Of a stretch of DNA of 47,849 nt, positions 1 through 47,849 are shown one piece after another. A program made the translations under genes and the position numbers. Origin of the DNA: Desulfallas thermosapovorans DSM 6562 (lineage in GTDB: Bacteria; Bacillota; Desulfotomaculia; Desulfotomaculales; Desulfallaceae); assembly GCF_008124625.1 (NCBI RefSeq), contig NZ_VNHM01000019.1, positions 1 to 47,849 on the forward strand. The letters run 5' to 3'. Under the pieces are notes generated by a model. That model searched no databases, was not told the origin of the DNA, and saw nothing but the letters and a program-made list of their open reading frames with translations. Within the stretch, counting starts at the first letter, position 1, and every line of letters begins with the position of its first letter.

Positions 1-138
1 AAGGACCACCTTTACATGGATTGGCTGACCAAGCGTGGCATAGATAAGGCTTTTACTGATGTCATGGTTTGCTTGATTACGTTTATAGCTGCGACAATGG
101 TGCAGATTAAAAGCAAGCTATTGAATACGGCTGCTTAG
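1..138 (+). pseudogene. C-terminal fragment, probably a transposase
   Basis: An open frame runs in from the left edge and stops with TAG at 136-138, giving 45 residues. It contains a hydrophobic stretch (CLITFIAATMVQIK) followed by a basic end, which resembles the C-terminal helix of many DDE transposases. The family cannot be named from so little. The context fits a mobile element, because the genes immediately to the right are truncated. The rest of the gene lies outside the window, so it may be intact there. Confidence 0.35.
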
Positions 139-324
139 TTGTTATAACCCCAAAAAGGTTTGTTAAATTTGTTGTTATTTGTGCTATAAGAAGCCATAGG
201 TGGTTTTTTGCGCTTTTTTTGCGTTAGGTTTGATCATATACCTGTATTACGCCATGAAACAAGCTAATTCTTGTTTTGGCTTGTGTTTATCGGTTGTTAG
301 CTTTTGGTGTTTTGGTTCGGAATG
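139..324. other. Non-coding stretch between transposase tail and broken pgsC
   Basis: This AT-rich stretch contains homopolymer runs and no convincing open frame on either strand. It probably holds the right end of the mobile element whose coding tail lies at 1-138. The junction with pgsC lies near 325-340. No terminal inverted repeat can be confirmed because the element's left end is outside the window. Confidence 0.3.
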
Positions 325-465
325 TTAATTTTGCAATTGGCTCATGAGTAAAACTAAATATCCCGGCACAACCAGACCGGCAGGTAGGATTCCGGTAATT
401 TCCGTAAATAATAAGCTCAAAACAACACCCAAAATTATAACTGTGGCAACAGTCGTAACAAGCAA
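325..465 (-). pseudogene. pgsC: PgsC/CapC N-terminal fragment (poly-gamma-glutamate synthesis)
   Basis: A 46-residue reading frame starts at TTG 465, four bases after the pgsB stop and behind a good GGAGG site (about 472-479, minus strand). The peptide is hydrophobic and contains the motifs LGVVLSLLF, TGILPAGLVVPGYL and a following hydrophobic run. These match the first third of PgsC/CapC, a membrane subunit of the poly-gamma-glutamate synthase. The family is about 150 residues long; here a stop falls at 325-327, right after the GYL motif, and the following sequence has no PgsC features. The gene was therefore cut, most likely by the element to its left. The identification rests on the motifs and on its position after pgsB. 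Confidence 0.7.
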
Positions 466-469
466 CTAT

Positions 470-1267
470 TTATCCTCCTTTAATAGCTAAGTTTCCTGTG
501 GTACTTGGTCGCACCTGACCTGTTTCCCGGTTGAAGCGGGTTTTTAATTCAGAGGGGAAGTCGTGAATTATCAATTCAACTAATTCGTCGCCACCGCCGT
601 GAATATTGCCAATGCCATAAGTTACTCTATTTTTAAGAGAATCCTTAATTGTTTTATAAACCTCACGGGGAGTCAAACCTTCAGCATTTACATATTTATT
701 GGGAGATATTTTTTTATTATTTACTCCTTCGGTAATTGGATTTACTGTCTGACCCATAGCAACAAGAATATCTATATCCATGTTTGGCAAGACCTCTTCT
801 GCTAACTGTAATGTCCTGTCAACCCTATCAGGCCTGCAATTTACAATTACCATGGGATTTTTTGTCGGGTAACCAAGAGCTGTTATATGCTCCCAAATCA
901 TTCGTGTGGAATTGGGATCATTGGCGGCAAAACCATTAACAAAATATGTAGGGCTTTCCTCGTCCAGGGTATAAATCATCAAAGCACCCGGGTCGGGATT
1001 GGCGTTTAACATCCCCCTTAACGCAGTATCTTTGTTAATGTTCAGCGCTTTAGCAACAGCCAACGCAATGGCGACATTTTCCGGAAAAATCACATATTTG
1101 AATTTCTCCAGGTAACCATCCGGGATCTCTTGTACATTTGCAATTATTACCTTGCAGTTTCTTTTTTTTGCTTCTTCAGTAAAATAGTCATTATATTTGC
1201 TATCATCAATAATAAGGGTTCCGTTTTTCGGTATTGTAGCCGTAAAGGACTCTGCAATAAAATCCAA
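470..1267 (-). CDS. pgsB: PgsB/CapB poly-gamma-glutamate synthase, 5'-truncated
   Basis: The 265 visible residues match the C-terminal two thirds of PgsB/CapB, the ATP-dependent amide ligase that polymerises glutamate at the membrane. Family landmarks in order are AESFTATIP, VIFPENVAIAL, GMLNANPDPGA, FVNGFAANDPNSTR, NCRPDRVDRT and YGIGNIHGGG. Family members are about 390 residues long, and the missing part is the N-terminal segment with the ATP-binding loop. The listed start is an internal TTG (Leu of TLDFIAESF). Homology appears to run a few codons further, to about 1276, where a minus-strand TGA at 1280-1282 closes the frame. The gene therefore has no real start and is probably inactive. 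It is followed four bases later by the pgsC fragment. Confidence 0.85.
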   Translation of the reverse strand: MDFIAESFTATIPKNGTLIIDDSKYNDYFTEEAKKRNCKVIIANVQEIPDGYLEKFKYVIFPENVAIALAVAKALNINKDTALRGMLNANPDPGALMIYTLDEESPTYFVNGFAANDPNSTRMIWEHITALGYPTKNPMVIVNCRPDRVDRTLQLAEEVLPNMDIDILVAMGQTVNPITEGVNNKKISPNKYVNAEGLTPREVYKTIKDSLKNRVTYGIGNIHGGGDELVELIIHDFPSELKTRFNRETGQVRPSTTGNLAIKGG

Positions 1268-1287
1268 AGTCCGGCCAGCTCAGCCAT

Positions 1288-2028
1288 TTGGCGGTGAGAC
1301 TGCGGGAGATGCATGCCGAAAGCCGCAGGATGGAAGAAGAAAAAGCCCAATTGTTTGCGGAGATATCGCATGAGTTGCGTACCCCTCTGACTGCTGTGCA
1401 GGGATTTGTAGAGGCTATTCGCGACGGTATGGTCCAGGATGAAGCTTTGCTCAAAAGGTACCTGGATACGATTTATACCCAAACAATTCATATTACCAGG
1501 CTGGTAGACGACATATTGGCGCTAACCCGCCTGGAAAGCGGCGATGTCACTGTGGAAAAACTGCCGGTGGACTTGGTCCCCCTGGCCCGGGATGTGGTTA
1601 TTTCCATGGAGGCAATGGCGGACAGCAAGAATACCTCGATTCTGTTCGAGAAAAAAACAGAAAACGCGGTCGTGCTCGGTGATGTTGACCGGATGGAACA
1701 GATAATCAGGAACTTGCTGAAGAATGCCGTCCGGGCCACTGAGAACGGCACTGTCAAGGTTGGGGTGGGGGTCCGTCAGGGTGAAGTGGTGCTAATCATT
1801 GAGGATGATGGTATTGGTATAGCCCCCGAAGACCTGCCGCACATTTGGGACAGGTTTTACCAGGTAAAGAACCAGCGTGGCGGTTACCTGCAGGAAAAAG
1901 GGAGCGGCCTGGGGTTGGCGATTGTGAAGAAGCTGGTTCAGTTACAGGACGGTAGCATAGATGTCACGAGTAAATTGGGGGAGGGAACGACTTTTTACAT
2001 CAAGTTCCCATCTTATAACCCGAAGTAA
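1288..2028 (+). CDS. Sensor histidine kinase, N-terminally truncated
   Basis: This is the cytoplasmic half of a membrane sensor kinase. It begins inside a HAMP-like helix (the frame reads GQLSHLAVRLREM upstream of the listed TTG). A HisKA domain follows with the phosphorylated histidine in EISHELRTPL (about residue 28), then an N box (RNLLKNAVRA), G1 (DDGIGIAPEDLPHIWDRFY) and G2 (GSGLGLAIVKKL). The transmembrane sensor domain and natural start are missing. The reading frame is lost at the junction with pgsB near 1268-1276, and no ribosome binding site precedes it. The kinase core looks intact, so the loss appears recent. No response regulator gene is adjacent. It may be expressed weakly from TTG 1288 or not at all. 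Confidence 0.8.
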   Translation: MAVRLREMHAESRRMEEEKAQLFAEISHELRTPLTAVQGFVEAIRDGMVQDEALLKRYLDTIYTQTIHITRLVDDILALTRLESGDVTVEKLPVDLVPLARDVVISMEAMADSKNTSILFEKKTENAVVLGDVDRMEQIIRNLLKNAVRATENGTVKVGVGVRQGEVVLIIEDDGIGIAPEDLPHIWDRFYQVKNQRGGYLQEKGSGLGLAIVKKLVQLQDGSIDVTSKLGEGTTFYIKFPSYNPK

Positions 2029-2161
2029 TGATTGGGGGTTGCAGGGTTGGACCCATTTACTGTAAAAAAATACGTAGCCGCAACCGTTTTATCAAATTGA
2101 CAACCTTCATGTATTTATATAAAATTAATTAAAATCTAAATAAGATAGTTAGTTATTAAAT

Positions 2162-2221
2162 TAGGTGAGATTAGTTTAGATAAAGTTAGAGTAAGTAGAG
2201 CTGAGATGAGCCGGAGAATAG
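2162..2221 (+). promoter_or_regulatory. Probable TRAP binding site in trp leader
   Basis: The sequence shows a run of TAG/GAG triplets spaced about five to six bases apart. They start at 2162, 2167, 2172, 2177, 2187 or 2189, 2196 or 2198, 2203, 2208, 2214 and 2219, with AAG triplets at 2183 and 2193 filling the gaps. In Bacillus, TRAP (MtrB) charged with tryptophan wraps eleven (G/U)AG repeats, separated by two or three bases, in the trp leader RNA. This array has that number and spacing, sits just upstream of an intrinsic terminator and leads into trpB. The segment 2208-2214 can pair, with a two-base bulge, with 2229-2237. That would make an antiterminator that competes with the terminator and would be blocked by TRAP. 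Confidence 0.7.
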
Positions 2222-2229
2222 TAAAACAC

Positions 2230-2256
2230 CGGTACTCGTTTGAGTGCCGTTTTTTT
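2230..2256 (+). terminator. trp leader terminator (attenuator)
   Basis: An 8-bp stem (2230-2237 with 2242-2249, one G-T pair) with a four-base GTTT loop is followed directly by seven T residues (2250-2256). It lies 33 bases upstream of the trpB start and so would stop transcription before the operon. With the triplet array at 2162-2221 it forms a typical transcription attenuator. Confidence 0.75.
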
Positions 2257-2289
2257 ATTTTTAAATAACGTAACCAGGGGGTGTGTTAT

Positions 2290-3474
2290 ATGAAAAAGGG
2301 AAGATTCGGCCGTTACGGCGGGCAGTATATGCCTGAAACATTGATGAAGGCCGTTTGGGAACTTGAAAAGGCTTACGAGTTCTATAAAAACGACCCTGAT
2401 TTTCAAAATGAGCTGGATGGTTTACTGAAAAAGTACGCTGGCAGGCCTTCACTGTTGTATTATGCGGCGAAGATGACACAGGATCTTGGCGGCGCAAAGA
2501 TATACCTCAAACGGGAGGACCTTAACCATACGGGCTCCCATAAAATTAACAATGTTCTGGGCCAGGTGCTGCTGGCTAAACGCATGGGGAAAACCCGTGT
2601 CATCGCCGAAACGGGTGCCGGGCAGCATGGTGTTGCCACTGCCACGGCTGCTGCATTGATGGATATGGAATGCGAAATCTTTATGGGCAAGGAAGACACC
2701 GAACGCCAGGCGTTGAATGTATTTCGCATGGAGTTGCTGGGTGCCAAAGTCCATCCGGTCACCAGCGGAACTATGACTTTAAAAGACGCCGTCAACGAAA
2801 CCATGCGTGAGTGGACAGCACGTATGGATGATACACTTTATGTCCTGGGTTCGGTTATGGGGCCGCACCCCTTCCCGACCATTGTACGGGATTTCCAAAA
2901 GGTTATAGGTAAAGAGATAAAAGAACAACTCATGGCGACCGAAGGAAAACTTCCCGATGTGATCGTCGCTTGTGTCGGCGGTGGCAGCAATGCTATAGGA
3001 GCATTCTATGAGTTTATTCAAGACCCGTCGGTAAAACTTATCGGCTGTGAGGCTGCCGGGCTTGGCGTAGATAACCCCAAAAATGCGGCAACGATTGCTA
3101 ATGGTACAGTCGGCGTGTTCCATGGCATGAAATCCTATTTCTGCCAGAACGAATACGGTCAGATCGCGCCGGTTTACTCCATTTCGGCGGGACTTGATTA
3201 TCCGGGAATCGGGCCGGAACACGCAAATCTTCACGATACAGGCCGGGCTCAGTACGTACCAATTACGGACGCGGAAGCTGTAGATGCCTTTGAATATCTT
3301 TCCCGCACCGAGGGAATCATCCCCGCCGTCGAAAGTGCACACGCCGTAGCCTACGCCAAAGAACTGGCGCCCAGGATGGCGAAGGACCAAATCATCGTCG
3401 TTAACCTCTCGGGACGAGGTGACAAAGACGTAGCGGCAATTGCCAGGTACAAGGGGGTATCACTTTATGAGTAG
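2290..3474 (+). CDS. trpB: Tryptophan synthase beta chain
   Basis: TrpB condenses indole, channelled from TrpA, with serine to make tryptophan, using pyridoxal phosphate. The PLP lysine is in HTGSHKINN (Lys85), the phosphate-binding glycine loop is GGGSNAIG (about residue 230), and the family motif [14 protein letters not shown] is present. The length (394 residues) is normal for the TrpB1 class. The start ATG 2290 is preferred over GTG 2281 because the AGGGGG site ends at 2280. The stop overlaps the trpA start by eight bases, so the two are co-translated. The leader suggests control by tryptophan through TRAP. The usual trpEGDC genes are not in this window. Confidence 0.96.
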
Positions 3475-4258
3475 AATTACCAGGGCCTTTGCAAATCGTA
3501 AAGCATTCATTCCCTTCGTCACGGGCGGCGATCCCGATATAGAAACCACGGAGAAACTGGTCCTCGCCATGGCGGAAGCGGGCGCTGATCTGATTGAAAT
3601 TGGTATACCGTTTTCTGACCCGGTTGCGGAAGGCGTCGTTATTCAGGAGGCGGACGAACGCGCGTTGAGGGGCGGCTGCACCACTGATAAACTTTTTGAG
3701 ATGATCATACAAATTCGTCAAAAAACGGATGTGCCGCTGCTGTTTATGACTTATCTCAACCCTATTTTCACTTACGGGAAGGAAAAGTTTTTAAGCCGGT
3801 GTGCCGAATGCGGCATCGACGGCCTCATCGTTCCTGATATGCCGTTTGAAGAAAAAGACGAATTGGCGGATGTCTGTGAGCTCCACGGAATCGATTTAAT
3901 TTCAATGATCGCCCCCACCTCGCAAGAACGGATAACTATGATCGCCAAAGAAGCCAGGGGGTTCATCTACTGCGTATCTTCCCTTGGCGTAACCGGCGTA
4001 CGCAGCGAGATTACAACGGACCTTGGCAAAATGGTGCAAAAGGTGCGGGAAGTTACCGGTGTTCCATGTGCCATCGGCTTCGGTATTTCCACACCTGAAC
4101 AGGCCGGCAGTATGGCCCTGCTGGCCGATGGCGTCATTGTCGGAAGTGCAATTGTAAAGTTGGTGGCAAAATTCGGCAAAGACAGCGTTGAACCCGTTTT
4201 AGATTATGTGCGCAGTATGAAAAAAGGCATAGATGATGCCGTTAAAAATAAATCATGA
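3467..4258 (+). CDS. trpA: Tryptophan synthase alpha chain
   Basis: TrpA cleaves indole-3-glycerol phosphate to indole and glyceraldehyde 3-phosphate and docks on TrpB. The catalytic glutamate is in [12 protein letters not shown] (Glu44, equal to Glu49 of Salmonella). The active-site loop GVTGVR and the C-terminal phosphate-binding segment ([10 protein letters not shown]) are present. The second acid, usually Asp in A-D-G-P, is Glu55 here and is followed by Gly-Val (AEGVVIQ). The change is conservative, and I recall Glu variants in other clostridia. ATG 3467 follows an AAGGGGG site inside trpB; an upstream in-frame codon at 3440 would make an implausible extension. Confidence 0.95.
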
Positions 4259-4355
4259 ACACACGGAAAACCTTTTTAGGAGGATATAATTTATTAAAAC
4301 AGTTCCTCCTGTAATGGAAGATCGTATCTTGCAATTTGGAACTGCGGATATTTAA

Positions 4356-4655
4356 ACAATTATAGAGGAACTGTGCAGGACCAGTGTTTATGGATTGCTT
4401 GCAGATTCCCGTGTGCCATCAAATGCATCCGCAATTGGTGCCGAACTGGATCTTAAGTTCTGCACGCAGATGATAAATTTATCTACAAAGCCGGTTATTA
4501 TTGCAGGTGGAATAAATGCCGGTAATGTCGGCAATATTTTAATGCGGACGGGCGCGGACTTCATCGATGTCATGACGGGCGTAGAGAACAGCCCGGGGGA
4601 AAAGGATGCTGAATCATTATCGCGCCTGTTAACATCTGTCTCCGTTGCCAAATAG
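4356..4655 (+). pseudogene. TrpF-like TIM-barrel remnant
   Basis: The frame opens after a stop at 4353-4355 and gives about 100 residues. The C-terminal part KPVIIAGGINAGNV, then GADFIDVMTGVE and SPGEKD, matches the last two strands of phosphoribosylanthranilate isomerase (TrpF), including its phosphate-binding glycines. TrpF is about 200 residues long, so the N-terminal half is missing. The sequence upstream (4279-4352) has an AGGAGG site and a short frame in another phase that stops at 4353, which suggests a deletion or frameshift. Placement right behind trpBA supports the trp link. A different phosphate-binding TIM-barrel enzyme is possible. Confidence 0.5.
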
Positions 4656-5055
4656 TCTGTTTGCTTGGCAGGAGCTTTTCAATGCTCCCAATACCTTTGA
4701 TATGGGTAAAGGCAGGTTTGCCGTGGAGTATTTGGGGGACTACAGGGTTGGTTTTGAGGACTGGAAAACCGGGCTAAAACACACTATTTTGCTGGATGAG
4801 AGCATGTACAAGGGAAACGAAGCACTCTTGGAAAACATTGATACATGGGTGGATCCGATCTCAGAGTATAAAGTCGTGGATAAAGACAACAACGGAGTTT
4901 GTGAGGTTACCAGTATCCAAAGGGTTACCGGTATTGCCCATGTGGATACCATTGCCAGACTGCAAACAACTTACCGCATGGGTAGGGGGTATCAACCGTC
5001 CACGATAACACTGGTGGACATTAACGGGAAGGTCTTGGCGGAGAAAAAAATTTAA
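4645..5055 (+). CDS. Hypothetical protein, probably an N-terminally truncated fragment
   Basis: The frame gives up to 136 residues and overlaps the TrpF-like remnant. No signal peptide or ribosome binding site is evident at the TTG 4645 start. The protein is rich in Thr, Asp and aromatic residues. It contains VVDKDNNGVCEVTSIQRVTG, a Dx(D/N)xxG-type loop seen in calcium-binding or VCBS-like secreted proteins. It probably begins in the middle of a domain, near residue 10, so it is likely the tail of a longer secreted protein whose front was lost. The function is unknown. Confidence 0.5.
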   Translation: MPNSLFAWQELFNAPNTFDMGKGRFAVEYLGDYRVGFEDWKTGLKHTILLDESMYKGNEALLENIDTWVDPISEYKVVDKDNNGVCEVTSIQRVTGIAHVDTIARLQTTYRMGRGYQPSTITLVDINGKVLAEKKI

Positions 5056-5081
5056 CAGCTAACAATCCCCGGGGCAGCGAC

Positions 5082-5231
5082 CTATGCGGCGACCCTGTGG
5101 TACATAACTATAAAATTATCCAGCATCTGACTTGCTTGAAGCAATTCATCGAAACTTGCGCCTGCGTCGATCAGATTATACAATCTGGCACGCAGGTGTT
5201 CTATTTCCAAGAGTATTTCCTCCCGAGACAT
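5082..5231 (-). CDS. Spo0E-like aspartyl-phosphate phosphatase
   Basis: This 49-residue gene reads MSREEILLEIEHLRARLYNL at its start and carries the Spo0E family core ASQMLDNFIVMY (residues 33-44), in which SQ-x-LD is the phosphatase signature. Spo0E-like proteins remove phosphate from phosphorylated Spo0A and so delay sporulation; they are two-helix hairpins of 45-85 residues. The ATG at 5231 follows an AGGTGA site six bases upstream on the minus strand. The gene stands alone and faces away from the pilin operon. The family match is clear from the motif; the target (Spo0A) is inferred. Confidence 0.8.
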   Translation of the reverse strand: MSREEILLEIEHLRARLYNLIDAGASFDELLQASQMLDNFIVMYHRVAA

Positions 5232-5515
5232 TACAAATCACCTCGGGTTTATACATTTCCTGATCACTTGTGATATTTCCTGCAAAAATAAACATAAAAT
5301 AATGTCGATATTTATATTAGACTTTTTTTATTTGCGTTGTAAAAAAGAAATAAGTAAAAAATTGGAAATTAGCAAGCTGCATCGGCCAAGTTTTATAGTT
5401 TAAAGGTAAATTTTTCCCTGTAAGGAGGTATTTTTTATTATTTGTCAAAATATTAACATTAAAGGTTTAAAAAGGCTGCAGCCCGGTTTTATCGCGCAGG
5501 TGTGGTCATTAAGCC
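5232..5515. other. Intergenic region between spo0E-like gene and pilin operon
   Basis: This AT-rich region should hold the divergent promoters of the flanking genes, but no clear pair of hexamers stands out. A strong AAGGAGG site at 5421-5427 is not followed by a usual start codon. The frame behind it could only begin at ATT near 5437 and would run about 37 codons into the pilin gene. I do not call it. Confidence 0.4.
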
Positions 5516-5983
5516 ATGATAGCGAAAAGGCAAGGTTTTACACTAATTGAACTAAATTTAATTATTTTAACCCTTGGCATTTTAGCCGCCATAGCTGTGC
5601 CAACCATGCAAAACTATCTGGCCGAATGCCAATTACAAGCCCATTGCAAGCGGCTGCAGCAAGAGATCGTGTCGGTTGCCCAGGAGGCGCTGGTTAAGGA
5701 CTCCAGCACCTTCTATATTAGGCTTGATTTACACAATGATAGATACATAGTCAGAGACCCGTCAAGCGGCGTCAATAGATTGGTTGAATTGCCGGCAGGA
5801 GTGGATCTGGCGTATTCTAATTTCCCCAGCAATACTATTTACTTTGGTCCCAAGGGTACGCCTAAAGTGGGTGGTACTATCAGGTTGGAGAGTAAAAAAA
5901 CAGGTATAATGCAGTACGTTATTATTGCCGCCGTCACGGGACGTACCAGAGTAAGTGACAAGCCGCCTTCATGGAATGAATAG
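5516..5983 (+). CDS. Type IV pseudopilin (GspH/FimT-like)
   Basis: The N-terminus MIAKRQG-FTLIEL is a class III prepilin signal: a short basic leader, cleavage after Gly7, Phe at +1 and Glu at +5, followed by a hydrophobic helix (residues 13-32). The rest (155 residues total) is a small globular domain like GspH/FimT minor pseudopilins. The protein would be processed by a PilD-type peptidase and inserted in a pilus or competence-type filament. It is the first of four genes in the same direction with gaps of 34, 7 and 33 bases. No PilB, PilC or PilD gene is in this window, so the assembly machinery must be elsewhere. Confidence 0.85.
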   Translation: MIAKRQGFTLIELNLIILTLGILAAIAVPTMQNYLAECQLQAHCKRLQQEIVSVAQEALVKDSSTFYIRLDLHNDRYIVRDPSSGVNRLVELPAGVDLAYSNFPSNTIYFGPKGTPKVGGTIRLESKKTGIMQYVIIAAVTGRTRVSDKPPSWNE

Positions 5984-6017
5984 CTGAAGTGGCAGCTGCT
6001 ACAGGGGGTAACTTCGG

Positions 6018-6395
6018 GTGGGTAATGAGCGGGGATTTGTATTGATGGAGGTTTTATGTTCAATTTTTATTTTGGGCTTTTGTGCCGCCGTCATATTATT
6101 CTCACTCTCAACATCTATGAACCAGTCGGCGGCATCTATGCAACAGTTTAAAGCTATGGAGTTGGCCCAGGGGAAGATGGATGAACTTGTAGGCATGGAT
6201 TACACGTCGGTTGTGACGGTGGGTAAAACATCTTTCCCCGGTGCCGGCGGAGATTTTCAATATGCCATAGATGTAAAGTGTGATAATGAGCATGGCGATC
6301 TTTTAAAAAAAATCACTGTGACGGTTTATTATACCGAGCCGGTAAGCGGCCTTGAAAAAACAGTAACCCTGGTGGGAGCCAGGGCAAAAAAGTGA
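6018..6395 (+). CDS. Type IV pseudopilin (GspI/PilV-like)
   Basis: This 125-residue protein begins MGNERG-FVLMEVL, a prepilin leader with cleavage after Gly6 and Glu at +5, then a hydrophobic helix to about residue 30. The downstream part (AMELAQGKMDELVGMDY) resembles the helix region of GspI/PilV proteins. The GTG start at 6018 is supported by an AGGGGG site at 6002-6007. It is the second gene of the pilin operon and probably belongs to the tip complex with its neighbours. Confidence 0.82.
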   Translation: MGNERGFVLMEVLCSIFILGFCAAVILFSLSTSMNQSAASMQQFKAMELAQGKMDELVGMDYTSVVTVGKTSFPGAGGDFQYAIDVKCDNEHGDLLKKITVTVYYTEPVSGLEKTVTLVGARAKK

Positions 6396-6402
6396 TAGAA
6401 AA

Positions 6403-6918
6403 ATGTTGGTCCGAAGGAGTAACGAAAAGGGAATAACCCTTGTGGAATTGTTGGTGGCCATGTTTTTAATGGTTGTTTGCCTGGCCGTGGTTAATACGTT
6501 ATTTGCCTTTGGTTTAAAAAGTTACTTTTTGTATATGGACAGAGTGGAAGTGCAGGAAAATTTAAGGATTGGCATAAATAGAATTTCCCGGGAAGTTCGC
6601 CTGGCTTCTCAATTATTATCTTGCGATAATAGCGGGCGGGGTAGAATTACCTTTAAAGTGGTAGATGATTCCAATGAAGATGTCATTTCCTATGCCATTA
6701 AAGTGAGTGGAGACAGTGAGGCTGCTTATCAATTGATTCGTTCAGTAAACGGGTTTGGCAATAACCCTGTGGCCAGATATGTACACAAACTTGCTGTAAT
6801 ACCCGATCAGGTGGGACCGGATACCCGGACAGTTACTTTAATTCTAACGGGGGAAAAGGGCAACAGCGGTGAAATGGAGGTTAGCACGACGGTAACGTTG
6901 AAAAATTATCAAAGATAA
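6403..6918 (+). CDS. Type IV pseudopilin (GspJ/PilW-like)
   Basis: The protein (171 residues) begins MLVRRSNEKG-ITLVELL, a prepilin leader with cleavage after Gly10 and Glu at +5, then a hydrophobic segment to about residue 35. The following part, RIGINRISREVRLASQLL, is the conserved helix of PilW/GspJ proteins, which form the tip of type II secretion pseudopili and type IV pili. It starts seven bases after the previous gene and is clearly co-transcribed. The substrate or role of the filament cannot be read from this cluster. Confidence 0.83.
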   Translation: MLVRRSNEKGITLVELLVAMFLMVVCLAVVNTLFAFGLKSYFLYMDRVEVQENLRIGINRISREVRLASQLLSCDNSGRGRITFKVVDDSNEDVISYAIKVSGDSEAAYQLIRSVNGFGNNPVARYVHKLAVIPDQVGPDTRTVTLILTGEKGNSGEMEVSTTVTLKNYQR

Positions 6919-6951
6919 CGGGTTGTGGTAATGGCAAACCGGGGGTAGCAT

Positions 6952-8175
6952 ATGGGCAGGTTCACCGGCCACCAGGATGGACATACTCTTATTTTGATCA
7001 TTATAATTTCCACAATACTTTTTATATCCACCACGGTTTTGGGAGCCATTGTGGGTATGAGCTATGTAAATGTAACCAGGGAGGAAGAACTGCTCCGGGT
7101 TTATTACGCGGCCGATGCCGGTATTGAAAAGACCCTGGCGATGGTAAAGGCGGAGCCCGCCTTGTTGAACGGCGTGCCCAAAACGGGTGGTGATAACTTT
7201 GGCACTGTCATTCCGGAAACAGAGATAAAAAGCGGCGTTACAGCCACAGTGGAGGCCGGCAAGTCAAAGCAAATTATCGGCACCTTGTTGAGCATCAGGT
7301 CTTTGGGTAAACGGAAAGCCGTTAACGGCGAACTGTTGGCTCAAAAAACACTCCACTGTGAGGCTGTTGTATATGATCCTGCGGAATATTTTAACGGTTT
7401 TATGATTTTGCCGGACCAGCCCGGTGATTTTAATTTTGATGGCATGCTCATGTTAACAGGGGCAGGGAACTTGGTTTTAAACGGCAGCATTAATCTATTT
7501 ACATTCCCGGTACAATGGGACGGCGATCTTGTTGCAAGCGGCGATGTGAAGGGCGCTGATATTGACAATAACATTTCCGGGCAAATACATGAACGTTACC
7601 GGTACATTCCCCCTTTCCCCGATCTTGATGTGGAATATTATTTTAAAATGGCTGATAATAGTGGAAAGGTGTTCGATGGGGGCGTTAGTTTCGGCATTAA
7701 TACGGGGGCAGGTAAAGGGGAGGAACCGGAAGAGATCAGGGAGCCGGGGGAAACGGGGGAAATGACTGCCTATAACGGTTTTTATTATGTGGATGGGGAT
7801 TTAGATATTGAAGGGAACTATAGCGGTACCGCACTGTTTTTTTCCACCGGTACCATTACCGTGATGGGAGACCTTAAAAGTTCAACGGGGACTACAGGCG
7901 CGGGCGGTTTGACGCTGGTGAGCTTTAAAGATGTGATTATCAACGGGGAGGTAGTTGAGGCTAACATTATAGCCAGTGGTTCTTTGGTCATCCGGCATGG
8001 TGCGAAGCTGTACGGTTCGGCTTGCGTGAGAGATGTGAAATTTTTACACGATACGCCGGTAACAGGTCCTTTTGCATTTGAAGTATATGAGGCAAGCAAT
8101 ATCAAGCCCATTGAAGGGGCTTTAAACATACAAATAAAAGAAATACAATGGAAGGAACAGTACCCGGTTTTTTAG
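6952..8175 (+). CDS. PilX-like pilus assembly protein with beta-rich tail
   Basis: The N-terminus has one membrane helix (about residues 11-36) followed by REEELLRVYYAADAGIEKTLAMVK, the typical PilX N-terminal helix. It lacks a strict G-F-x-x-x-E cleavage motif. The remaining 340 residues are rich in Gly, Val and Asn and include short repeating strands (TITVMGDLKSSTG, DVIINGEVVEANIIASGSLVI) that suggest a beta-helix or bactofilin-like fold. The protein (407 residues) closes the four-gene pseudopilin operon and is the only large member. It may be the exposed tip protein or adhesin of the filament; that role is inferred. Confidence 0.7.
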   Translation: MGRFTGHQDGHTLILIIIISTILFISTTVLGAIVGMSYVNVTREEELLRVYYAADAGIEKTLAMVKAEPALLNGVPKTGGDNFGTVIPETEIKSGVTATVEAGKSKQIIGTLLSIRSLGKRKAVNGELLAQKTLHCEAVVYDPAEYFNGFMILPDQPGDFNFDGMLMLTGAGNLVLNGSINLFTFPVQWDGDLVASGDVKGADIDNNISGQIHERYRYIPPFPDLDVEYYFKMADNSGKVFDGGVSFGINTGAGKGEEPEEIREPGETGEMTAYNGFYYVDGDLDIEGNYSGTALFFSTGTITVMGDLKSSTGTTGAGGLTLVSFKDVIINGEVVEANIIASGSLVIRHGAKLYGSACVRDVKFLHDTPVTGPFAFEVYEASNIKPIEGALNIQIKEIQWKEQYPVF

Positions 8176-8232
8176 AGTATCGCCGGGGTGCGGCTTTCAA
8201 TGAATCAGAACTGTATATGGAAAAATGAATGC

Positions 8233-8256
8233 AGCACGGGCATTTTGGCCCGTGCT
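8233..8256. terminator. Hairpin between convergent genes
   Basis: A perfect 9-bp GC-rich stem (8233-8241 with 8248-8256) encloses a six-base loop. It lies between the pilin operon and the convergent HAD gene, whose stop codon forms part of the right arm. The T-rich tails are poor on both sides, so termination is likely but not certain. Confidence 0.55.
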
Positions 8257-8887
8257 ACATTTGGCACAGGATAAAATCGCATATCTCCGAGGGGTTTTGC
8301 GCCAACAGGTCCGGGCCGCAATCCGCCAGCAGTTCCTCTGCGTCATACCCCCATGTTACGGCAATAACTCCGATGTTGTTTTTCCGGCAGGCGACAATAT
8401 CCCGGCATTCGTCCCCCACATAAATCACTTCACTGCTGCTTAAAGAGTGCCTGGCCAAAAAAACCCCAATGGCTTTGTCTTTACCAAATATTCCACCTGA
8501 GGAAATAATGTTATCGAAAAGGTTAATATTGTTATGGTCCAGAAAATCTTTAATATTGTTGGCTGAGTTTGATGAAATAATACTGAGCGCCAGTCCCTTT
8601 GCTTTGAGTTGTTGCAGTACTTCCTTCATGCCTTTGTTGGCTTGTAAAGAACGGGTGGCCCGTCTGTATTTTTGGGTTAATTCATGTTTAAGCAGGGGAA
8701 GTTTGTAAAAGGGAAGATTAATGGCCCTGCACCTTTGGGGAATGGATAAAGAGCGCAGGTATTCATACTCATCTTCCTTTATTTCCCTGAGCCGGTATTT
8801 GGGGGCCAGTTCATTTAGCAATTCAACGGTCAGGTAACGTGATTCCACAATGGTACCGTCGAAATCAAAAATGACATGTTTAATCAT
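8255..8887 (-). CDS. HAD-family hydrolase (phosphoglycolate phosphatase-like)
   Basis: This 210-residue protein has all four HAD motifs: the nucleophile DFDGT (Asp8, acid-base Asp10), a Ser in IISSNS (about residue 110), Lys in GKDKA (about 135) and the acidic GDECRD (about 157). A helical cap between motifs I and II puts it in subfamily IA with Gph and PpaX. It removes phosphate from a small phosphorylated metabolite in the cytoplasm; the substrate cannot be told. It is a single gene on the minus strand that converges on the pilin operon. Confidence 0.85.
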   Translation of the reverse strand: MIKHVIFDFDGTIVESRYLTVELLNELAPKYRLREIKEDEYEYLRSLSIPQRCRAINLPFYKLPLLKHELTQKYRRATRSLQANKGMKEVLQQLKAKGLALSIISSNSANNIKDFLDHNNINLFDNIISSGGIFGKDKAIGVFLARHSLSSSEVIYVGDECRDIVACRKNNIGVIAVTWGYDAEELLADCGPDLLAQNPSEICDFILCQM

Positions 8888-9091
8888 TTATACACTCCCC
8901 ATATAAAAACTTCCGGTTAACGCTGTCAATTACATAACCGGCGGCGTTTTGGTGTTTGGTTTTGGTGTTCGTAAATGTAGTTTACCATATTTCTAAATTG
9001 GGCGGCCGGCTTGGGCTGCCTGCAGGAGTATATATTTAAACCATAGAATTTTAAAGGGTGTGAAAAGTAAACCGAAGGGAAGGCCGGTTTT

Positions 9092-10552
9092 ATGGGGCAC
9101 ATGGCGGGTAAGGATATATATCGCAGGTTGGGCGAGAAAATTGACAATCTCACCGTGAAATCCCCTTGGAACGAGGCCCTGCACCGGGTACTCAAGGAGT
9201 TGTACACCGAAGAAGAAGCGGACCTGGTGGTGCAAATGCCCTACTTGCTTTCCAGTGCGGATAGAATTGCCGGTATAACCGGCATTGATCCTGAAATAAT
9301 GCAGGGCCGTCTGGCAAGTTTGGCGGAGAAGGGGTTGGTGCTGGACCTTTACCATGACGGCCGGTACTATTACATGCCCTCTCCGCTTATGGTCGGTATA
9401 TTCGAGTTTACCATGATGCGCAGCGGCAGCTTTAACCCCACGGTTGCGGCGAACCTGTTTTACGCCTACCTGTCCGGCAGCGGGGATTTTTACCGGGCTA
9501 ACGCCGGTGACGGGCAGCAAATCGCCTTGGCCAGGGCTCTACCATATACAGATGCGGTGGCACCGGAAGATGTGGTGGAAATTCTGCCATATGAAAAAGC
9601 CGAGGCCATTGTGGACAGCCACAGGCAATATGCCATCGGTACCTGTGCCTGCCGGCACGAGAAGCTGCACAGCGGCCACAAAAACTGTTCCGTGCCCCTG
9701 GACACCTGCATGTCCTTTGGTTATGCTGCGGATTATTTGATCAGGCATAATATGGCCGTGCAGGTCAGCCGCGGTCAGGCAATGGAGAACCTGGCCCGCT
9801 GCCGGGAATTGGGGCTGGTGTTTTGCGCCGATAACGTGCAAAGGAACGTCACCTTTATTTGTTGCTGCTGTGCTTGCTGTTGCAATATGCTCCAGGGCAT
9901 CAATAGGTTCGGGTATCCCGGCTTTATCAAAACCTCCGGCTTTATTGCAACTGTGGAGAGTGATAAATGCACGGGCTGTGGCCGGTGTGCCGCGGCTTGC
10001 CCGGTAAAGGCCATCCGTTTGGCGCCTGTCCAAAGAGGTAATCCGGCCAATTCGGTGCTGGCCGGTGCGCTGCCCGCCCGGGGTGGAGCACCGGTTGGTT
10101 TGGACGCAGTCGCTCCGCTACCCGGTCAGGGTAACGAAACCCTTGGTTACCCGGAAAGCAAGCCCGTGTCCGGGCCGGCTTCCGGCAGCGTACAGAAACC
10201 CGTGAAGTTTTCCTTAATAGATGAAGATATCTGCCTGGGGTGCGGGGTGTGCGTAACGCAATGTGTTTTTCGGGCACTGCGGCTTAGAAAACGCCGCCAG
10301 AGGGTGCTGCCCCCGGAGACCACTTTTGAACGCAACATACTGGCCTGTCTGGAAAGGGGAACCCTGCAGAACTACATATTTGACGATCCCGGTGCCGTCA
10401 CCCACCGGGTGATGCGGGGTATCCTGGGGGGTATTCTGAAACTACCCCCGGTTAAAAAAGCGCTGGTCAGGGATACATTCCGTTCCGCTTTTATTAATAC
10501 ACTTGTGGCGGTGGTAAAGCTAACGGATAAACACTGGATTACCAAACTTTAA
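9092..10552 (+). CDS. 4Fe-4S dicluster protein with winged-helix-like front and extra Cys clusters
   Basis: The 486-residue protein has three parts. Residues 1-150 look like a helical, winged-helix-type domain (YLLSSADRIAGITGIDPEIM, then GLVLDLYHDGRYYYMP). The middle carries CACRHEK (about 184) and a run CCCCACCC (about 257-264). The C-terminal third has two ferredoxin motifs, CTGCGRCAAACP (about 292) and CLGCGVCVTQC (about 380), separated by a Pro/Gly-rich linker of about 60 residues. The second motif lacks the usual final proline. It probably transfers electrons in the cytoplasm, but its partner is not adjacent. The alternative start ATG 9101 is possible. Confidence 0.75.
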   Translation: MGHMAGKDIYRRLGEKIDNLTVKSPWNEALHRVLKELYTEEEADLVVQMPYLLSSADRIAGITGIDPEIMQGRLASLAEKGLVLDLYHDGRYYYMPSPLMVGIFEFTMMRSGSFNPTVAANLFYAYLSGSGDFYRANAGDGQQIALARALPYTDAVAPEDVVEILPYEKAEAIVDSHRQYAIGTCACRHEKLHSGHKNCSVPLDTCMSFGYAADYLIRHNMAVQVSRGQAMENLARCRELGLVFCADNVQRNVTFICCCCACCCNMLQGINRFGYPGFIKTSGFIATVESDKCTGCGRCAAACPVKAIRLAPVQRGNPANSVLAGALPARGGAPVGLDAVAPLPGQGNETLGYPESKPVSGPASGSVQKPVKFSLIDEDICLGCGVCVTQCVFRALRLRKRRQRVLPPETTFERNILACLERGTLQNYIFDDPGAVTHRVMRGILGGILKLPPVKKALVRDTFRSAFINTLVAVVKLTDKHWITKL

Positions 10553-10631
10553 GAGGCTGTCCGAAAAGCCCGTGCGAGGCCCATTTTAATCTCTGTGAAA
10601 TTGTAATCAATCATATTGAAATAAAAACCCT

Positions 10632-11135
10632 TTATTTACCAGCCCTTTTCCCCCAGGGTTTAAATACGGAAATAAAGGCCGCCAGAACCAGGACAAAGGC
10701 TTGCAATGAACCCAAATACCTGTTCATTGCAGCAAATTGCAAGTATGTTGCATTTTGCAGCGCCGCCAGCCCTTCAACCCTGGAGATGGCTTCCATGCCG
10801 TTAACCCAGGGACCCAGATAAAAGGTGCCAAATAAGATTGCTGATATATTAATTATATATTTAAGGATGATCCATTTATATTTAAAAAAACCCCAGTTGG
10901 TTAGCCATGAAAATAAAATACCTGTAATCAAACAGCCTATTGCCGCAGGGATAATGATAAAGTCATCAATTAATTTCACTGACATGTTGACCGCCCAGAG
11001 TTCATTCCCGTTGGAAATGTGGTTTCTAACAAAGCCAAGCAGCAGCATGGCTGCGGCTGAGCCGATCCACATACAGGCAAAAAAGATATGGAAACCCTTT
11101 AACCACGCTTTTCCCGTAAGGCCTATTTTTGGCAT
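10632..11135 (-). CDS. DUF2269-like small integral membrane protein
   Basis: The 167-residue protein has four hydrophobic helices. It starts with a helix preceded by KAWLKGFHIFFACMWIGSAAAM, where the His-x5-Trp-x-Gly pattern is typical of DUF2269 and CopD-like membrane proteins. The start ATG 11135 follows an AGGGGTAGG site; a longer frame from 11204 has no ribosome site. Its function is unknown. CopD-like relatives bind metal or haem through such a histidine, but no further ligand is clear here. It is a lone minus-strand gene. Confidence 0.6.
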   Translation of the reverse strand: MPKIGLTGKAWLKGFHIFFACMWIGSAAAMLLLGFVRNHISNGNELWAVNMSVKLIDDFIIIPAAIGCLITGILFSWLTNWGFFKYKWIILKYIINISAILFGTFYLGPWVNGMEAISRVEGLAALQNATYLQFAAMNRYLGSLQAFVLVLAAFISVFKPWGKRAGK

Positions 11136-11220
11136 TAGTCCTACCCCTTTCATTATATAAAATGGACAAGTCATATGTAAGTAAATAATTATCCACTGTT
11201 CCACCGGTTTAAATTAAATA

Positions 11221-11265
11221 TAACCGCCCTCATATAATTGTCAAGGCAATTATATGAGGCGGTTA
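11221..11265. repeat. Long imperfect palindrome
   Basis: A 19-bp inverted repeat (11221-11240 with 11247-11265, one bulged C at 11227-11229) encloses a six-base loop. It lies upstream of the minus-strand DUF2269-like gene and 400 bases upstream of the acyl-CoA ligase gene, with no T-run on the plus side. It could be a hairpin terminator for read-through, a protein site or a small repeat element. Confidence 0.6.
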
Positions 11266-11513
11266 TCTACGTTACTTCGGTATCCCCGGTTCATCTGTGC
11301 GCAACTCGGTGCATTTGCGGGAGCGGCTGGTGTTGTCATTTGGTGTCCCCCTTTATGACCATGTCACTACTATCCCTGCCTGTGCTGCCGGAACTGCGCA
11401 TAACCAACCGGGGCTTGGTGGATACCCGGGAATTTAAGTTTGTCGATTTTGTAACTATTTATCAATATTAGTATATAGAGAGCAACCCGAGTAATATTTT
11501 AAAATTTACATTA
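11266..11513. other. Intergenic, no supported gene
   Basis: A 77-codon frame at 11238-11471 starts inside the palindrome and has no ribosome binding site and no recognisable sequence. In another phase a short Gly/Ala-rich frame (RYPRFICAQLGAFAGAAGVV) ends at a stop near 11358 and might be a decayed gene end. Neither is called. Confidence 0.4.
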
Positions 11514-11542
11514 TTGAAAAATTTCTATTTTTGTGATATTGT
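11514..11542 (+). promoter_or_regulatory. Sigma-A type promoter of the acyl-CoA ligase gene
   Basis: TTGAAA (11514-11519) and TATTGT (11537-11542) are separated by 17 bases in a strongly AT-rich stretch. Transcription would start near 11549, about 30 bases before the palindromic operator at 11578-11595. Confidence 0.5.
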
Positions 11543-11577
11543 TTAAATAATTAGAAAGTTTAAATTATTACCTTTTT

Positions 11578-11595
11578 TGAATGATTAATCATTCA
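11578..11595. promoter_or_regulatory. FadR-type operator palindrome
   Basis: TGAATGATTAATCATTCA is a perfect 18-bp palindrome. It differs from the Bacillus FadR (YsiA, TetR family) box consensus TGAATGAMTARTCATTCA only at one central base. It sits 27 bases before the start of the acyl-CoA ligase gene, downstream of the likely promoter. A repressor bound here would block transcription, and a long-chain acyl-CoA would release it. Confidence 0.7.
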
Positions 11596-11622
11596 GTGAA
11601 TTTTTTTAAGGAGGTCATTTAA

Positions 11623-13320
11623 ATGGCTAGGGGAGAATTTTTTTGGACCAAGTATTATCCTGAAGGGGTGCCCGAACAGATAGAGATACCCAGTGTACCC
11701 CTTTACCATCTTTTAGAACAGGCCGTCCAAAGGCATCCAAATAACATTGCCACGATTTTTATGGGCCATAAGTTGACCTTTACCCAGCTCAAAGAGCAGG
11801 TAGACAGGTTTGCCACGGCTCTGGATGCCCTGGGGGTGAAAAAGGGGGACCGGGTGGCGGTGATGCTGCCTAACTGTCCCCAAACAGTGATTGCGTACTA
11901 TGCCATTGTCAGTATCGGTGCCGTGGCAGTGATGACCAATCCCCTTTATATGGAAAGAGAATTATCTCACCAGCTTAGGGATGCCGATGTTCAAACATTA
12001 ATATATCTTGATGCCCTTGGTCAGAAGGTGTTTAATGTGCTGCCACAGACAAGGGTTAAAAATTTAATTGTCACCGGCGTGCAGGATTATTTACCTTTGC
12101 CCCTTAATCTGCTTTATCCTATAAAAGCTAAAAAACAGGGACAGGTGCTGGACGTTCCCAAAGACCGGGGGATCCTCCGGTTTAAGGAATTGCTGCAGAG
12201 GCATTCACCGCAGCCGCCAAGGGTGCAGTTGGATCCTGAAAATGACCTGGCTCTGCTGCAGTATACCGGGGGGACCACCGGGTTGTCCAAGGGTGCTATG
12301 CTAACCCATAAAAATCTGGTGGCCAATGTAATGCAGGTTCGCTCATGGTTCCCCGATTGCCAGGAGGGGGAGGAAAGAATACTGGGCGCCCTGCCGTTCT
12401 TTCACGTGTTTGGTATGACGGTGGTCATGAACTTTGCCATATACTGCTGCTCCACCATGATACTACTGCCGCGTTTTGAAATTGATACAGTATTACAGCA
12501 AATAAACAAGTACCGTCCTACCTTGTTTCCCGGTGCACCCACCATGTACGTGGCGGTTATATCCCACCCCGAGGTGAAAAAATATGATATTTCATCTATA
12601 AAAGCCTGTATTAGCGGGGCTGCTCCGCTGCCCGTGGAGGTGCAGGAAAAGTTTGAGAGCTTGACCGGGGGTAAACTGGTTGAGGGATACGGGTTAACGG
12701 AGTCATCCCCGGTTACCCACAGCAACCCCATTTATGGGACCAGGATTGCGGGTTCCATTGGCCAGCCCGTGCCCAATACCAATGTAAAAATTATGGATAC
12801 CGAGCTGGGCACCCGGGAAATGCCGCTGGGTGAGATCGGAGAACTCTGTATCAAGGGGCCCCAGGTAATGAAAGGGTACTGGAATATGCCTGACGAAACG
12901 GCCAAAACGCTCCGGGACGGCTGGCTGTACACCGGGGATATTGCCCGGATGGATGAGCAGGGATTTACTTATATAGTGGATCGTAAAAAGGATATGGTTA
13001 TTGCCGGTGGCTACAATATTTATCCCCGGGAAGTGGAGGAAGTTTTATACGAACACGACAAAGTGCAGGAAGCGGTGGTGGCGGGCGTGCCCGATCCCTA
13101 CCGGGGTGAGACGCTGAAGGCGTATATCATTCTCAAGGAGGGGCAGCAGGCCAGTGAGCAGGAGATCATAGATTTTTGTTACAAACACCTGGCCAAATAC
13201 AAAGTGCCTAAAAAGGTTGAGTTTCGGGATGAATTGCCGAAAACAATGGTGGGTAAAATATTGCGCCGCATCCTGGTGGAGGAGGAAAAGGCCAAGCTGG
13301 AAAAGGCCGCTAAAAAGTAA
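11623..13320 (+). CDS. fadD: Long-chain fatty-acid-CoA ligase
   Basis: The 565-residue enzyme activates a fatty acid to its acyl-CoA through an acyl-adenylate. The P-loop-like motif YTGGTTGLSKGAMLTH (about residue 222), the core GYGLTESSP (about 349), the hinge segment GWLYTGDIARMDEQGF (about 433) and the C-terminal lysine motif PKTMVGKILRR (about 549) are all present, and length is normal. The start ATG follows AAGGAGG at a seven-base spacing. The upstream FadR-like box indicates induction by fatty acids. It lies at the head of a block of CoA-ester enzymes but is separated from them by other genes, so co-transcription is not shown. Confidence 0.92.
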   Translation: MARGEFFWTKYYPEGVPEQIEIPSVPLYHLLEQAVQRHPNNIATIFMGHKLTFTQLKEQVDRFATALDALGVKKGDRVAVMLPNCPQTVIAYYAIVSIGAVAVMTNPLYMERELSHQLRDADVQTLIYLDALGQKVFNVLPQTRVKNLIVTGVQDYLPLPLNLLYPIKAKKQGQVLDVPKDRGILRFKELLQRHSPQPPRVQLDPENDLALLQYTGGTTGLSKGAMLTHKNLVANVMQVRSWFPDCQEGEERILGALPFFHVFGMTVVMNFAIYCCSTMILLPRFEIDTVLQQINKYRPTLFPGAPTMYVAVISHPEVKKYDISSIKACISGAAPLPVEVQEKFESLTGGKLVEGYGLTESSPVTHSNPIYGTRIAGSIGQPVPNTNVKIMDTELGTREMPLGEIGELCIKGPQVMKGYWNMPDETAKTLRDGWLYTGDIARMDEQGFTYIVDRKKDMVIAGGYNIYPREVEEVLYEHDKVQEAVVAGVPDPYRGETLKAYIILKEGQQASEQEIIDFCYKHLAKYKVPKKVEFRDELPKTMVGKILRRILVEEEKAKLEKAAKK

Positions 13321-13488
13321 ACAAAAAAAAGATAGGTTGATAGTGTTTGCTTTGTTATCACTGCTTACTCCGATTTGACCCGTACAGCAATGTGGCTCTC
13401 CCCGGGCAGAATGTATATATTAATGTGAAGGGCAGGATAATTTATATTAGTAATGAATTAGTTAAATAGTCGTTGGAAAACAAGCTTT

Positions 13489-13548
13489 GGTGTCAGGTGT
13501 TGAAGGATTGAAAGTTAAAGAATTTTTAATCCTTCAACACCCGGCGCC
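13489..13548. repeat. Long hairpin downstream of fadD
   Basis: A perfect 14-bp stem (13496-13509 with 13528-13541) extends after one A-C mismatch into six more pairs (13489-13494 with 13543-13548, two G-T). The loop is 18 bases. There is no T-run after the right arm. It lies between fadD and the TGA-interrupted gene and could be a transcript 3'-end stabiliser, a terminator or a small repeat element. Confidence 0.6.
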
Positions 13549-13616
13549 ACCGTGTAAGGTTAATCTATATACTTTTCAAACAGGTAAGAAAACGTGTAGA
13601 AAGGAAATGGAATTAA

Positions 13617-14075
13617 ATGCCGGCCCAGATATTGTTGGCTGCCATCAACCGGGAGCAACTGGCCACCGCCAGCCGCATTGCGGCTGCCCGGGGGATGGTT
13701 GTTTTTGGTACCATGGATGGCGGGTTGTTGAAAAAAATAGAAACCGGTGGCACCGTTGTGCCCGTATATTTTTACGAGCCCGGTTGAGACTGGCCCCGTA
13801 AAGTGGTTGCCGTGGGCAATCTTAAAGCTGTTTGGACCGATTTGCCCGATGTGGACGAAGAGATAACCTTTAAAAAAGAATTTCATCGCTGTTTCGGGTG
13901 CGGTTGGGACAAGGTGATGCTGGGGGCGGAAAAGCCCTTTGATCACCACCGGTACTGGGACGGCTACTTTGCCGTGGCGAGTGTGGCGCCCGGCCAGGGC
14001 CTTACCGTTCTTGATGTTGCCGTGGCGGGCGGTGATGGTATCAAGCCGGTGTGTTATAATGTTATTGTGACTTAA
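13617..14075 (+). pseudogene. Conserved-looking gene with an in-frame TGA
   Basis: One reading frame from ATG 13617 (AAAGGA site about 10 bases upstream) to TAA 14073-14075 encodes about 152 residues with protein-like composition throughout. It is interrupted only by TGA at 13785-13787 (codon 57, in EPG-x-DWPRK). The two halves read MPAQILLAAINREQL..PVYFYEPG and DWPRKVVAVGNLKAV..VCYNVIVT. The simplest reading is a nonsense mutation, for example from CGA or TGG. A selenocysteine is possible: a 7-bp hairpin with a GTG loop (13805-13821) lies 24 bases after the TGA, in the range for bacterial SECIS elements. No neighbouring Cys makes a redox motif. The function is unknown. Confidence 0.55.
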
Positions 14076-14107
14076 AATACGGGGAGTACGGGGAAGGAGA
14101 GCGCTTA

Positions 14108-14935
14108 ATGGTTTTGGATTTTCAACAAGGGATTATGGAGAAGTTGACCAATGGCACCCTGGAACAGCTCAATATGGAGGACAAGTTTAACTTTGCCTGC
14201 GGGCCGGAATGTATGGGCCGGTGCTGTCAAAACATCACCATTTTACTGGACCCGTGGGATGTGGAAGTGATGGCCCGGCACCTTGACATGCCCGGCCAGC
14301 AGTTTTTTACCCGTTATTGTGCAACGGAACCCGACCGGGACAGCGGTTGGCCCCTGGTGTGGCTGGCCAGCGCCGCAAAGGGGCATTGTGCATTTATGCT
14401 GGAGGATGGCCGGTGTTCCATATACCCGGCCCGGTCCCGCAACTGCCGCACTTATCCCCTGGGCCGGGCCGTGCGCTACCACCGGGACGGTGACCGGTGT
14501 CGCAAAGAAGAGCGTATTTTTATGGTGGATCGCATGCAGTTTTGCCTGGGCCACACCTCCCAGCGGGTTTGGACAGTCCAGGAATGGTTTGATGATACTG
14601 CTGCACAGGATTTTTATCTAATGTCCGATGAATATACCGAACTGGTTGATTATGCGGTACGGGTACTACAGTGCCGGGAATGGCTAAGCCCAAAGATAAT
14701 ACAAATGCTAATGCCATTTTTGTTTGCCCCGGATATGCTGCGTAACAAGCTTAATATCAGCGAGGAACAAATTGAGCACCGGGAATTCCACCGCCGCCGC
14801 ATGCAAGCCGTTAAACTTATTCTCACCGATATAGCTTCGGGATTTGGTTACGGGCCGCAGGCCGAGGTTGGTGTAGATGCCTTTACCGGCAGCCTGATGG
14901 ACCGGGTGCGGAAGGTCATGCTTGCCGGTGCATAA
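14108..14935 (+). CDS. YkgJ-family cysteine cluster protein
   Basis: The 275-residue protein has the N-terminal motif CGPECMGRCC (Cys31, 35, 39, 40) and later HCAFMLEDGRCSIYPARSRNCRTYPLGR (about residues 92-120). Together these form the metal-binding pattern of the YkgJ/CxxCxxCC family (PF03692), thought to bind zinc or an iron-sulfur cluster. The C-terminal half is helical and lacks known motifs. It starts 32 bases after the TGA-interrupted gene, behind a GGAGAG site, so the two are probably one transcript. A strong terminator follows. The biochemical role of the family is not established. Confidence 0.8.
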   Translation: MVLDFQQGIMEKLTNGTLEQLNMEDKFNFACGPECMGRCCQNITILLDPWDVEVMARHLDMPGQQFFTRYCATEPDRDSGWPLVWLASAAKGHCAFMLEDGRCSIYPARSRNCRTYPLGRAVRYHRDGDRCRKEERIFMVDRMQFCLGHTSQRVWTVQEWFDDTAAQDFYLMSDEYTELVDYAVRVLQCREWLSPKIIQMLMPFLFAPDMLRNKLNISEEQIEHREFHRRRMQAVKLILTDIASGFGYGPQAEVGVDAFTGSLMDRVRKVMLAGA

Positions 14936-14965
14936 AACTGAAAAGCAGGCTTGATATATTAACTG

Positions 14966-14995
14966 TCCCGGGCATTTTTATCGCCCGGGATTTTT
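14966..14995 (+). terminator. Intrinsic terminator
   Basis: An 8-bp GC-rich stem (14966-14973 with 14983-14990) with a nine-base loop is followed by TTTTT (14991-14995). It ends the transcript of the YkgJ-family gene. Confidence 0.8.
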
Positions 14996-15074
14996 GCCGC
15001 CGGGCGGGGTGTAAAATCACAGGCATATATTTTGCATATGAACATAATTAAATAATTTCGCGGGGGGATTTGTT

Positions 15075-15596
15075 ATGTCATCTGTCAAAAACATACATGA
15101 TTTAACCCGGGAGCAGTTAATTGATTTTGTAGCTGATTTAAGTAAACGCTGGCTGGCTCATGACGGGCTATGGTTTCAGGCTGTAGAAAAAAAATACGGC
15201 CTGGACAAGGCCATTGAGGCCGATGCCGCAGCCTGGGAAAAGTTTACCGTCAACGAGGCCAACCGGATTAAAAAGTTTCTCGGCCTGCCCGAGCAGGGTG
15301 GATTGGATGCCCTGGAGCAGGCTTTGCGGTTCCGCCTGTATGCCTTTTTAAATAAGCAGGAAATTATCCGCCAGGCGCCCAATAAGCTGGTATTTCGAAT
15401 GAACACCTGCCGGGTGCAGGCAGCCCGGGAGCGTAAAAAAATGGACTTTTTCCCATGCAAGCCCGTAGGATTGGTGGAATATAGCGGTTTTGCCCGTACC
15501 ATCGACCCGCGTATCAGTACCCGGTGTATTTGCTGCCCGCCCGATGAGCCTGAAGAGGGTTGCCACTGTGCCTGGGAGTTCACACTGGAGGAGTAA
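15075..15596 (+). CDS. DUF6125-like cytosolic protein with C-terminal cysteines
   Basis: The 173-residue protein starts after a GGGGGG site. Its N-terminal half is helical (LTREQLIDFVADLSKRWLAHDGLWFQAVEKKYGLDKAIEAD), a pattern I associate with DUF6125 or L-2-amino-thiazoline-4-carboxylate hydrolase-like proteins of clostridia. Its C-terminal half contains MNTCRVQAARERKKM, FFPCK, and a dense CICCPP..GCHCAW cluster that may bind a metal or cluster. It is transcribed alone. The family assignment is from memory of the pattern and should be treated as tentative. Confidence 0.6.
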   Translation: MSSVKNIHDLTREQLIDFVADLSKRWLAHDGLWFQAVEKKYGLDKAIEADAAAWEKFTVNEANRIKKFLGLPEQGGLDALEQALRFRLYAFLNKQEIIRQAPNKLVFRMNTCRVQAARERKKMDFFPCKPVGLVEYSGFARTIDPRISTRCICCPPDEPEEGCHCAWEFTLEE

Positions 15597-15920
15597 ATTG
15601 TAAACAAAAGTAGCACATGGTTGTTAACGGCCGGTAATGCTGCTCTGGGGCTTTAGCCGGCCTCATTTTATATATAGTGTATATAGCAGGCGAATGGGTT
15701 TATAAAAGCTGGTATTGATTTTGCATTATAACTTTTAATAAATACTTTAATAAATTAAACCCGGGTGCGCCAATTGGAGGTGATGGTTGTTAAAAGGGCG
15801 CCAATGACTGCCGCATAGACGGTGGGGGGATATTTGGCGAATAAAATGTCTAAATATTCAACCATTTAAAAATGTAAAAAATATTTACACAATATACTTT
15901 CTTTTACGGGGGTATGAATG
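15597..15920. other. Intergenic region before the carboxyltransferase operon
   Basis: A weak hairpin (GGCCGG at 15629-15634 with CCGGCC at 15657-15662, long loop) may terminate the preceding gene. A GGAGGTGATG at 15776-15785 opens an 11-codon frame ending at TAG; the spacing is too short for good translation, so I do not call it. The last 80 bases are very AT-rich and probably contain the promoter of the downstream operon. Confidence 0.4.
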
Positions 15921-17468
15921 ATGAGTGATAAAAACCTGCAGGCCCTTGATGTGGAGCTAAACGAAAAAGCCTCTATGATTAAAAAGGGCGGTGCTCCCAA
16001 GTACCATGCCAGTAATGCCAAAAAGGGCAAACTGTTCGCCCGGGAGAGGTTGGAACTGCTGCTTGATCCCGGTTCCATCACAGTGGAGGACGGACTGTGG
16101 GCCAATAACCTGGCGGATGGCCTGCCGGCTGATGGTGTAGTGACAGCCGTGGGTAAAATTCACGGGCGTACTGTATGTGTAATGGCTAATGACTCTACGG
16201 TGAAGGCAGGCTCCTGGGGCTGGCGCACGGTGGAAAAAATTATCCGTATTCAGGAGACGGCCATGAACATGCAGGTGCCCATGCTGTACCTGGTGGACTC
16301 CGCCGGGGCCAGAATTACGGACCAGATCGAAATGTTTCCCGGCCGTCGGGGTGCGGGTCGTATTTTCTACAACGAGGTAAAGATGTCGGGCATGGTACCG
16401 CAAATATGCCTGCTATTTGGACCCTCCGCCGCGGGCGGGGCTTATATTCCCGCCTTTTGCGACGTGGTGTTCATGGTGGAAGGTAATGCCAGCATGTACC
16501 TGGGCTCACCCCGGATGGCGGAAATGGTGATTTTTGAAAAGGTTACCCTGGAGGAAATGGGCGGTGCCCGGATGCACTGCAGTGTCAGCGGGTGCGGTGA
16601 TTTGCTGGCGGCTACGGAGCAGGAGGCCATCGAAGCTTGCCGCCGCTACCTCACCTACCTGCCCCAGAATTACAGGGAAAAAACTCCTTTGGTTCATGCA
16701 CAGCCGCCTGCCCCGGGGCGAGATATTGAAGAAATAGTACCGGTGGAAGAAAACCAGGCCTTTGATATGTATGAAGTAATCAACCGGCTTATTGACCGGG
16801 ACAGCTGGTTTGAGATTAAAAAGTTGTTCGCCCCGGAATTAATCACGGGTTTGGCCCGGATTGGCGGCCGGGCGGTGGGTATACTGGCCAACCAATCCCT
16901 GGCTAAAGGCGGTGTGCTATTTGTCGATTCGGCGGATAAAGCGGCCCGGTTTATGAACTTGTGCGACGCCTTTAATATTCCTTTGCTATTTTTAATGGAT
17001 GTGCCCGGGTTTATGATTGGCTCCGCCGTGGAGCGCCAGGGTATTATCCGGCACGGAGCCAAAATGATTTCGGCCATGTCCGAGGCCACGGTGCCCAAGG
17101 TGTCCGTGGTGGTACGCAAGGCTTACGGGGCGGGGCTTTACGCCATGTGCGGGCCGGCCTTTGAACCCGATTGCTGCATGGCCCTACCTTCGGCCATGAT
17201 TGCAGTAATGGGGCCCCAGGCGGCTGTGAATGCGGTATACGAAAACAAGATCAACGCCCTGCCCCCCGAGGAACGGCCTGCCTTTGTACAGCAAAAACGG
17301 GAAGAGTACGCCCGGGACGTGGATATATACCGCCTGGCCTCGGAGTTGGTGGTGGACCATATAGTGAGCGGTGCCGAACTGCGGGATGAGCTAATTAAAC
17401 GGTTTGCGTTATACGAGTCCAAGACCAGGGTGTTCACGGAACGCAAACACCCGGTTTACCCCGTTTAA
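15921..17468 (+). CDS. Acyl-CoA carboxylase carboxyltransferase (beta) subunit
   Basis: This 515-residue protein is a full two-domain biotin-dependent carboxyltransferase of the propionyl-/methylcrotonyl-CoA carboxylase type. It has the N-terminal oxyanion region (YLVDSAGARI, then FGPSAAGGAYIPAFCD) and the C-terminal counterpart (LFLMDVPGFMIGSAVERQGIIRHGAK, RKAYGAGLYAMCGPAFEPD). It moves CO2 between carboxybiotin and an acyl-CoA. The enoyl-CoA hydratase and HMG-CoA lyase genes next to it point to 3-methylcrotonyl-CoA. A decarboxylase alpha subunit (glutaconyl- or methylmalonyl-CoA decarboxylase) is the main alternative. No biotin carboxylase or carrier gene is nearby. ATG 15921 is better spaced from GGGGG (15908-15912) than ATG 15918. 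Confidence 0.88.
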   Translation: MSDKNLQALDVELNEKASMIKKGGAPKYHASNAKKGKLFARERLELLLDPGSITVEDGLWANNLADGLPADGVVTAVGKIHGRTVCVMANDSTVKAGSWGWRTVEKIIRIQETAMNMQVPMLYLVDSAGARITDQIEMFPGRRGAGRIFYNEVKMSGMVPQICLLFGPSAAGGAYIPAFCDVVFMVEGNASMYLGSPRMAEMVIFEKVTLEEMGGARMHCSVSGCGDLLAATEQEAIEACRRYLTYLPQNYREKTPLVHAQPPAPGRDIEEIVPVEENQAFDMYEVINRLIDRDSWFEIKKLFAPELITGLARIGGRAVGILANQSLAKGGVLFVDSADKAARFMNLCDAFNIPLLFLMDVPGFMIGSAVERQGIIRHGAKMISAMSEATVPKVSVVVRKAYGAGLYAMCGPAFEPDCCMALPSAMIAVMGPQAAVNAVYENKINALPPEERPAFVQQKREEYARDVDIYRLASELVVDHIVSGAELRDELIKRFALYESKTRVFTERKHPVYPV

Positions 17469-17591
17469 GTTTTATGTACTCGTTTATGCCGGTGTTTTTT
17501 AGCCGGTAAAGCGCGGTTCTTTGTCGAAACGGCAGGGCCAAATGGTGCCGTTTACCCGAGGAATTGTTGATAAGGAGGCAAGTGTTGCGTT

Positions 17592-18374
17592 ATGGAATAC
17601 CAGAACATCAAATTAACCAGGGAGGGCCACGTAGCTATCATGGCCATTAACCGGCCCGGGGCCATGAACGCCCTGAGTACCCAAACCGCCCGGGAGATAC
17701 TGTCCGCCTTGGAGGAAATGGAACTGGATGACAATGTGTTTGCTGCGGTCTTTACCGCCGAAGGTGACAAAGCCTTTTGTGTAGGCGCCGATCTCAAGGA
17801 AAGAAAGAACATGACCCGGGAGGAAATGAAAAAACAGCGGGCCCTTTTCGTTCGCACTTTTACGGCAGTGGCCGAGTTCCCCAAGCCGCTGGTGGCGGCG
17901 GTAAATGGTTTCGCCCTGGGAGGCGGTTGTGAATTCGCCCTGGGATGTGACTTTATCATTGCTTCGGAAAAGGCTTCCTTTGGCCTGCCAGAGGTGGGTT
18001 TGGCCATTATACCCGGTGGGGGCGGTACCCAGCTTATGCCCAGGGTAATCGGGCGTAATCTGGCCAAGGAGCTTATTTTTACCGGGCGGCGTATCAGCGC
18101 CCGGGATGCTTATAAAATCGGCCTGGTTAACCATGTGGTGCCGGCGGATCAGTTAATGGAAAAGACCATGGAGATCATGCGAGAGATAACTAAAAACGGC
18201 CCGGTGGCTTTGCAGCAAGCCAAGCGGTCAATCAACCTGGGGTTGGAACTGGAGCTGCATACTGCTTTGGCCCTGGAAGCCGAGTGTTACAATGTCTGCC
18301 TGGCCACCGAGGACCGGGATGAGGGGTTGCTGGCTTTTAATGAAAAGCGTAAGCCTGTGTATAAAGGCAGGTAA
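17592..18374 (+). CDS. Enoyl-CoA hydratase/isomerase family protein
   Basis: The 260-residue crotonase-fold enzyme has the oxyanion hole segments (CVGADLKER, ALGGGCEFALGCD) and both catalytic glutamates of hydratases, in GGGCE (about residue 118) and FGLPEVGLAIIPGGGGTQ (about 138). It is therefore a hydratase rather than an isomerase or thioesterase. In this operon it would be methylglutaconyl-CoA hydratase, making HMG-CoA from the carboxylase product; this substrate is inferred from context. The start ATG is the only in-frame option; the GGAGG site is 14 bases upstream, which is long. Confidence 0.88.
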   Translation: MEYQNIKLTREGHVAIMAINRPGAMNALSTQTAREILSALEEMELDDNVFAAVFTAEGDKAFCVGADLKERKNMTREEMKKQRALFVRTFTAVAEFPKPLVAAVNGFALGGGCEFALGCDFIIASEKASFGLPEVGLAIIPGGGGTQLMPRVIGRNLAKELIFTGRRISARDAYKIGLVNHVVPADQLMEKTMEIMREITKNGPVALQQAKRSINLGLELELHTALALEAECYNVCLATEDRDEGLLAFNEKRKPVYKGR

Positions 18375-18406
18375 AAACTTACTTTTTGGTTGTGAGGAGG
18401 GTATAT

Positions 18407-19423
18407 ATGTTTCAGCTGCAATATCCCAAAAAAGTGCGTATAGGTGAAATAACCGTAAGGGACGGTTTTCAGCATGAGGAAATAATTGTGCCCACCAATG
18501 CCAAGCTGTGGGTTTTGGAAGAGTTGATACTGGCAGGTTTTAAGGATGTTGAGGTCACCAACCTTGGAAATCCCCGGGGCATGCCCCAGTTTGCCGATGC
18601 CGATGAACTTTTCTATAAACTGTATAACTCCAGGAGAGTGAAAGATAAGCTGGCCGGTGTTGAACTCACTGCCATCACCATCAGGGAAAAGGCGGTGGAC
18701 CGGGCTATCGAATTAAAGAAAAAGGGTTATGGTCCCACCCGTATATTGCAGATGGTATCCACATCGGCTTCGCACATGTATAAAAATTCGGGGCTGGATC
18801 ACCAGGGGTATTGGAAGATGACGGAAGAATCCATTAAAAAAGCCCATGATGCGGGCATTAAGGTCAACGGCACTGTAAGTACCATCTGGGGTTGCCCAAT
18901 CGAAGGACCCACCGAGCTGAAAGAAGCGGTAAAGTTTACCAAAAGGTACCTGGAACTGGGGGCCGACGATATTGAGCATGCCGATCATGACGGGTCTGCA
19001 CCGCCCAATAAAGTATACGAGTATTTTTCCATGATTTTGGATGCTATCCCCAACCCCGATTTGCACATAGCTCACTTCCATGTTACCCGGGGCTGGGGCC
19101 TGGCCAATGTGTTGGCTGCACTGCAGGCCGGTATTACCCGTTTTGAATGCACCATGGGCGGTACGGGCGGCCAGCCTGCTAATTTTGTGGGCGGCTGCCC
19201 CGTATCGGGTACCGGTTCATATTATTACCAGGACCCCAATATCGTCGGCCTGGTATCCACCGAGGATATGGTGGTGATGATGGACGAAATGGGCATTGAC
19301 ACGGGCGTTGATGTGGACCGGGTGCTGGAAATAGGTCGTATGGTGGAGAAAATTCTGGGCCGCCGGCTGCGTAGCGAATGCATTAAAACAGGACGTATTC
19401 CCAAGGGGGCTACCGGTTTCTAG
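18407..19423 (+). CDS. DRE-TIM pyruvate carboxyltransferase/HMG-CoA lyase-like protein
   Basis: The 338-residue protein belongs to the DRE-TIM metallolyase family. The metal and catalytic signature IGEITVRDGFQHEE is at residues 10-25, the His-x-His metal ligands are in HIAHFHVTRGWGL, and a glycine-rich GGTGGQPANFVGGCP lies near residue 255. It deviates from true HMG-CoA lyase, which has GPRDGLQNE and GGLGGCPF, and is longer. It probably cleaves or forms a C-C bond next to a carboxyl group. ATG 18407 is chosen because GAGGAGG ends at 18400. It sits between the hydratase and a second, canonical HMG-CoA lyase. Confidence 0.8.
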   Translation: MFQLQYPKKVRIGEITVRDGFQHEEIIVPTNAKLWVLEELILAGFKDVEVTNLGNPRGMPQFADADELFYKLYNSRRVKDKLAGVELTAITIREKAVDRAIELKKKGYGPTRILQMVSTSASHMYKNSGLDHQGYWKMTEESIKKAHDAGIKVNGTVSTIWGCPIEGPTELKEAVKFTKRYLELGADDIEHADHDGSAPPNKVYEYFSMILDAIPNPDLHIAHFHVTRGWGLANVLAALQAGITRFECTMGGTGGQPANFVGGCPVSGTGSYYYQDPNIVGLVSTEDMVVMMDEMGIDTGVDVDRVLEIGRMVEKILGRRLRSECIKTGRIPKGATGF

Positions 19424-19561
19424 TCCATAACGGGTGTCGTACCATTAGCATAAACAAAACACCCATGCCGGCAGGTGAGCCTGTTTTGCATCGTCCAACG
19501 GGCCATCGGTGATGGCATTGGTTGGCAAAGGTTGTCATTAACGAAGTTGGGGGGGCGGGCG

Positions 19562-20434
19562 GTGTATTGGCCTGAAAAAATTATGATTCGCGAGGTTGGC
19601 CCCAGGGACGGCTTGCAGAATGAAAAAGTCATGCTGTCCACCACTATGAAAATTGCTTTAATCAGGCAACTGGCCGGTGCCGGTATCAAGGCCATAGAAG
19701 CCACTTCCTTCGTGCATCCCCGGGCTGTGCCCCAGTTAAGTGATGCCGAAGCCGTGCTTAACGGGTTGGAGGGGCTTGATCCCGGGGTGACTGTCAGTGC
19801 CCTGGTGGGCAATGTCAAAGGGTTGCAAAGGGCGCTGGCTGTGCGGCATACGCCTCTAAAGGAGATAGTGGTGGTGGCCTCCGCCAGTGAAGCCCATAAC
19901 CGGGCCAACCTGAATTGTTCAGTGGCCGGTACGCTAAATAATATTAAAGAAATATGCCGCCTGGCCGGAGGACTGCTTCAGGTGCGGGGTACCGTGGCCA
20001 CAGCTTTTGGTTGCCCTTACCAGGGGGTTATCGGTGCCGGTGATGTTTTTAGAATCATTGAAGGTATGCTGGAGGCGGGTATTCGGCAAGTCGGGCTGGC
20101 GGATACAGCGGGCCTTGGTAATCCCCGGCAGGTATATGAGCTGGTTCATGAGGTGAAGAGGCGTTACCCGCAAGTATGCTGGGGGCTGCACTTGCACGAT
20201 GCCAGGGGGTGGGGATTGGCAAGTGCCGTTACCGGCGTGTTGGCAGGGGTAAGCGTGCTGGAATCATCCCTTGGCGGGTTGGGTGGTTGCCCTTTTTTGC
20301 CCGGTGCCGCCGGCAACCTGGCCACCGCCGGCCTGGTGGAGATGCTGGGCAATATGGGTATTGAGACCGGAGTGGATCTTCCACGATTGAACCGGTGTAC
20401 CCGGTATTTGGAACAGTGTTTGGGCGGGCCGTAA
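19562..20434 (+). CDS. mvaB: Hydroxymethylglutaryl-CoA lyase
   Basis: The 290-residue protein carries the HMG-CoA lyase signature: REVGPRDGLQNEK at the start, the metal ligands HLHDARGWGLAS, and the catalytic cysteine loop SLGGLGGCPFLPGAAGN. It cleaves HMG-CoA to acetyl-CoA and acetoacetate, the last step of leucine breakdown. GTG 19562 is preferred: it follows a G-rich site, and the encoded protein begins just before the conserved strand. The frame upstream to 19475 is unlike the family. It is preceded by a 138-base gap after the DRE-TIM paralogue but probably shares its transcript. Confidence 0.88.
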   Translation: MYWPEKIMIREVGPRDGLQNEKVMLSTTMKIALIRQLAGAGIKAIEATSFVHPRAVPQLSDAEAVLNGLEGLDPGVTVSALVGNVKGLQRALAVRHTPLKEIVVVASASEAHNRANLNCSVAGTLNNIKEICRLAGGLLQVRGTVATAFGCPYQGVIGAGDVFRIIEGMLEAGIRQVGLADTAGLGNPRQVYELVHEVKRRYPQVCWGLHLHDARGWGLASAVTGVLAGVSVLESSLGGLGGCPFLPGAAGNLATAGLVEMLGNMGIETGVDLPRLNRCTRYLEQCLGGP

Positions 20435-20592
20435 TCGACATAAAACAGCTTTAGCCTTATTTTTTATTATGGTTCGCAAAAATTACTATGGACGTAATCG
20501 TTGGGGTTTTGTACAATTAGATAGACGGTTAATTAACCGGCATTAAGGGGTACGAGCCCCGGAAATTAATTGGAGAGAGGGAGGTCCTTTAC

Positions 20593-20781
20593 ATGTTCAT
20601 GGTGCAAATCGACCCGGATAAATGCGAAGGTTGCGGCGAATGCACTGCTTCCTGCCCGGCTGAAATCCTGGAAATGGACGGCGATAAAGCCACCGTCTCC
20701 GGTGATCCCAGTGACTGCCTGGGTTGCGAAACCTGCGTAAGCGTTTGCCCGAACGGTGCTGTTACCATTAGCGAATCATAA
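20593..20781 (+). CDS. 2[4Fe-4S] ferredoxin
   Basis: The 62-residue protein has two classical cluster motifs, CEGCGECTASCP and CLGCETCVSVCP, in a compact fold. It is a soluble low-potential electron carrier. GGAGG lies nine bases before the ATG. It has its own terminator, so it is transcribed separately or as the last gene of the CoA-ester block. Its redox partner cannot be told; an acyl-CoA dehydrogenase/ETF system would be a natural one, but no such gene is here. Confidence 0.93.
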   Translation: MFMVQIDPDKCEGCGECTASCPAEILEMDGDKATVSGDPSDCLGCETCVSVCPNGAVTISES

Positions 20782-20804
20782 TATAAAATTAAATATGATC
20801 GCAT

Positions 20805-20838
20805 AATAAACCCATGTCCCATCGGATGTGGGTTTATT
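20805..20838 (+). terminator. Intrinsic terminator after ferredoxin
   Basis: A 10-bp stem (20805-20814 with 20829-20838) encloses a 14-base loop. The T-rich right arm and following ATTTTAT support termination. Confidence 0.7.
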
Positions 20839-20976
20839 ATTTTATATGTTCGACCATTTGTTACTTGACGGCGCAAATTTTGTCCGGTACATCGTTAAAT
20901 GAAGTCAGGAAGCGACATTATAAATCGTTGTTGCCGGAAGTAAAAACCTTTATCATTATTATTGGAGGTGAACAGC

Positions 20977-21657
20977 TTGTATTACATCTTGGGAGTAACC
21001 GGTGACGGCCTGGAAATGGGCTGTGATTTTGGTTTTGACATGATTGAACGCATAATACTGGACGATATTCTCATGGAGGTCCCCCAAAAGGTGATGAGCC
21101 AGTTGGTGAAGGTTAAAAGATTTTCATATTTTGGGGACAAGCCCGATTTTAAAGGCGCTGATTTGGTGGGGCAAAAGGTGCAGCGCCTGCTGCTGGAATA
21201 CGGTATAGAGGTTTTGCGCGAGCATTGCCAGTCCGTGGTGGCGGAAAGAAAGCCTCTGCTGGCGACGTTGAAGAGGGTGCGGATTAAACTTTGGAACCTG
21301 CCGGGTTGGCAATGCAGCACGAAAATAACTCCCATCGGGCTTTTCAATCATATAGTTCTATTTCATCCCCAGCTGCTGCGCGGTTTGCTGGGTAAAGAAA
21401 AATACGGGGTCTGGAACCACGAACATGACCGGGTAAGAGCCATCGGTGTATTAAATAAATTTATTGATTTTTTGGAACATAACGACAACTTGCGACAAAT
21501 AGTAATTTATAATGAATTAACTTGTCCCCATTGGGACGCCTCGGGGGAAATGCAATTCGACAGCAGTGGCCGGCTGGTTTCTTTTAATTATTTCGGCCGG
21601 GGTAACGGGCAGTCATATAAATATTACCCGCAGTTGGAAGTGTGGCAGAGAAAGTAG
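20977..21657 (+). CDS. Hypothetical protein
   Basis: The 226-residue protein has no motif I recognise. It is soluble, with mixed charge, aromatic clusters (WNLPGWQC, YGVWNHEHDRVRAIGVLNKFIDFLEHNDNL) and a Tyr-rich end. TTG 20977 is the best start because GGAGGTG ends at 20970; a start at 20962 or 20968 would overlap that site. It is a single gene between two terminators or promoters. The protein-like composition and good ribosome site make it a real gene. Confidence 0.6.
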   Translation: MYYILGVTGDGLEMGCDFGFDMIERIILDDILMEVPQKVMSQLVKVKRFSYFGDKPDFKGADLVGQKVQRLLLEYGIEVLREHCQSVVAERKPLLATLKRVRIKLWNLPGWQCSTKITPIGLFNHIVLFHPQLLRGLLGKEKYGVWNHEHDRVRAIGVLNKFIDFLEHNDNLRQIVIYNELTCPHWDASGEMQFDSSGRLVSFNYFGRGNGQSYKYYPQLEVWQRK

Positions 21658-21765
21658 TAAATACCGGGGTATTGGTGCTTGGGGCCTGGTGTCAGGCAGG
21701 ATTTGCCCCGCGAATAAAGAAAATGTTACTATATAAAAATTAACAACGGCACAGGGGGCAAGGAT

Positions 21766-22254
21766 ATGGACAGGCTATGGGCGCCATGGCGCGGTGTCTA
21801 TATAGGTAAAGAACATGGCTCGGAGTGTATTTTTTGTGCAAAGTTAAGTGCGGGTTTGGAGCAAGACAGGGAAAATTTCGTCCTGTACCGGGGCGACAAG
21901 GTATTTGTGATCTTAAATATCTATCCCTATAACAATGGTCATTTGCTGGTGGCACCCAATCGCCACGTGGGTGATATTGAGGATCTGGATATTGATGAAA
22001 TGCAGGAATTATTTGCTGTCACCCGGCATATGGTCAAGGTGCAGCGTAAAGCGTTTAATCCCAACGGTTTCAACGTGGGGATTAATTTGGGTAAAGTAGC
22101 GGGGGCCGGCATACCGGGGCATTTGCATATCCACATAGTGCCCCGCTGGGAAGGTGACGCCAACTTTATGCCTGTGTTGGGTGATGTCCGGGTAATATCT
22201 GAAGCTTTGGAGACTACCTTTGCCAAACTGAAACAGGCATTGGAGCAGGAGTAG
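21766..22254 (+). CDS. HIT family hydrolase/phosphorylase
   Basis: The 162-residue protein contains the histidine triad GHLHIHIVPRW (about residues 121-131), whose middle histidine attacks the nucleotide alpha-phosphate. It also has the N-terminal MDRLWAPWR and CIFC pair, typical of the AP4A-type branch of the HIT family with a zinc-binding pair. It probably splits dinucleoside polyphosphates or nucleotide adducts. It is preceded by an AGGGGGCAAGG site and lies alone upstream of the tRNA cluster. Confidence 0.9.
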   Translation: MDRLWAPWRGVYIGKEHGSECIFCAKLSAGLEQDRENFVLYRGDKVFVILNIYPYNNGHLLVAPNRHVGDIEDLDIDEMQELFAVTRHMVKVQRKAFNPNGFNVGINLGKVAGAGIPGHLHIHIVPRWEGDANFMPVLGDVRVISEALETTFAKLKQALEQE

Positions 22255-22331
22255 TAATTCTACCGTACAAAAATTGTGATCGCCAGAAAATATGGCTCAA
22301 AAATATGGTTAATATTACTAGAAAACATTTC

Positions 22332-22360
22332 TTGACTTTAATTAAGGGATATGATAAGAT
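22332..22360 (+). promoter_or_regulatory. Promoter of the tRNA cluster
   Basis: TTGACT (22332-22337) and TAAGAT (22355-22360) are separated by 17 bases, about 40 bases before the first tRNA. Confidence 0.6.
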
Positions 22361-22399
22361 AATTCTTGCGTTGAGGAAAAGACATTTATATAGTAATGT

Positions 22400-22477
22400 G
22401 GTGGATGTAGCTCAGCTGGTTAGAGTACCAGATTGTGGCTCTGGGGGTCGTGGGTTCAAATCCCATCATCCACCCCA
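22400..22477 (+). tRNA. tRNA-His (GTG)
   Basis: The cloverleaf is complete: acceptor arms GTGGATG (22401-22407) and CATCCAC (22467-22473), the T-arm sequence GGTTCAAATCC and an anticodon loop TTGTGGC with anticodon GTG. G at 22400 can pair with C 22474, the extra base pair specific to tRNA-His. CCA is encoded (22475-22477). Confidence 0.95.
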
Positions 22478-22483
22478 ATTTCT

Positions 22484-22558
22484 TGGGGCGTAGCCAAGCG
22501 GTAAGGCAACGGGCTTTGGACTCGTCATTCGTTGGTTCGAATCCAGCCGCCCCAGCCA
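22484..22558 (+). tRNA. tRNA-Gln (TTG)
   Basis: Acceptor arms TGGGGCG (22484-22490) and CGCCCCA (22548-22554) pair, the anticodon loop CTTTGGA carries TTG, the T-arm has GGTTCGAATCC, and the 3' CCA is encoded. It follows tRNA-His by six bases, in one transcript. Confidence 0.95.
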
Positions 22559-22562
22559 AAAC

Positions 22563-22579
22563 CGGTCGCTATGCGACCG
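22563..22579 (+). other. Inter-tRNA hairpin
   Basis: A perfect 7-bp stem (22563-22569 with 22573-22579) with a TAT loop separates tRNA-Gln and tRNA-Lys. No T-run follows, so it more likely marks a processing site than a terminator. Confidence 0.5.
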
Positions 22580-22584
22580 CATAT

Positions 22585-22660
22585 GACCCATTAGCTCAGC
22601 CGGTAGAGCACCTGACTTTTAATCAGGGTGTCCCGCGTTCGAGTCGCGGATGGGTCACCA
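22585..22660 (+). tRNA. tRNA-Lys (TTT)
   Basis: Acceptor arms GACCCAT (22585-22591) and ATGGGTC (22650-22656) pair. The anticodon loop CTTTTAA carries TTT, the T-arm reads GCGTTCGAGTCGC, and CCA is encoded. It is the last tRNA of the cluster. Confidence 0.95.
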
Positions 22661-22663
22661 GTT

Positions 22664-22695
22664 AAATCCTGTGATTATTGTCACGGGATTTTTTT
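22664..22695 (+). terminator. Terminator of the tRNA cluster
   Basis: An 11-bp stem (22664-22674 with 22681-22691, one G-T pair) has a six-base loop and runs into a T tract (22689-22695). Confidence 0.85.
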
Positions 22696-22901
22696 GTTGT
22701 GCTGCCTTACACCGGCCTTAATGATTGCGCGGAAAAATGCTTGCGGATTCTGTTTGAAAGGCAAGCTTTGGTGGCGGGGAAGTTAATTCTTCTGGTTTTT
22801 TTGTTCCTTTGGCGCTAAATTGTGTCACACATACTCGTTATTATAACGGGCATCATAAAAACACCGCCAGAAAAAAAACAATCAACAAGGAGGTTTTTCT
22901 T

Positions 22902-23156
22902 ATGGCACAAGGACAAAAAAGGAACAGAAAACTGATACCGCAGGCTGCTAATGCAATGGAACAATTTAAATATGAAACAGCGGCGGAATTGGGAATTCAA
23001 AACTATCAGGGTTATCTTGGCGATTTGCCCTCCAGGGTTAACGGAGCCGTCGGCGGTAATATGGTCAAGAAAATGATCGCCGCTTATGAGCAAAGCCTGG
23101 CCCAGGGTCAACAACCACCTACTCCTCAGGTTACCAACCAGCAGCCGACTCCTTAG
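22902..23156 (+). CDS. Alpha/beta-type small acid-soluble spore protein
   Basis: The 84-residue protein shows the SASP family core: KYETAAELGI, where the germination protease GPR cleaves family members, and GAVGGNMVKKMIAAYEQSLA, the DNA-binding helix. The C-terminal 15 residues are a Gln/Pro-rich tail not seen in short members. It coats and protects spore DNA. ATG 22902 follows AAGGAGG; the frame upstream is not SASP. It would be made in the forespore under sigma G. A CATACTC element near 22830 could be a -10, but no good -35 is seen. Confidence 0.93.
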   Translation: MAQGQKRNRKLIPQAANAMEQFKYETAAELGIQNYQGYLGDLPSRVNGAVGGNMVKKMIAAYEQSLAQGQQPPTPQVTNQQPTP

Positions 23157-23162
23157 AATAAG

Positions 23163-23188
23163 ACCGGTCCTTTAAAGGGCCGGTTTTT
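23163..23188 (+). terminator. Terminator of the SASP gene
   Basis: An 8-bp stem (23163-23170 with 23177-23184) with a TTTAAA loop is followed by TTTTT. Confidence 0.85.
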
Positions 23189-23198
23189 ATGTATTCGC

Positions 23199-23312
23199 CC
23201 GGCATGCCAGCCGAGCCGGTGGGTTGCAAGAAACCCTGTCACCTAACCAGCGGGAAGAGAACCCGTAGTCAAGGGCGTCACCGGCAACTCTGGGTTCTGA
23301 AGGAAGCTTAGG
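23199..23312 (+). ncRNA. Probable group II intron domain I remnant
   Basis: This GC-rich structured segment lies in an otherwise AT-rich gap. It contains GAAACCCTGTC, AACCAGCGGGAAGAGAACCCG, AAGGGCGTCACCGGCAAC and TTCTGAAGGAAGC in order. I recognise this order from the 5' half of bacterial group II introns, where GAAGGAAGC and the preceding GGGCGTC-type motif recur. The CGGG/CCCG and CACC/GGTG pairs could form local stems. No reverse transcriptase frame and no domain V hairpin follow, so this would be an inactive fragment. The identification rests on memory of the motif order. Confidence 0.45.
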
Positions 23313-23548
23313 CGGAGTATTTTACAAATTCGACGAGCTTCGATTAATTAACCTGGCTTCATATAATTCTGCATTTTGCATCACTTCGGAGAAAAGTGAC
23401 CGTGGTACTGCCTAACAGTATATTTTTCAACAGGCCGGGTTTTTATGCGCATTAGTTTAGATAATTAAATGTCCGTGCGAAAAACAATCTTAATTATTCA
23501 TAATATTACTTGAGTTAAAATAATATGAATATAGGGGAGGTGATTATT
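23313..23548. other. AT-rich non-coding stretch with a short hairpin
   Basis: No gene is supported. TCACTT and AAGTGA (about 23389-23407) form a 6-bp hairpin, followed by CCGTGGTACTGCC, which loosely resembles a T-box antiterminator motif. A T-run lies near 23441. No other T-box element is visible, so it is left unassigned. Confidence 0.35.
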
Positions 23549-23623
23549 ATGTTAGCCAAGCGTTATATGCTCCGTCCGGTGACACACTGCAAGGGAGGGT
23601 GCCCGGTACTGTCCCGGGTATGA
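23549..23623 (+). CDS. 24-residue Cys-containing microprotein (candidate)
   Basis: A short frame from ATG 23549 to TGA 23621-23623 is preceded by a strong GGGGAGGTGA site (23534-23543) at good spacing and followed by a hairpin. The peptide begins MLAKRYMLRP, is basic, and ends VTHCKGGCPVLSRV, with a CxxxC pair. The ribosome site and flanking hairpin argue for translation. Its function is unknown. A leader peptide, a modified peptide precursor or a small metal-binding protein are possible. Confidence 0.45.
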   Translation: MLAKRYMLRPVTHCKGGCPVLSRV

Positions 23624-23739
23624 CGTTAAACTGCCCATATAAAACTTAAAGGTATCTTTAGCATTATTTACTCTGTTGTATTTTAGATCGCTTTTATGTT
23701 TTTATGCCCGGATATGTGTAAAATAATGATATTAAATGA

Positions 23740-23772
23740 AAATAAGGTCCTGCGCCACGCAGGATCTTATTT
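23740..23772 (+). terminator. Hairpin downstream of the microprotein
   Basis: A 15-bp stem (23740-23754 with 23758-23772, one G-T pair) has a CCA loop. The right arm ends in TCTTATTT, which gives a moderate U-rich tail. It probably ends the microprotein transcript. Confidence 0.6.
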
Positions 23773-23916
23773 GGTTTCAAACGAAAATGTATGGGGAAAA
23801 AAGTTTATATGTTATTATTTTTATGTTAATATTTATTATAAAAGAAAATGTAATAGACTATATGTGTTCGTTTGCGGTAATAAATAAAATAAAATTATGC
23901 ATGGGAGGTCTTAAAT

Positions 23917-24228
23917 TTGGCTTTTGAAGTGTATAAACCAAGATCGTCCAAGGATAACGTCGTTGCTTTTACAAAACACCATATTAGACTGGGAGTTAAA
24001 CTGGCTGATAAGTTAAAGGGTGACCGGGTTGAAGTGGCCTACGACAGGGAAACTCAACAATTAAGAATAAAAGCGGTGGCCGAAGGTGGTTTGCTGCTCA
24101 ATAAAAATAAAATTGGTGCTCGGGGGATATTTAAATTTTTCGATCTGGAAGGGAAAAGGGGCAATTTTGACGCCGAGTTTAATCCCGAGGATAAAGCCAT
24201 TTATGTCAACCTGGCTGAAAAGGAATAA
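23917..24228 (+). CDS. Hypothetical protein
   Basis: The 103-residue protein starts at TTG 23917 behind GGGAGG. It is soluble and charged, with short alternating strands (DRVEVAYDRETQQLRIKAV, RGNFDAEFNPEDKAIYVNL). The first part (HHIRLGVKLADKLKGDRVEVAYD) resembles a DNA-binding or beta-barrel strand pair of AbrB/SpoVT-like proteins, but no family match is certain. It is followed closely by the DUF763 gene. Confidence 0.6.
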   Translation: MAFEVYKPRSSKDNVVAFTKHHIRLGVKLADKLKGDRVEVAYDRETQQLRIKAVAEGGLLLNKNKIGARGIFKFFDLEGKRGNFDAEFNPEDKAIYVNLAEKE

Positions 24229-24296
24229 TGAACGATTGACGGTGTCATCCCTCAGGTGTAAAATAATGCAAACACCTGTTTGGAAGGGGTGGATTA

Positions 24297-25397
24297 ATGC
24301 GCACCGGTATAGCTAATTTACCTTTGCATGGGCATCGCTGCCCCAGGTGGCTTTTTGACCGGATGGTGCGCCTCAGTGCCGCCATTGTGGAAGCGGTGGT
24401 GGAGGAATTCGGTCCCCGGGAAGTGCTGCGCCGCATGGCCGATCCCTTTTGGTTTCAGGCCTTTGGCTGCGTGGTGGGATTTGATTGGCATTCCTCGGGT
24501 TTAACCACGGTGCTTTGCGGGGCATTAAAACAGGGTATGGCCGATCGCCAGGGGGATGCCGGGATATTCTTTGCGGGGGGCAAGGCCATGACCTCGCGTA
24601 AGACCCCGCAAGAAATAGCAAATTATACCGACCTGTACGGGCTGCCTGATCATGTGGCGGATTTGCAGTATGCCAGCCGGATGTGTGCCAAGGTGGATTC
24701 GGCAGCAGTGCAAGACGGCTATCAGATTTACCAGCACTTTTTTATGTTTACCCGGGATGGCAGCTGGGCGGTGGTGCAGCAGGGTATGAACGGCCAAAAC
24801 GGTTGGGCCAGGCGTTACCACTGGCTCAGCGATAATCTACAAAACTTTGTTGAGGAACCCCATGCTGCTGTTTGCGGCAGTTTAGGGCCGAAGATATTAA
24901 ATATGGTGTCCCGGGAAAGTGCCGGAGCCCGTGATGTATCGGTCTTTCAGGCCCGGGAACGACCGGATGAGGTTGTTGCGACATTGAAGAAGATTGCTGC
25001 TTTGCCCCGGGAACAAATCGCCATGCTGCAATTGCCCGCCGCCCATCCGGTGCCCCAGGCGAGCAGGATTGAAAAAACATTGCGTTACCTGTATGACCTG
25101 GCACCGGAAAATTATGAGCAGCTGCTGGGTGCCCGGGGGGTTGGCCCGGCTACGGTACGGGCCTTTGCCCTGGTGGGGGAAGTGGTATACGGGGTACGGG
25201 CCAGCTTTAAAGACCCGGTGCGTTACTCCTTTGCCCACGGTGGCAAAGACGGTCACCCCTACCCGGTGGATCGAAAAAACTATGACCGTTCTATAGGCAT
25301 GCTGGAAACAGCTCTGCGGCGGGTGCGGGTTGGTGAAAGGGATAAAATGGACGCACTGGGCCGTCTGGCTGCATTACAAAAGGGTTTTAGCCATTAA
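24297..25397 (+). CDS. DUF763 family protein
   Basis: The 366-residue protein matches DUF763 (PF05559). It opens with MRTGIANLPLHGHRCPRWLF and contains the conserved DPFWFQAFGCVVGFDWHSSGLTT, MTSRKTP, and YQHFFMFT with MNGQNGWARRYHW. Near residue 277, LLGARGVGPATVRAFALV looks like a helix-hairpin-helix DNA-binding loop. The family occurs in archaea and anaerobes and its function is not known; a role in nucleic acid handling is suggested only by the hairpin motif. It is followed six bases later by pyrE, likely in the same operon. Confidence 0.85.
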   Translation: MRTGIANLPLHGHRCPRWLFDRMVRLSAAIVEAVVEEFGPREVLRRMADPFWFQAFGCVVGFDWHSSGLTTVLCGALKQGMADRQGDAGIFFAGGKAMTSRKTPQEIANYTDLYGLPDHVADLQYASRMCAKVDSAAVQDGYQIYQHFFMFTRDGSWAVVQQGMNGQNGWARRYHWLSDNLQNFVEEPHAAVCGSLGPKILNMVSRESAGARDVSVFQARERPDEVVATLKKIAALPREQIAMLQLPAAHPVPQASRIEKTLRYLYDLAPENYEQLLGARGVGPATVRAFALVGEVVYGVRASFKDPVRYSFAHGGKDGHPYPVDRKNYDRSIGMLETALRRVRVGERDKMDALGRLAALQKGFSH

Positions 25398-25403
25398 CAG
25401 GAG

Positions 25404-25955
25404 GTGTGTAAAATAGATAATCGTGAAGCGCTTAAAGAACTATTGGATAGCCAGGCATTTGAACGCCGGCCGGTGGTGCTTTCCTCGGGTAAGACCAGCC
25501 ATTATTATTTTGATGGCCGGAAGGTGTCCCTGAATCCCCGGGGGGCTTATTTAATCGCCCATCTTATTTGCGATATGATAAAGGACGATCAGGTAGATGC
25601 GGTGGGGGGACTGACCATGGGAGCCGATCCCATTGTAGGGGCGCTGGGACCGGTGGCCTACCAGCGGGGCTTGGACATATCTCTGTTTATTGTGCGCAAA
25701 GAGGCCAAGCAGCACGGCACCAGGCAGCAAATAGAGGGGCCGCCATTAAAAGCGGGCCAGCGGGTGGTTGTGGTTGATGATGTAATAACCACCGGCGGAT
25801 CTGTAATCAAAGCTGTGGAGGCGGTGCGGGCAATCGGCTGTAAGGTGGTTAAGGCCATTGCCCTGGTGGACAGGCAGGAAGGTGGTACCCAGACCCTTGA
25901 GGGGATGGGTGTTCGAGTGGAGTCTATATTTACCGCGGCGGATTTTGGCTTGTAA
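25404..25955 (+). CDS. pyrE: Orotate phosphoribosyltransferase
   Basis: PyrE transfers orotate to PRPP in pyrimidine synthesis. The PRPP-binding motif VVVVDDVITTGGS lies near residue 122 and the flexible-loop region RKEAKQHGTRQQIEG near 98. The listed GTG start overlaps the strong AGGAGGTG site (25399-25406). The only codon at ideal spacing is ATA 25413 (then IDNREALKELL), so the true start may be ATA, or GTG read from a different site. The length of 180-183 residues is normal. It follows DUF763 closely; other pyr genes are not nearby. Confidence 0.93.
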   Translation: MCKIDNREALKELLDSQAFERRPVVLSSGKTSHYYFDGRKVSLNPRGAYLIAHLICDMIKDDQVDAVGGLTMGADPIVGALGPVAYQRGLDISLFIVRKEAKQHGTRQQIEGPPLKAGQRVVVVDDVITTGGSVIKAVEAVRAIGCKVVKAIALVDRQEGGTQTLEGMGVRVESIFTAADFGL

Positions 25956-26079
25956 TAGTGCGGGCCAAAACCCGCCATTTTCAACTTATCAGGTATGAAA
26001 CAAGCCTGTTAATTCAACCAAAAAAAGTGCCTTTTTTTTATAAAAGCGAGCTATTCCGGCAAAATAAACAACCATTCTT

Positions 26080-26108
26080 TTGACTGGTTAAAATAAAACA
26101 TATAAAAT
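26080..26108 (+). promoter_or_regulatory. Promoter of the riboswitch-hydrolase transcript
   Basis: TTGACT (26080-26085) and TAAAAT (26103-26108) are 17 bases apart. Transcription would begin near 26115, about 25 bases before the riboswitch. Confidence 0.65.
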
Positions 26109-26139
26109 AAGGTAACGTACCTAATAAGAGGGGGCGAAT

Positions 26140-26268
26140 AAAAATTTTGTCACCGAGTTCCCGTTACGGGAAGCGGGGGAACCAGTTTTGGGGTGAAATG
26201 CAATAAAGCATGGGGCTGTCACTTCGTCCTAACCCGTCAGCTAACCTCGTAGGTGTAGAAAGTGAGGC
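26140..26268 (+). promoter_or_regulatory. c-di-AMP riboswitch (ydaO/yuaA class)
   Basis: The leader contains the hallmark core elements in order: GCGGGGGAACC, GGGGTGAA, and CCCGTCAGCTAACCTCGTAG, followed by a closing stem next to the start codon. These match the ydaO riboswitch family, which turns off expression when cyclic di-AMP binds and often precedes cell-wall hydrolase genes. The downstream gene is such a hydrolase, which supports the call. Ends are approximate. Confidence 0.9.
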
Positions 26269-26271
26269 AAC

Positions 26272-26922
26272 ATGTCCAAGGCAAAGGTATTCTTTACTTC
26301 ACTTGCGCTGGGAGTATCCTTGTTTATCCTGCCCGGTCATTCTTCGGCCGACACTTATCACACAGTCAACTCAGGTGATTCCCTTTGGAAAATCTCGCGG
26401 ATTTACAACACTACGGTGGAAAAAATCACATCATTAAATGCCCTTGATTCCATAACCATTTATCCCGGTCAACGGTTGCTGGTTGTGCCGGGAAGCAGTG
26501 CCGGTGGCGATGCGGTCCAGGCCGGTATGGCCAACCAAGTTTCCAGAAACCGCGATCGTATTGATGAAATTATTGATTATGCTCGCTCGTTTTTGGGGGT
26601 GCCTTATGTTTCGGCAGGGGGATCGCCCAGCGGTTTTGATTGCTCGGGTTATACAAAGTATGTATTTGCCCGGTTTGGTATCGATTTACCCCGCACTGCC
26701 GCGCAGCAGTATCATATGGGACAAGCTATACCGGCAAGTGAAGCCAGGCCCGGTGATTTGGTGGCTTTTAAAACCGGCGATTACATATCACACATTGGTA
26801 TTTATACGGGTAACGGTAATTTTATCAGTGCCACTTCAAGCAATGGGGTTGATATAACCCCGGTTTACGGCTCGTATTGGAAGGATCATTTATTAGGCTT
26901 TTCCAGGATAATACCCCGGTAA
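26272..26922 (+). CDS. LysM - NlpC/P60 cell-wall hydrolase
   Basis: The 216-residue protein has a signal peptide (to about residue 26, HSSA-D), one LysM domain (YHTVNSGDSLWKISRIYNTTVEKI..., residues 28-73) for peptidoglycan binding, and a C-terminal NlpC/P60 endopeptidase domain. The catalytic triad is Cys in FDCSGYTKYVF (about residue 124), His in ISHIGIYTG (about 172) and a following Asp or Asn near the end. It cuts peptide cross-links during wall remodelling or spore formation. Its expression should be controlled by the upstream c-di-AMP riboswitch. Confidence 0.93.
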   Translation: MSKAKVFFTSLALGVSLFILPGHSSADTYHTVNSGDSLWKISRIYNTTVEKITSLNALDSITIYPGQRLLVVPGSSAGGDAVQAGMANQVSRNRDRIDEIIDYARSFLGVPYVSAGGSPSGFDCSGYTKYVFARFGIDLPRTAAQQYHMGQAIPASEARPGDLVAFKTGDYISHIGIYTGNGNFISATSSNGVDITPVYGSYWKDHLLGFSRIIPR

Positions 26923-26940
26923 CCAAATGTATAGTAAAAC

Positions 26941-26966
26941 AAACCCGCCTGAACTGGCGGGTTTTT
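26941..26966 (+). terminator. Intrinsic terminator
   Basis: A 9-bp stem (26941-26949 with 26956-26964), a six-base loop and TTTTT end the hydrolase transcript. The stem can also serve the convergent minus-strand gene. Confidence 0.85.
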
Positions 26967-26979
26967 AGCATATAGCAAG

Positions 26980-27282
26980 CTAAGCTTCGCTGTTGATCAA
27001 CTGCTGCCTGATTACCTTGCCCGAGGGGGTACGGGGAATGCTTCTAAAAATAAAATCTATGGGTATTGGGTTGCCGGCCCAATTTTCATTGAAATATTCC
27101 CTGATGCTTTCGGCTGTGGGTGGTGGGTCCCCTGGTTCAACAAAGGCCTTGATTCTTGTTTCACCGGCGGGTGTGTTTAAAGATACAACCACCGCGTCAG
27201 CTACGTGGGGATGTCTGCTTATCGCCCGTTCCAATTTTTTCAATTGCAGAACCAGGTTGTTGGGTGATAATGTGCTGAGCAT
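26980..27282 (-). CDS. Stand-alone C-terminal domain of an acyl-/acetyl-CoA synthetase
   Basis: The 100-residue protein equals only the small C-terminal lid domain of AMP-forming ligases: KLERAISRHPHVADAVVVSL, then RIKAFVEPGDPPPTAESIREYF, and the catalytic lysine end SIPRTPSGKVIRQQL. The large adenylation domain is absent. ATG 27282 follows GAGGAG at eight bases; GTG 27291 overlaps that site. It is a single gene that may work in trans, or may be a relic. The neighbouring genes do not supply a partner. Confidence 0.85.
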   Translation of the reverse strand: MLSTLSPNNLVLQLKKLERAISRHPHVADAVVVSLNTPAGETRIKAFVEPGDPPPTAESIREYFNENWAGNPIPIDFIFRSIPRTPSGKVIRQQLINSEA

Positions 27283-27572
27283 AGGATTCACTCCTCGGAT
27301 ATAAAAAAATTTAACAGAATATTTATAATATTTATACTATTAAGATGGCTCAAATGCAACAGTTTTTTTCCCAACGGTTATTTTTTTTGATCCAGTGGAA
27401 AACATTATTTGCCGTAATATTATTAACAAGTTGTCCAATTGTTGAATTATCACGTCCTCTATGTTATCTTTTACACACAGGGACTGTTTTGTGAATACTT
27501 AAACAAAATAACCCAACTAACTGGCTGTATAATCTTTGGCCATGTTTCCTGAAGGGAAAGGAATGGATAGAT

Positions 27573-29267
27573 GTGACGGAAAAGAATAATGCCATAACCG
27601 ACGGTGTTGAAAGGATTAGGGTATATATAGCAAACGCCGGGTCTTTTGAGGTACCGCCCGGTATTTCTTTGCAGGAATTATTGAAATATGACACTGTTCA
27701 GCGCAGATCCCCCGTGGTTGCCGCCATGGTTAACAATGTACTGGTGGGCTTGCGCTGGAATGTCCATCAAAACAGCACCATTGAATTCGTTGACCTGGAG
27801 TCCGATGATGGTATGCGGGTGTATACCCGCAGCCTGGTGATGTTGCTGGTGAGGGCCGCCAGCGAAATTTTACCGGGATGCCGGGTGAGGATGGAGCATA
27901 CCCTGGGTAATGGTGTCTATGGCGAAGTTGATTACAGTCGTCCCCTGCGCAAGGCCGATGTGGAGCAAATTGAAGCGCGCATGTTTGAAATTGTCCGTGC
28001 CAATGAACCCGTGGTTATAGATCCGGTGCCCAAAGAAGAAATGAAAAAACTGTTATTGAGTACCAACCAGGCGGAAAAACTGGATCTGCTGCGTTACCGC
28101 AGGTCCTCCACCATATGGGTGCATACCTGCGGCTGGTTTAAAGATTTTACTTACGGTAACATGGTGCCCGATACCGGTTGCCTTGGTGTGTTCAGGCTGC
28201 GGTATTACATGCCCGGTTTTATCTTGGAATTGCCCCGTAAAGAAAACCCCACCGTGATACCCGAATATGTAGAGCAGGGGAAATTGGCTAATATTTATTA
28301 TGAGTCTGAAAAATGGAGCCGTATATTGCAAGCACATAATCTGGTGGAACTGAATGAGTTAATACTGCAAGGTAAAGGGGGTGACTTGATCCGGGTGGCC
28401 GAGGCCTTTCATGAAAAAAAGATCGGGCAGATTGCTGATCAAATAGCCGATAACCTGGACTTGATTCGCATAGTGCTGATAGCAGGTCCTTCTTCATCGG
28501 GTAAAACTACCTTTGCCCAGCGCCTGGGTGTGCAGTTGCGCATTCACGGTATCAGACCGGTACCCATATCTTTGGATGATTACTTTGTGGACCGGGAGTT
28601 AACCCCCCGGGATGAACACGGTGAATATGACTTCGAGTGCATTGATGCCATCGACAGGGAATTGTTCAATGAACATTTAATTAGTTTGATTCAGGGTGAA
28701 GAGGTGCAAATGCCCACCTATGATTTTCTGTCCGGTAAACGAAGTGACACATATAAAACTTTAAAGCTGGGTCCCCGGGATTTGCTTATTGTGGAAGGTA
28801 TTCACGGTCTGAATGACTTGCTGACGGCTTCTATTCCCAAGGGGCGGAAGTTTAAAATATATGTTAGTGCCCTGACCCAAATTAACCTGGACAACCACAA
28901 CTGGATTCCCACCACCTATTTGCGGATATTGCGCCGGACAGTGCGGGATTATCATCACCGCGGGTATTCCGCAGTGGAGACCATTCGCCGGTGGCCGTCG
29001 GTGCGGCGTGGTGAAGAACGGCATATATTCCCGTTCCAGGAGAGCGCCGATGTTATGTTTAATTCGGCTCTAATATATGAATTAGCCGTGCTGAAGGGTT
29101 ACGTGGAACCGGTCTTAAACATGGTTGGGCGGGAAAATCGTGAATATGCCATGGTGCGGCGCTTGAAACGTTTTCTGGGCTATTTTGAACCCCTGGCAGC
29201 GGATGAGGTGCCATCCAACTCCATTATCAGGGAATTTATCGGGGGCAGTTGCTTTTTAGGACACTGA
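27573..29267 (+). CDS. Uridine kinase-like nucleoside kinase with TGS/ThrRS-like N-terminus
   Basis: The 564-residue protein has an N-terminal TGS-like region (residues 15-75) and a stretch resembling the threonyl-tRNA synthetase editing region (EHTLGNGVYGEVDYSRPLRKADVEQIEARMFE). A P-loop kinase domain follows with GPSSSGKTT (about residue 308), ISLDDYF and VEGIHGL, typical of uridine kinase/phosphoribulokinase folds. This fused arrangement is a known family in clostridia and thermophiles. It phosphorylates a nucleoside, probably uridine, with ATP. GTG 27573 is the start, following an AGGAATGG site. Confidence 0.87.
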   Translation: MTEKNNAITDGVERIRVYIANAGSFEVPPGISLQELLKYDTVQRRSPVVAAMVNNVLVGLRWNVHQNSTIEFVDLESDDGMRVYTRSLVMLLVRAASEILPGCRVRMEHTLGNGVYGEVDYSRPLRKADVEQIEARMFEIVRANEPVVIDPVPKEEMKKLLLSTNQAEKLDLLRYRRSSTIWVHTCGWFKDFTYGNMVPDTGCLGVFRLRYYMPGFILELPRKENPTVIPEYVEQGKLANIYYESEKWSRILQAHNLVELNELILQGKGGDLIRVAEAFHEKKIGQIADQIADNLDLIRIVLIAGPSSSGKTTFAQRLGVQLRIHGIRPVPISLDDYFVDRELTPRDEHGEYDFECIDAIDRELFNEHLISLIQGEEVQMPTYDFLSGKRSDTYKTLKLGPRDLLIVEGIHGLNDLLTASIPKGRKFKIYVSALTQINLDNHNWIPTTYLRILRRTVRDYHHRGYSAVETIRRWPSVRRGEERHIFPFQESADVMFNSALIYELAVLKGYVEPVLNMVGRENREYAMVRRLKRFLGYFEPLAADEVPSNSIIREFIGGSCFLGH

Positions 29268-29418
29268 GCTGCCAGTCATATCTTTTATCAACTATCCAGA
29301 GCATAGCGTTAGGTAATATTTATCCTTTGCCGGTGCCGCGTTGGCGGCATGGGGGTCTGGATGGTTATTGTGAATGTAGGGAGTTAAGAGATTAAAGTAA
29401 ATCCGAGGGGGGATTAAG

Positions 29419-29772
29419 GTGTCTTTAGATATAGCCGGCCTGTTAACTGAGGACATGGAGAAGGCCGGAAGGATAAGTTTTCAATTGACTGACCAGCGTA
29501 TTTTTGATGAAAAGGTCAAGGATGTAACAGTTTTTTATACACTGGTGGGTGAATCGCGGTTTAAGTTCTTCCGTAGCAATGTATTCGAGTTGGTTTTTGT
29601 ACACCTTACGGAGGATTGGATGCGCCAGGCCAGAGTGGATTTAAAGAATATAAACTGCTCCGGAGGTGTTGATGTACTGCTCACCTGGGATGAAAAAGCA
29701 GACACCCTGTCGGTCAGGGGTATCGGGGATAAGGATTATATTGTGGTGACAGCCATGCAAATTGATAGTTGA
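29419..29772 (+). CDS. Hypothetical protein
   Basis: The 117-residue protein starts at GTG behind a GAGGGGGG site. It has mixed strands and charged helices and no motif I know (KDVTVFYTLVGESRFKFFRSNVFELVFVHL is the most distinctive part). It has no signal peptide or membrane segment. It is a single gene. The only support for function is its protein-like composition and ribosome site. Confidence 0.55.
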   Translation: MSLDIAGLLTEDMEKAGRISFQLTDQRIFDEKVKDVTVFYTLVGESRFKFFRSNVFELVFVHLTEDWMRQARVDLKNINCSGGVDVLLTWDEKADTLSVRGIGDKDYIVVTAMQIDS

Positions 29773-29879
29773 ACCGGTTCGCCAAACCGGTATTCCTGCA
29801 ATTTTGGTGCTGCTATCAAGTTGGTGGCGAGGGCCGAAGCACCTCGCCATTTATTATTGGTATGCGTTTCTGAAGTGCA

Positions 29880-30182
29880 TTAGCGTACGGGTATTCGTAT
29901 CTCCTTTATTGTTTTGGGCTCGGGGGCATTTAGTATTACTTCCACAACAAAATAGCTAAAATATTTTTTTATAGCGGTGGCCAGGCCAAATGTGCGCATG
30001 CCGTATTTATCCAGGGTTTGTACCAGGTAACCATATATGGCGGCTTCCAGCATCAAGCGGTTATTCAGTGCGTCGGAATTGATGCCCGCCATTGCTTGCT
30101 GGACATACCTGCTAAATTCATTCAAGGCCGGGGTAAGGGGTGCAATATCATACTCGGTATATTCTTCTACCATATCGATCAT
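29880..30182 (-). CDS. Hypothetical helical protein
   Basis: The 100-residue minus-strand protein begins MIDMVEEYTEYDIAPLTPAL behind AGGAGATGG. It is predicted to be largely helical (ALNNRLMLEAAIYGYLVQTLDKYGMRTFGLATAIKKYFSYFVVEVI), without cysteines or a signal peptide. The fold could resemble a small regulatory helix bundle, but no family can be named. Confidence 0.6.
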   Translation of the reverse strand: MIDMVEEYTEYDIAPLTPALNEFSRYVQQAMAGINSDALNNRLMLEAAIYGYLVQTLDKYGMRTFGLATAIKKYFSYFVVEVILNAPEPKTIKEIRIPVR

Positions 30183-30326
30183 TCAACCATCTCCTATGGT
30201 AATTTTTGTAATATATTACCATAAATAGGTGTCATGGTCCAGTGTTAAATAATAAAATAATGGACAAAATTCCGTGACCGGACGGGTAGTATTTATCTGG
30301 AAGCGCCGCTTCCCGGTGGTTTAACC

Positions 30327-30491
30327 TCAGGTGAACCGGCCATTCTTTGAACAACCGCAATTTGTTTTTTTGTCTTCCCGTACATTAGTACTGCCGCAAT
30401 GCGGGCAGTTTACCCGCCGGGGCTTTATAAACAGGTATTTGAACGTAAAAACTTTGGTGCACTGTTTGCAAATGTATTTAATTTGAGCCAT
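30327..30491 (-). CDS. Small zinc-ribbon protein
   Basis: The 54-residue protein reads MAQIKYICKQCTKVF and then NCPHCGSTNV, a two-knuckle zinc ribbon (C8-x2-C11 and C29-x2-C32), with further cysteines in NCGCSKN. Many such FmdB-like or rubredoxin-like small proteins in Firmicutes have no known role. ATG 30491 follows TAAGGAGGGAGG at good spacing, which makes it a convincing gene. Confidence 0.8.
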   Translation of the reverse strand: MAQIKYICKQCTKVFTFKYLFIKPRRVNCPHCGSTNVREDKKTNCGCSKNGRFT

Positions 30492-30550
30492 GATTGCCTC
30501 CCTCCTTAATTAGTATATTAATATATGATAAATAACCGGTCAATATTTTA

Positions 30551-30579
30551 TTGTCAAAGGTCAGGTACTGTTGTATGAT
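30551..30579 (+). promoter_or_regulatory. Strong promoter of the GIY-YIG gene
   Basis: TTGTCA (30551-30556) and TATGAT (30574-30579) are separated by exactly 17 bases. Transcription would start at about 30586-30588, almost at the ATG of the next gene. Confidence 0.7.
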
Positions 30580-30588
30580 AACAGTGTT

Positions 30589-30831
30589 ATGTATTATGTA
30601 TATATATTAAGCTGTGCCGACGACACCTATTATACCGGTTGTACCACCAATTTGACCGTGCGGCTGCAAAAGCACAACCTGGGTCAGGCCAGTAAATATA
30701 CCAGATCCCGCCTCCCGGTGACGCTGGTTTACTATGAGGTGCTGCCGGACAAAAGCAGTGCTTTGCGCAGGGAAATAGCCATTAAAAAATTATCAAGGCG
30801 GGAAAAAATAATGTTGATTGACCATGGCTGA
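30589..30831 (+). CDS. GIY-YIG endonuclease domain protein
   Basis: The 80-residue protein is a single GIY-YIG domain: YYVYILSCADDTYYTGCTTNL (the G-x-Y/YxG pattern), then LPVTLVYYEVLPDKSSALRREIAIKKLSRREKIML with the catalytic Glu. Small UPF0213-type members cut branched or damaged DNA, but the family's role is not settled. The ATG 30589 is chosen because it starts the fold; TTG 30571 lies upstream of or within the -10 region. There is no ribosome binding site, so a leaderless mRNA is likely. Confidence 0.85.
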   Translation: MYYVYILSCADDTYYTGCTTNLTVRLQKHNLGQASKYTRSRLPVTLVYYEVLPDKSSALRREIAIKKLSRREKIMLIDHG

Positions 30832-30888
30832 ATATAAAGGTGGTCGCGTGACCAGTGGTCGGTGGTCAAGAGGGGGCAATGCATATTA

Positions 30889-31380
30889 ATGATTATTATC
30901 AGTGCCTGTTTGGCCGGGGAAAAATGCCGGTATTGCGGAGATGGATTTGATTACCCGGCATTACGCAAGCTGGTGGAGGATGGTAAGGCGGTACCCGTTT
31001 GCCCGGAGGTGCTGGGTGGTCTGCCTGTACCCCGGGACCCCAATGAAATTGTGGGCGGTGACGGTTTTGATGTGCTGGACGGCAGGGCCAGGGTGCTCAC
31101 CGACAAGGGAGCGGATAAAACGGCCGCCTTTTTACAGGGAGCCGCCGAAGTGCTGGCCGTAGCCAGGAAAACAGGCGCACGCATGGCTATATTAAAGGAG
31201 CGCAGTCCATCCTGTGGCAGTACCGTGATTTACGATGGAACCTTTAGTGGCCGGAGGGTCCCCGGCTGTGGCTGTACCGCCGCCCTGTTGATCAGGGAGG
31301 GGGTCCGGGTATGTTCCGAGGAAAATTACCAGGGTAAAGATAAGTCCCGGGCGAAACAACCCGGTTCCCAAAATATATAG
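30889..31380 (+). CDS. DUF523 family protein
   Basis: The 163-residue protein has the DUF523 (PF04463) features: ISACLAGEKCRYCGDG at the start, VPVCPEVLGGLPVPRDP, the acidic segment VLTDKGADKT, and LKERSPSCGSTVIYDGTFSGRRVPGCGCTAALL. Conserved cysteines suggest metal or cluster binding. The function is unknown. ATG 30889 is at the N-terminal strand of the family, and the GAGGGGG site is 11 bases upstream. Confidence 0.88.
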   Translation: MIIISACLAGEKCRYCGDGFDYPALRKLVEDGKAVPVCPEVLGGLPVPRDPNEIVGGDGFDVLDGRARVLTDKGADKTAAFLQGAAEVLAVARKTGARMAILKERSPSCGSTVIYDGTFSGRRVPGCGCTAALLIREGVRVCSEENYQGKDKSRAKQPGSQNI

Positions 31381-31416
31381 GTCAAGTATTTATAGAACAT
31401 ATATTTTATTTTACTA

Positions 31417-31446
31417 TTGACGTCATGCAATCCCCGGGCATATAAT
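31417..31446 (+). promoter_or_regulatory. Promoter of the 31490-32564 gene pair
   Basis: TTGACG (31417-31422) and a perfect TATAAT (31441-31446) are 18 bases apart. Confidence 0.7.
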
Positions 31447-31489
31447 GTATGCAAACAGTTGTTCCAGATGGGCGACAGGGGGTATATCA

Positions 31490-31783
31490 ATGCAGTTTGA
31501 TACCGTCATGCGGCAAAATTATGGGCGGGCAGTTACCGTTGACGGAAATAAAACCGGGCACGCAGCGGAGCATATAACCGGGTTGAAAAGGGTTATTCCG
31601 GCTGGTTTGGAAGTCAATACCAAAATTGGTAGTGAAAAAGGGCCGAAAGTTAGCTTTGTGGACAGGGTTATGTTTGCCTTGGAAAAGGAAGAAACTATAA
31701 TTGAGCGGCTGATTGGTTACGGGTTATGTTTTCTGGTCCTTTTGTATTTGCTGGGCAGTGTGGCCCGTGCGGTCTTTTTTTAA
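31490..31783 (+). CDS. Hypothetical protein with a C-terminal membrane segment
   Basis: The 97-residue protein has an N-terminal soluble part (MQFDTVMRQNYGRAVTVDGN) and one hydrophobic helix near the end (residues 75-95: GYGLCFLVLLYLLGSVARAV). ATG 31490 follows AGGGGG; the frame upstream to 31445 overlaps the promoter -10. It lies 25 bases before the next gene, and the two are probably co-transcribed. No function can be assigned. Confidence 0.6.
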   Translation: MQFDTVMRQNYGRAVTVDGNKTGHAAEHITGLKRVIPAGLEVNTKIGSEKGPKVSFVDRVMFALEKEETIIERLIGYGLCFLVLLYLLGSVARAVFF

Positions 31784-31808
31784 ATGGACGGGAAGAGAGG
31801 AAGTTTGC

Positions 31809-32564
31809 ATGGGTATTAAACGGATAACTGAGCCAAAGGATAGCAGTGAAGTGGATGACGGTGTGCTGGTTGACCATAAGCGTGTCGCTGAGCAGCCCTG
31901 GCTGGCCAAACAGTGGGCCGGGCGGGCCGAGGCTCCCGGGTGTTTGAGCCAAAGGGCGGAACTGCTGGTAACGCTGTCTCTGTTGCCCTTAAAAAAACAG
32001 GCGGTATCTATTAGTGCTTGTTTTGAGCGGGACAAACTGGTGGAACATTTAATGGATCAGGATGAATATGGCGCGTTGCTTAATTTACTGCACAGCGATT
32101 TGGCCCGGTGGTTGCCGGATAGCGGTGAATTCAGTGACCTAAAATGGTTACTGGCTGTGCTGCTGCAGGTGAAAAAACAGTCATCCGGTAAAAAGGCCCG
32201 GGTGGTTTTACACACGCCGGCCGGTACCCAGGTACGGGAAAGTGCGGCCATGTTGGAGGCGCTGGTGGAAGATGCCCTGGGTGCTGCCGCAGCGGCCTGG
32301 GTGCGCTGCCTGTGCGGCCCCGGCGGGGACCACCGGGTGCTGGAAATGCCCCTGGCTTTGGCTGACCGGGAACTGGCCGAGTTTATTTTTATGGAACTGG
32401 CCCGGGATCCCCGGGCACTGGCCCTGTTGATGGAGGATGTGCGTTCGTGGCAGGGGGATGCCGGGCTGGAGCGACAGCAGTTGCTGGTTTTGCTGCAAAG
32501 GGGTGCCCGGGCGGCCCAGTTTTGTCACGAAACCATTATGGCCGGCATTAATAATTTTACATAA
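31809..32564 (+). CDS. Hypothetical protein, second gene of the pair
   Basis: The 251-residue protein is rich in Leu, Glu and Asp and looks entirely helical (LLVTLSLLPLKKQAVSISACFERDKLVEHLMDQDEYGALLNLLHSDLARWLPD). It has no membrane segment and no known motif. The first 32 codons of the longer frame overlap the upstream gene in another phase and are left out. ATG 31809 follows AGAGAGGA. Its partner is the small membrane protein before it, which may anchor it. Confidence 0.55.
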   Translation: MGIKRITEPKDSSEVDDGVLVDHKRVAEQPWLAKQWAGRAEAPGCLSQRAELLVTLSLLPLKKQAVSISACFERDKLVEHLMDQDEYGALLNLLHSDLARWLPDSGEFSDLKWLLAVLLQVKKQSSGKKARVVLHTPAGTQVRESAAMLEALVEDALGAAAAAWVRCLCGPGGDHRVLEMPLALADRELAEFIFMELARDPRALALLMEDVRSWQGDAGLERQQLLVLLQRGARAAQFCHETIMAGINNFT

Positions 32565-32577
32565 TTTCAAAATTTCA

Positions 32578-32606
32578 TTGTCATTACACCCGTTGCATGC
32601 TATGAT
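32578..32606 (+). promoter_or_regulatory. Promoter of the RadC-like gene
   Basis: TTGTCA (32578-32583) and TATGAT (32601-32606) are 17 bases apart. Confidence 0.65.
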
Positions 32607-32677
32607 ATATGTAAAAAGTAGTAATGGTTAAAACTGAGCTGTGGTAGGGATGCTGGTCAGGAAGCGAGGGATATAAA

Positions 32678-33490
32678 GTGCTTCCCCCCAAAGAAGCAAC
32701 CTGCGAACAGGTATGTAACGGAGTGGATATTTTTAGCATTGAGGAAGTAAGGAGAATCAGCACCAGGTTTTTGGAGCAAGCAGTTTTAGTGTTATACGAT
32801 GAGAATCTAAATATCCGGGTGCTGTGTGGGCCGTGTTGCAGTAAAACATGTGCCATGGCGCCTTCGATGTGCAGTATTATTAATGCTATTGACAATTATA
32901 GGGTTCCATTTAAAGATGCGCTGGTGGTGCATAACCACCCCACACTGCCCTGGCATGGAGAAGTTGTTCCGTCCGAGGATGATATTGCCGCCACCGAGCT
33001 GTTAAAGTGGCAGCTGGCGTTACTGGGTATTAAATTGATTGATCATATTATTATCACCGGCCATAAAAGGCGGGCCCTGTCGGAAAAGGGAATTTGCATT
33101 GATAGGGGATTTCATGCCAACGGTTTTGAAATCAAACGGTTTATGTATAGTTTTTTTGTGCAGATAGCACTGGTGTTGGAACATGAAGAAACGCTGGATG
33201 TAATAAATGAGTTGTTGGCTCAAAATTTGGAACTACTAAGTAATTATTATGAAAAACATTACTGGGCCAGGCTGTTTGCACAAAGGCCTGTGGATTTTGA
33301 TTTTTTGACCCGGCTGGGTAAGCTGTATACCGGTGACACATTGCTCGACCGGTTAATAGATTTGCTGTCTAATTTGGAAGACGGTAAAAAAGTAAAGTTG
33401 CAGCCGAAAGTTGTCATTCCGTATGGTCAGGAATTTCAAAAGCGCATTATATCCGGTGAGTATAGAGTTTGTGGTTGTGCTTACAATTAA
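32678..33490 (+). CDS. RadC/JAB-domain protein
   Basis: The 270-residue protein has the JAMM metal motif in VVHNHPTLPWHGEVVPSEDDI (about residues 83-103: His-x-His and the downstream Ser-x-x-Asp), then LLGIKLIDHIIITG, as in RadC. RadC itself has a helix-hairpin-helix domain before this; here the N-terminal 75 residues include four cysteines (ATCEQVCN, CGPCCSKTC) instead, and a 130-residue helical extension follows. It could be a metal-dependent peptidase or nuclease-like protein; the substrate is unknown. It starts at GTG 32678. Confidence 0.75.
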   Translation: MLPPKEATCEQVCNGVDIFSIEEVRRISTRFLEQAVLVLYDENLNIRVLCGPCCSKTCAMAPSMCSIINAIDNYRVPFKDALVVHNHPTLPWHGEVVPSEDDIAATELLKWQLALLGIKLIDHIIITGHKRRALSEKGICIDRGFHANGFEIKRFMYSFFVQIALVLEHEETLDVINELLAQNLELLSNYYEKHYWARLFAQRPVDFDFLTRLGKLYTGDTLLDRLIDLLSNLEDGKKVKLQPKVVIPYGQEFQKRIISGEYRVCGCAYN

Positions 33491-33519
33491 TGATCGCGTT
33501 ATGGCAGGTCCTAGAAACC

Positions 33520-33548
33520 TCCCGCCCTTTTTGGGGCGGGATAATTTT
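33520..33548. terminator. Bidirectional terminator
   Basis: An 8-bp stem (33520-33527 with 33534-33541) with a T-rich loop is followed by ATTTTTTTT on the plus side. It separates the convergent RadC-like and TypA genes. Confidence 0.8.
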
Positions 33549-33561
33549 TTTTATGGGACTA

Positions 33562-35340
33562 TTAAACTGATTGCTTGCGCATGCGCAGCGATTTTGGAGT
33601 TACTTCCAGCAGTTCATCGTCGGCGATAAACTCCATGCACTGTTCCAGGCTCATAGGCCGTGGCGGAGTTAATTTAGTTGAAATCTCGGCGGTGGAACTG
33701 CGTATGTTGGACAGTTGTTTCTTTTTACATACGTTTATCACCAGGTCCCCAGGCCGGGCATGTTCACCCACCACCATACCCCGGTAAACCGGTACACCTG
33801 GTCCGATGAACAGTTCTCCTCGTTCCTGGGCGTTTTCCAGCCCGTAAGTGGTGCTTTCGCCAGTTTCAAAGGCTACCAGCGATCCCCGGGACCGGGTATA
33901 AATTTCGCCCTGGTATGGTGCGTAATGGTGAAATGCATGGTGGATAATACCCAGTCCTTTGGTGTCGGTCATGAATTCGGAGCGGTAGCCGAACAGTCCC
34001 CGGGTGGGTATGTGGAAGACCAGGCGCACCCGCCCGTCACCTTTGTGCTGCATGTTGATCAGTTCGCTTTTGCGGGGTCCCAGGCGCTCCATGACGATAC
34101 CAACGTATTCCTCCGGTATATCCAAGGTCAATTCCTCCACCGGTTCACTTCTCACCCCGTCGATGATTCGCTCCACCACTTGCGGGCGGGAGATTTCAAA
34201 CTCATAACCCTCCCGGCGCAGGTTCTCTATCAATATGGAAAGGTGCAACTCGCCCCGGCCGGATACCAAAAATGTGTCCGGTGTACCGGTAGCGGCCACG
34301 CGCAGGCTGACGTCCGATTCCGATTCCCGAAAAAGCCTTTCGCCCAGTTTGCGGGAAGTGACGTAAGTGCCCTCCTGCCCGGCAAAGGGGCTTTTATTGA
34401 CATGAAAGGCCACCGCCATAGTGGGCTCGTCAATGTTTACAAAGCTTAAGGGTACGGGATTCTCCGGGTCGGCTATGGTGTTGCCCACGTTAATATCCAA
34501 AAGGCCGGTTACCACCACTATGTCTCCGGTAACGGCTTTCTCCACGGGGACCTTTTTCAGCCCGCTGAAGACAAACAGCCCGGTTACCCGCTGTCGCTGC
34601 ATCTCACCGCCGGGTTTGAGCACGGCAACTTCCTGCTTTAGACTGATGGTGCCGTTATGGATGCGGCCAATGGCCTGCCTGCCCAGGTAGGGGTCGTAAT
34701 CAATCAAGGTGACGCCCAGCTGCAAAGGGGCATGTGGTTCGCCCTTGGGGGCAGGGATTCTCTGCACGATAATGTCAAAGAGCGGCTTTAAGTCCCGCCC
34801 CGGGATGCTAGGGTCCAGGGTGGCCGTACCGGTGCGGGCATTGGTGTAAATGACCGGAAATTCCAGCTGGTCGTCGCTGGCCTCCAGCTCAATAAATAAA
34901 TCCAGTACTTCATCTAGTACTTCTCCGGGCCGGGCATGCAGCCGGTCTATTTTATTTATCACTACAATAGGGGCCAGGCCGGCTTCCAGTGCTTTGCGCA
35001 GTACAAAACGAGTCTGAGGCATGGGGCCTTCAAAGGCGTCCACCAATAGCAAAACCCCGTCCACCATCTGGACAATGCGTTCCACTTCGCCGCCAAAGTC
35101 GGCATGGCCTGGGGTGTCCACGATATTAAGCTTATGCTGGCCGTACTGCACCGCGGTATTCTTGGCCATAATGGTGATACCCCGCTCCCGCTCCAATTCA
35201 TTGCGGTCCATGACGCGCTCTTCAATGACCTGCTTTTCATGAAAAACGCCGCTTTGTTTAAGCATGCCGTCCACCAGGGTGGTTTTGCCGTGGTCAACGT
35301 GGGCGATAATGGCTAAATTGCGAATCATGTTCTTTTCCAT
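33562..35340 (-). CDS. typA: Ribosome-associated GTPase TypA/BipA
   Basis: The 592-residue protein is a complete TypA/BipA translational GTPase. It has G1 [10 protein letters not shown]2 region [10 protein letters not shown]3 [12 protein letters not shown]4 NKIDR, then EF-G-like domains II, III and V, and the C-terminal TypA domain ([24 protein letters not shown]). It binds the 70S ribosome and affects assembly and stress adaptation. ATG 35340 follows GGAAAGGA; MIRNLAI at 35328 is the next option. It is a single gene. Confidence 0.95.
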
Positions 35341-35684
35341 GCTTGTATCCTTTCCAGGCGTCCTGCGTTGTTTATTTACCTACATGATATTACTCCTTTT
35401 GGGTGTTATTTTCAACAGTGCTGGTGGGGAGAGGATAGTTTTTTACGGGTTTGGACCTGTGTTATTGCAGTCAGCATGATTGCTGAAATTCCCATAGTTC
35501 ATTGTCGTGTATATGACATTCTGAGCGTCGGATTGCTGACATTAACTAAAGTTATTATTTGATAATTTCATGTAAGATATAAAGATATTTTGGTGAATTA
35601 TGTACTTTATGGTAAGGGGGGGCTCTGGATTCAAGGCAAACTGATTACAGGTCAGCTATTTTTTTATTTTGCAAGGAGGGGGTC
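35341..35684. other. Intergenic region between typA and the chemoreceptor gene
   Basis: No gene is supported. The region should hold divergent promoters. The last 100 bases are AT-rich (TTGATA near 35560), but no reliable pair is seen. A good AAGGAGGGGG site lies just before the chemoreceptor start. Confidence 0.4.
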
Positions 35685-37562
35685 ATGGGTAAAAGTATCC
35701 GGTTAAAAATTATTGCGCCGGTAACCCTAATTATTTCGCTGGTCTTATTGCTGTTGATTTACCAGGATTATAAGAGCAAGGTGCATTTGCAGTTGGAACA
35801 AGAGGGCGAAAAGTATGAACTGGTTGCCCAGCGGGTGTTGGCGGATATGAACAATATTTTCAATCAGGCCAAGCTGGGCCTGGAATCGGTGGCGGCCAAT
35901 CCGGAAATCCAAGAAGCCTTTGCCCGGCGGGACCGTGAAAGGTTGCAAAACTTAACCATGCCTATATATGAAAGGGTCAGCCGGGAAGGTATAGAACAAT
36001 TCCAATTTCACCTGGCTCCGGCCACCTCTTTTTTGCGGTTACATGCACCGGACCAGTACGGCGACGACCTGTCCTCGTTTCGGCACACGGTACTGGAATG
36101 CAACAGTACCGGCAACATTGTCCAGGGCCTGGAGGAGGGCAAGGGTGGATTTGGCTTCCGGGTGGTACTACCGGTTTTCTTTCAAGGTGACCAGGTGGGC
36201 AGCGTGGAATATGGACCGGGCCTTAATGCCACCTTACTGGAGAAGTGGCAACAACAAATGGGCGGGGATTATTACATATACGGTAAACCTGCTTCCGGAG
36301 TGGCCTGGGAGGAACAGGAAGGGTTGCTGGTGGCCACAGCTGGAGAGGATCCCTATCCAGTCAGTGAAAGTGATATTAACACCATTTTATCGTCTAAAGA
36401 AACTAGAACCATATATGTGGACAATGATCGCAAAGCGGCCCTGATCATTCCCCTGGAAGACTATAGTGGCCAGCCGGTTGGTTATATAAAGATAATTAAT
36501 GACCGCTCGGAAGTAATTGCCGGGATGACCCGTGAATTGCGCTATATGCAGATTCAGGCCGTTATCGCTGTTTTGGTGGTGCTCATAGTTACTTTGGTCA
36601 TCACCACCTATATTACCCGGCCTTTGTCCAAACTCAGCGCAGTGGTGGGAGCCGTGGCGGGTGGAGACTTAACACAGCCCGTTATAAGAGTGAAAAGTAA
36701 GGACGAGGTTGGAGTTTTAGCTGAGGCATTGGCCACGATGGTGCATAATTTAAGTGATATGATCTCCAACGTAAAGGGTTGTTCCAGGCGGCTGGCGGAT
36801 TTCAGCCAGGAACTGGTATCCTCCAGTGAAGAGGTTAGTGCAGCCGTTGAAGAAGTGGCCGGTACCGCCAGCCAGGTATCGGTTGCGTCAGCCGGGGGGG
36901 CGCAAGACCTGGCAGGGGCCGCCAGGGAATCGGAGCAGGTGCGGATCATGGCTGAGGAGGGCAATCAGGCGGTACAAAAAACCGTGGATAAGATAAAATC
37001 CATTGCTGCAGCCGCTGGTAATGTGTCCCGGGCGGTGCACATGCTCAGCGAGCAATCCAACCGGATCGGTGAGATTATCAGCACCATTACCAATATTGCT
37101 GACCGGACTAATTTGCTGGCCTTAAATGCTGCCATTGAAGCTGCCCGGGCCGGTGAGCAGGGCCGGGGATTTGCTGTGGTGGCAGAGGATGTGCGCAAGC
37201 TGGCTGAACAGTCGGCCGGTGCTGCCAATGAAATTACGCTGTTGGTTAAAGATATACAGTCCGGAGTAGGGGAAGCCGTAAAGGCAATTGAGCACGGAAC
37301 AGCTGAAGTCAGCGATGGAGTGCAGGTGGCGGAACAGGCCGGTAAGGCATTGAATCAAATTGTTGAGGCCATGGAAAAAAGCATGGGGATGATTAAAGGT
37401 GCCGCCGCCAGTTCCCAAAAGGCCAGCGAGGATGTCCAGCAGCTCAGCGGTGCCGCCGAGCAAATTGCCACGGCCATTGAACAGGTGACCGAAGCTGCCC
37501 AGAATTTGGCCAACATGGCGGATGAAATGCAGCGCGGGGTGGTTAAATTTAAAATTGCGTAA
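35685..37562 (+). CDS. Methyl-accepting chemotaxis protein (dCache-type)
   Basis: The 625-residue receptor has an N-terminal membrane helix (residues 9-28), an extracellular double-Cache-like sensor ([23 protein letters not shown] is its clearest piece), a second helix (about 285-308), a HAMP domain, and a cytoplasmic signalling domain. The hairpin tip ([45 protein letters not shown]) is highly conserved. It would bind an extracellular small molecule, perhaps a carboxylate, and control CheA. It is a single gene without neighbouring che genes. Confidence 0.92.
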
Positions 37563-37624
37563 TGATGTTGAAAGTTAATAGTTTACAGCGCTTGGGGTTG
37601 GCCGGGAGCACCCCGTGCCGGCGA

Positions 37625-37651
37625 CAGGACCGGGCCTTGGGCCCGGTCCTG
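37625..37651. terminator. Strong bidirectional terminator
   Basis: A 12-bp GC-rich stem (37625-37636 with 37640-37651) with a 3-base loop is followed by a T-rich stretch. It separates the convergent chemoreceptor and SPOCS genes. Confidence 0.75.
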
Positions 37652-37698
37652 GTATATGTTTTAGTTTATAATAAAGCAAATGTAAATTGCCGGCAGCT

Positions 37699-38940
37699 TT
37701 AGGTTAATAACCCCATGCACATCAGGGTGACATTGTCGATGACTACGGCGCTGGTGTTTACCGGTACGACCGGTGCCGGTGGTGGTTCAGGTTTGCAGGG
37801 AGGTTCCGGCACGCACGGGGGTTCCGGTTTGCATGGTGGTGGTACACATGGTGGCGGAGACGGTTTACATGGTGGTCCTGGCTTGCATGGCGGTGGCCAC
37901 ATCCCCCGGGGATTGTTGCCGGAATTAATGGGTACAAAGCTGAAACGCACCAATACTTCAGTGGTCTCCCCGGGCGTTGTACCGTTGAAGCATAGATTGG
38001 TAAAGTTATCGTCGGGAATTTGGCTGGCATTCCAACTCCGGGTTTCACTGGAGATGATATTGCCGGATTGATCAAACATCAGTACTTCCGCTGTAAGGGT
38101 ATAGGAGGCCGTTCCCTGCTGTGCCTCTTTATACCCGGGGATTTCCCTGGCATCAAAACACAGGCGGTACCGGCCATCGGGGGAGATACCAGGGAAGGAC
38201 CGGTCAATGGTTTGGAACAAAGCAGCTGGTTCGCTGGGGTCGGCTCCCAACAGTGCACTGCCAAAGCGCAAAATGTTACTGCCGCTCCAGAAGATGGGTA
38301 CGGTATCAGTGGCCCAGGCGGTTAGGCCGCCGTCTCTAATGAGATTTATACCCCGGGGACACCTTTCGTTTAACTTCGGACAAACCTGCACGAAAATTTG
38401 CCTCTCTTCAACCACTTTAACCCGGAAAATCATTACCCCGGTCTGGGACAGCCTGGAACCTCGCCTCAGGCTCCAACGCATGTCTATTTTTTTGTGGTGA
38501 AGTTGAACAAAGACGTCATTTTCGTCCACCACGGGCTGAGCCGCATCCAGGGTTACTTCCTTGGTAAAGGGTATGTCTTCCCCGATGTGTTTAACGTGAT
38601 CGTTTTTATCCACATAATATATTTGCTTGTGCAGCGTGCCGCTGATAAGCACCTTCTTCACCACTGGCTGGCGGTGTTGTTTACGGTGCCAGCCGAACCT
38701 TTCCCAGCCCTCTTCTTCAATAACGCTAATCCACCGGTCTCCGTTTTCGTGTACGAAAACCGGCCTGGCTTCGAAATCATCCAGGCGTGCATCAATATGG
38801 TCAATTTTTTGCGCCACTTCGGGCAATGTGGCGATGTTATCCACAACAACCTGTACTTCCACTTCTGCCAGAACCACTGGAACCTTTACTTTGACGCATA
38901 AAACATTATCAGGCTCGCTGTAGAAATATTGAATGGGCAT
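37699..38940 (-). CDS. SPOCS (DUF3794) domain protein with a Cys-Pro repeat tail
   Basis: The 413-residue protein begins MPIQYFYSEPDNVLCVKVKVPVVLAEVEVQVVVD, then has a SPOCS-like domain (KEVTLDAAQPVVDENDVFVQLHHKKIDMRW..GVMIFRVKVVEERQIFVQV, about residues 120-195). A large beta-rich region follows (195-350), with a proline-rich tail of about 50 residues built of repeats such as CKPEPP, CVPEPP and CKPSPP (at least eight Cys-Pro units). SPOCS proteins often belong to the spore coat or exosporium. The repeated Cys-x-Pro tail suggests disulfide cross-linking on the surface. It ends with a hydrophobic segment. Confidence 0.8.
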   Translation of the reverse strand: MPIQYFYSEPDNVLCVKVKVPVVLAEVEVQVVVDNIATLPEVAQKIDHIDARLDDFEARPVFVHENGDRWISVIEEEGWERFGWHRKQHRQPVVKKVLISGTLHKQIYYVDKNDHVKHIGEDIPFTKEVTLDAAQPVVDENDVFVQLHHKKIDMRWSLRRGSRLSQTGVMIFRVKVVEERQIFVQVCPKLNERCPRGINLIRDGGLTAWATDTVPIFWSGSNILRFGSALLGADPSEPAALFQTIDRSFPGISPDGRYRLCFDAREIPGYKEAQQGTASYTLTAEVLMFDQSGNIISSETRSWNASQIPDDNFTNLCFNGTTPGETTEVLVRFSFVPINSGNNPRGMWPPPCKPGPPCKPSPPPCVPPPCKPEPPCVPEPPCKPEPPPAPVVPVNTSAVVIDNVTLMCMGLLT

Positions 38941-39311
38941 TACTTCAAGACCCCCTTTCTCACAAATTGCAAGACAGTTCGCTGGTTGACCAAAGATATT
39001 TGTATTAATAATATACGTTAAATTAAATATATGCTGAAAAACTAGGAAAAGTGAGGAAATTGAGTGATTAATTATAGAAATGATGACTACATATTGGTGA
39101 AAGGGAAGAGGTTCTGTTATAAGGGGCGGTTATGATAAAAATTACAAATGCCGATTGGCCAAAGGAAATCAACCATTATATAATTTTTATAAAGTTATAT
39201 TTTTTGGCTATTATTTATAGCTCTTGCAATAAACGATAATAAAACGTCGATAATTATGGCAATGCTAAAAGAATTTGGAATATCATGCATTTGTTTAAGG
39301 GGAGAATAACT
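38941..39311. other. Intergenic region between SPOCS and Crp/Fnr genes
   Basis: No gene is supported. The first 20 bases contain the ribosome site of the SPOCS gene on the minus strand (AAGGGGGTC). The rest is AT-rich and should hold divergent promoters; no clear palindromic site for the Crp/Fnr protein is seen. Confidence 0.4.
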
Positions 39312-39983
39312 ATGCGTGACAGTATACCAAGGTCAAACCTGGTGTTAAATGACATGGAGAAGATGCTCATCAGAAAGGCCGGCACAACAATACAATATCC
39401 CGCGAAACATACGGTATTTACCGCGGGTGATATTTCCGACCGGGTATACCTGATCGAAAGCGGATGGGTAAATATGTACCGGCTTTCCGCTGAAGGAAAA
39501 AAAGTTTCGGTGGGTAGTATTCGCAATCCCGGGGAATTAATGGGCCTGTCCGAGGCAATACTGGGCATTAACCGGACGTGTTTTGCATGCACCATTGGCA
39601 AGGTATCGATGGTAATTATAACCAGGCAAGATTTTGAGGAACTGATGGAGCAACATTCTTTTTTGGCCATTAAAGTGGCTAAATTGCTGGGGGCCAGGAT
39701 GCGTGAGGCCGAAGCGCTCAATTATGAACTGGTTTGTACCCAGGCCCCCGGCAGGCTGGCCCTGATGCTGATGCGGATGGGTGAGCGGATGGGGCAAAAG
39801 ACCATCAATGGAACCTGTTTAAACTTAAATATTACCCACGAGGAGATAGCCAATATGGTGGGCACTTCCCGGCAAACGGTAACTTCACTGCTAAACACCT
39901 TTAAACAGGAGAAAAGCATTGTATACGAAGGCAGGGCAATACGGGTTATTTACCCTGATAAACTGGCTAAATGGGTGGTATAG
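39312..39983 (+). CDS. Crp/Fnr family transcriptional regulator
   Basis: The 223-residue protein has an N-terminal cNMP-binding-like barrel (VFTAGDISDRVYLIESGWVNMYRLS...GELMGLSEA, about residues 35-90), a dimer helix and a C-terminal HTH_Crp domain with THEEIANMVGTSRQTVTSLLNTFKQEKSI. It has Cys in RTCFACTIG, but no N-terminal Fnr-type cluster. The effector is unknown. ATG 39312 follows AGGGGAGA. A terminator follows 18 bases after the stop. Confidence 0.9.
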   Translation: MRDSIPRSNLVLNDMEKMLIRKAGTTIQYPAKHTVFTAGDISDRVYLIESGWVNMYRLSAEGKKVSVGSIRNPGELMGLSEAILGINRTCFACTIGKVSMVIITRQDFEELMEQHSFLAIKVAKLLGARMREAEALNYELVCTQAPGRLALMLMRMGERMGQKTINGTCLNLNITHEEIANMVGTSRQTVTSLLNTFKQEKSIVYEGRAIRVIYPDKLAKWVV

Positions 39984-40000
39984 GGTAGTAAAGTAACATA

Positions 40001-40035
40001 AACAAGACCGGCAAATTATACCGGTCTTGTTTTGT
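40001..40035 (+). terminator. Terminator of the Crp/Fnr gene
   Basis: An 11-bp stem (40001-40011 with 40021-40031) with a nine-base loop is followed by TTGTTT. Confidence 0.75.
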
Positions 40036-40045
40036 TTAATCTCGA

Positions 40046-40097
40046 TTATCGTCGCTAAGACTCCCGCCTATAGAGGCGAGAGTCTTAGCGACGATAA
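40046..40097. repeat. Long near-perfect inverted repeat
   Basis: A perfect 18-bp stem (40046-40063 with 40080-40097) continues inward, after one C-A mismatch, into four more base pairs (40065-40068 with 40075-40078). The loop is six bases. There is no T-run, and it lies just downstream of a separate terminator. It is unlike a normal terminator. It may be an imperfect mobile element end, a repeat or a regulatory RNA. Confidence 0.7.
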
Positions 40098-40225
40098 ACT
40101 CGAAATAAGTGCGACTAAAGTTTAGCGGCCGGGGGACGCACCTCTTCTCGAGGGGGCATGGCATCGGGGTCGGAAGTATGTCCCCAACGTACGGGTTAAA
40201 CCCCACCCGAACCAAATCTTCTTTC

Positions 40226-40693
40226 TTAGAAAGGCTCCCGGGGACCCAACAATAAGGGGCATTGTATTTTTTGGGCCAGGTGCCGGATATTGAACTTGAG
40301 ACCTGCGGCTGCGGCCGGTTTGGTTGAGTTGGGGTTGGGTAAAACCAACAGGCTGGTGTCGGGCTCACTGGCCAGGCGGGAGATAACCTTTAAGGTATTG
40401 CCCGTTACAATTTCGGTTTCCACCGGTATTCCCCTTGCTTGCGCCCGGTTGCGAAACTCCTCCAACACTTGCCCGGCCCGGTCTTTAAGCTCCCCTTCGA
40501 ACCAGTGGAAGAACTTCATCCTGGTTTCGGAGGTGTTAATCCATTCATCACCCAGTAAGCTGCCCCAACCCCGGTCCAGGATGTACAGAGCCTTGATGTT
40601 TATCTTCATTAGCGCCGCCATATCCAAAGCCATGGCCCCGGCCCGATCGGCAGAAGGGGAGCCGTCGGTGACGAAAATAATTTGCTTGCCCAT
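40226..40693 (-). CDS. Universal stress protein-like
   Basis: The 155-residue protein begins MGKQIIFVTDGSPSADRAGAMAL, a UspA-type start, with the alternating strands and helices of the Usp fold (DIDAL-type IKALYILD, IPVETEIVTGN, SLLVLPNPN). It differs from the ATP-binding branch: the expected G-x2-G-x9-G-S/T near the end is not clear. It is the last gene in the YeiH operon, after a 45-residue membrane protein. Its role may be linked to the exporter. Confidence 0.7.
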   Translation of the reverse strand: MGKQIIFVTDGSPSADRAGAMALDMAALMKINIKALYILDRGWGSLLGDEWINTSETRMKFFHWFEGELKDRAGQVLEEFRNRAQARGIPVETEIVTGNTLKVISRLASEPDTSLLVLPNPNSTKPAAAAGLKFNIRHLAQKIQCPLLLGPREPF

Positions 40694-40711
40694 GGGTAAC
40701 CCTTTTTATGA

Positions 40712-40849
40712 TTATAGAAATGTTAAAACCAGCACCATTACCAGTGCCGCACCGGCCATGGCAGCAAGGTCCTCATGGCGTTCGCTGGCAAACAGCGAAA
40801 GTTTATCCGTTTCCTTGACCCGGTTAGCTTCTGTTTTATTTTCAGGCAT
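40712..40849 (-). CDS. Small single-pass membrane protein
   Basis: A 45-residue frame starts at ATG 40849 behind AAGGTGG on the minus strand. Its N-terminal half is charged (PENKTEANRVKETDKL) and its C-terminal half is one hydrophobic helix (LAAMAGAALVMVLVLTFL). It sits between the YeiH-like exporter (24 bases downstream of its stop) and the Usp gene (18 bases before it). This suggests an accessory subunit of the exporter. It has no known family. Confidence 0.6.
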   Translation of the reverse strand: MPENKTEANRVKETDKLSLFASERHEDLAAMAGAALVMVLVLTFL

Positions 40850-40873
40850 GGTTATACCACCTTCCCACGTCTA

Positions 40874-42013
40874 TTAATCGATCACCAGTAATACCACAAT
40901 CAGCGAGCCAACGGCTTTTAGCAGTCCGGCGACGGTTCCTATTATTAGTGGTTGGCCTCCTGCCTTTTTCATTTCAGTAAAGGAAATCTGCAGCCCCAAA
41001 CCGGCCAGGCCGATGGCAAAGAACCAGCTGTACAGAACCCGAAACATCTTAAGTTCCTCCGAAGCCGGCTCAGTGGAGCCGAAGGCACCAAAGGTGGTCA
41101 GAATAACTGTAACGATAAATCCCACCACGAAAAGGGGGAACCTGGAGAGGAAGGAACCGGCTTGTACGTTCGCGCCCCGTTCTTCCAGGGTACCGGCTGT
41201 TTTGGAGTAATACAGGGCAATAACCAGTACCACCAGGGGCAGAAATATCACTCTGGTCAGGTTGTAAACCTCGCCCACCTTAAGGCTGACCGAGGGAGTC
41301 TCCGTTGTGCCCGGGTCGAAGGCCAGGGCGGCCGCCAGTACCTGACCGGAGTTCAGGATGCCTGTGCCGGCCCAGGCTCCGAACTGTTCGCTTGACAAAA
41401 CCATCAGGTGTCCCAGGAAGGGAAAGGTGAACATGCAAACCAGTCCAAAGGTTAATATGGTGGCAATGGAATAGGCAACATCTTCCCCCTTACCCCTTAC
41501 CACCGGGGCAACTGCAACAATGGCGGATATACCGCATACGCCCATGCCGGCCGCCAGGCAGGCTGTTGAAGATGTAGGCATATTCAGGCGTTTACCCAGC
41601 CACATAACAAATACAATGGTACAAAAAACAAAGGACAGAACCAATAGTACCGAGGTGGCTCCCAGTGTGGCCACCTCGGCCAGACTGTAAAGCGTACCCA
41701 GCAGGATTACCCCTATTTTAATAAACAGGCGGGATGTTTGAACTCCTTCCACGGCCCAGGACGGGATGCCGATGGTATTGCGAATGACCATGCCGATTAA
41801 AATGACCAGAAGGACATAATTAATCTTTAATACATTGCCCAGGTAATGGGAGGTTTCCTTAATTATACCCTCCAGTCCGATCCACCGGGGCAGGCCCAGG
41901 TCTTTGGTGCCCATGCACAGGGCGGCAATTAAGAACATTAATAAAAGGCCGGGTATGACCCTGAGGGCTTTGGGATAAAAGCCCGTGGTGCTTTTTTCAG
42001 TGTAATCAGCCAT
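40874..42013 (-). CDS. YeiH-family putative sulfate exporter
   Basis: The 379-residue integral membrane protein has about ten hydrophobic helices and matches YeiH (PF03601): VLKINYVLLVILIGMVIRNT, GVILLGTLYSLAEVA, TACLAAGMGVCGISAIVAVAPVVRGKGEDVAYSIATI and GTGILNSGQVLAAALAF. Family members are thought to export sulfate or organic sulfonates; the substrate is not proven. ATG 42013 follows GGAGGAATACC; the longer frame to 42112 has no ribosome site. The divergent two-component system suggests that it is regulated by an outside signal. Confidence 0.85.
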   Translation of the reverse strand: MADYTEKSTTGFYPKALRVIPGLLLMFLIAALCMGTKDLGLPRWIGLEGIIKETSHYLGNVLKINYVLLVILIGMVIRNTIGIPSWAVEGVQTSRLFIKIGVILLGTLYSLAEVATLGATSVLLVLSFVFCTIVFVMWLGKRLNMPTSSTACLAAGMGVCGISAIVAVAPVVRGKGEDVAYSIATILTFGLVCMFTFPFLGHLMVLSSEQFGAWAGTGILNSGQVLAAALAFDPGTTETPSVSLKVGEVYNLTRVIFLPLVVLVIALYYSKTAGTLEERGANVQAGSFLSRFPLFVVGFIVTVILTTFGAFGSTEPASEELKMFRVLYSWFFAIGLAGLGLQISFTEMKKAGGQPLIIGTVAGLLKAVGSLIVVLLVID

Positions 42014-42317
42014 GGTATTCCTCCAAAGTTCCGCTGGTGCATCTTTGGGAAACATCCCCGTGCCATGCTCTATATTGCTAATAGTATTTACTAATAATTG
42101 CAGTGCCCACAATATAAGCTAAGGGTTGACGGTAGGCAATGCTGCATGGTCAAAATGAATGGTTTATTCGCCAAGTTGCACTAAATAGTCCATTTTGGTG
42201 AATACTTTAATTCAATTTTGACTATTATTTTCAGATAGTGGTTATTTCTAGCAGGGTTATGTGTACGTGTAACGAAAACTAAACTTTTAAAAAGTTGGAC
42301 AAGGGTGATTTGAAAAA
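42014..42317. other. Divergent regulatory region (yeiH-like / histidine kinase)
   Basis: No gene is supported. This 304-base region must hold promoters for both the exporter operon (minus) and the two-component operon (plus). Two spaced inverted elements, CAAAATG near 42153 and CATTTTGG near 42192, could be an operator. A TTGACT near 42218 may be a -35. Confidence 0.45.
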
Positions 42318-43937
42318 GTGCAAGAAATAAACCGGTTTCGTTACTGGTCCGGAGCCTTTGTATTTATATTATTACTTATACCTGCAATGTACCTTTATGA
42401 TTCACTGACGACACCGGTAAGGGTTAAAGATGTCAGCGAAAATTTTGCCCACCTGAGCGAGCATCAGGAACTGGCCCGGGATGTCGAAGGTCTGGTTTCA
42501 GCGGCCAGGGCTTACGCATTGCTTAAAGATAGTCATTATTTGGAAGAGTTTGATAGGCAAGGCATTGCGGTGGTTACCAAAGGAATTGAGATGTATAACC
42601 GCAATACCTCCGGGGCCGGTAAGGAGGCGCTGCAGAAAATAGTTGAATTGACCGAAGCTTACAGTACCCGCTACAGAAATGAATTTATACCACTGATGGA
42701 ATCAGGGCAAGCAGGGTATATGGAGTATTATCGTGATAGATGCGAGCCGCTGGCCGCTGAACTGCTGGATGTGGCAGGTACTTCTTTGTCCGCCCTGCAG
42801 GATGAAACCTGGCACAATATTTCCCTGGCTACTGGTATGGAAAACAGCACCCGGACATTCACCGTTTTTCTGGCCGTTGTGGCGCTGTTGCTGTTGGCTT
42901 ACGGCGTAAGTCAGGTGGTCCGCCCACTGCTGGTGAAATATAACCGGTTGAGCCAATTTGCTTATTTGGCCGGCGAAGCCCTGGTGGTCGTTGATCGTCG
43001 CGGTATGGTTACTGATATTAACCCGGCGGCGGAAAATCTATTGCAGGTAAACGCCGGTGATATCAACGGTGTGCCCCTTGAACAGGCCCTGGTGCGGTTT
43101 CCCCTGCTTCAGGGCTTGCTGGCGCCCCTGCCGGATGTAGCTTTAAAAGGCAAGGCGGTGGTTAATAACCAGGTTGTTGTTAATTCCGAGGCACAGAAGC
43201 ATTTGCTTAAGGTGGACTACCATCCATTGTTTTATGCCGGTGGTTTGTCCGGGGCGCTGATGGTTGCATATCCATTGGAAATCCAACGGGACAAAAGATT
43301 TTTATTTGACGCCATTGAGGCGGAGCGAAAGAAAATATCCATTGAAATACATGACTGGGTGGGGCGCAACATGTCGGCCATTATCCACGCCCTTGATTAC
43401 ATGCTTAAATCCGGGGTCCAAAAGGTATCCGGCGATCTGTACCAGGATCTGGTCCGGCTCAGGTCCAGGTGCCAGGCCGCTGCGATGGATATGCGCGGTA
43501 TTATGAACGACATCCACCCCTACCTGATTGACCGTGTGGGCCTCCTGGCCGCCCTGGAGTCTTATGCCGGCAGGTTTGAACAGCTACACGGTATCAAAGT
43601 GTACCTTTATTACCATAACCGGGCTTTGAGTCTGGGTAAAAACGAGGAAATTATTGTGTACCGGATTATTCAGGAGGCTCTGGCCAATGTGATCAAGCAC
43701 AGCAGTGCCGGTGAGGTGGATATTTATTTCAAGGAATCCGACGGGTCTTTACAGGTGGAAATCACGGACAACGGTACTCCACCGGAAGAGCTGGTTATGG
43801 GTAACGGCTTATGGGGGATGAAGGAAAGGGCCAATTTAATCGGTGGGGATTTGGTATACCAGAGCGGGCCAAACGGTTTCACCTTGACTCTGACTGTTCC
43901 CGCGACCGCAGGGGGAGATAACGATGAGCAAAATTAA
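42318..43937 (+). CDS. Sensor histidine kinase (NarX/LiaS type)
   Basis: The 539-residue kinase has an N-terminal membrane helix (about 12-28), an extracellular four-helix-type region (40-180), a second helix (180-200) and a PAS-like domain (EALVVVDRRGMVTDINPAAENLLQVN, about 215-300). A HisKA_3 domain follows with the histidine in ISIEIHDWVGRNMSAI (about 345), then a short HATPase domain with N box QEALANVIKHSS and G box NGLWGMKERANLIGG. It partners with the LuxR-type regulator that follows. It starts at GTG 42318. Confidence 0.92.
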   Translation: MQEINRFRYWSGAFVFILLLIPAMYLYDSLTTPVRVKDVSENFAHLSEHQELARDVEGLVSAARAYALLKDSHYLEEFDRQGIAVVTKGIEMYNRNTSGAGKEALQKIVELTEAYSTRYRNEFIPLMESGQAGYMEYYRDRCEPLAAELLDVAGTSLSALQDETWHNISLATGMENSTRTFTVFLAVVALLLLAYGVSQVVRPLLVKYNRLSQFAYLAGEALVVVDRRGMVTDINPAAENLLQVNAGDINGVPLEQALVRFPLLQGLLAPLPDVALKGKAVVNNQVVVNSEAQKHLLKVDYHPLFYAGGLSGALMVAYPLEIQRDKRFLFDAIEAERKKISIEIHDWVGRNMSAIIHALDYMLKSGVQKVSGDLYQDLVRLRSRCQAAAMDMRGIMNDIHPYLIDRVGLLAALESYAGRFEQLHGIKVYLYYHNRALSLGKNEEIIVYRIIQEALANVIKHSSAGEVDIYFKESDGSLQVEITDNGTPPEELVMGNGLWGMKERANLIGGDLVYQSGPNGFTLTLTVPATAGGDNDEQN

Positions 43938-44538
43938 TATTATGCTGGTGGAAGATCATAATATTGTCAGACAGGGTTTAAAGAGATTGATTGAAATGGA
44001 AGAGGGCCTGTCGGTAACGGCGGAAGCCGGGACCTGCGCGGAGGCCATGGAGAAGCTTAACAATAATGTCGATGTGGTTTTGCTGGACATTAAGCTGCCC
44101 GACGGTGACGGGCTGGAATTGTGCCGGGTGATGAGCAAAAGTAACCCGCGGTTAAAGTTTATTGCCCTGACCACCTACGATGACGCGTATTTCATCAGAA
44201 AGGCGCTGGACTGTGGCGTACATGGTTTTATCCCCAAGTATGCCTCCTTTGAGGAAATAAAATCGGCCATTGATATTACCGTCCGGGATGGACATTACCT
44301 GTATCCCGGGCTGGGTCTGGATGTGATTATGAAACTCCCCCAAACGGGTCTCACCGATGTTGAGACCCGGGTGCTGCAGATGATTGCTGCAGGTGAAACG
44401 CAAAAGGACGTAGCCGCATCCCTGTTCATGAGCCTGTCCACCTTGCGGCGCAGGATCAAGGGTATTTGCACCAAACTGGGAGTGGAAACGGTGGAGGAAG
44501 CTTTGGCGGCTGCGGTTAAAAAGGGTCTGATTGAATAA
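43924..44538 (+). CDS. LuxR/NarL-family response regulator
   Basis: The 204-residue protein has a receiver domain (acidic pocket ED at 10-11, phosphorylated Asp55 in VVLLDIKLPDG, Lys in FIPKYASFEE near 106) and a C-terminal LuxR-type HTH (LTDVETRVLQMIAAGETQKDVAASLFMSLSTLRRRIKGICTKL). It overlaps the kinase stop by 14 bases, so the two are translationally coupled. It probably controls the exporter operon on the other strand. Confidence 0.94.
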   Translation: MSKINIMLVEDHNIVRQGLKRLIEMEEGLSVTAEAGTCAEAMEKLNNNVDVVLLDIKLPDGDGLELCRVMSKSNPRLKFIALTTYDDAYFIRKALDCGVHGFIPKYASFEEIKSAIDITVRDGHYLYPGLGLDVIMKLPQTGLTDVETRVLQMIAAGETQKDVAASLFMSLSTLRRRIKGICTKLGVETVEEALAAAVKKGLIE

Positions 44539-44565
44539 GGCCGGTGAAACGGAGGGCTGTAGCAC

Positions 44566-46014
44566 GTGGCCGAAAGGTTTGACAATGCCACCAAAATAAT
44601 GGCCATTTTGGCCGTAATTTTTTTTATATCATTAATAATCATATTCTTTGTACTGGAGTTCAGGTTCCTAAAGAACATTATGGTGGACTACGAAAATAAT
44701 ATCCAGCGCATCGTGCTGGGTGAAATGCAGTCATTTCAGCATGAACTGGAGCTGTATACCGATATTGTTGCCACCAGGCTTACCGGCGATAACAGCCGGG
44801 ATGAATCAATGCTGGCTGGTATGGCTTCCATCAATAACCGGGTGGTGGATATCAAAATTTTAAACGAAGCTGGAAAGGTACTGTACTCACTGCGGGAGGG
44901 AGAGGGTTACATATACCCTCGTAAGGAGTTCAAACAAGCCCGCCAGGGACGGCCTTATTCCTTTACCATTAACCAGGGGGGGAGGGTCAGCGAGGTGGCG
45001 GTGGCGGTCCGGTTAGCGGAGGATCTTAACCCGGAACGCTATTTGCTGGTTTTTTACCGCATTAATGACCTGCAGCAAAAATTTCTTTTGCGGTACACCA
45101 CTGATAAAATGAAAATAGCCCTGGTGGACGATGACAACAGGTTGGTGGTATGGCCCTTTACTGCTCCCGGGTTGACCGAATTCCCGGCCGATCGCACCAG
45201 TTACAGTGCCGCCGGTACCAAGTACAATGTACAAAGGACCGCCCTCGCCGGGTCAGATCTGCAGGTATTGTTTTTTTTCAGGGACGACCACTTTGATACC
45301 TACCGTATTATGGTGATCATGCTTTTGCTATTCGCCCTGTATTTCCTAATCTATCACTTTATCGTTGAGGCCGCCAATATCAATAATGTAAACTCTTACT
45401 TTGATGATATAAACTTTAACGTTTTCAACAACCTGCAGGAAGGAATCATCCTGACCAATAATAACGGCGGGCTTGTGTTTGCCAACAATGCGGTTTATCA
45501 AATTTTCGACGGTAAAAAAATAACCCCCGGCAAAACTGCGCTGGAGGACTTGATCGGTCCTGTGGACGAAGCCGGTGGCAAGATGACCTTAAAAAAGTCC
45601 GACAGCTTGCTGGATATCATTCGTTCACCCATTATTAAAAACGGTAAAATGCTCGGCTCACTGGTGGTTATCGGCCCGGACAGGGAGCGGGAAAGTCTTT
45701 GCCGAAAGGCAATGGGCAGGGTTTTTGAACACCTGCAGGATGGGCTGGTTTTCGTAGACCGGGAAGGCAGAATAGTAGCTTGTAATATGATGGCCAGGTA
45801 TTACTTGGGCAACCTGGATGATGGCATGAAAATTGACGAGGTAAGCACGGAACTTACCTCTCTGGTGGAAAAGCATATCGGCTCCACCCATATGGTTAGG
45901 GAAAAACTTACCTGGTCCGGTGTCCTTTGTGAACTGCTGCCCGTGCTGGACGGCAACGGCCTGTATGCCGGCACTCTGATCTTCGTTAAAAACGAGACTG
46001 GTTATGAACAATAA
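44566..46014 (+). CDS. Membrane sensor with two PAS domains and no output domain
   Basis: The 482-residue protein starts at GTG 44566 behind GGAGGG. It has a membrane helix (11-32), a Cache-like extracellular domain (40-240), a second helix (243-265) and then two PAS-like domains, the first with NLQEGIILTNNNGGLVFANNAVYQIF and the second with HLQDGLVFVDREGRIVACNMMARYYLG. It ends at residue 482 with no histidine kinase, GGDEF or HTH part. It lies 27 bases after the response regulator. It likely modulates the kinase encoded before it. Confidence 0.75.
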   Translation: MAERFDNATKIMAILAVIFFISLIIIFFVLEFRFLKNIMVDYENNIQRIVLGEMQSFQHELELYTDIVATRLTGDNSRDESMLAGMASINNRVVDIKILNEAGKVLYSLREGEGYIYPRKEFKQARQGRPYSFTINQGGRVSEVAVAVRLAEDLNPERYLLVFYRINDLQQKFLLRYTTDKMKIALVDDDNRLVVWPFTAPGLTEFPADRTSYSAAGTKYNVQRTALAGSDLQVLFFFRDDHFDTYRIMVIMLLLFALYFLIYHFIVEAANINNVNSYFDDINFNVFNNLQEGIILTNNNGGLVFANNAVYQIFDGKKITPGKTALEDLIGPVDEAGGKMTLKKSDSLLDIIRSPIIKNGKMLGSLVVIGPDRERESLCRKAMGRVFEHLQDGLVFVDREGRIVACNMMARYYLGNLDDGMKIDEVSTELTSLVEKHIGSTHMVREKLTWSGVLCELLPVLDGNGLYAGTLIFVKNETGYEQ

Positions 46015-46026
46015 GCGGTACAAGGT

Positions 46027-46665
46027 TTAGCCGTTAAACCGTTGAATAACCCCGCAGGCCAATCTTTTTCCGGCGTTCCCGGCGGGTTGGGTTCTGTAAT
46101 CATCGGGATTTTGATGGATTATTACTGCTTTACCAATAACTTGTTCGGGTTTAAAGGCACTGGTGAAAAAACACATACTGGCACGGCCCTGGTTGGAGAA
46201 CAAAACAGGAAAATCACCTGCATGATTACCGTGGGGTTGATTGGTGGGGTTCCAGTGGCCGCCTGCTGTTTGAAATGGATCCCCCGGATCGCCTGTTTGG
46301 CAGTTGCCAAATTCATGGACATGAAAACCATGGGGCCCTATGGGGTTTGCGCTGCCCACGGCAGGTCGGTATGGAGGAAGCCCGCTTATATCCGCGCATA
46401 CCCAGGTGCCGTCCGGAACATCAAAAAAATTAACCGTTCCTGTAATCTGCGGTCTTAAGGGACCGCCTTTTATATTTGCCGTGGCAACCGGGTTATTTAG
46501 GGGCATATTAATTGTCTGGCCTATTTTCAGGTTGTCCGAATCAATACTTGGATTCATGGCCAGCATATTATTTAATGAAACATTATATTTTTGTGCTAAA
46601 TTATACATAGTATCTCCGGCTTTAATCCGGTATTTAAACGAGCCCGGGATATTGTTTGTTGACAT
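46027..46665 (-). CDS. LysM domain - Cu/Zn superoxide dismutase
   Basis: The 212-residue protein has one LysM domain (FKYRIKAGDTMYNLAQKYNVSLNNMLAMNPSI, about residues 10-55) and a C-terminal SodC domain. The copper and zinc ligands are in GPHGFHVHEFGNC, AGGHWNP, QPHGNHAGDFP and AVIIHQNPDD; the cysteine pair in GNC and LACGVI is conserved. No signal peptide is visible. LysM would hold it at the wall, coat or spore surface. ATG 46665 follows AAAGGA; earlier ATGs overlap that site. Confidence 0.9.
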   Translation of the reverse strand: MSTNNIPGSFKYRIKAGDTMYNLAQKYNVSLNNMLAMNPSIDSDNLKIGQTINMPLNNPVATANIKGGPLRPQITGTVNFFDVPDGTWVCADISGLPPYRPAVGSANPIGPHGFHVHEFGNCQTGDPGDPFQTAGGHWNPTNQPHGNHAGDFPVLFSNQGRASMCFFTSAFKPEQVIGKAVIIHQNPDDYRTQPAGNAGKRLACGVIQRFNG

Positions 46666-46833
46666 AAGCATCATCCTTTCTTCACGCGCAATAAAAAATA
46701 TGCCGGTTGTGTATAGTCCACGGACTACACTGTGTTGTTACCCGGGTGTCATGTGGAAGTGCCTGGCATAAATTATCATACTCAGCATTTATGCTAAATG
46801 TTACAAATTTACAATAAAAAGGAGGGGATGGCT

Positions 46834-47292
46834 GTGAGGATCATTAACAATCAAAATATACTTACCAACCAACAAATTGAGGGTATAATCAAACTCCTGG
46901 GTAAAAATTACAAACCACGCACTCTGGTGGTGTATGAAACGCGATTGGATATTATTAAATTCTATCCCCAGTGTCATAATTTTTCCCTGGATGAGTTCAG
47001 TGGTGAATTGGAAGGAACTTATGACGAATCCACCGATACGGTTTATCTTTTTATCTTTGTGCAAACAGATGATGGTGATGATGTGCACAGCAAACAGTTA
47101 TATTCTTTGCATGCACTGGTGCATGAGCTTAGGCATCGGTTTCAGGCCGCCACAAATTTTTTGACTGCCGATGATGAAAAATCGGAAAGGGACGCCGATT
47201 ACTTCGCCACGCATTTTATTAATAGCAATTCGCGCAAGATAAGCAAGATTATGCACTGGGATGAGGAATGGATTGTAGAGGAGGAGGAATAA
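46834..47292 (+). CDS. HExxH-containing protein, possible metallopeptidase
   Basis: The 152-residue protein has ALVHELRHRFQAATNF (HELRH, about residue 100), followed by DDEKSERDADYFATHFI, where Glu and Asp could be the third metal ligand. This arrangement is typical of small zincins such as the ImmA/IrrE type, though no clear relative is named. GTG 46834 is preferred because GGAGGGG ends at 46827; ATG 46828 would be only two or three bases away. The acidic C-terminus is notable. It lies just upstream of an rRNA operon. Confidence 0.65.
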   Translation: MRIINNQNILTNQQIEGIIKLLGKNYKPRTLVVYETRLDIIKFYPQCHNFSLDEFSGELEGTYDESTDTVYLFIFVQTDDGDDVHSKQLYSLHALVHELRHRFQAATNFLTADDEKSERDADYFATHFINSNSRKISKIMHWDEEWIVEEEE

Positions 47293-47347
47293 AGCTACGC
47301 TGCTACTTCGTTTGTTCTTTAAAATTGTTTTTGTAAGAAAAAACCTG

Positions 47348-47376
47348 TTGCAAAAGTTTTTTATCAGTGGTATTAT
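47348..47376 (+). promoter_or_regulatory. rRNA operon upstream promoter
   Basis: TTGCAA (47348-47353) and TATTAT (47371-47376) are 17 bases apart, about 370 bases before the 16S gene. Confidence 0.5.
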
Positions 47377-47475
47377 TACAAATGTCGCCGCCACATCGGT
47401 GGTGCAATAAACTAAACCAGAGCAATACTGGTTAAAATGGTAGACAGGCCGTAAATGGCAAACCACAAATTGCCA

Positions 47476-47505
47476 TTGACACGAAACTGGCCAAAGTGAT
47501 ACAAT
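47476..47505 (+). promoter_or_regulatory. rRNA operon main promoter
   Basis: TTGACA (47476-47481) and TACAAT (47500-47505) are 18 bases apart. This is the strongest promoter-like pair in the 421-base rRNA leader. The leader downstream (47535-47700) contains a CCTTGAAAACTAAACAG box typical of rRNA processing and antitermination regions. Confidence 0.75.
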
Positions 47506-47713
47506 ACAATTCCGGTCGCGAAAAACGACCACACGGTCCTTGAAAACTAAACAGTGCAAAGAGATGAAAGTTGAACCTAGTTCAACACATCAAACCTCGT
47601 CAAGCAAAAGCTAAGAGCCGGTGCCCAAGCCAACCGGCGGCGGCAGAGGCTTTTAGGCAAGCGCTAAAACGAGTAATTCACAAACGAGTCAAAGATTAAA
47701 TTTTTCATAAAAC

Positions 47714-47849
47714 TTTTATGGAGAGTTTGATCCTGGCTCAGGACGAACGCTGGCGGCGTGCTTAACACATGCAAGTCGAACGGGGTTTAACGAGAAGCTT
47801 ACTTTTTGTTAAACCTAGTGGCGGACGGGTGAGTAACGCGTGGATAACC
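47714..47849 (+). rRNA. rrs: 16S ribosomal RNA, 5' end
   Basis: The conserved 16S start GGAGAGTTTGATCCTGGCTC is seen, followed by CAGGACGAACGCTGGCGGCG, TGCTTAACACATGCAAGTCG and GTGGCGGACGGGTGAGTAAC. Only the first 136 bases lie in the window. The start is set to the TTTTATGGAG region by analogy with other Firmicutes. Confidence 0.97.

Follow-up and report, generated by a model that had tools for sequence, protein, structure and literature searches.

The leader in front of trpBA in the analysed window, a stretch of 47,849 nt of Desulfallas thermosapovorans DSM 6562 (contig NZ_VNHM01000019.1, forward strand), is very probably a TRAP-controlled transcription attenuator of these two genes. This reading is based on the computed parts of the leader, the mutual exclusion of its two RNA structures, an MtrB protein in the genome, sister leaders and the co-occurrence of such leaders with mtrB. 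The mechanism is of a known kind, the TRAP attenuator; not expected were its site on an acquired trpBA, its apparent substitution for a T-box and how widely mtrB occurs in the class.

The leader is compact and lies between a 5′-truncated histidine-kinase gene and trpB, and the TRAP-type attenuator itself covers positions 2131-2256 (about 125 nt). It is preceded on the + strand by a sigma-A-type promoter (2097-2125) composed of TTGACA at 2097-2102, 17 nt and TAAAAT at 2120-2125, which matches 11 of 12 consensus positions and was missing from the feature list of an earlier sequence-only reading of this DNA. Based on the promoter position the transcription start is expected near 2131. The presumed TRAP-binding region (2162-2221, + strand) is a twelve-place NAG register made up of TAG 2162, GAG 2167, TAG 2172, TAG 2177, AAG 2183, TAG 2187 or GAG 2189, AAG 2193, GAG 2198 (TAG 2196), GAG 2203, GAG 2208, GAG 2214 and TAG 2219. 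Two extra TAG triplets (2146 and 2150) are located 5′ of the register. The register thus holds ten G/TAG and two AAG triplets, and one of its spacers measures 1 nt. Against a definition of eleven G/UAG with spacers of 2-3 nt it shows the pattern but not the exact number of G/UAG. The sequence-only reading had noticed about ten (G/T)AG and two AAG triplets ahead of trpB, as were located here; the periodicity of five to six bases that it described applies to most steps, but a single step of 4 nt beside 2187/2189 departs from it. The intrinsic terminator that it had seen between the triplets and trpB was located at 2230-2256 (+ strand), with an 8-bp stem (2230-2237 with 2242-2249, 5 G-C pairs), a loop of 4 nt (2238-2241) and a T7 stretch (2250-2256). 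The likely ribosome site is AGGGGG, a purine stretch shortly before the trpB start, and position 2289, given earlier as the end of the feature, is indeed the base preceding the trpB ATG at 2290. Within positions 1-6000 the promoter ranked first among 12 promoter-like sites (11.0 expected by chance) and the terminator hairpin 2230-2249 first among 12 terminator-like sites (7.5 expected); measured against these expectations, both elements are unremarkable by mere presence.

For the triplet array a chain score was used, which is our own and was devised after the site had been seen. The array scored 10.8, the runner-up on both strands of the window scored 4.6, and 200 dinucleotide-shuffled versions of the whole window gave 6.1 at most. 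Shuffling the leader itself 5000 times never gave a score of 10.8, but the highest value was 10.2 because the leader is very AG-rich. Two search procedures were discarded. A genome search for three evenly spaced KAG triplets gave 39 matches against 146 in the reversed control and thus no signal, and it was replaced by covariance models. With the NAG-chain score at its threshold the leaders of trpE and trpG in the window genome and of trpG in two other genomes of the genus (G004 and G005) went unnoticed, because a T-rich gap splits their arrays. A count of linked triplets recovers the split trpE and trpG leaders, together with GAG-rich gene starts without a terminator.

The antiterminator (2204-2241, + strand) is formed by pairing of 2204-2214 with 2229-2232 and 2235-2241; the pairing of 2208-2214 with 2229-2237 that had been proposed from the sequence turned out to be its core. 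It is the minimum-energy fold of the leader without the 3′ arm of the terminator (-12.6 kcal/mol, z of -1.85), and as 11 of 200 shuffles were equally stable, its stability taken alone is modest. Its 5′ strand contains GAG 2208 and parts of GAG 2203 and GAG 2214. The antiterminator uses the 5′ arm of the terminator, and therefore the two structures are mutually exclusive. In the nascent leader RNA with unconstrained triplets the antiterminator forms, and folding with the G/UAG triplets forced to be single-stranded, which mimics TRAP, leads to loss of the antiterminator and leaves the terminator only. For the full-length leader without protein the terminator is the minimum-energy fold, and therefore read-through depends on how the RNA folds while it is being transcribed. 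The same folding test gave a like result for the leaders of trpE and trpG in this genome and of trpG in G005.

From these parts TRAP binding, dependence on tryptophan and a direction of the response are predicted. When tryptophan is plentiful, the MtrB ring would bind tryptophan and, on the nascent leader, wrap the NAG array, whose last triplets would then be unavailable for the antiterminator; the terminator at 2230-2256 would form and trpBA would be switched off. When tryptophan is scarce, TRAP would stay off the RNA, the antiterminator would form first and the polymerase would read through.

An mtrB gene, whose absence had been named beforehand as refuting the reading, was found by profile search of the genome at G000:C5:118126-118326 (PF02081, E=8e-41). 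Its product of 77 aa scores 141.9 bits against the NCBIfam equivalog cut-off of 117, residues 9-74 align with the solved TRAP structure 1c9s, and the blocks TRGxDTxFHHSEKLDKGEV and AQFTxHTSAIKxRG are retained. Within these blocks, TRGxDT, HSEKLDKGEV, QFTxHTS and KxRG are taken by us to be the tryptophan- and RNA-contacting parts. The neighbours of mtrB read in translation as dnaE- and pfkA-like frames. A look-up of anti-TRAP, which the sequence-only reading had also asked for, ended differently: the profile search gave none in the 16 family genomes. At the level of the class 29 of 113 genomes match the anti-TRAP profile at E<=0.001 and three of them (G069, G070 and G085) are above the cut-off, of which G069 alone has a short frame (74 residues) and is the sole convincing anti-TRAP. 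The anti-TRAP model also matches E. coli and other control genomes, so that weak matches mean little. The other matches mostly fall into frames of about 370-430 residues, which probably encode DnaJ zinc fingers; frames of other lengths occur as well, among them some of 92, 191 and 1576 residues. Anti-TRAP is a dispensable part of a TRAP system, as some bacilli have TRAP without it (PMC11255114).

Two covariance models were built, the E-values of which rest on a shortened calibration. Model R1 includes the window leader, and only R2, made from six leaders (trpE and trpG of G000, i.e. the genome of the window, G004 and G005) with the window and the metagenome-assembled genome (MAG) Soudan_19 excluded, is independent of the window. 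The second of two leaders in Soudan_19 was misaligned and was excluded from both models. R2 matched the window at 2162-2256 with E=1.4e-10; up to E=10 the window gave just two more matches, the first on the mirror strand of the same hairpin (0.23), the second at 7.2. This leave-out match and the MtrB in the genome support the layout of a TRAP-type attenuator that had been recognised from the sequence. Among 84 other loci (838,701 bases) R2 found, at E<=1, two leaders in L054, the Soudan_19 locus (8.2e-8 and 0.0038, the latter being the second leader), and one in L137 (0.38). A set of 38 leaders was collected with R1 from sources already matching R1 and was aligned to the R1 structure, so that the following percentages lean towards that structure: 97.0% of the cells of the terminator helix and 94.0% of those of the antiterminator are paired. 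In the terminator 18 cells had changed on both sides compared to 3.2 in shuffles, a value attained by 0 of 500 shuffles. Across the 38 leaders no covariation was found for the antiterminator because its strands hardly vary.

Applied to 150 of 171 candidates in the genome of the window, R1 identified four leaders at E<=8.9e-7 and none further to E=1. Besides the trpBA leader of the window these are the trpE leader (C6:162211-162311), the leader of trpG with trpD, trpC, trpF and DAHP synthase, named from profile searches (C6:158606-158720), and the leader of a substrate-binding TrpX-like gene (C10:46606-46701). The latter gene has TrpX as its best NCBIfam match (284 bits, under the cut-off of 390) and also matches PF04392. 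The trpE and trpG genes are separated by two opposite-strand frames. The common leader type suggests that the trpBA leader belongs to the host TRAP regulon together with trpE, trpG(DCF-aroF) and the TrpX-like gene. In relatives, where gene names beside the leaders are our reading of translations, R1-type leaders precede TrpX-like genes (e.g. L182, L186, L187, L189 and L177), trpDC (L183, E=6.6e-6; L160, E=0.279) and a trpG/pabB pair (L195, 0.091). Three further sites were observed. A TRAP-like array with a terminator and a later second GAG run lies before an ECF-type membrane protein in G004 (L166 1501-1590, - strand, 0.046) and before a lipoprotein-like frame in G001 (L137 17892-17977, + strand, 0.38), and an attenuator in G011 (L192 1501-1588, - strand, E=2.9e-4) precedes a gene reading as aldehyde:ferredoxin oxidoreductase, which is an unexpected target. 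The L166 and L137 sites are weak by model, and the weaker matches among all these leaders of relatives may be due to chance.

The occurrence of attenuators was compared with that of mtrB. In the genus mtrB is present in five of seven genomes; G000, G004 and G005 have strong attenuators, G001 has weak ones (0.279 and 0.496) despite a full-length mtrB, and none was found to E=1 in G002, G003 and G006. The mtrB copy of G002 (L005 1501-1632) matches the profile only at positions 26-69. This genome also lacks a canonical trpB and shows no TRAP attenuator to E=1, so that the regulator may be degenerating after the loss of its targets. Another 15 genomes were compared, of which 9 belong to the family and 6 were reached via related loci; nine of the 15 have mtrB, and exactly those nine have attenuators at E<=0.1. 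Of the 113 genomes of the class 105 have mtrB and 85 show an attenuator at E<=0.01, namely 84 of the 105 with mtrB and one of the eight without (Fisher p 2e-4, a test treating related genomes as independent); the table behind this tally omits 8 unmatched genomes, and G113 and G116 were counted as attenuator-free, being absent among the matched rows. G033 has a weak attenuator match (0.0019) without mtrB, and the 21 mtrB genomes without an attenuator at E<=0.01 were obtained with stricter filters and 33 candidates scored per genome.

Three other explanations of the leader were weighed. A decayed relic, in which the two AAG triplets and the 1-nt spacer of the array would abolish TRAP binding and the terminator would merely lower expression, is improbable: the register still has twelve places, of which the 11-subunit ring requires eleven, the Soudan_19 leader shares 82% identity with it over 127 bases and retains the array, and the trpE and trpG arrays of the same genome are likewise irregular yet conserved between species. 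The geometry of terminator and antiterminator alone would equally suit ribosome-mediated attenuation via a leader peptide with tryptophan codons. However, positions 2131-2230 contain no TGG in any frame and a sole ATG (2206), which lies inside the antiterminator, so that a leader peptide is scarcely conceivable.

A tryptophan T-box leader might be considered on account of the related operons. T-boxes (RF00230) precede the homologous trpB in G014 (114.0 bits), G001 (113.4 bits), G006 (116.5 bits) and G003 (115.5 bits), with UGG as specifier by reading of the alignments, and the trpB2 gene of the window genome also has one (L032, 105.7 bits). Nevertheless this possibility is extremely slight for trpBA, as RF00230 has no match in the whole window at the gathering score and the leader, at its short length, resembles the TRAP leaders of trpE and trpG. 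A TRAP attenuator therefore remains the preferred reading of the leader.

The genes downstream are, as had been noted, a trpBA unit, and both were found intact 3′ of the leader: trpB at 2290-3474 (+ strand, 394 aa, TIGR00263 with 654.6 bits at a cut-off of 392) and trpA at 3470-4258 (+ strand, PF00290, E=7.8e-90). They are followed by a 3′ remnant of an acquired trpF at 4291-4655 (+ strand), which matches positions 124-190 of 193 of PF00697 and begins at the junction found by blastn. The TrpB of the window shares 95% identity with one TrpB of G014, 93% with the Soudan_19 protein and 79-80% with the proteins of G001, G003, G006 and G008, compared to 59-63% for trpB of other family genomes and the second trpB of G014; at the DNA level the trpBA of the window shares 92% identity with G014 and 91% with Soudan_19. 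The operons of G014 and Soudan_19 run on into trpD, trpC and trpF. After trpA the window has a deletion of about 2.06 kb comprising trpD, trpC and the 5′ part of trpF, which both nearest relatives retain; window position 4291 meets positions 6999 and 9057 of L054 and positions 9708 and 11771 of L138. These comparisons mark the trpBA of the window as what is left of an acquired trpBADCF operon. In G004 trpB and trpA are located between trpF and DAHP synthase. At the same place, the native operon of the window genome has only a 34-base match around the trpB start (94%) and a 216-base match to the trpA end (83%). Native trpBA and acquired trpDC are thus both deleted, and therefore the two copies have lost complementary parts. 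The only other TrpB-like gene of the genome is trpB2 (34% identity), due to which the trpB of the window need not be the sole source of activity.

Two side observations concern other parts of the window. Upstream of the leader, at 470-2028, a pgsB without its 5′ part (positions 148-380 of 380) abuts the histidine-kinase frame, which has HisKA and HATPase domains only; a rearrangement point is likely near 1267-1288, a short way 5′ of the acquired trpBA. A c-di-AMP riboswitch (ydaO/yuaA) is located at 26141-26271 (86.5 bits).

T-box cores before trpB are also present in L055, L056, L058 and L059, and a variant form in L057. Of 80 related loci, 17 have a T-box core upstream of trpB by exact and 21 by relaxed matching, and the T-box state is claimed for the named near relatives only. 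The genomes of L055, L056, L058, L063 and L066 have neither mtrB nor an attenuator at E<=0.1. In G014 the T-box is located on a foreign operon and the native trp genes lie elsewhere with TRAP-type leaders. Soudan_19, which is of the same order (listed as G118) and has mtrB, carries two tandem TRAP-type attenuators before trpBADCF (L054 4619-4894), which could sharpen the response. The Soudan_19 stretch between the second attenuator and trpB aligns with the 3′ part of the T-box terminator of G014 and is an apparent T-box terminator stub, and the window retains the last part of that stretch beside its own terminator.

The simplest reading of these alignments would be that the T-box came first and TRAP later. 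It seems reasonably probable that a staged regulatory takeover took place, in which a horizontally spread trpBADCF operon under a tRNA-Trp T-box was brought into the host TRAP regulon by leader exchange. The stages proposed would be G014 with the T-box operon, Soudan_19 with tandem TRAP attenuators and the stub, and the genome of the window as the finished state with one TRAP leader and deletion of native trpBA and foreign trpDC. In trpB alone the window groups with G014 (95/93), and trpBA with the trpF end does not separate the window, G014 and Soudan_19. Derived shared sites in trpBA number 14 for the window and G014, 11 for Soudan_19 and G014 and 7 for the window and Soudan_19. The trpB grouping and these shared sites count against one leader exchange in an ancestor of the window and Soudan_19 alone; the leader and start region may have moved by recombination.

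Within the family trpB2 presents a like choice between a T-box and a TRAP-like stretch. T-boxes precede trpB2 in 5 of 14 loci, namely those of G000, G001, G002, G003 and G006. The other nine loci (L023-L031), all from genomes with mtrB, have a GAG run with steps of about 5 nt over the ribosome site and start, located some 220-260 bases ahead of the part of trpB2 that was matched. Chain scores of these runs (5.0-6.0) are attainable by shuffled windows, and therefore the argument is conservation between species and not the score. A like run lies over the trpD start in G000, G004 and G005 (L134 9836-9914, L140 8359-8437 and L141 9533-9611, all - strand). Bacillus TRAP translation sites resemble such GAG runs over gene starts, and by analogy translation of trpB2 is possibly under TRAP control; GAG-rich ribosome sites at trpB2 and trpD starts can arise otherwise.

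With mtrB in nearly all genomes of the class, TRAP is placed at the centre of tryptophan control in the whole class. In a literature search no paper was found on TRAP leaders in this class, and the experimental TRAP papers found concern Bacillus proteins. Comparative papers by Gutierrez-Preciado, Merino and Yanofsky reportedly list mtrB in some Clostridia, and no priority is claimed here. One figure of PMC2494555 marks Firmicutes with TRAP. As no anti-TRAP was found in the family, the charging signal that is fed into TRAP in B. subtilis may be missing for these units, while the trpB2 of the same genome keeps its T-box.

The leader resembles the B. subtilis trp attenuator in its G/UAG array, antiterminator, competing terminator and the MtrB encoded in the genome. 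It differs in that it controls trpBA alone, and mtrB lies here beside dnaE- and pfkA-like genes and not, as in B. subtilis, after folE. For the B. subtilis trp leader PMC3913778 describes eleven G/UAG triplets with spacers of 2-3 nt, an antiterminator prevented by TRAP binding and a competing terminator, which is weak with an interrupted U stretch; the window leader has ten G/UAG and two AAG instead, and an unbroken stretch of seven U. The trpBA leader has its terminator and block of last triplets in common with the leaders of trpE and trpG in this genome, G004 and G005, and one model finds all of them; most of the trpE and trpG arrays are split by a T-rich gap, whereas the trpBA array is continuous and includes AAG. 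The Soudan_19 leader is similar over its 127 aligned bases and also stands before a closely related trpBA, but L054 has two attenuators in tandem, the apparent stub and retained trpD, trpC and trpF. Tryptophan T-box leaders occupy the same place before homologous trpB and likewise attenuate in response to tryptophan supply; unlike the TRAP leader, they sense uncharged tRNA directly, without a protein. The related operons form a natural series in which a switch for uncharged tRNA appears to have been exchanged for a switch for free tryptophan on the same genes, and therefore what decides between the two becomes testable.
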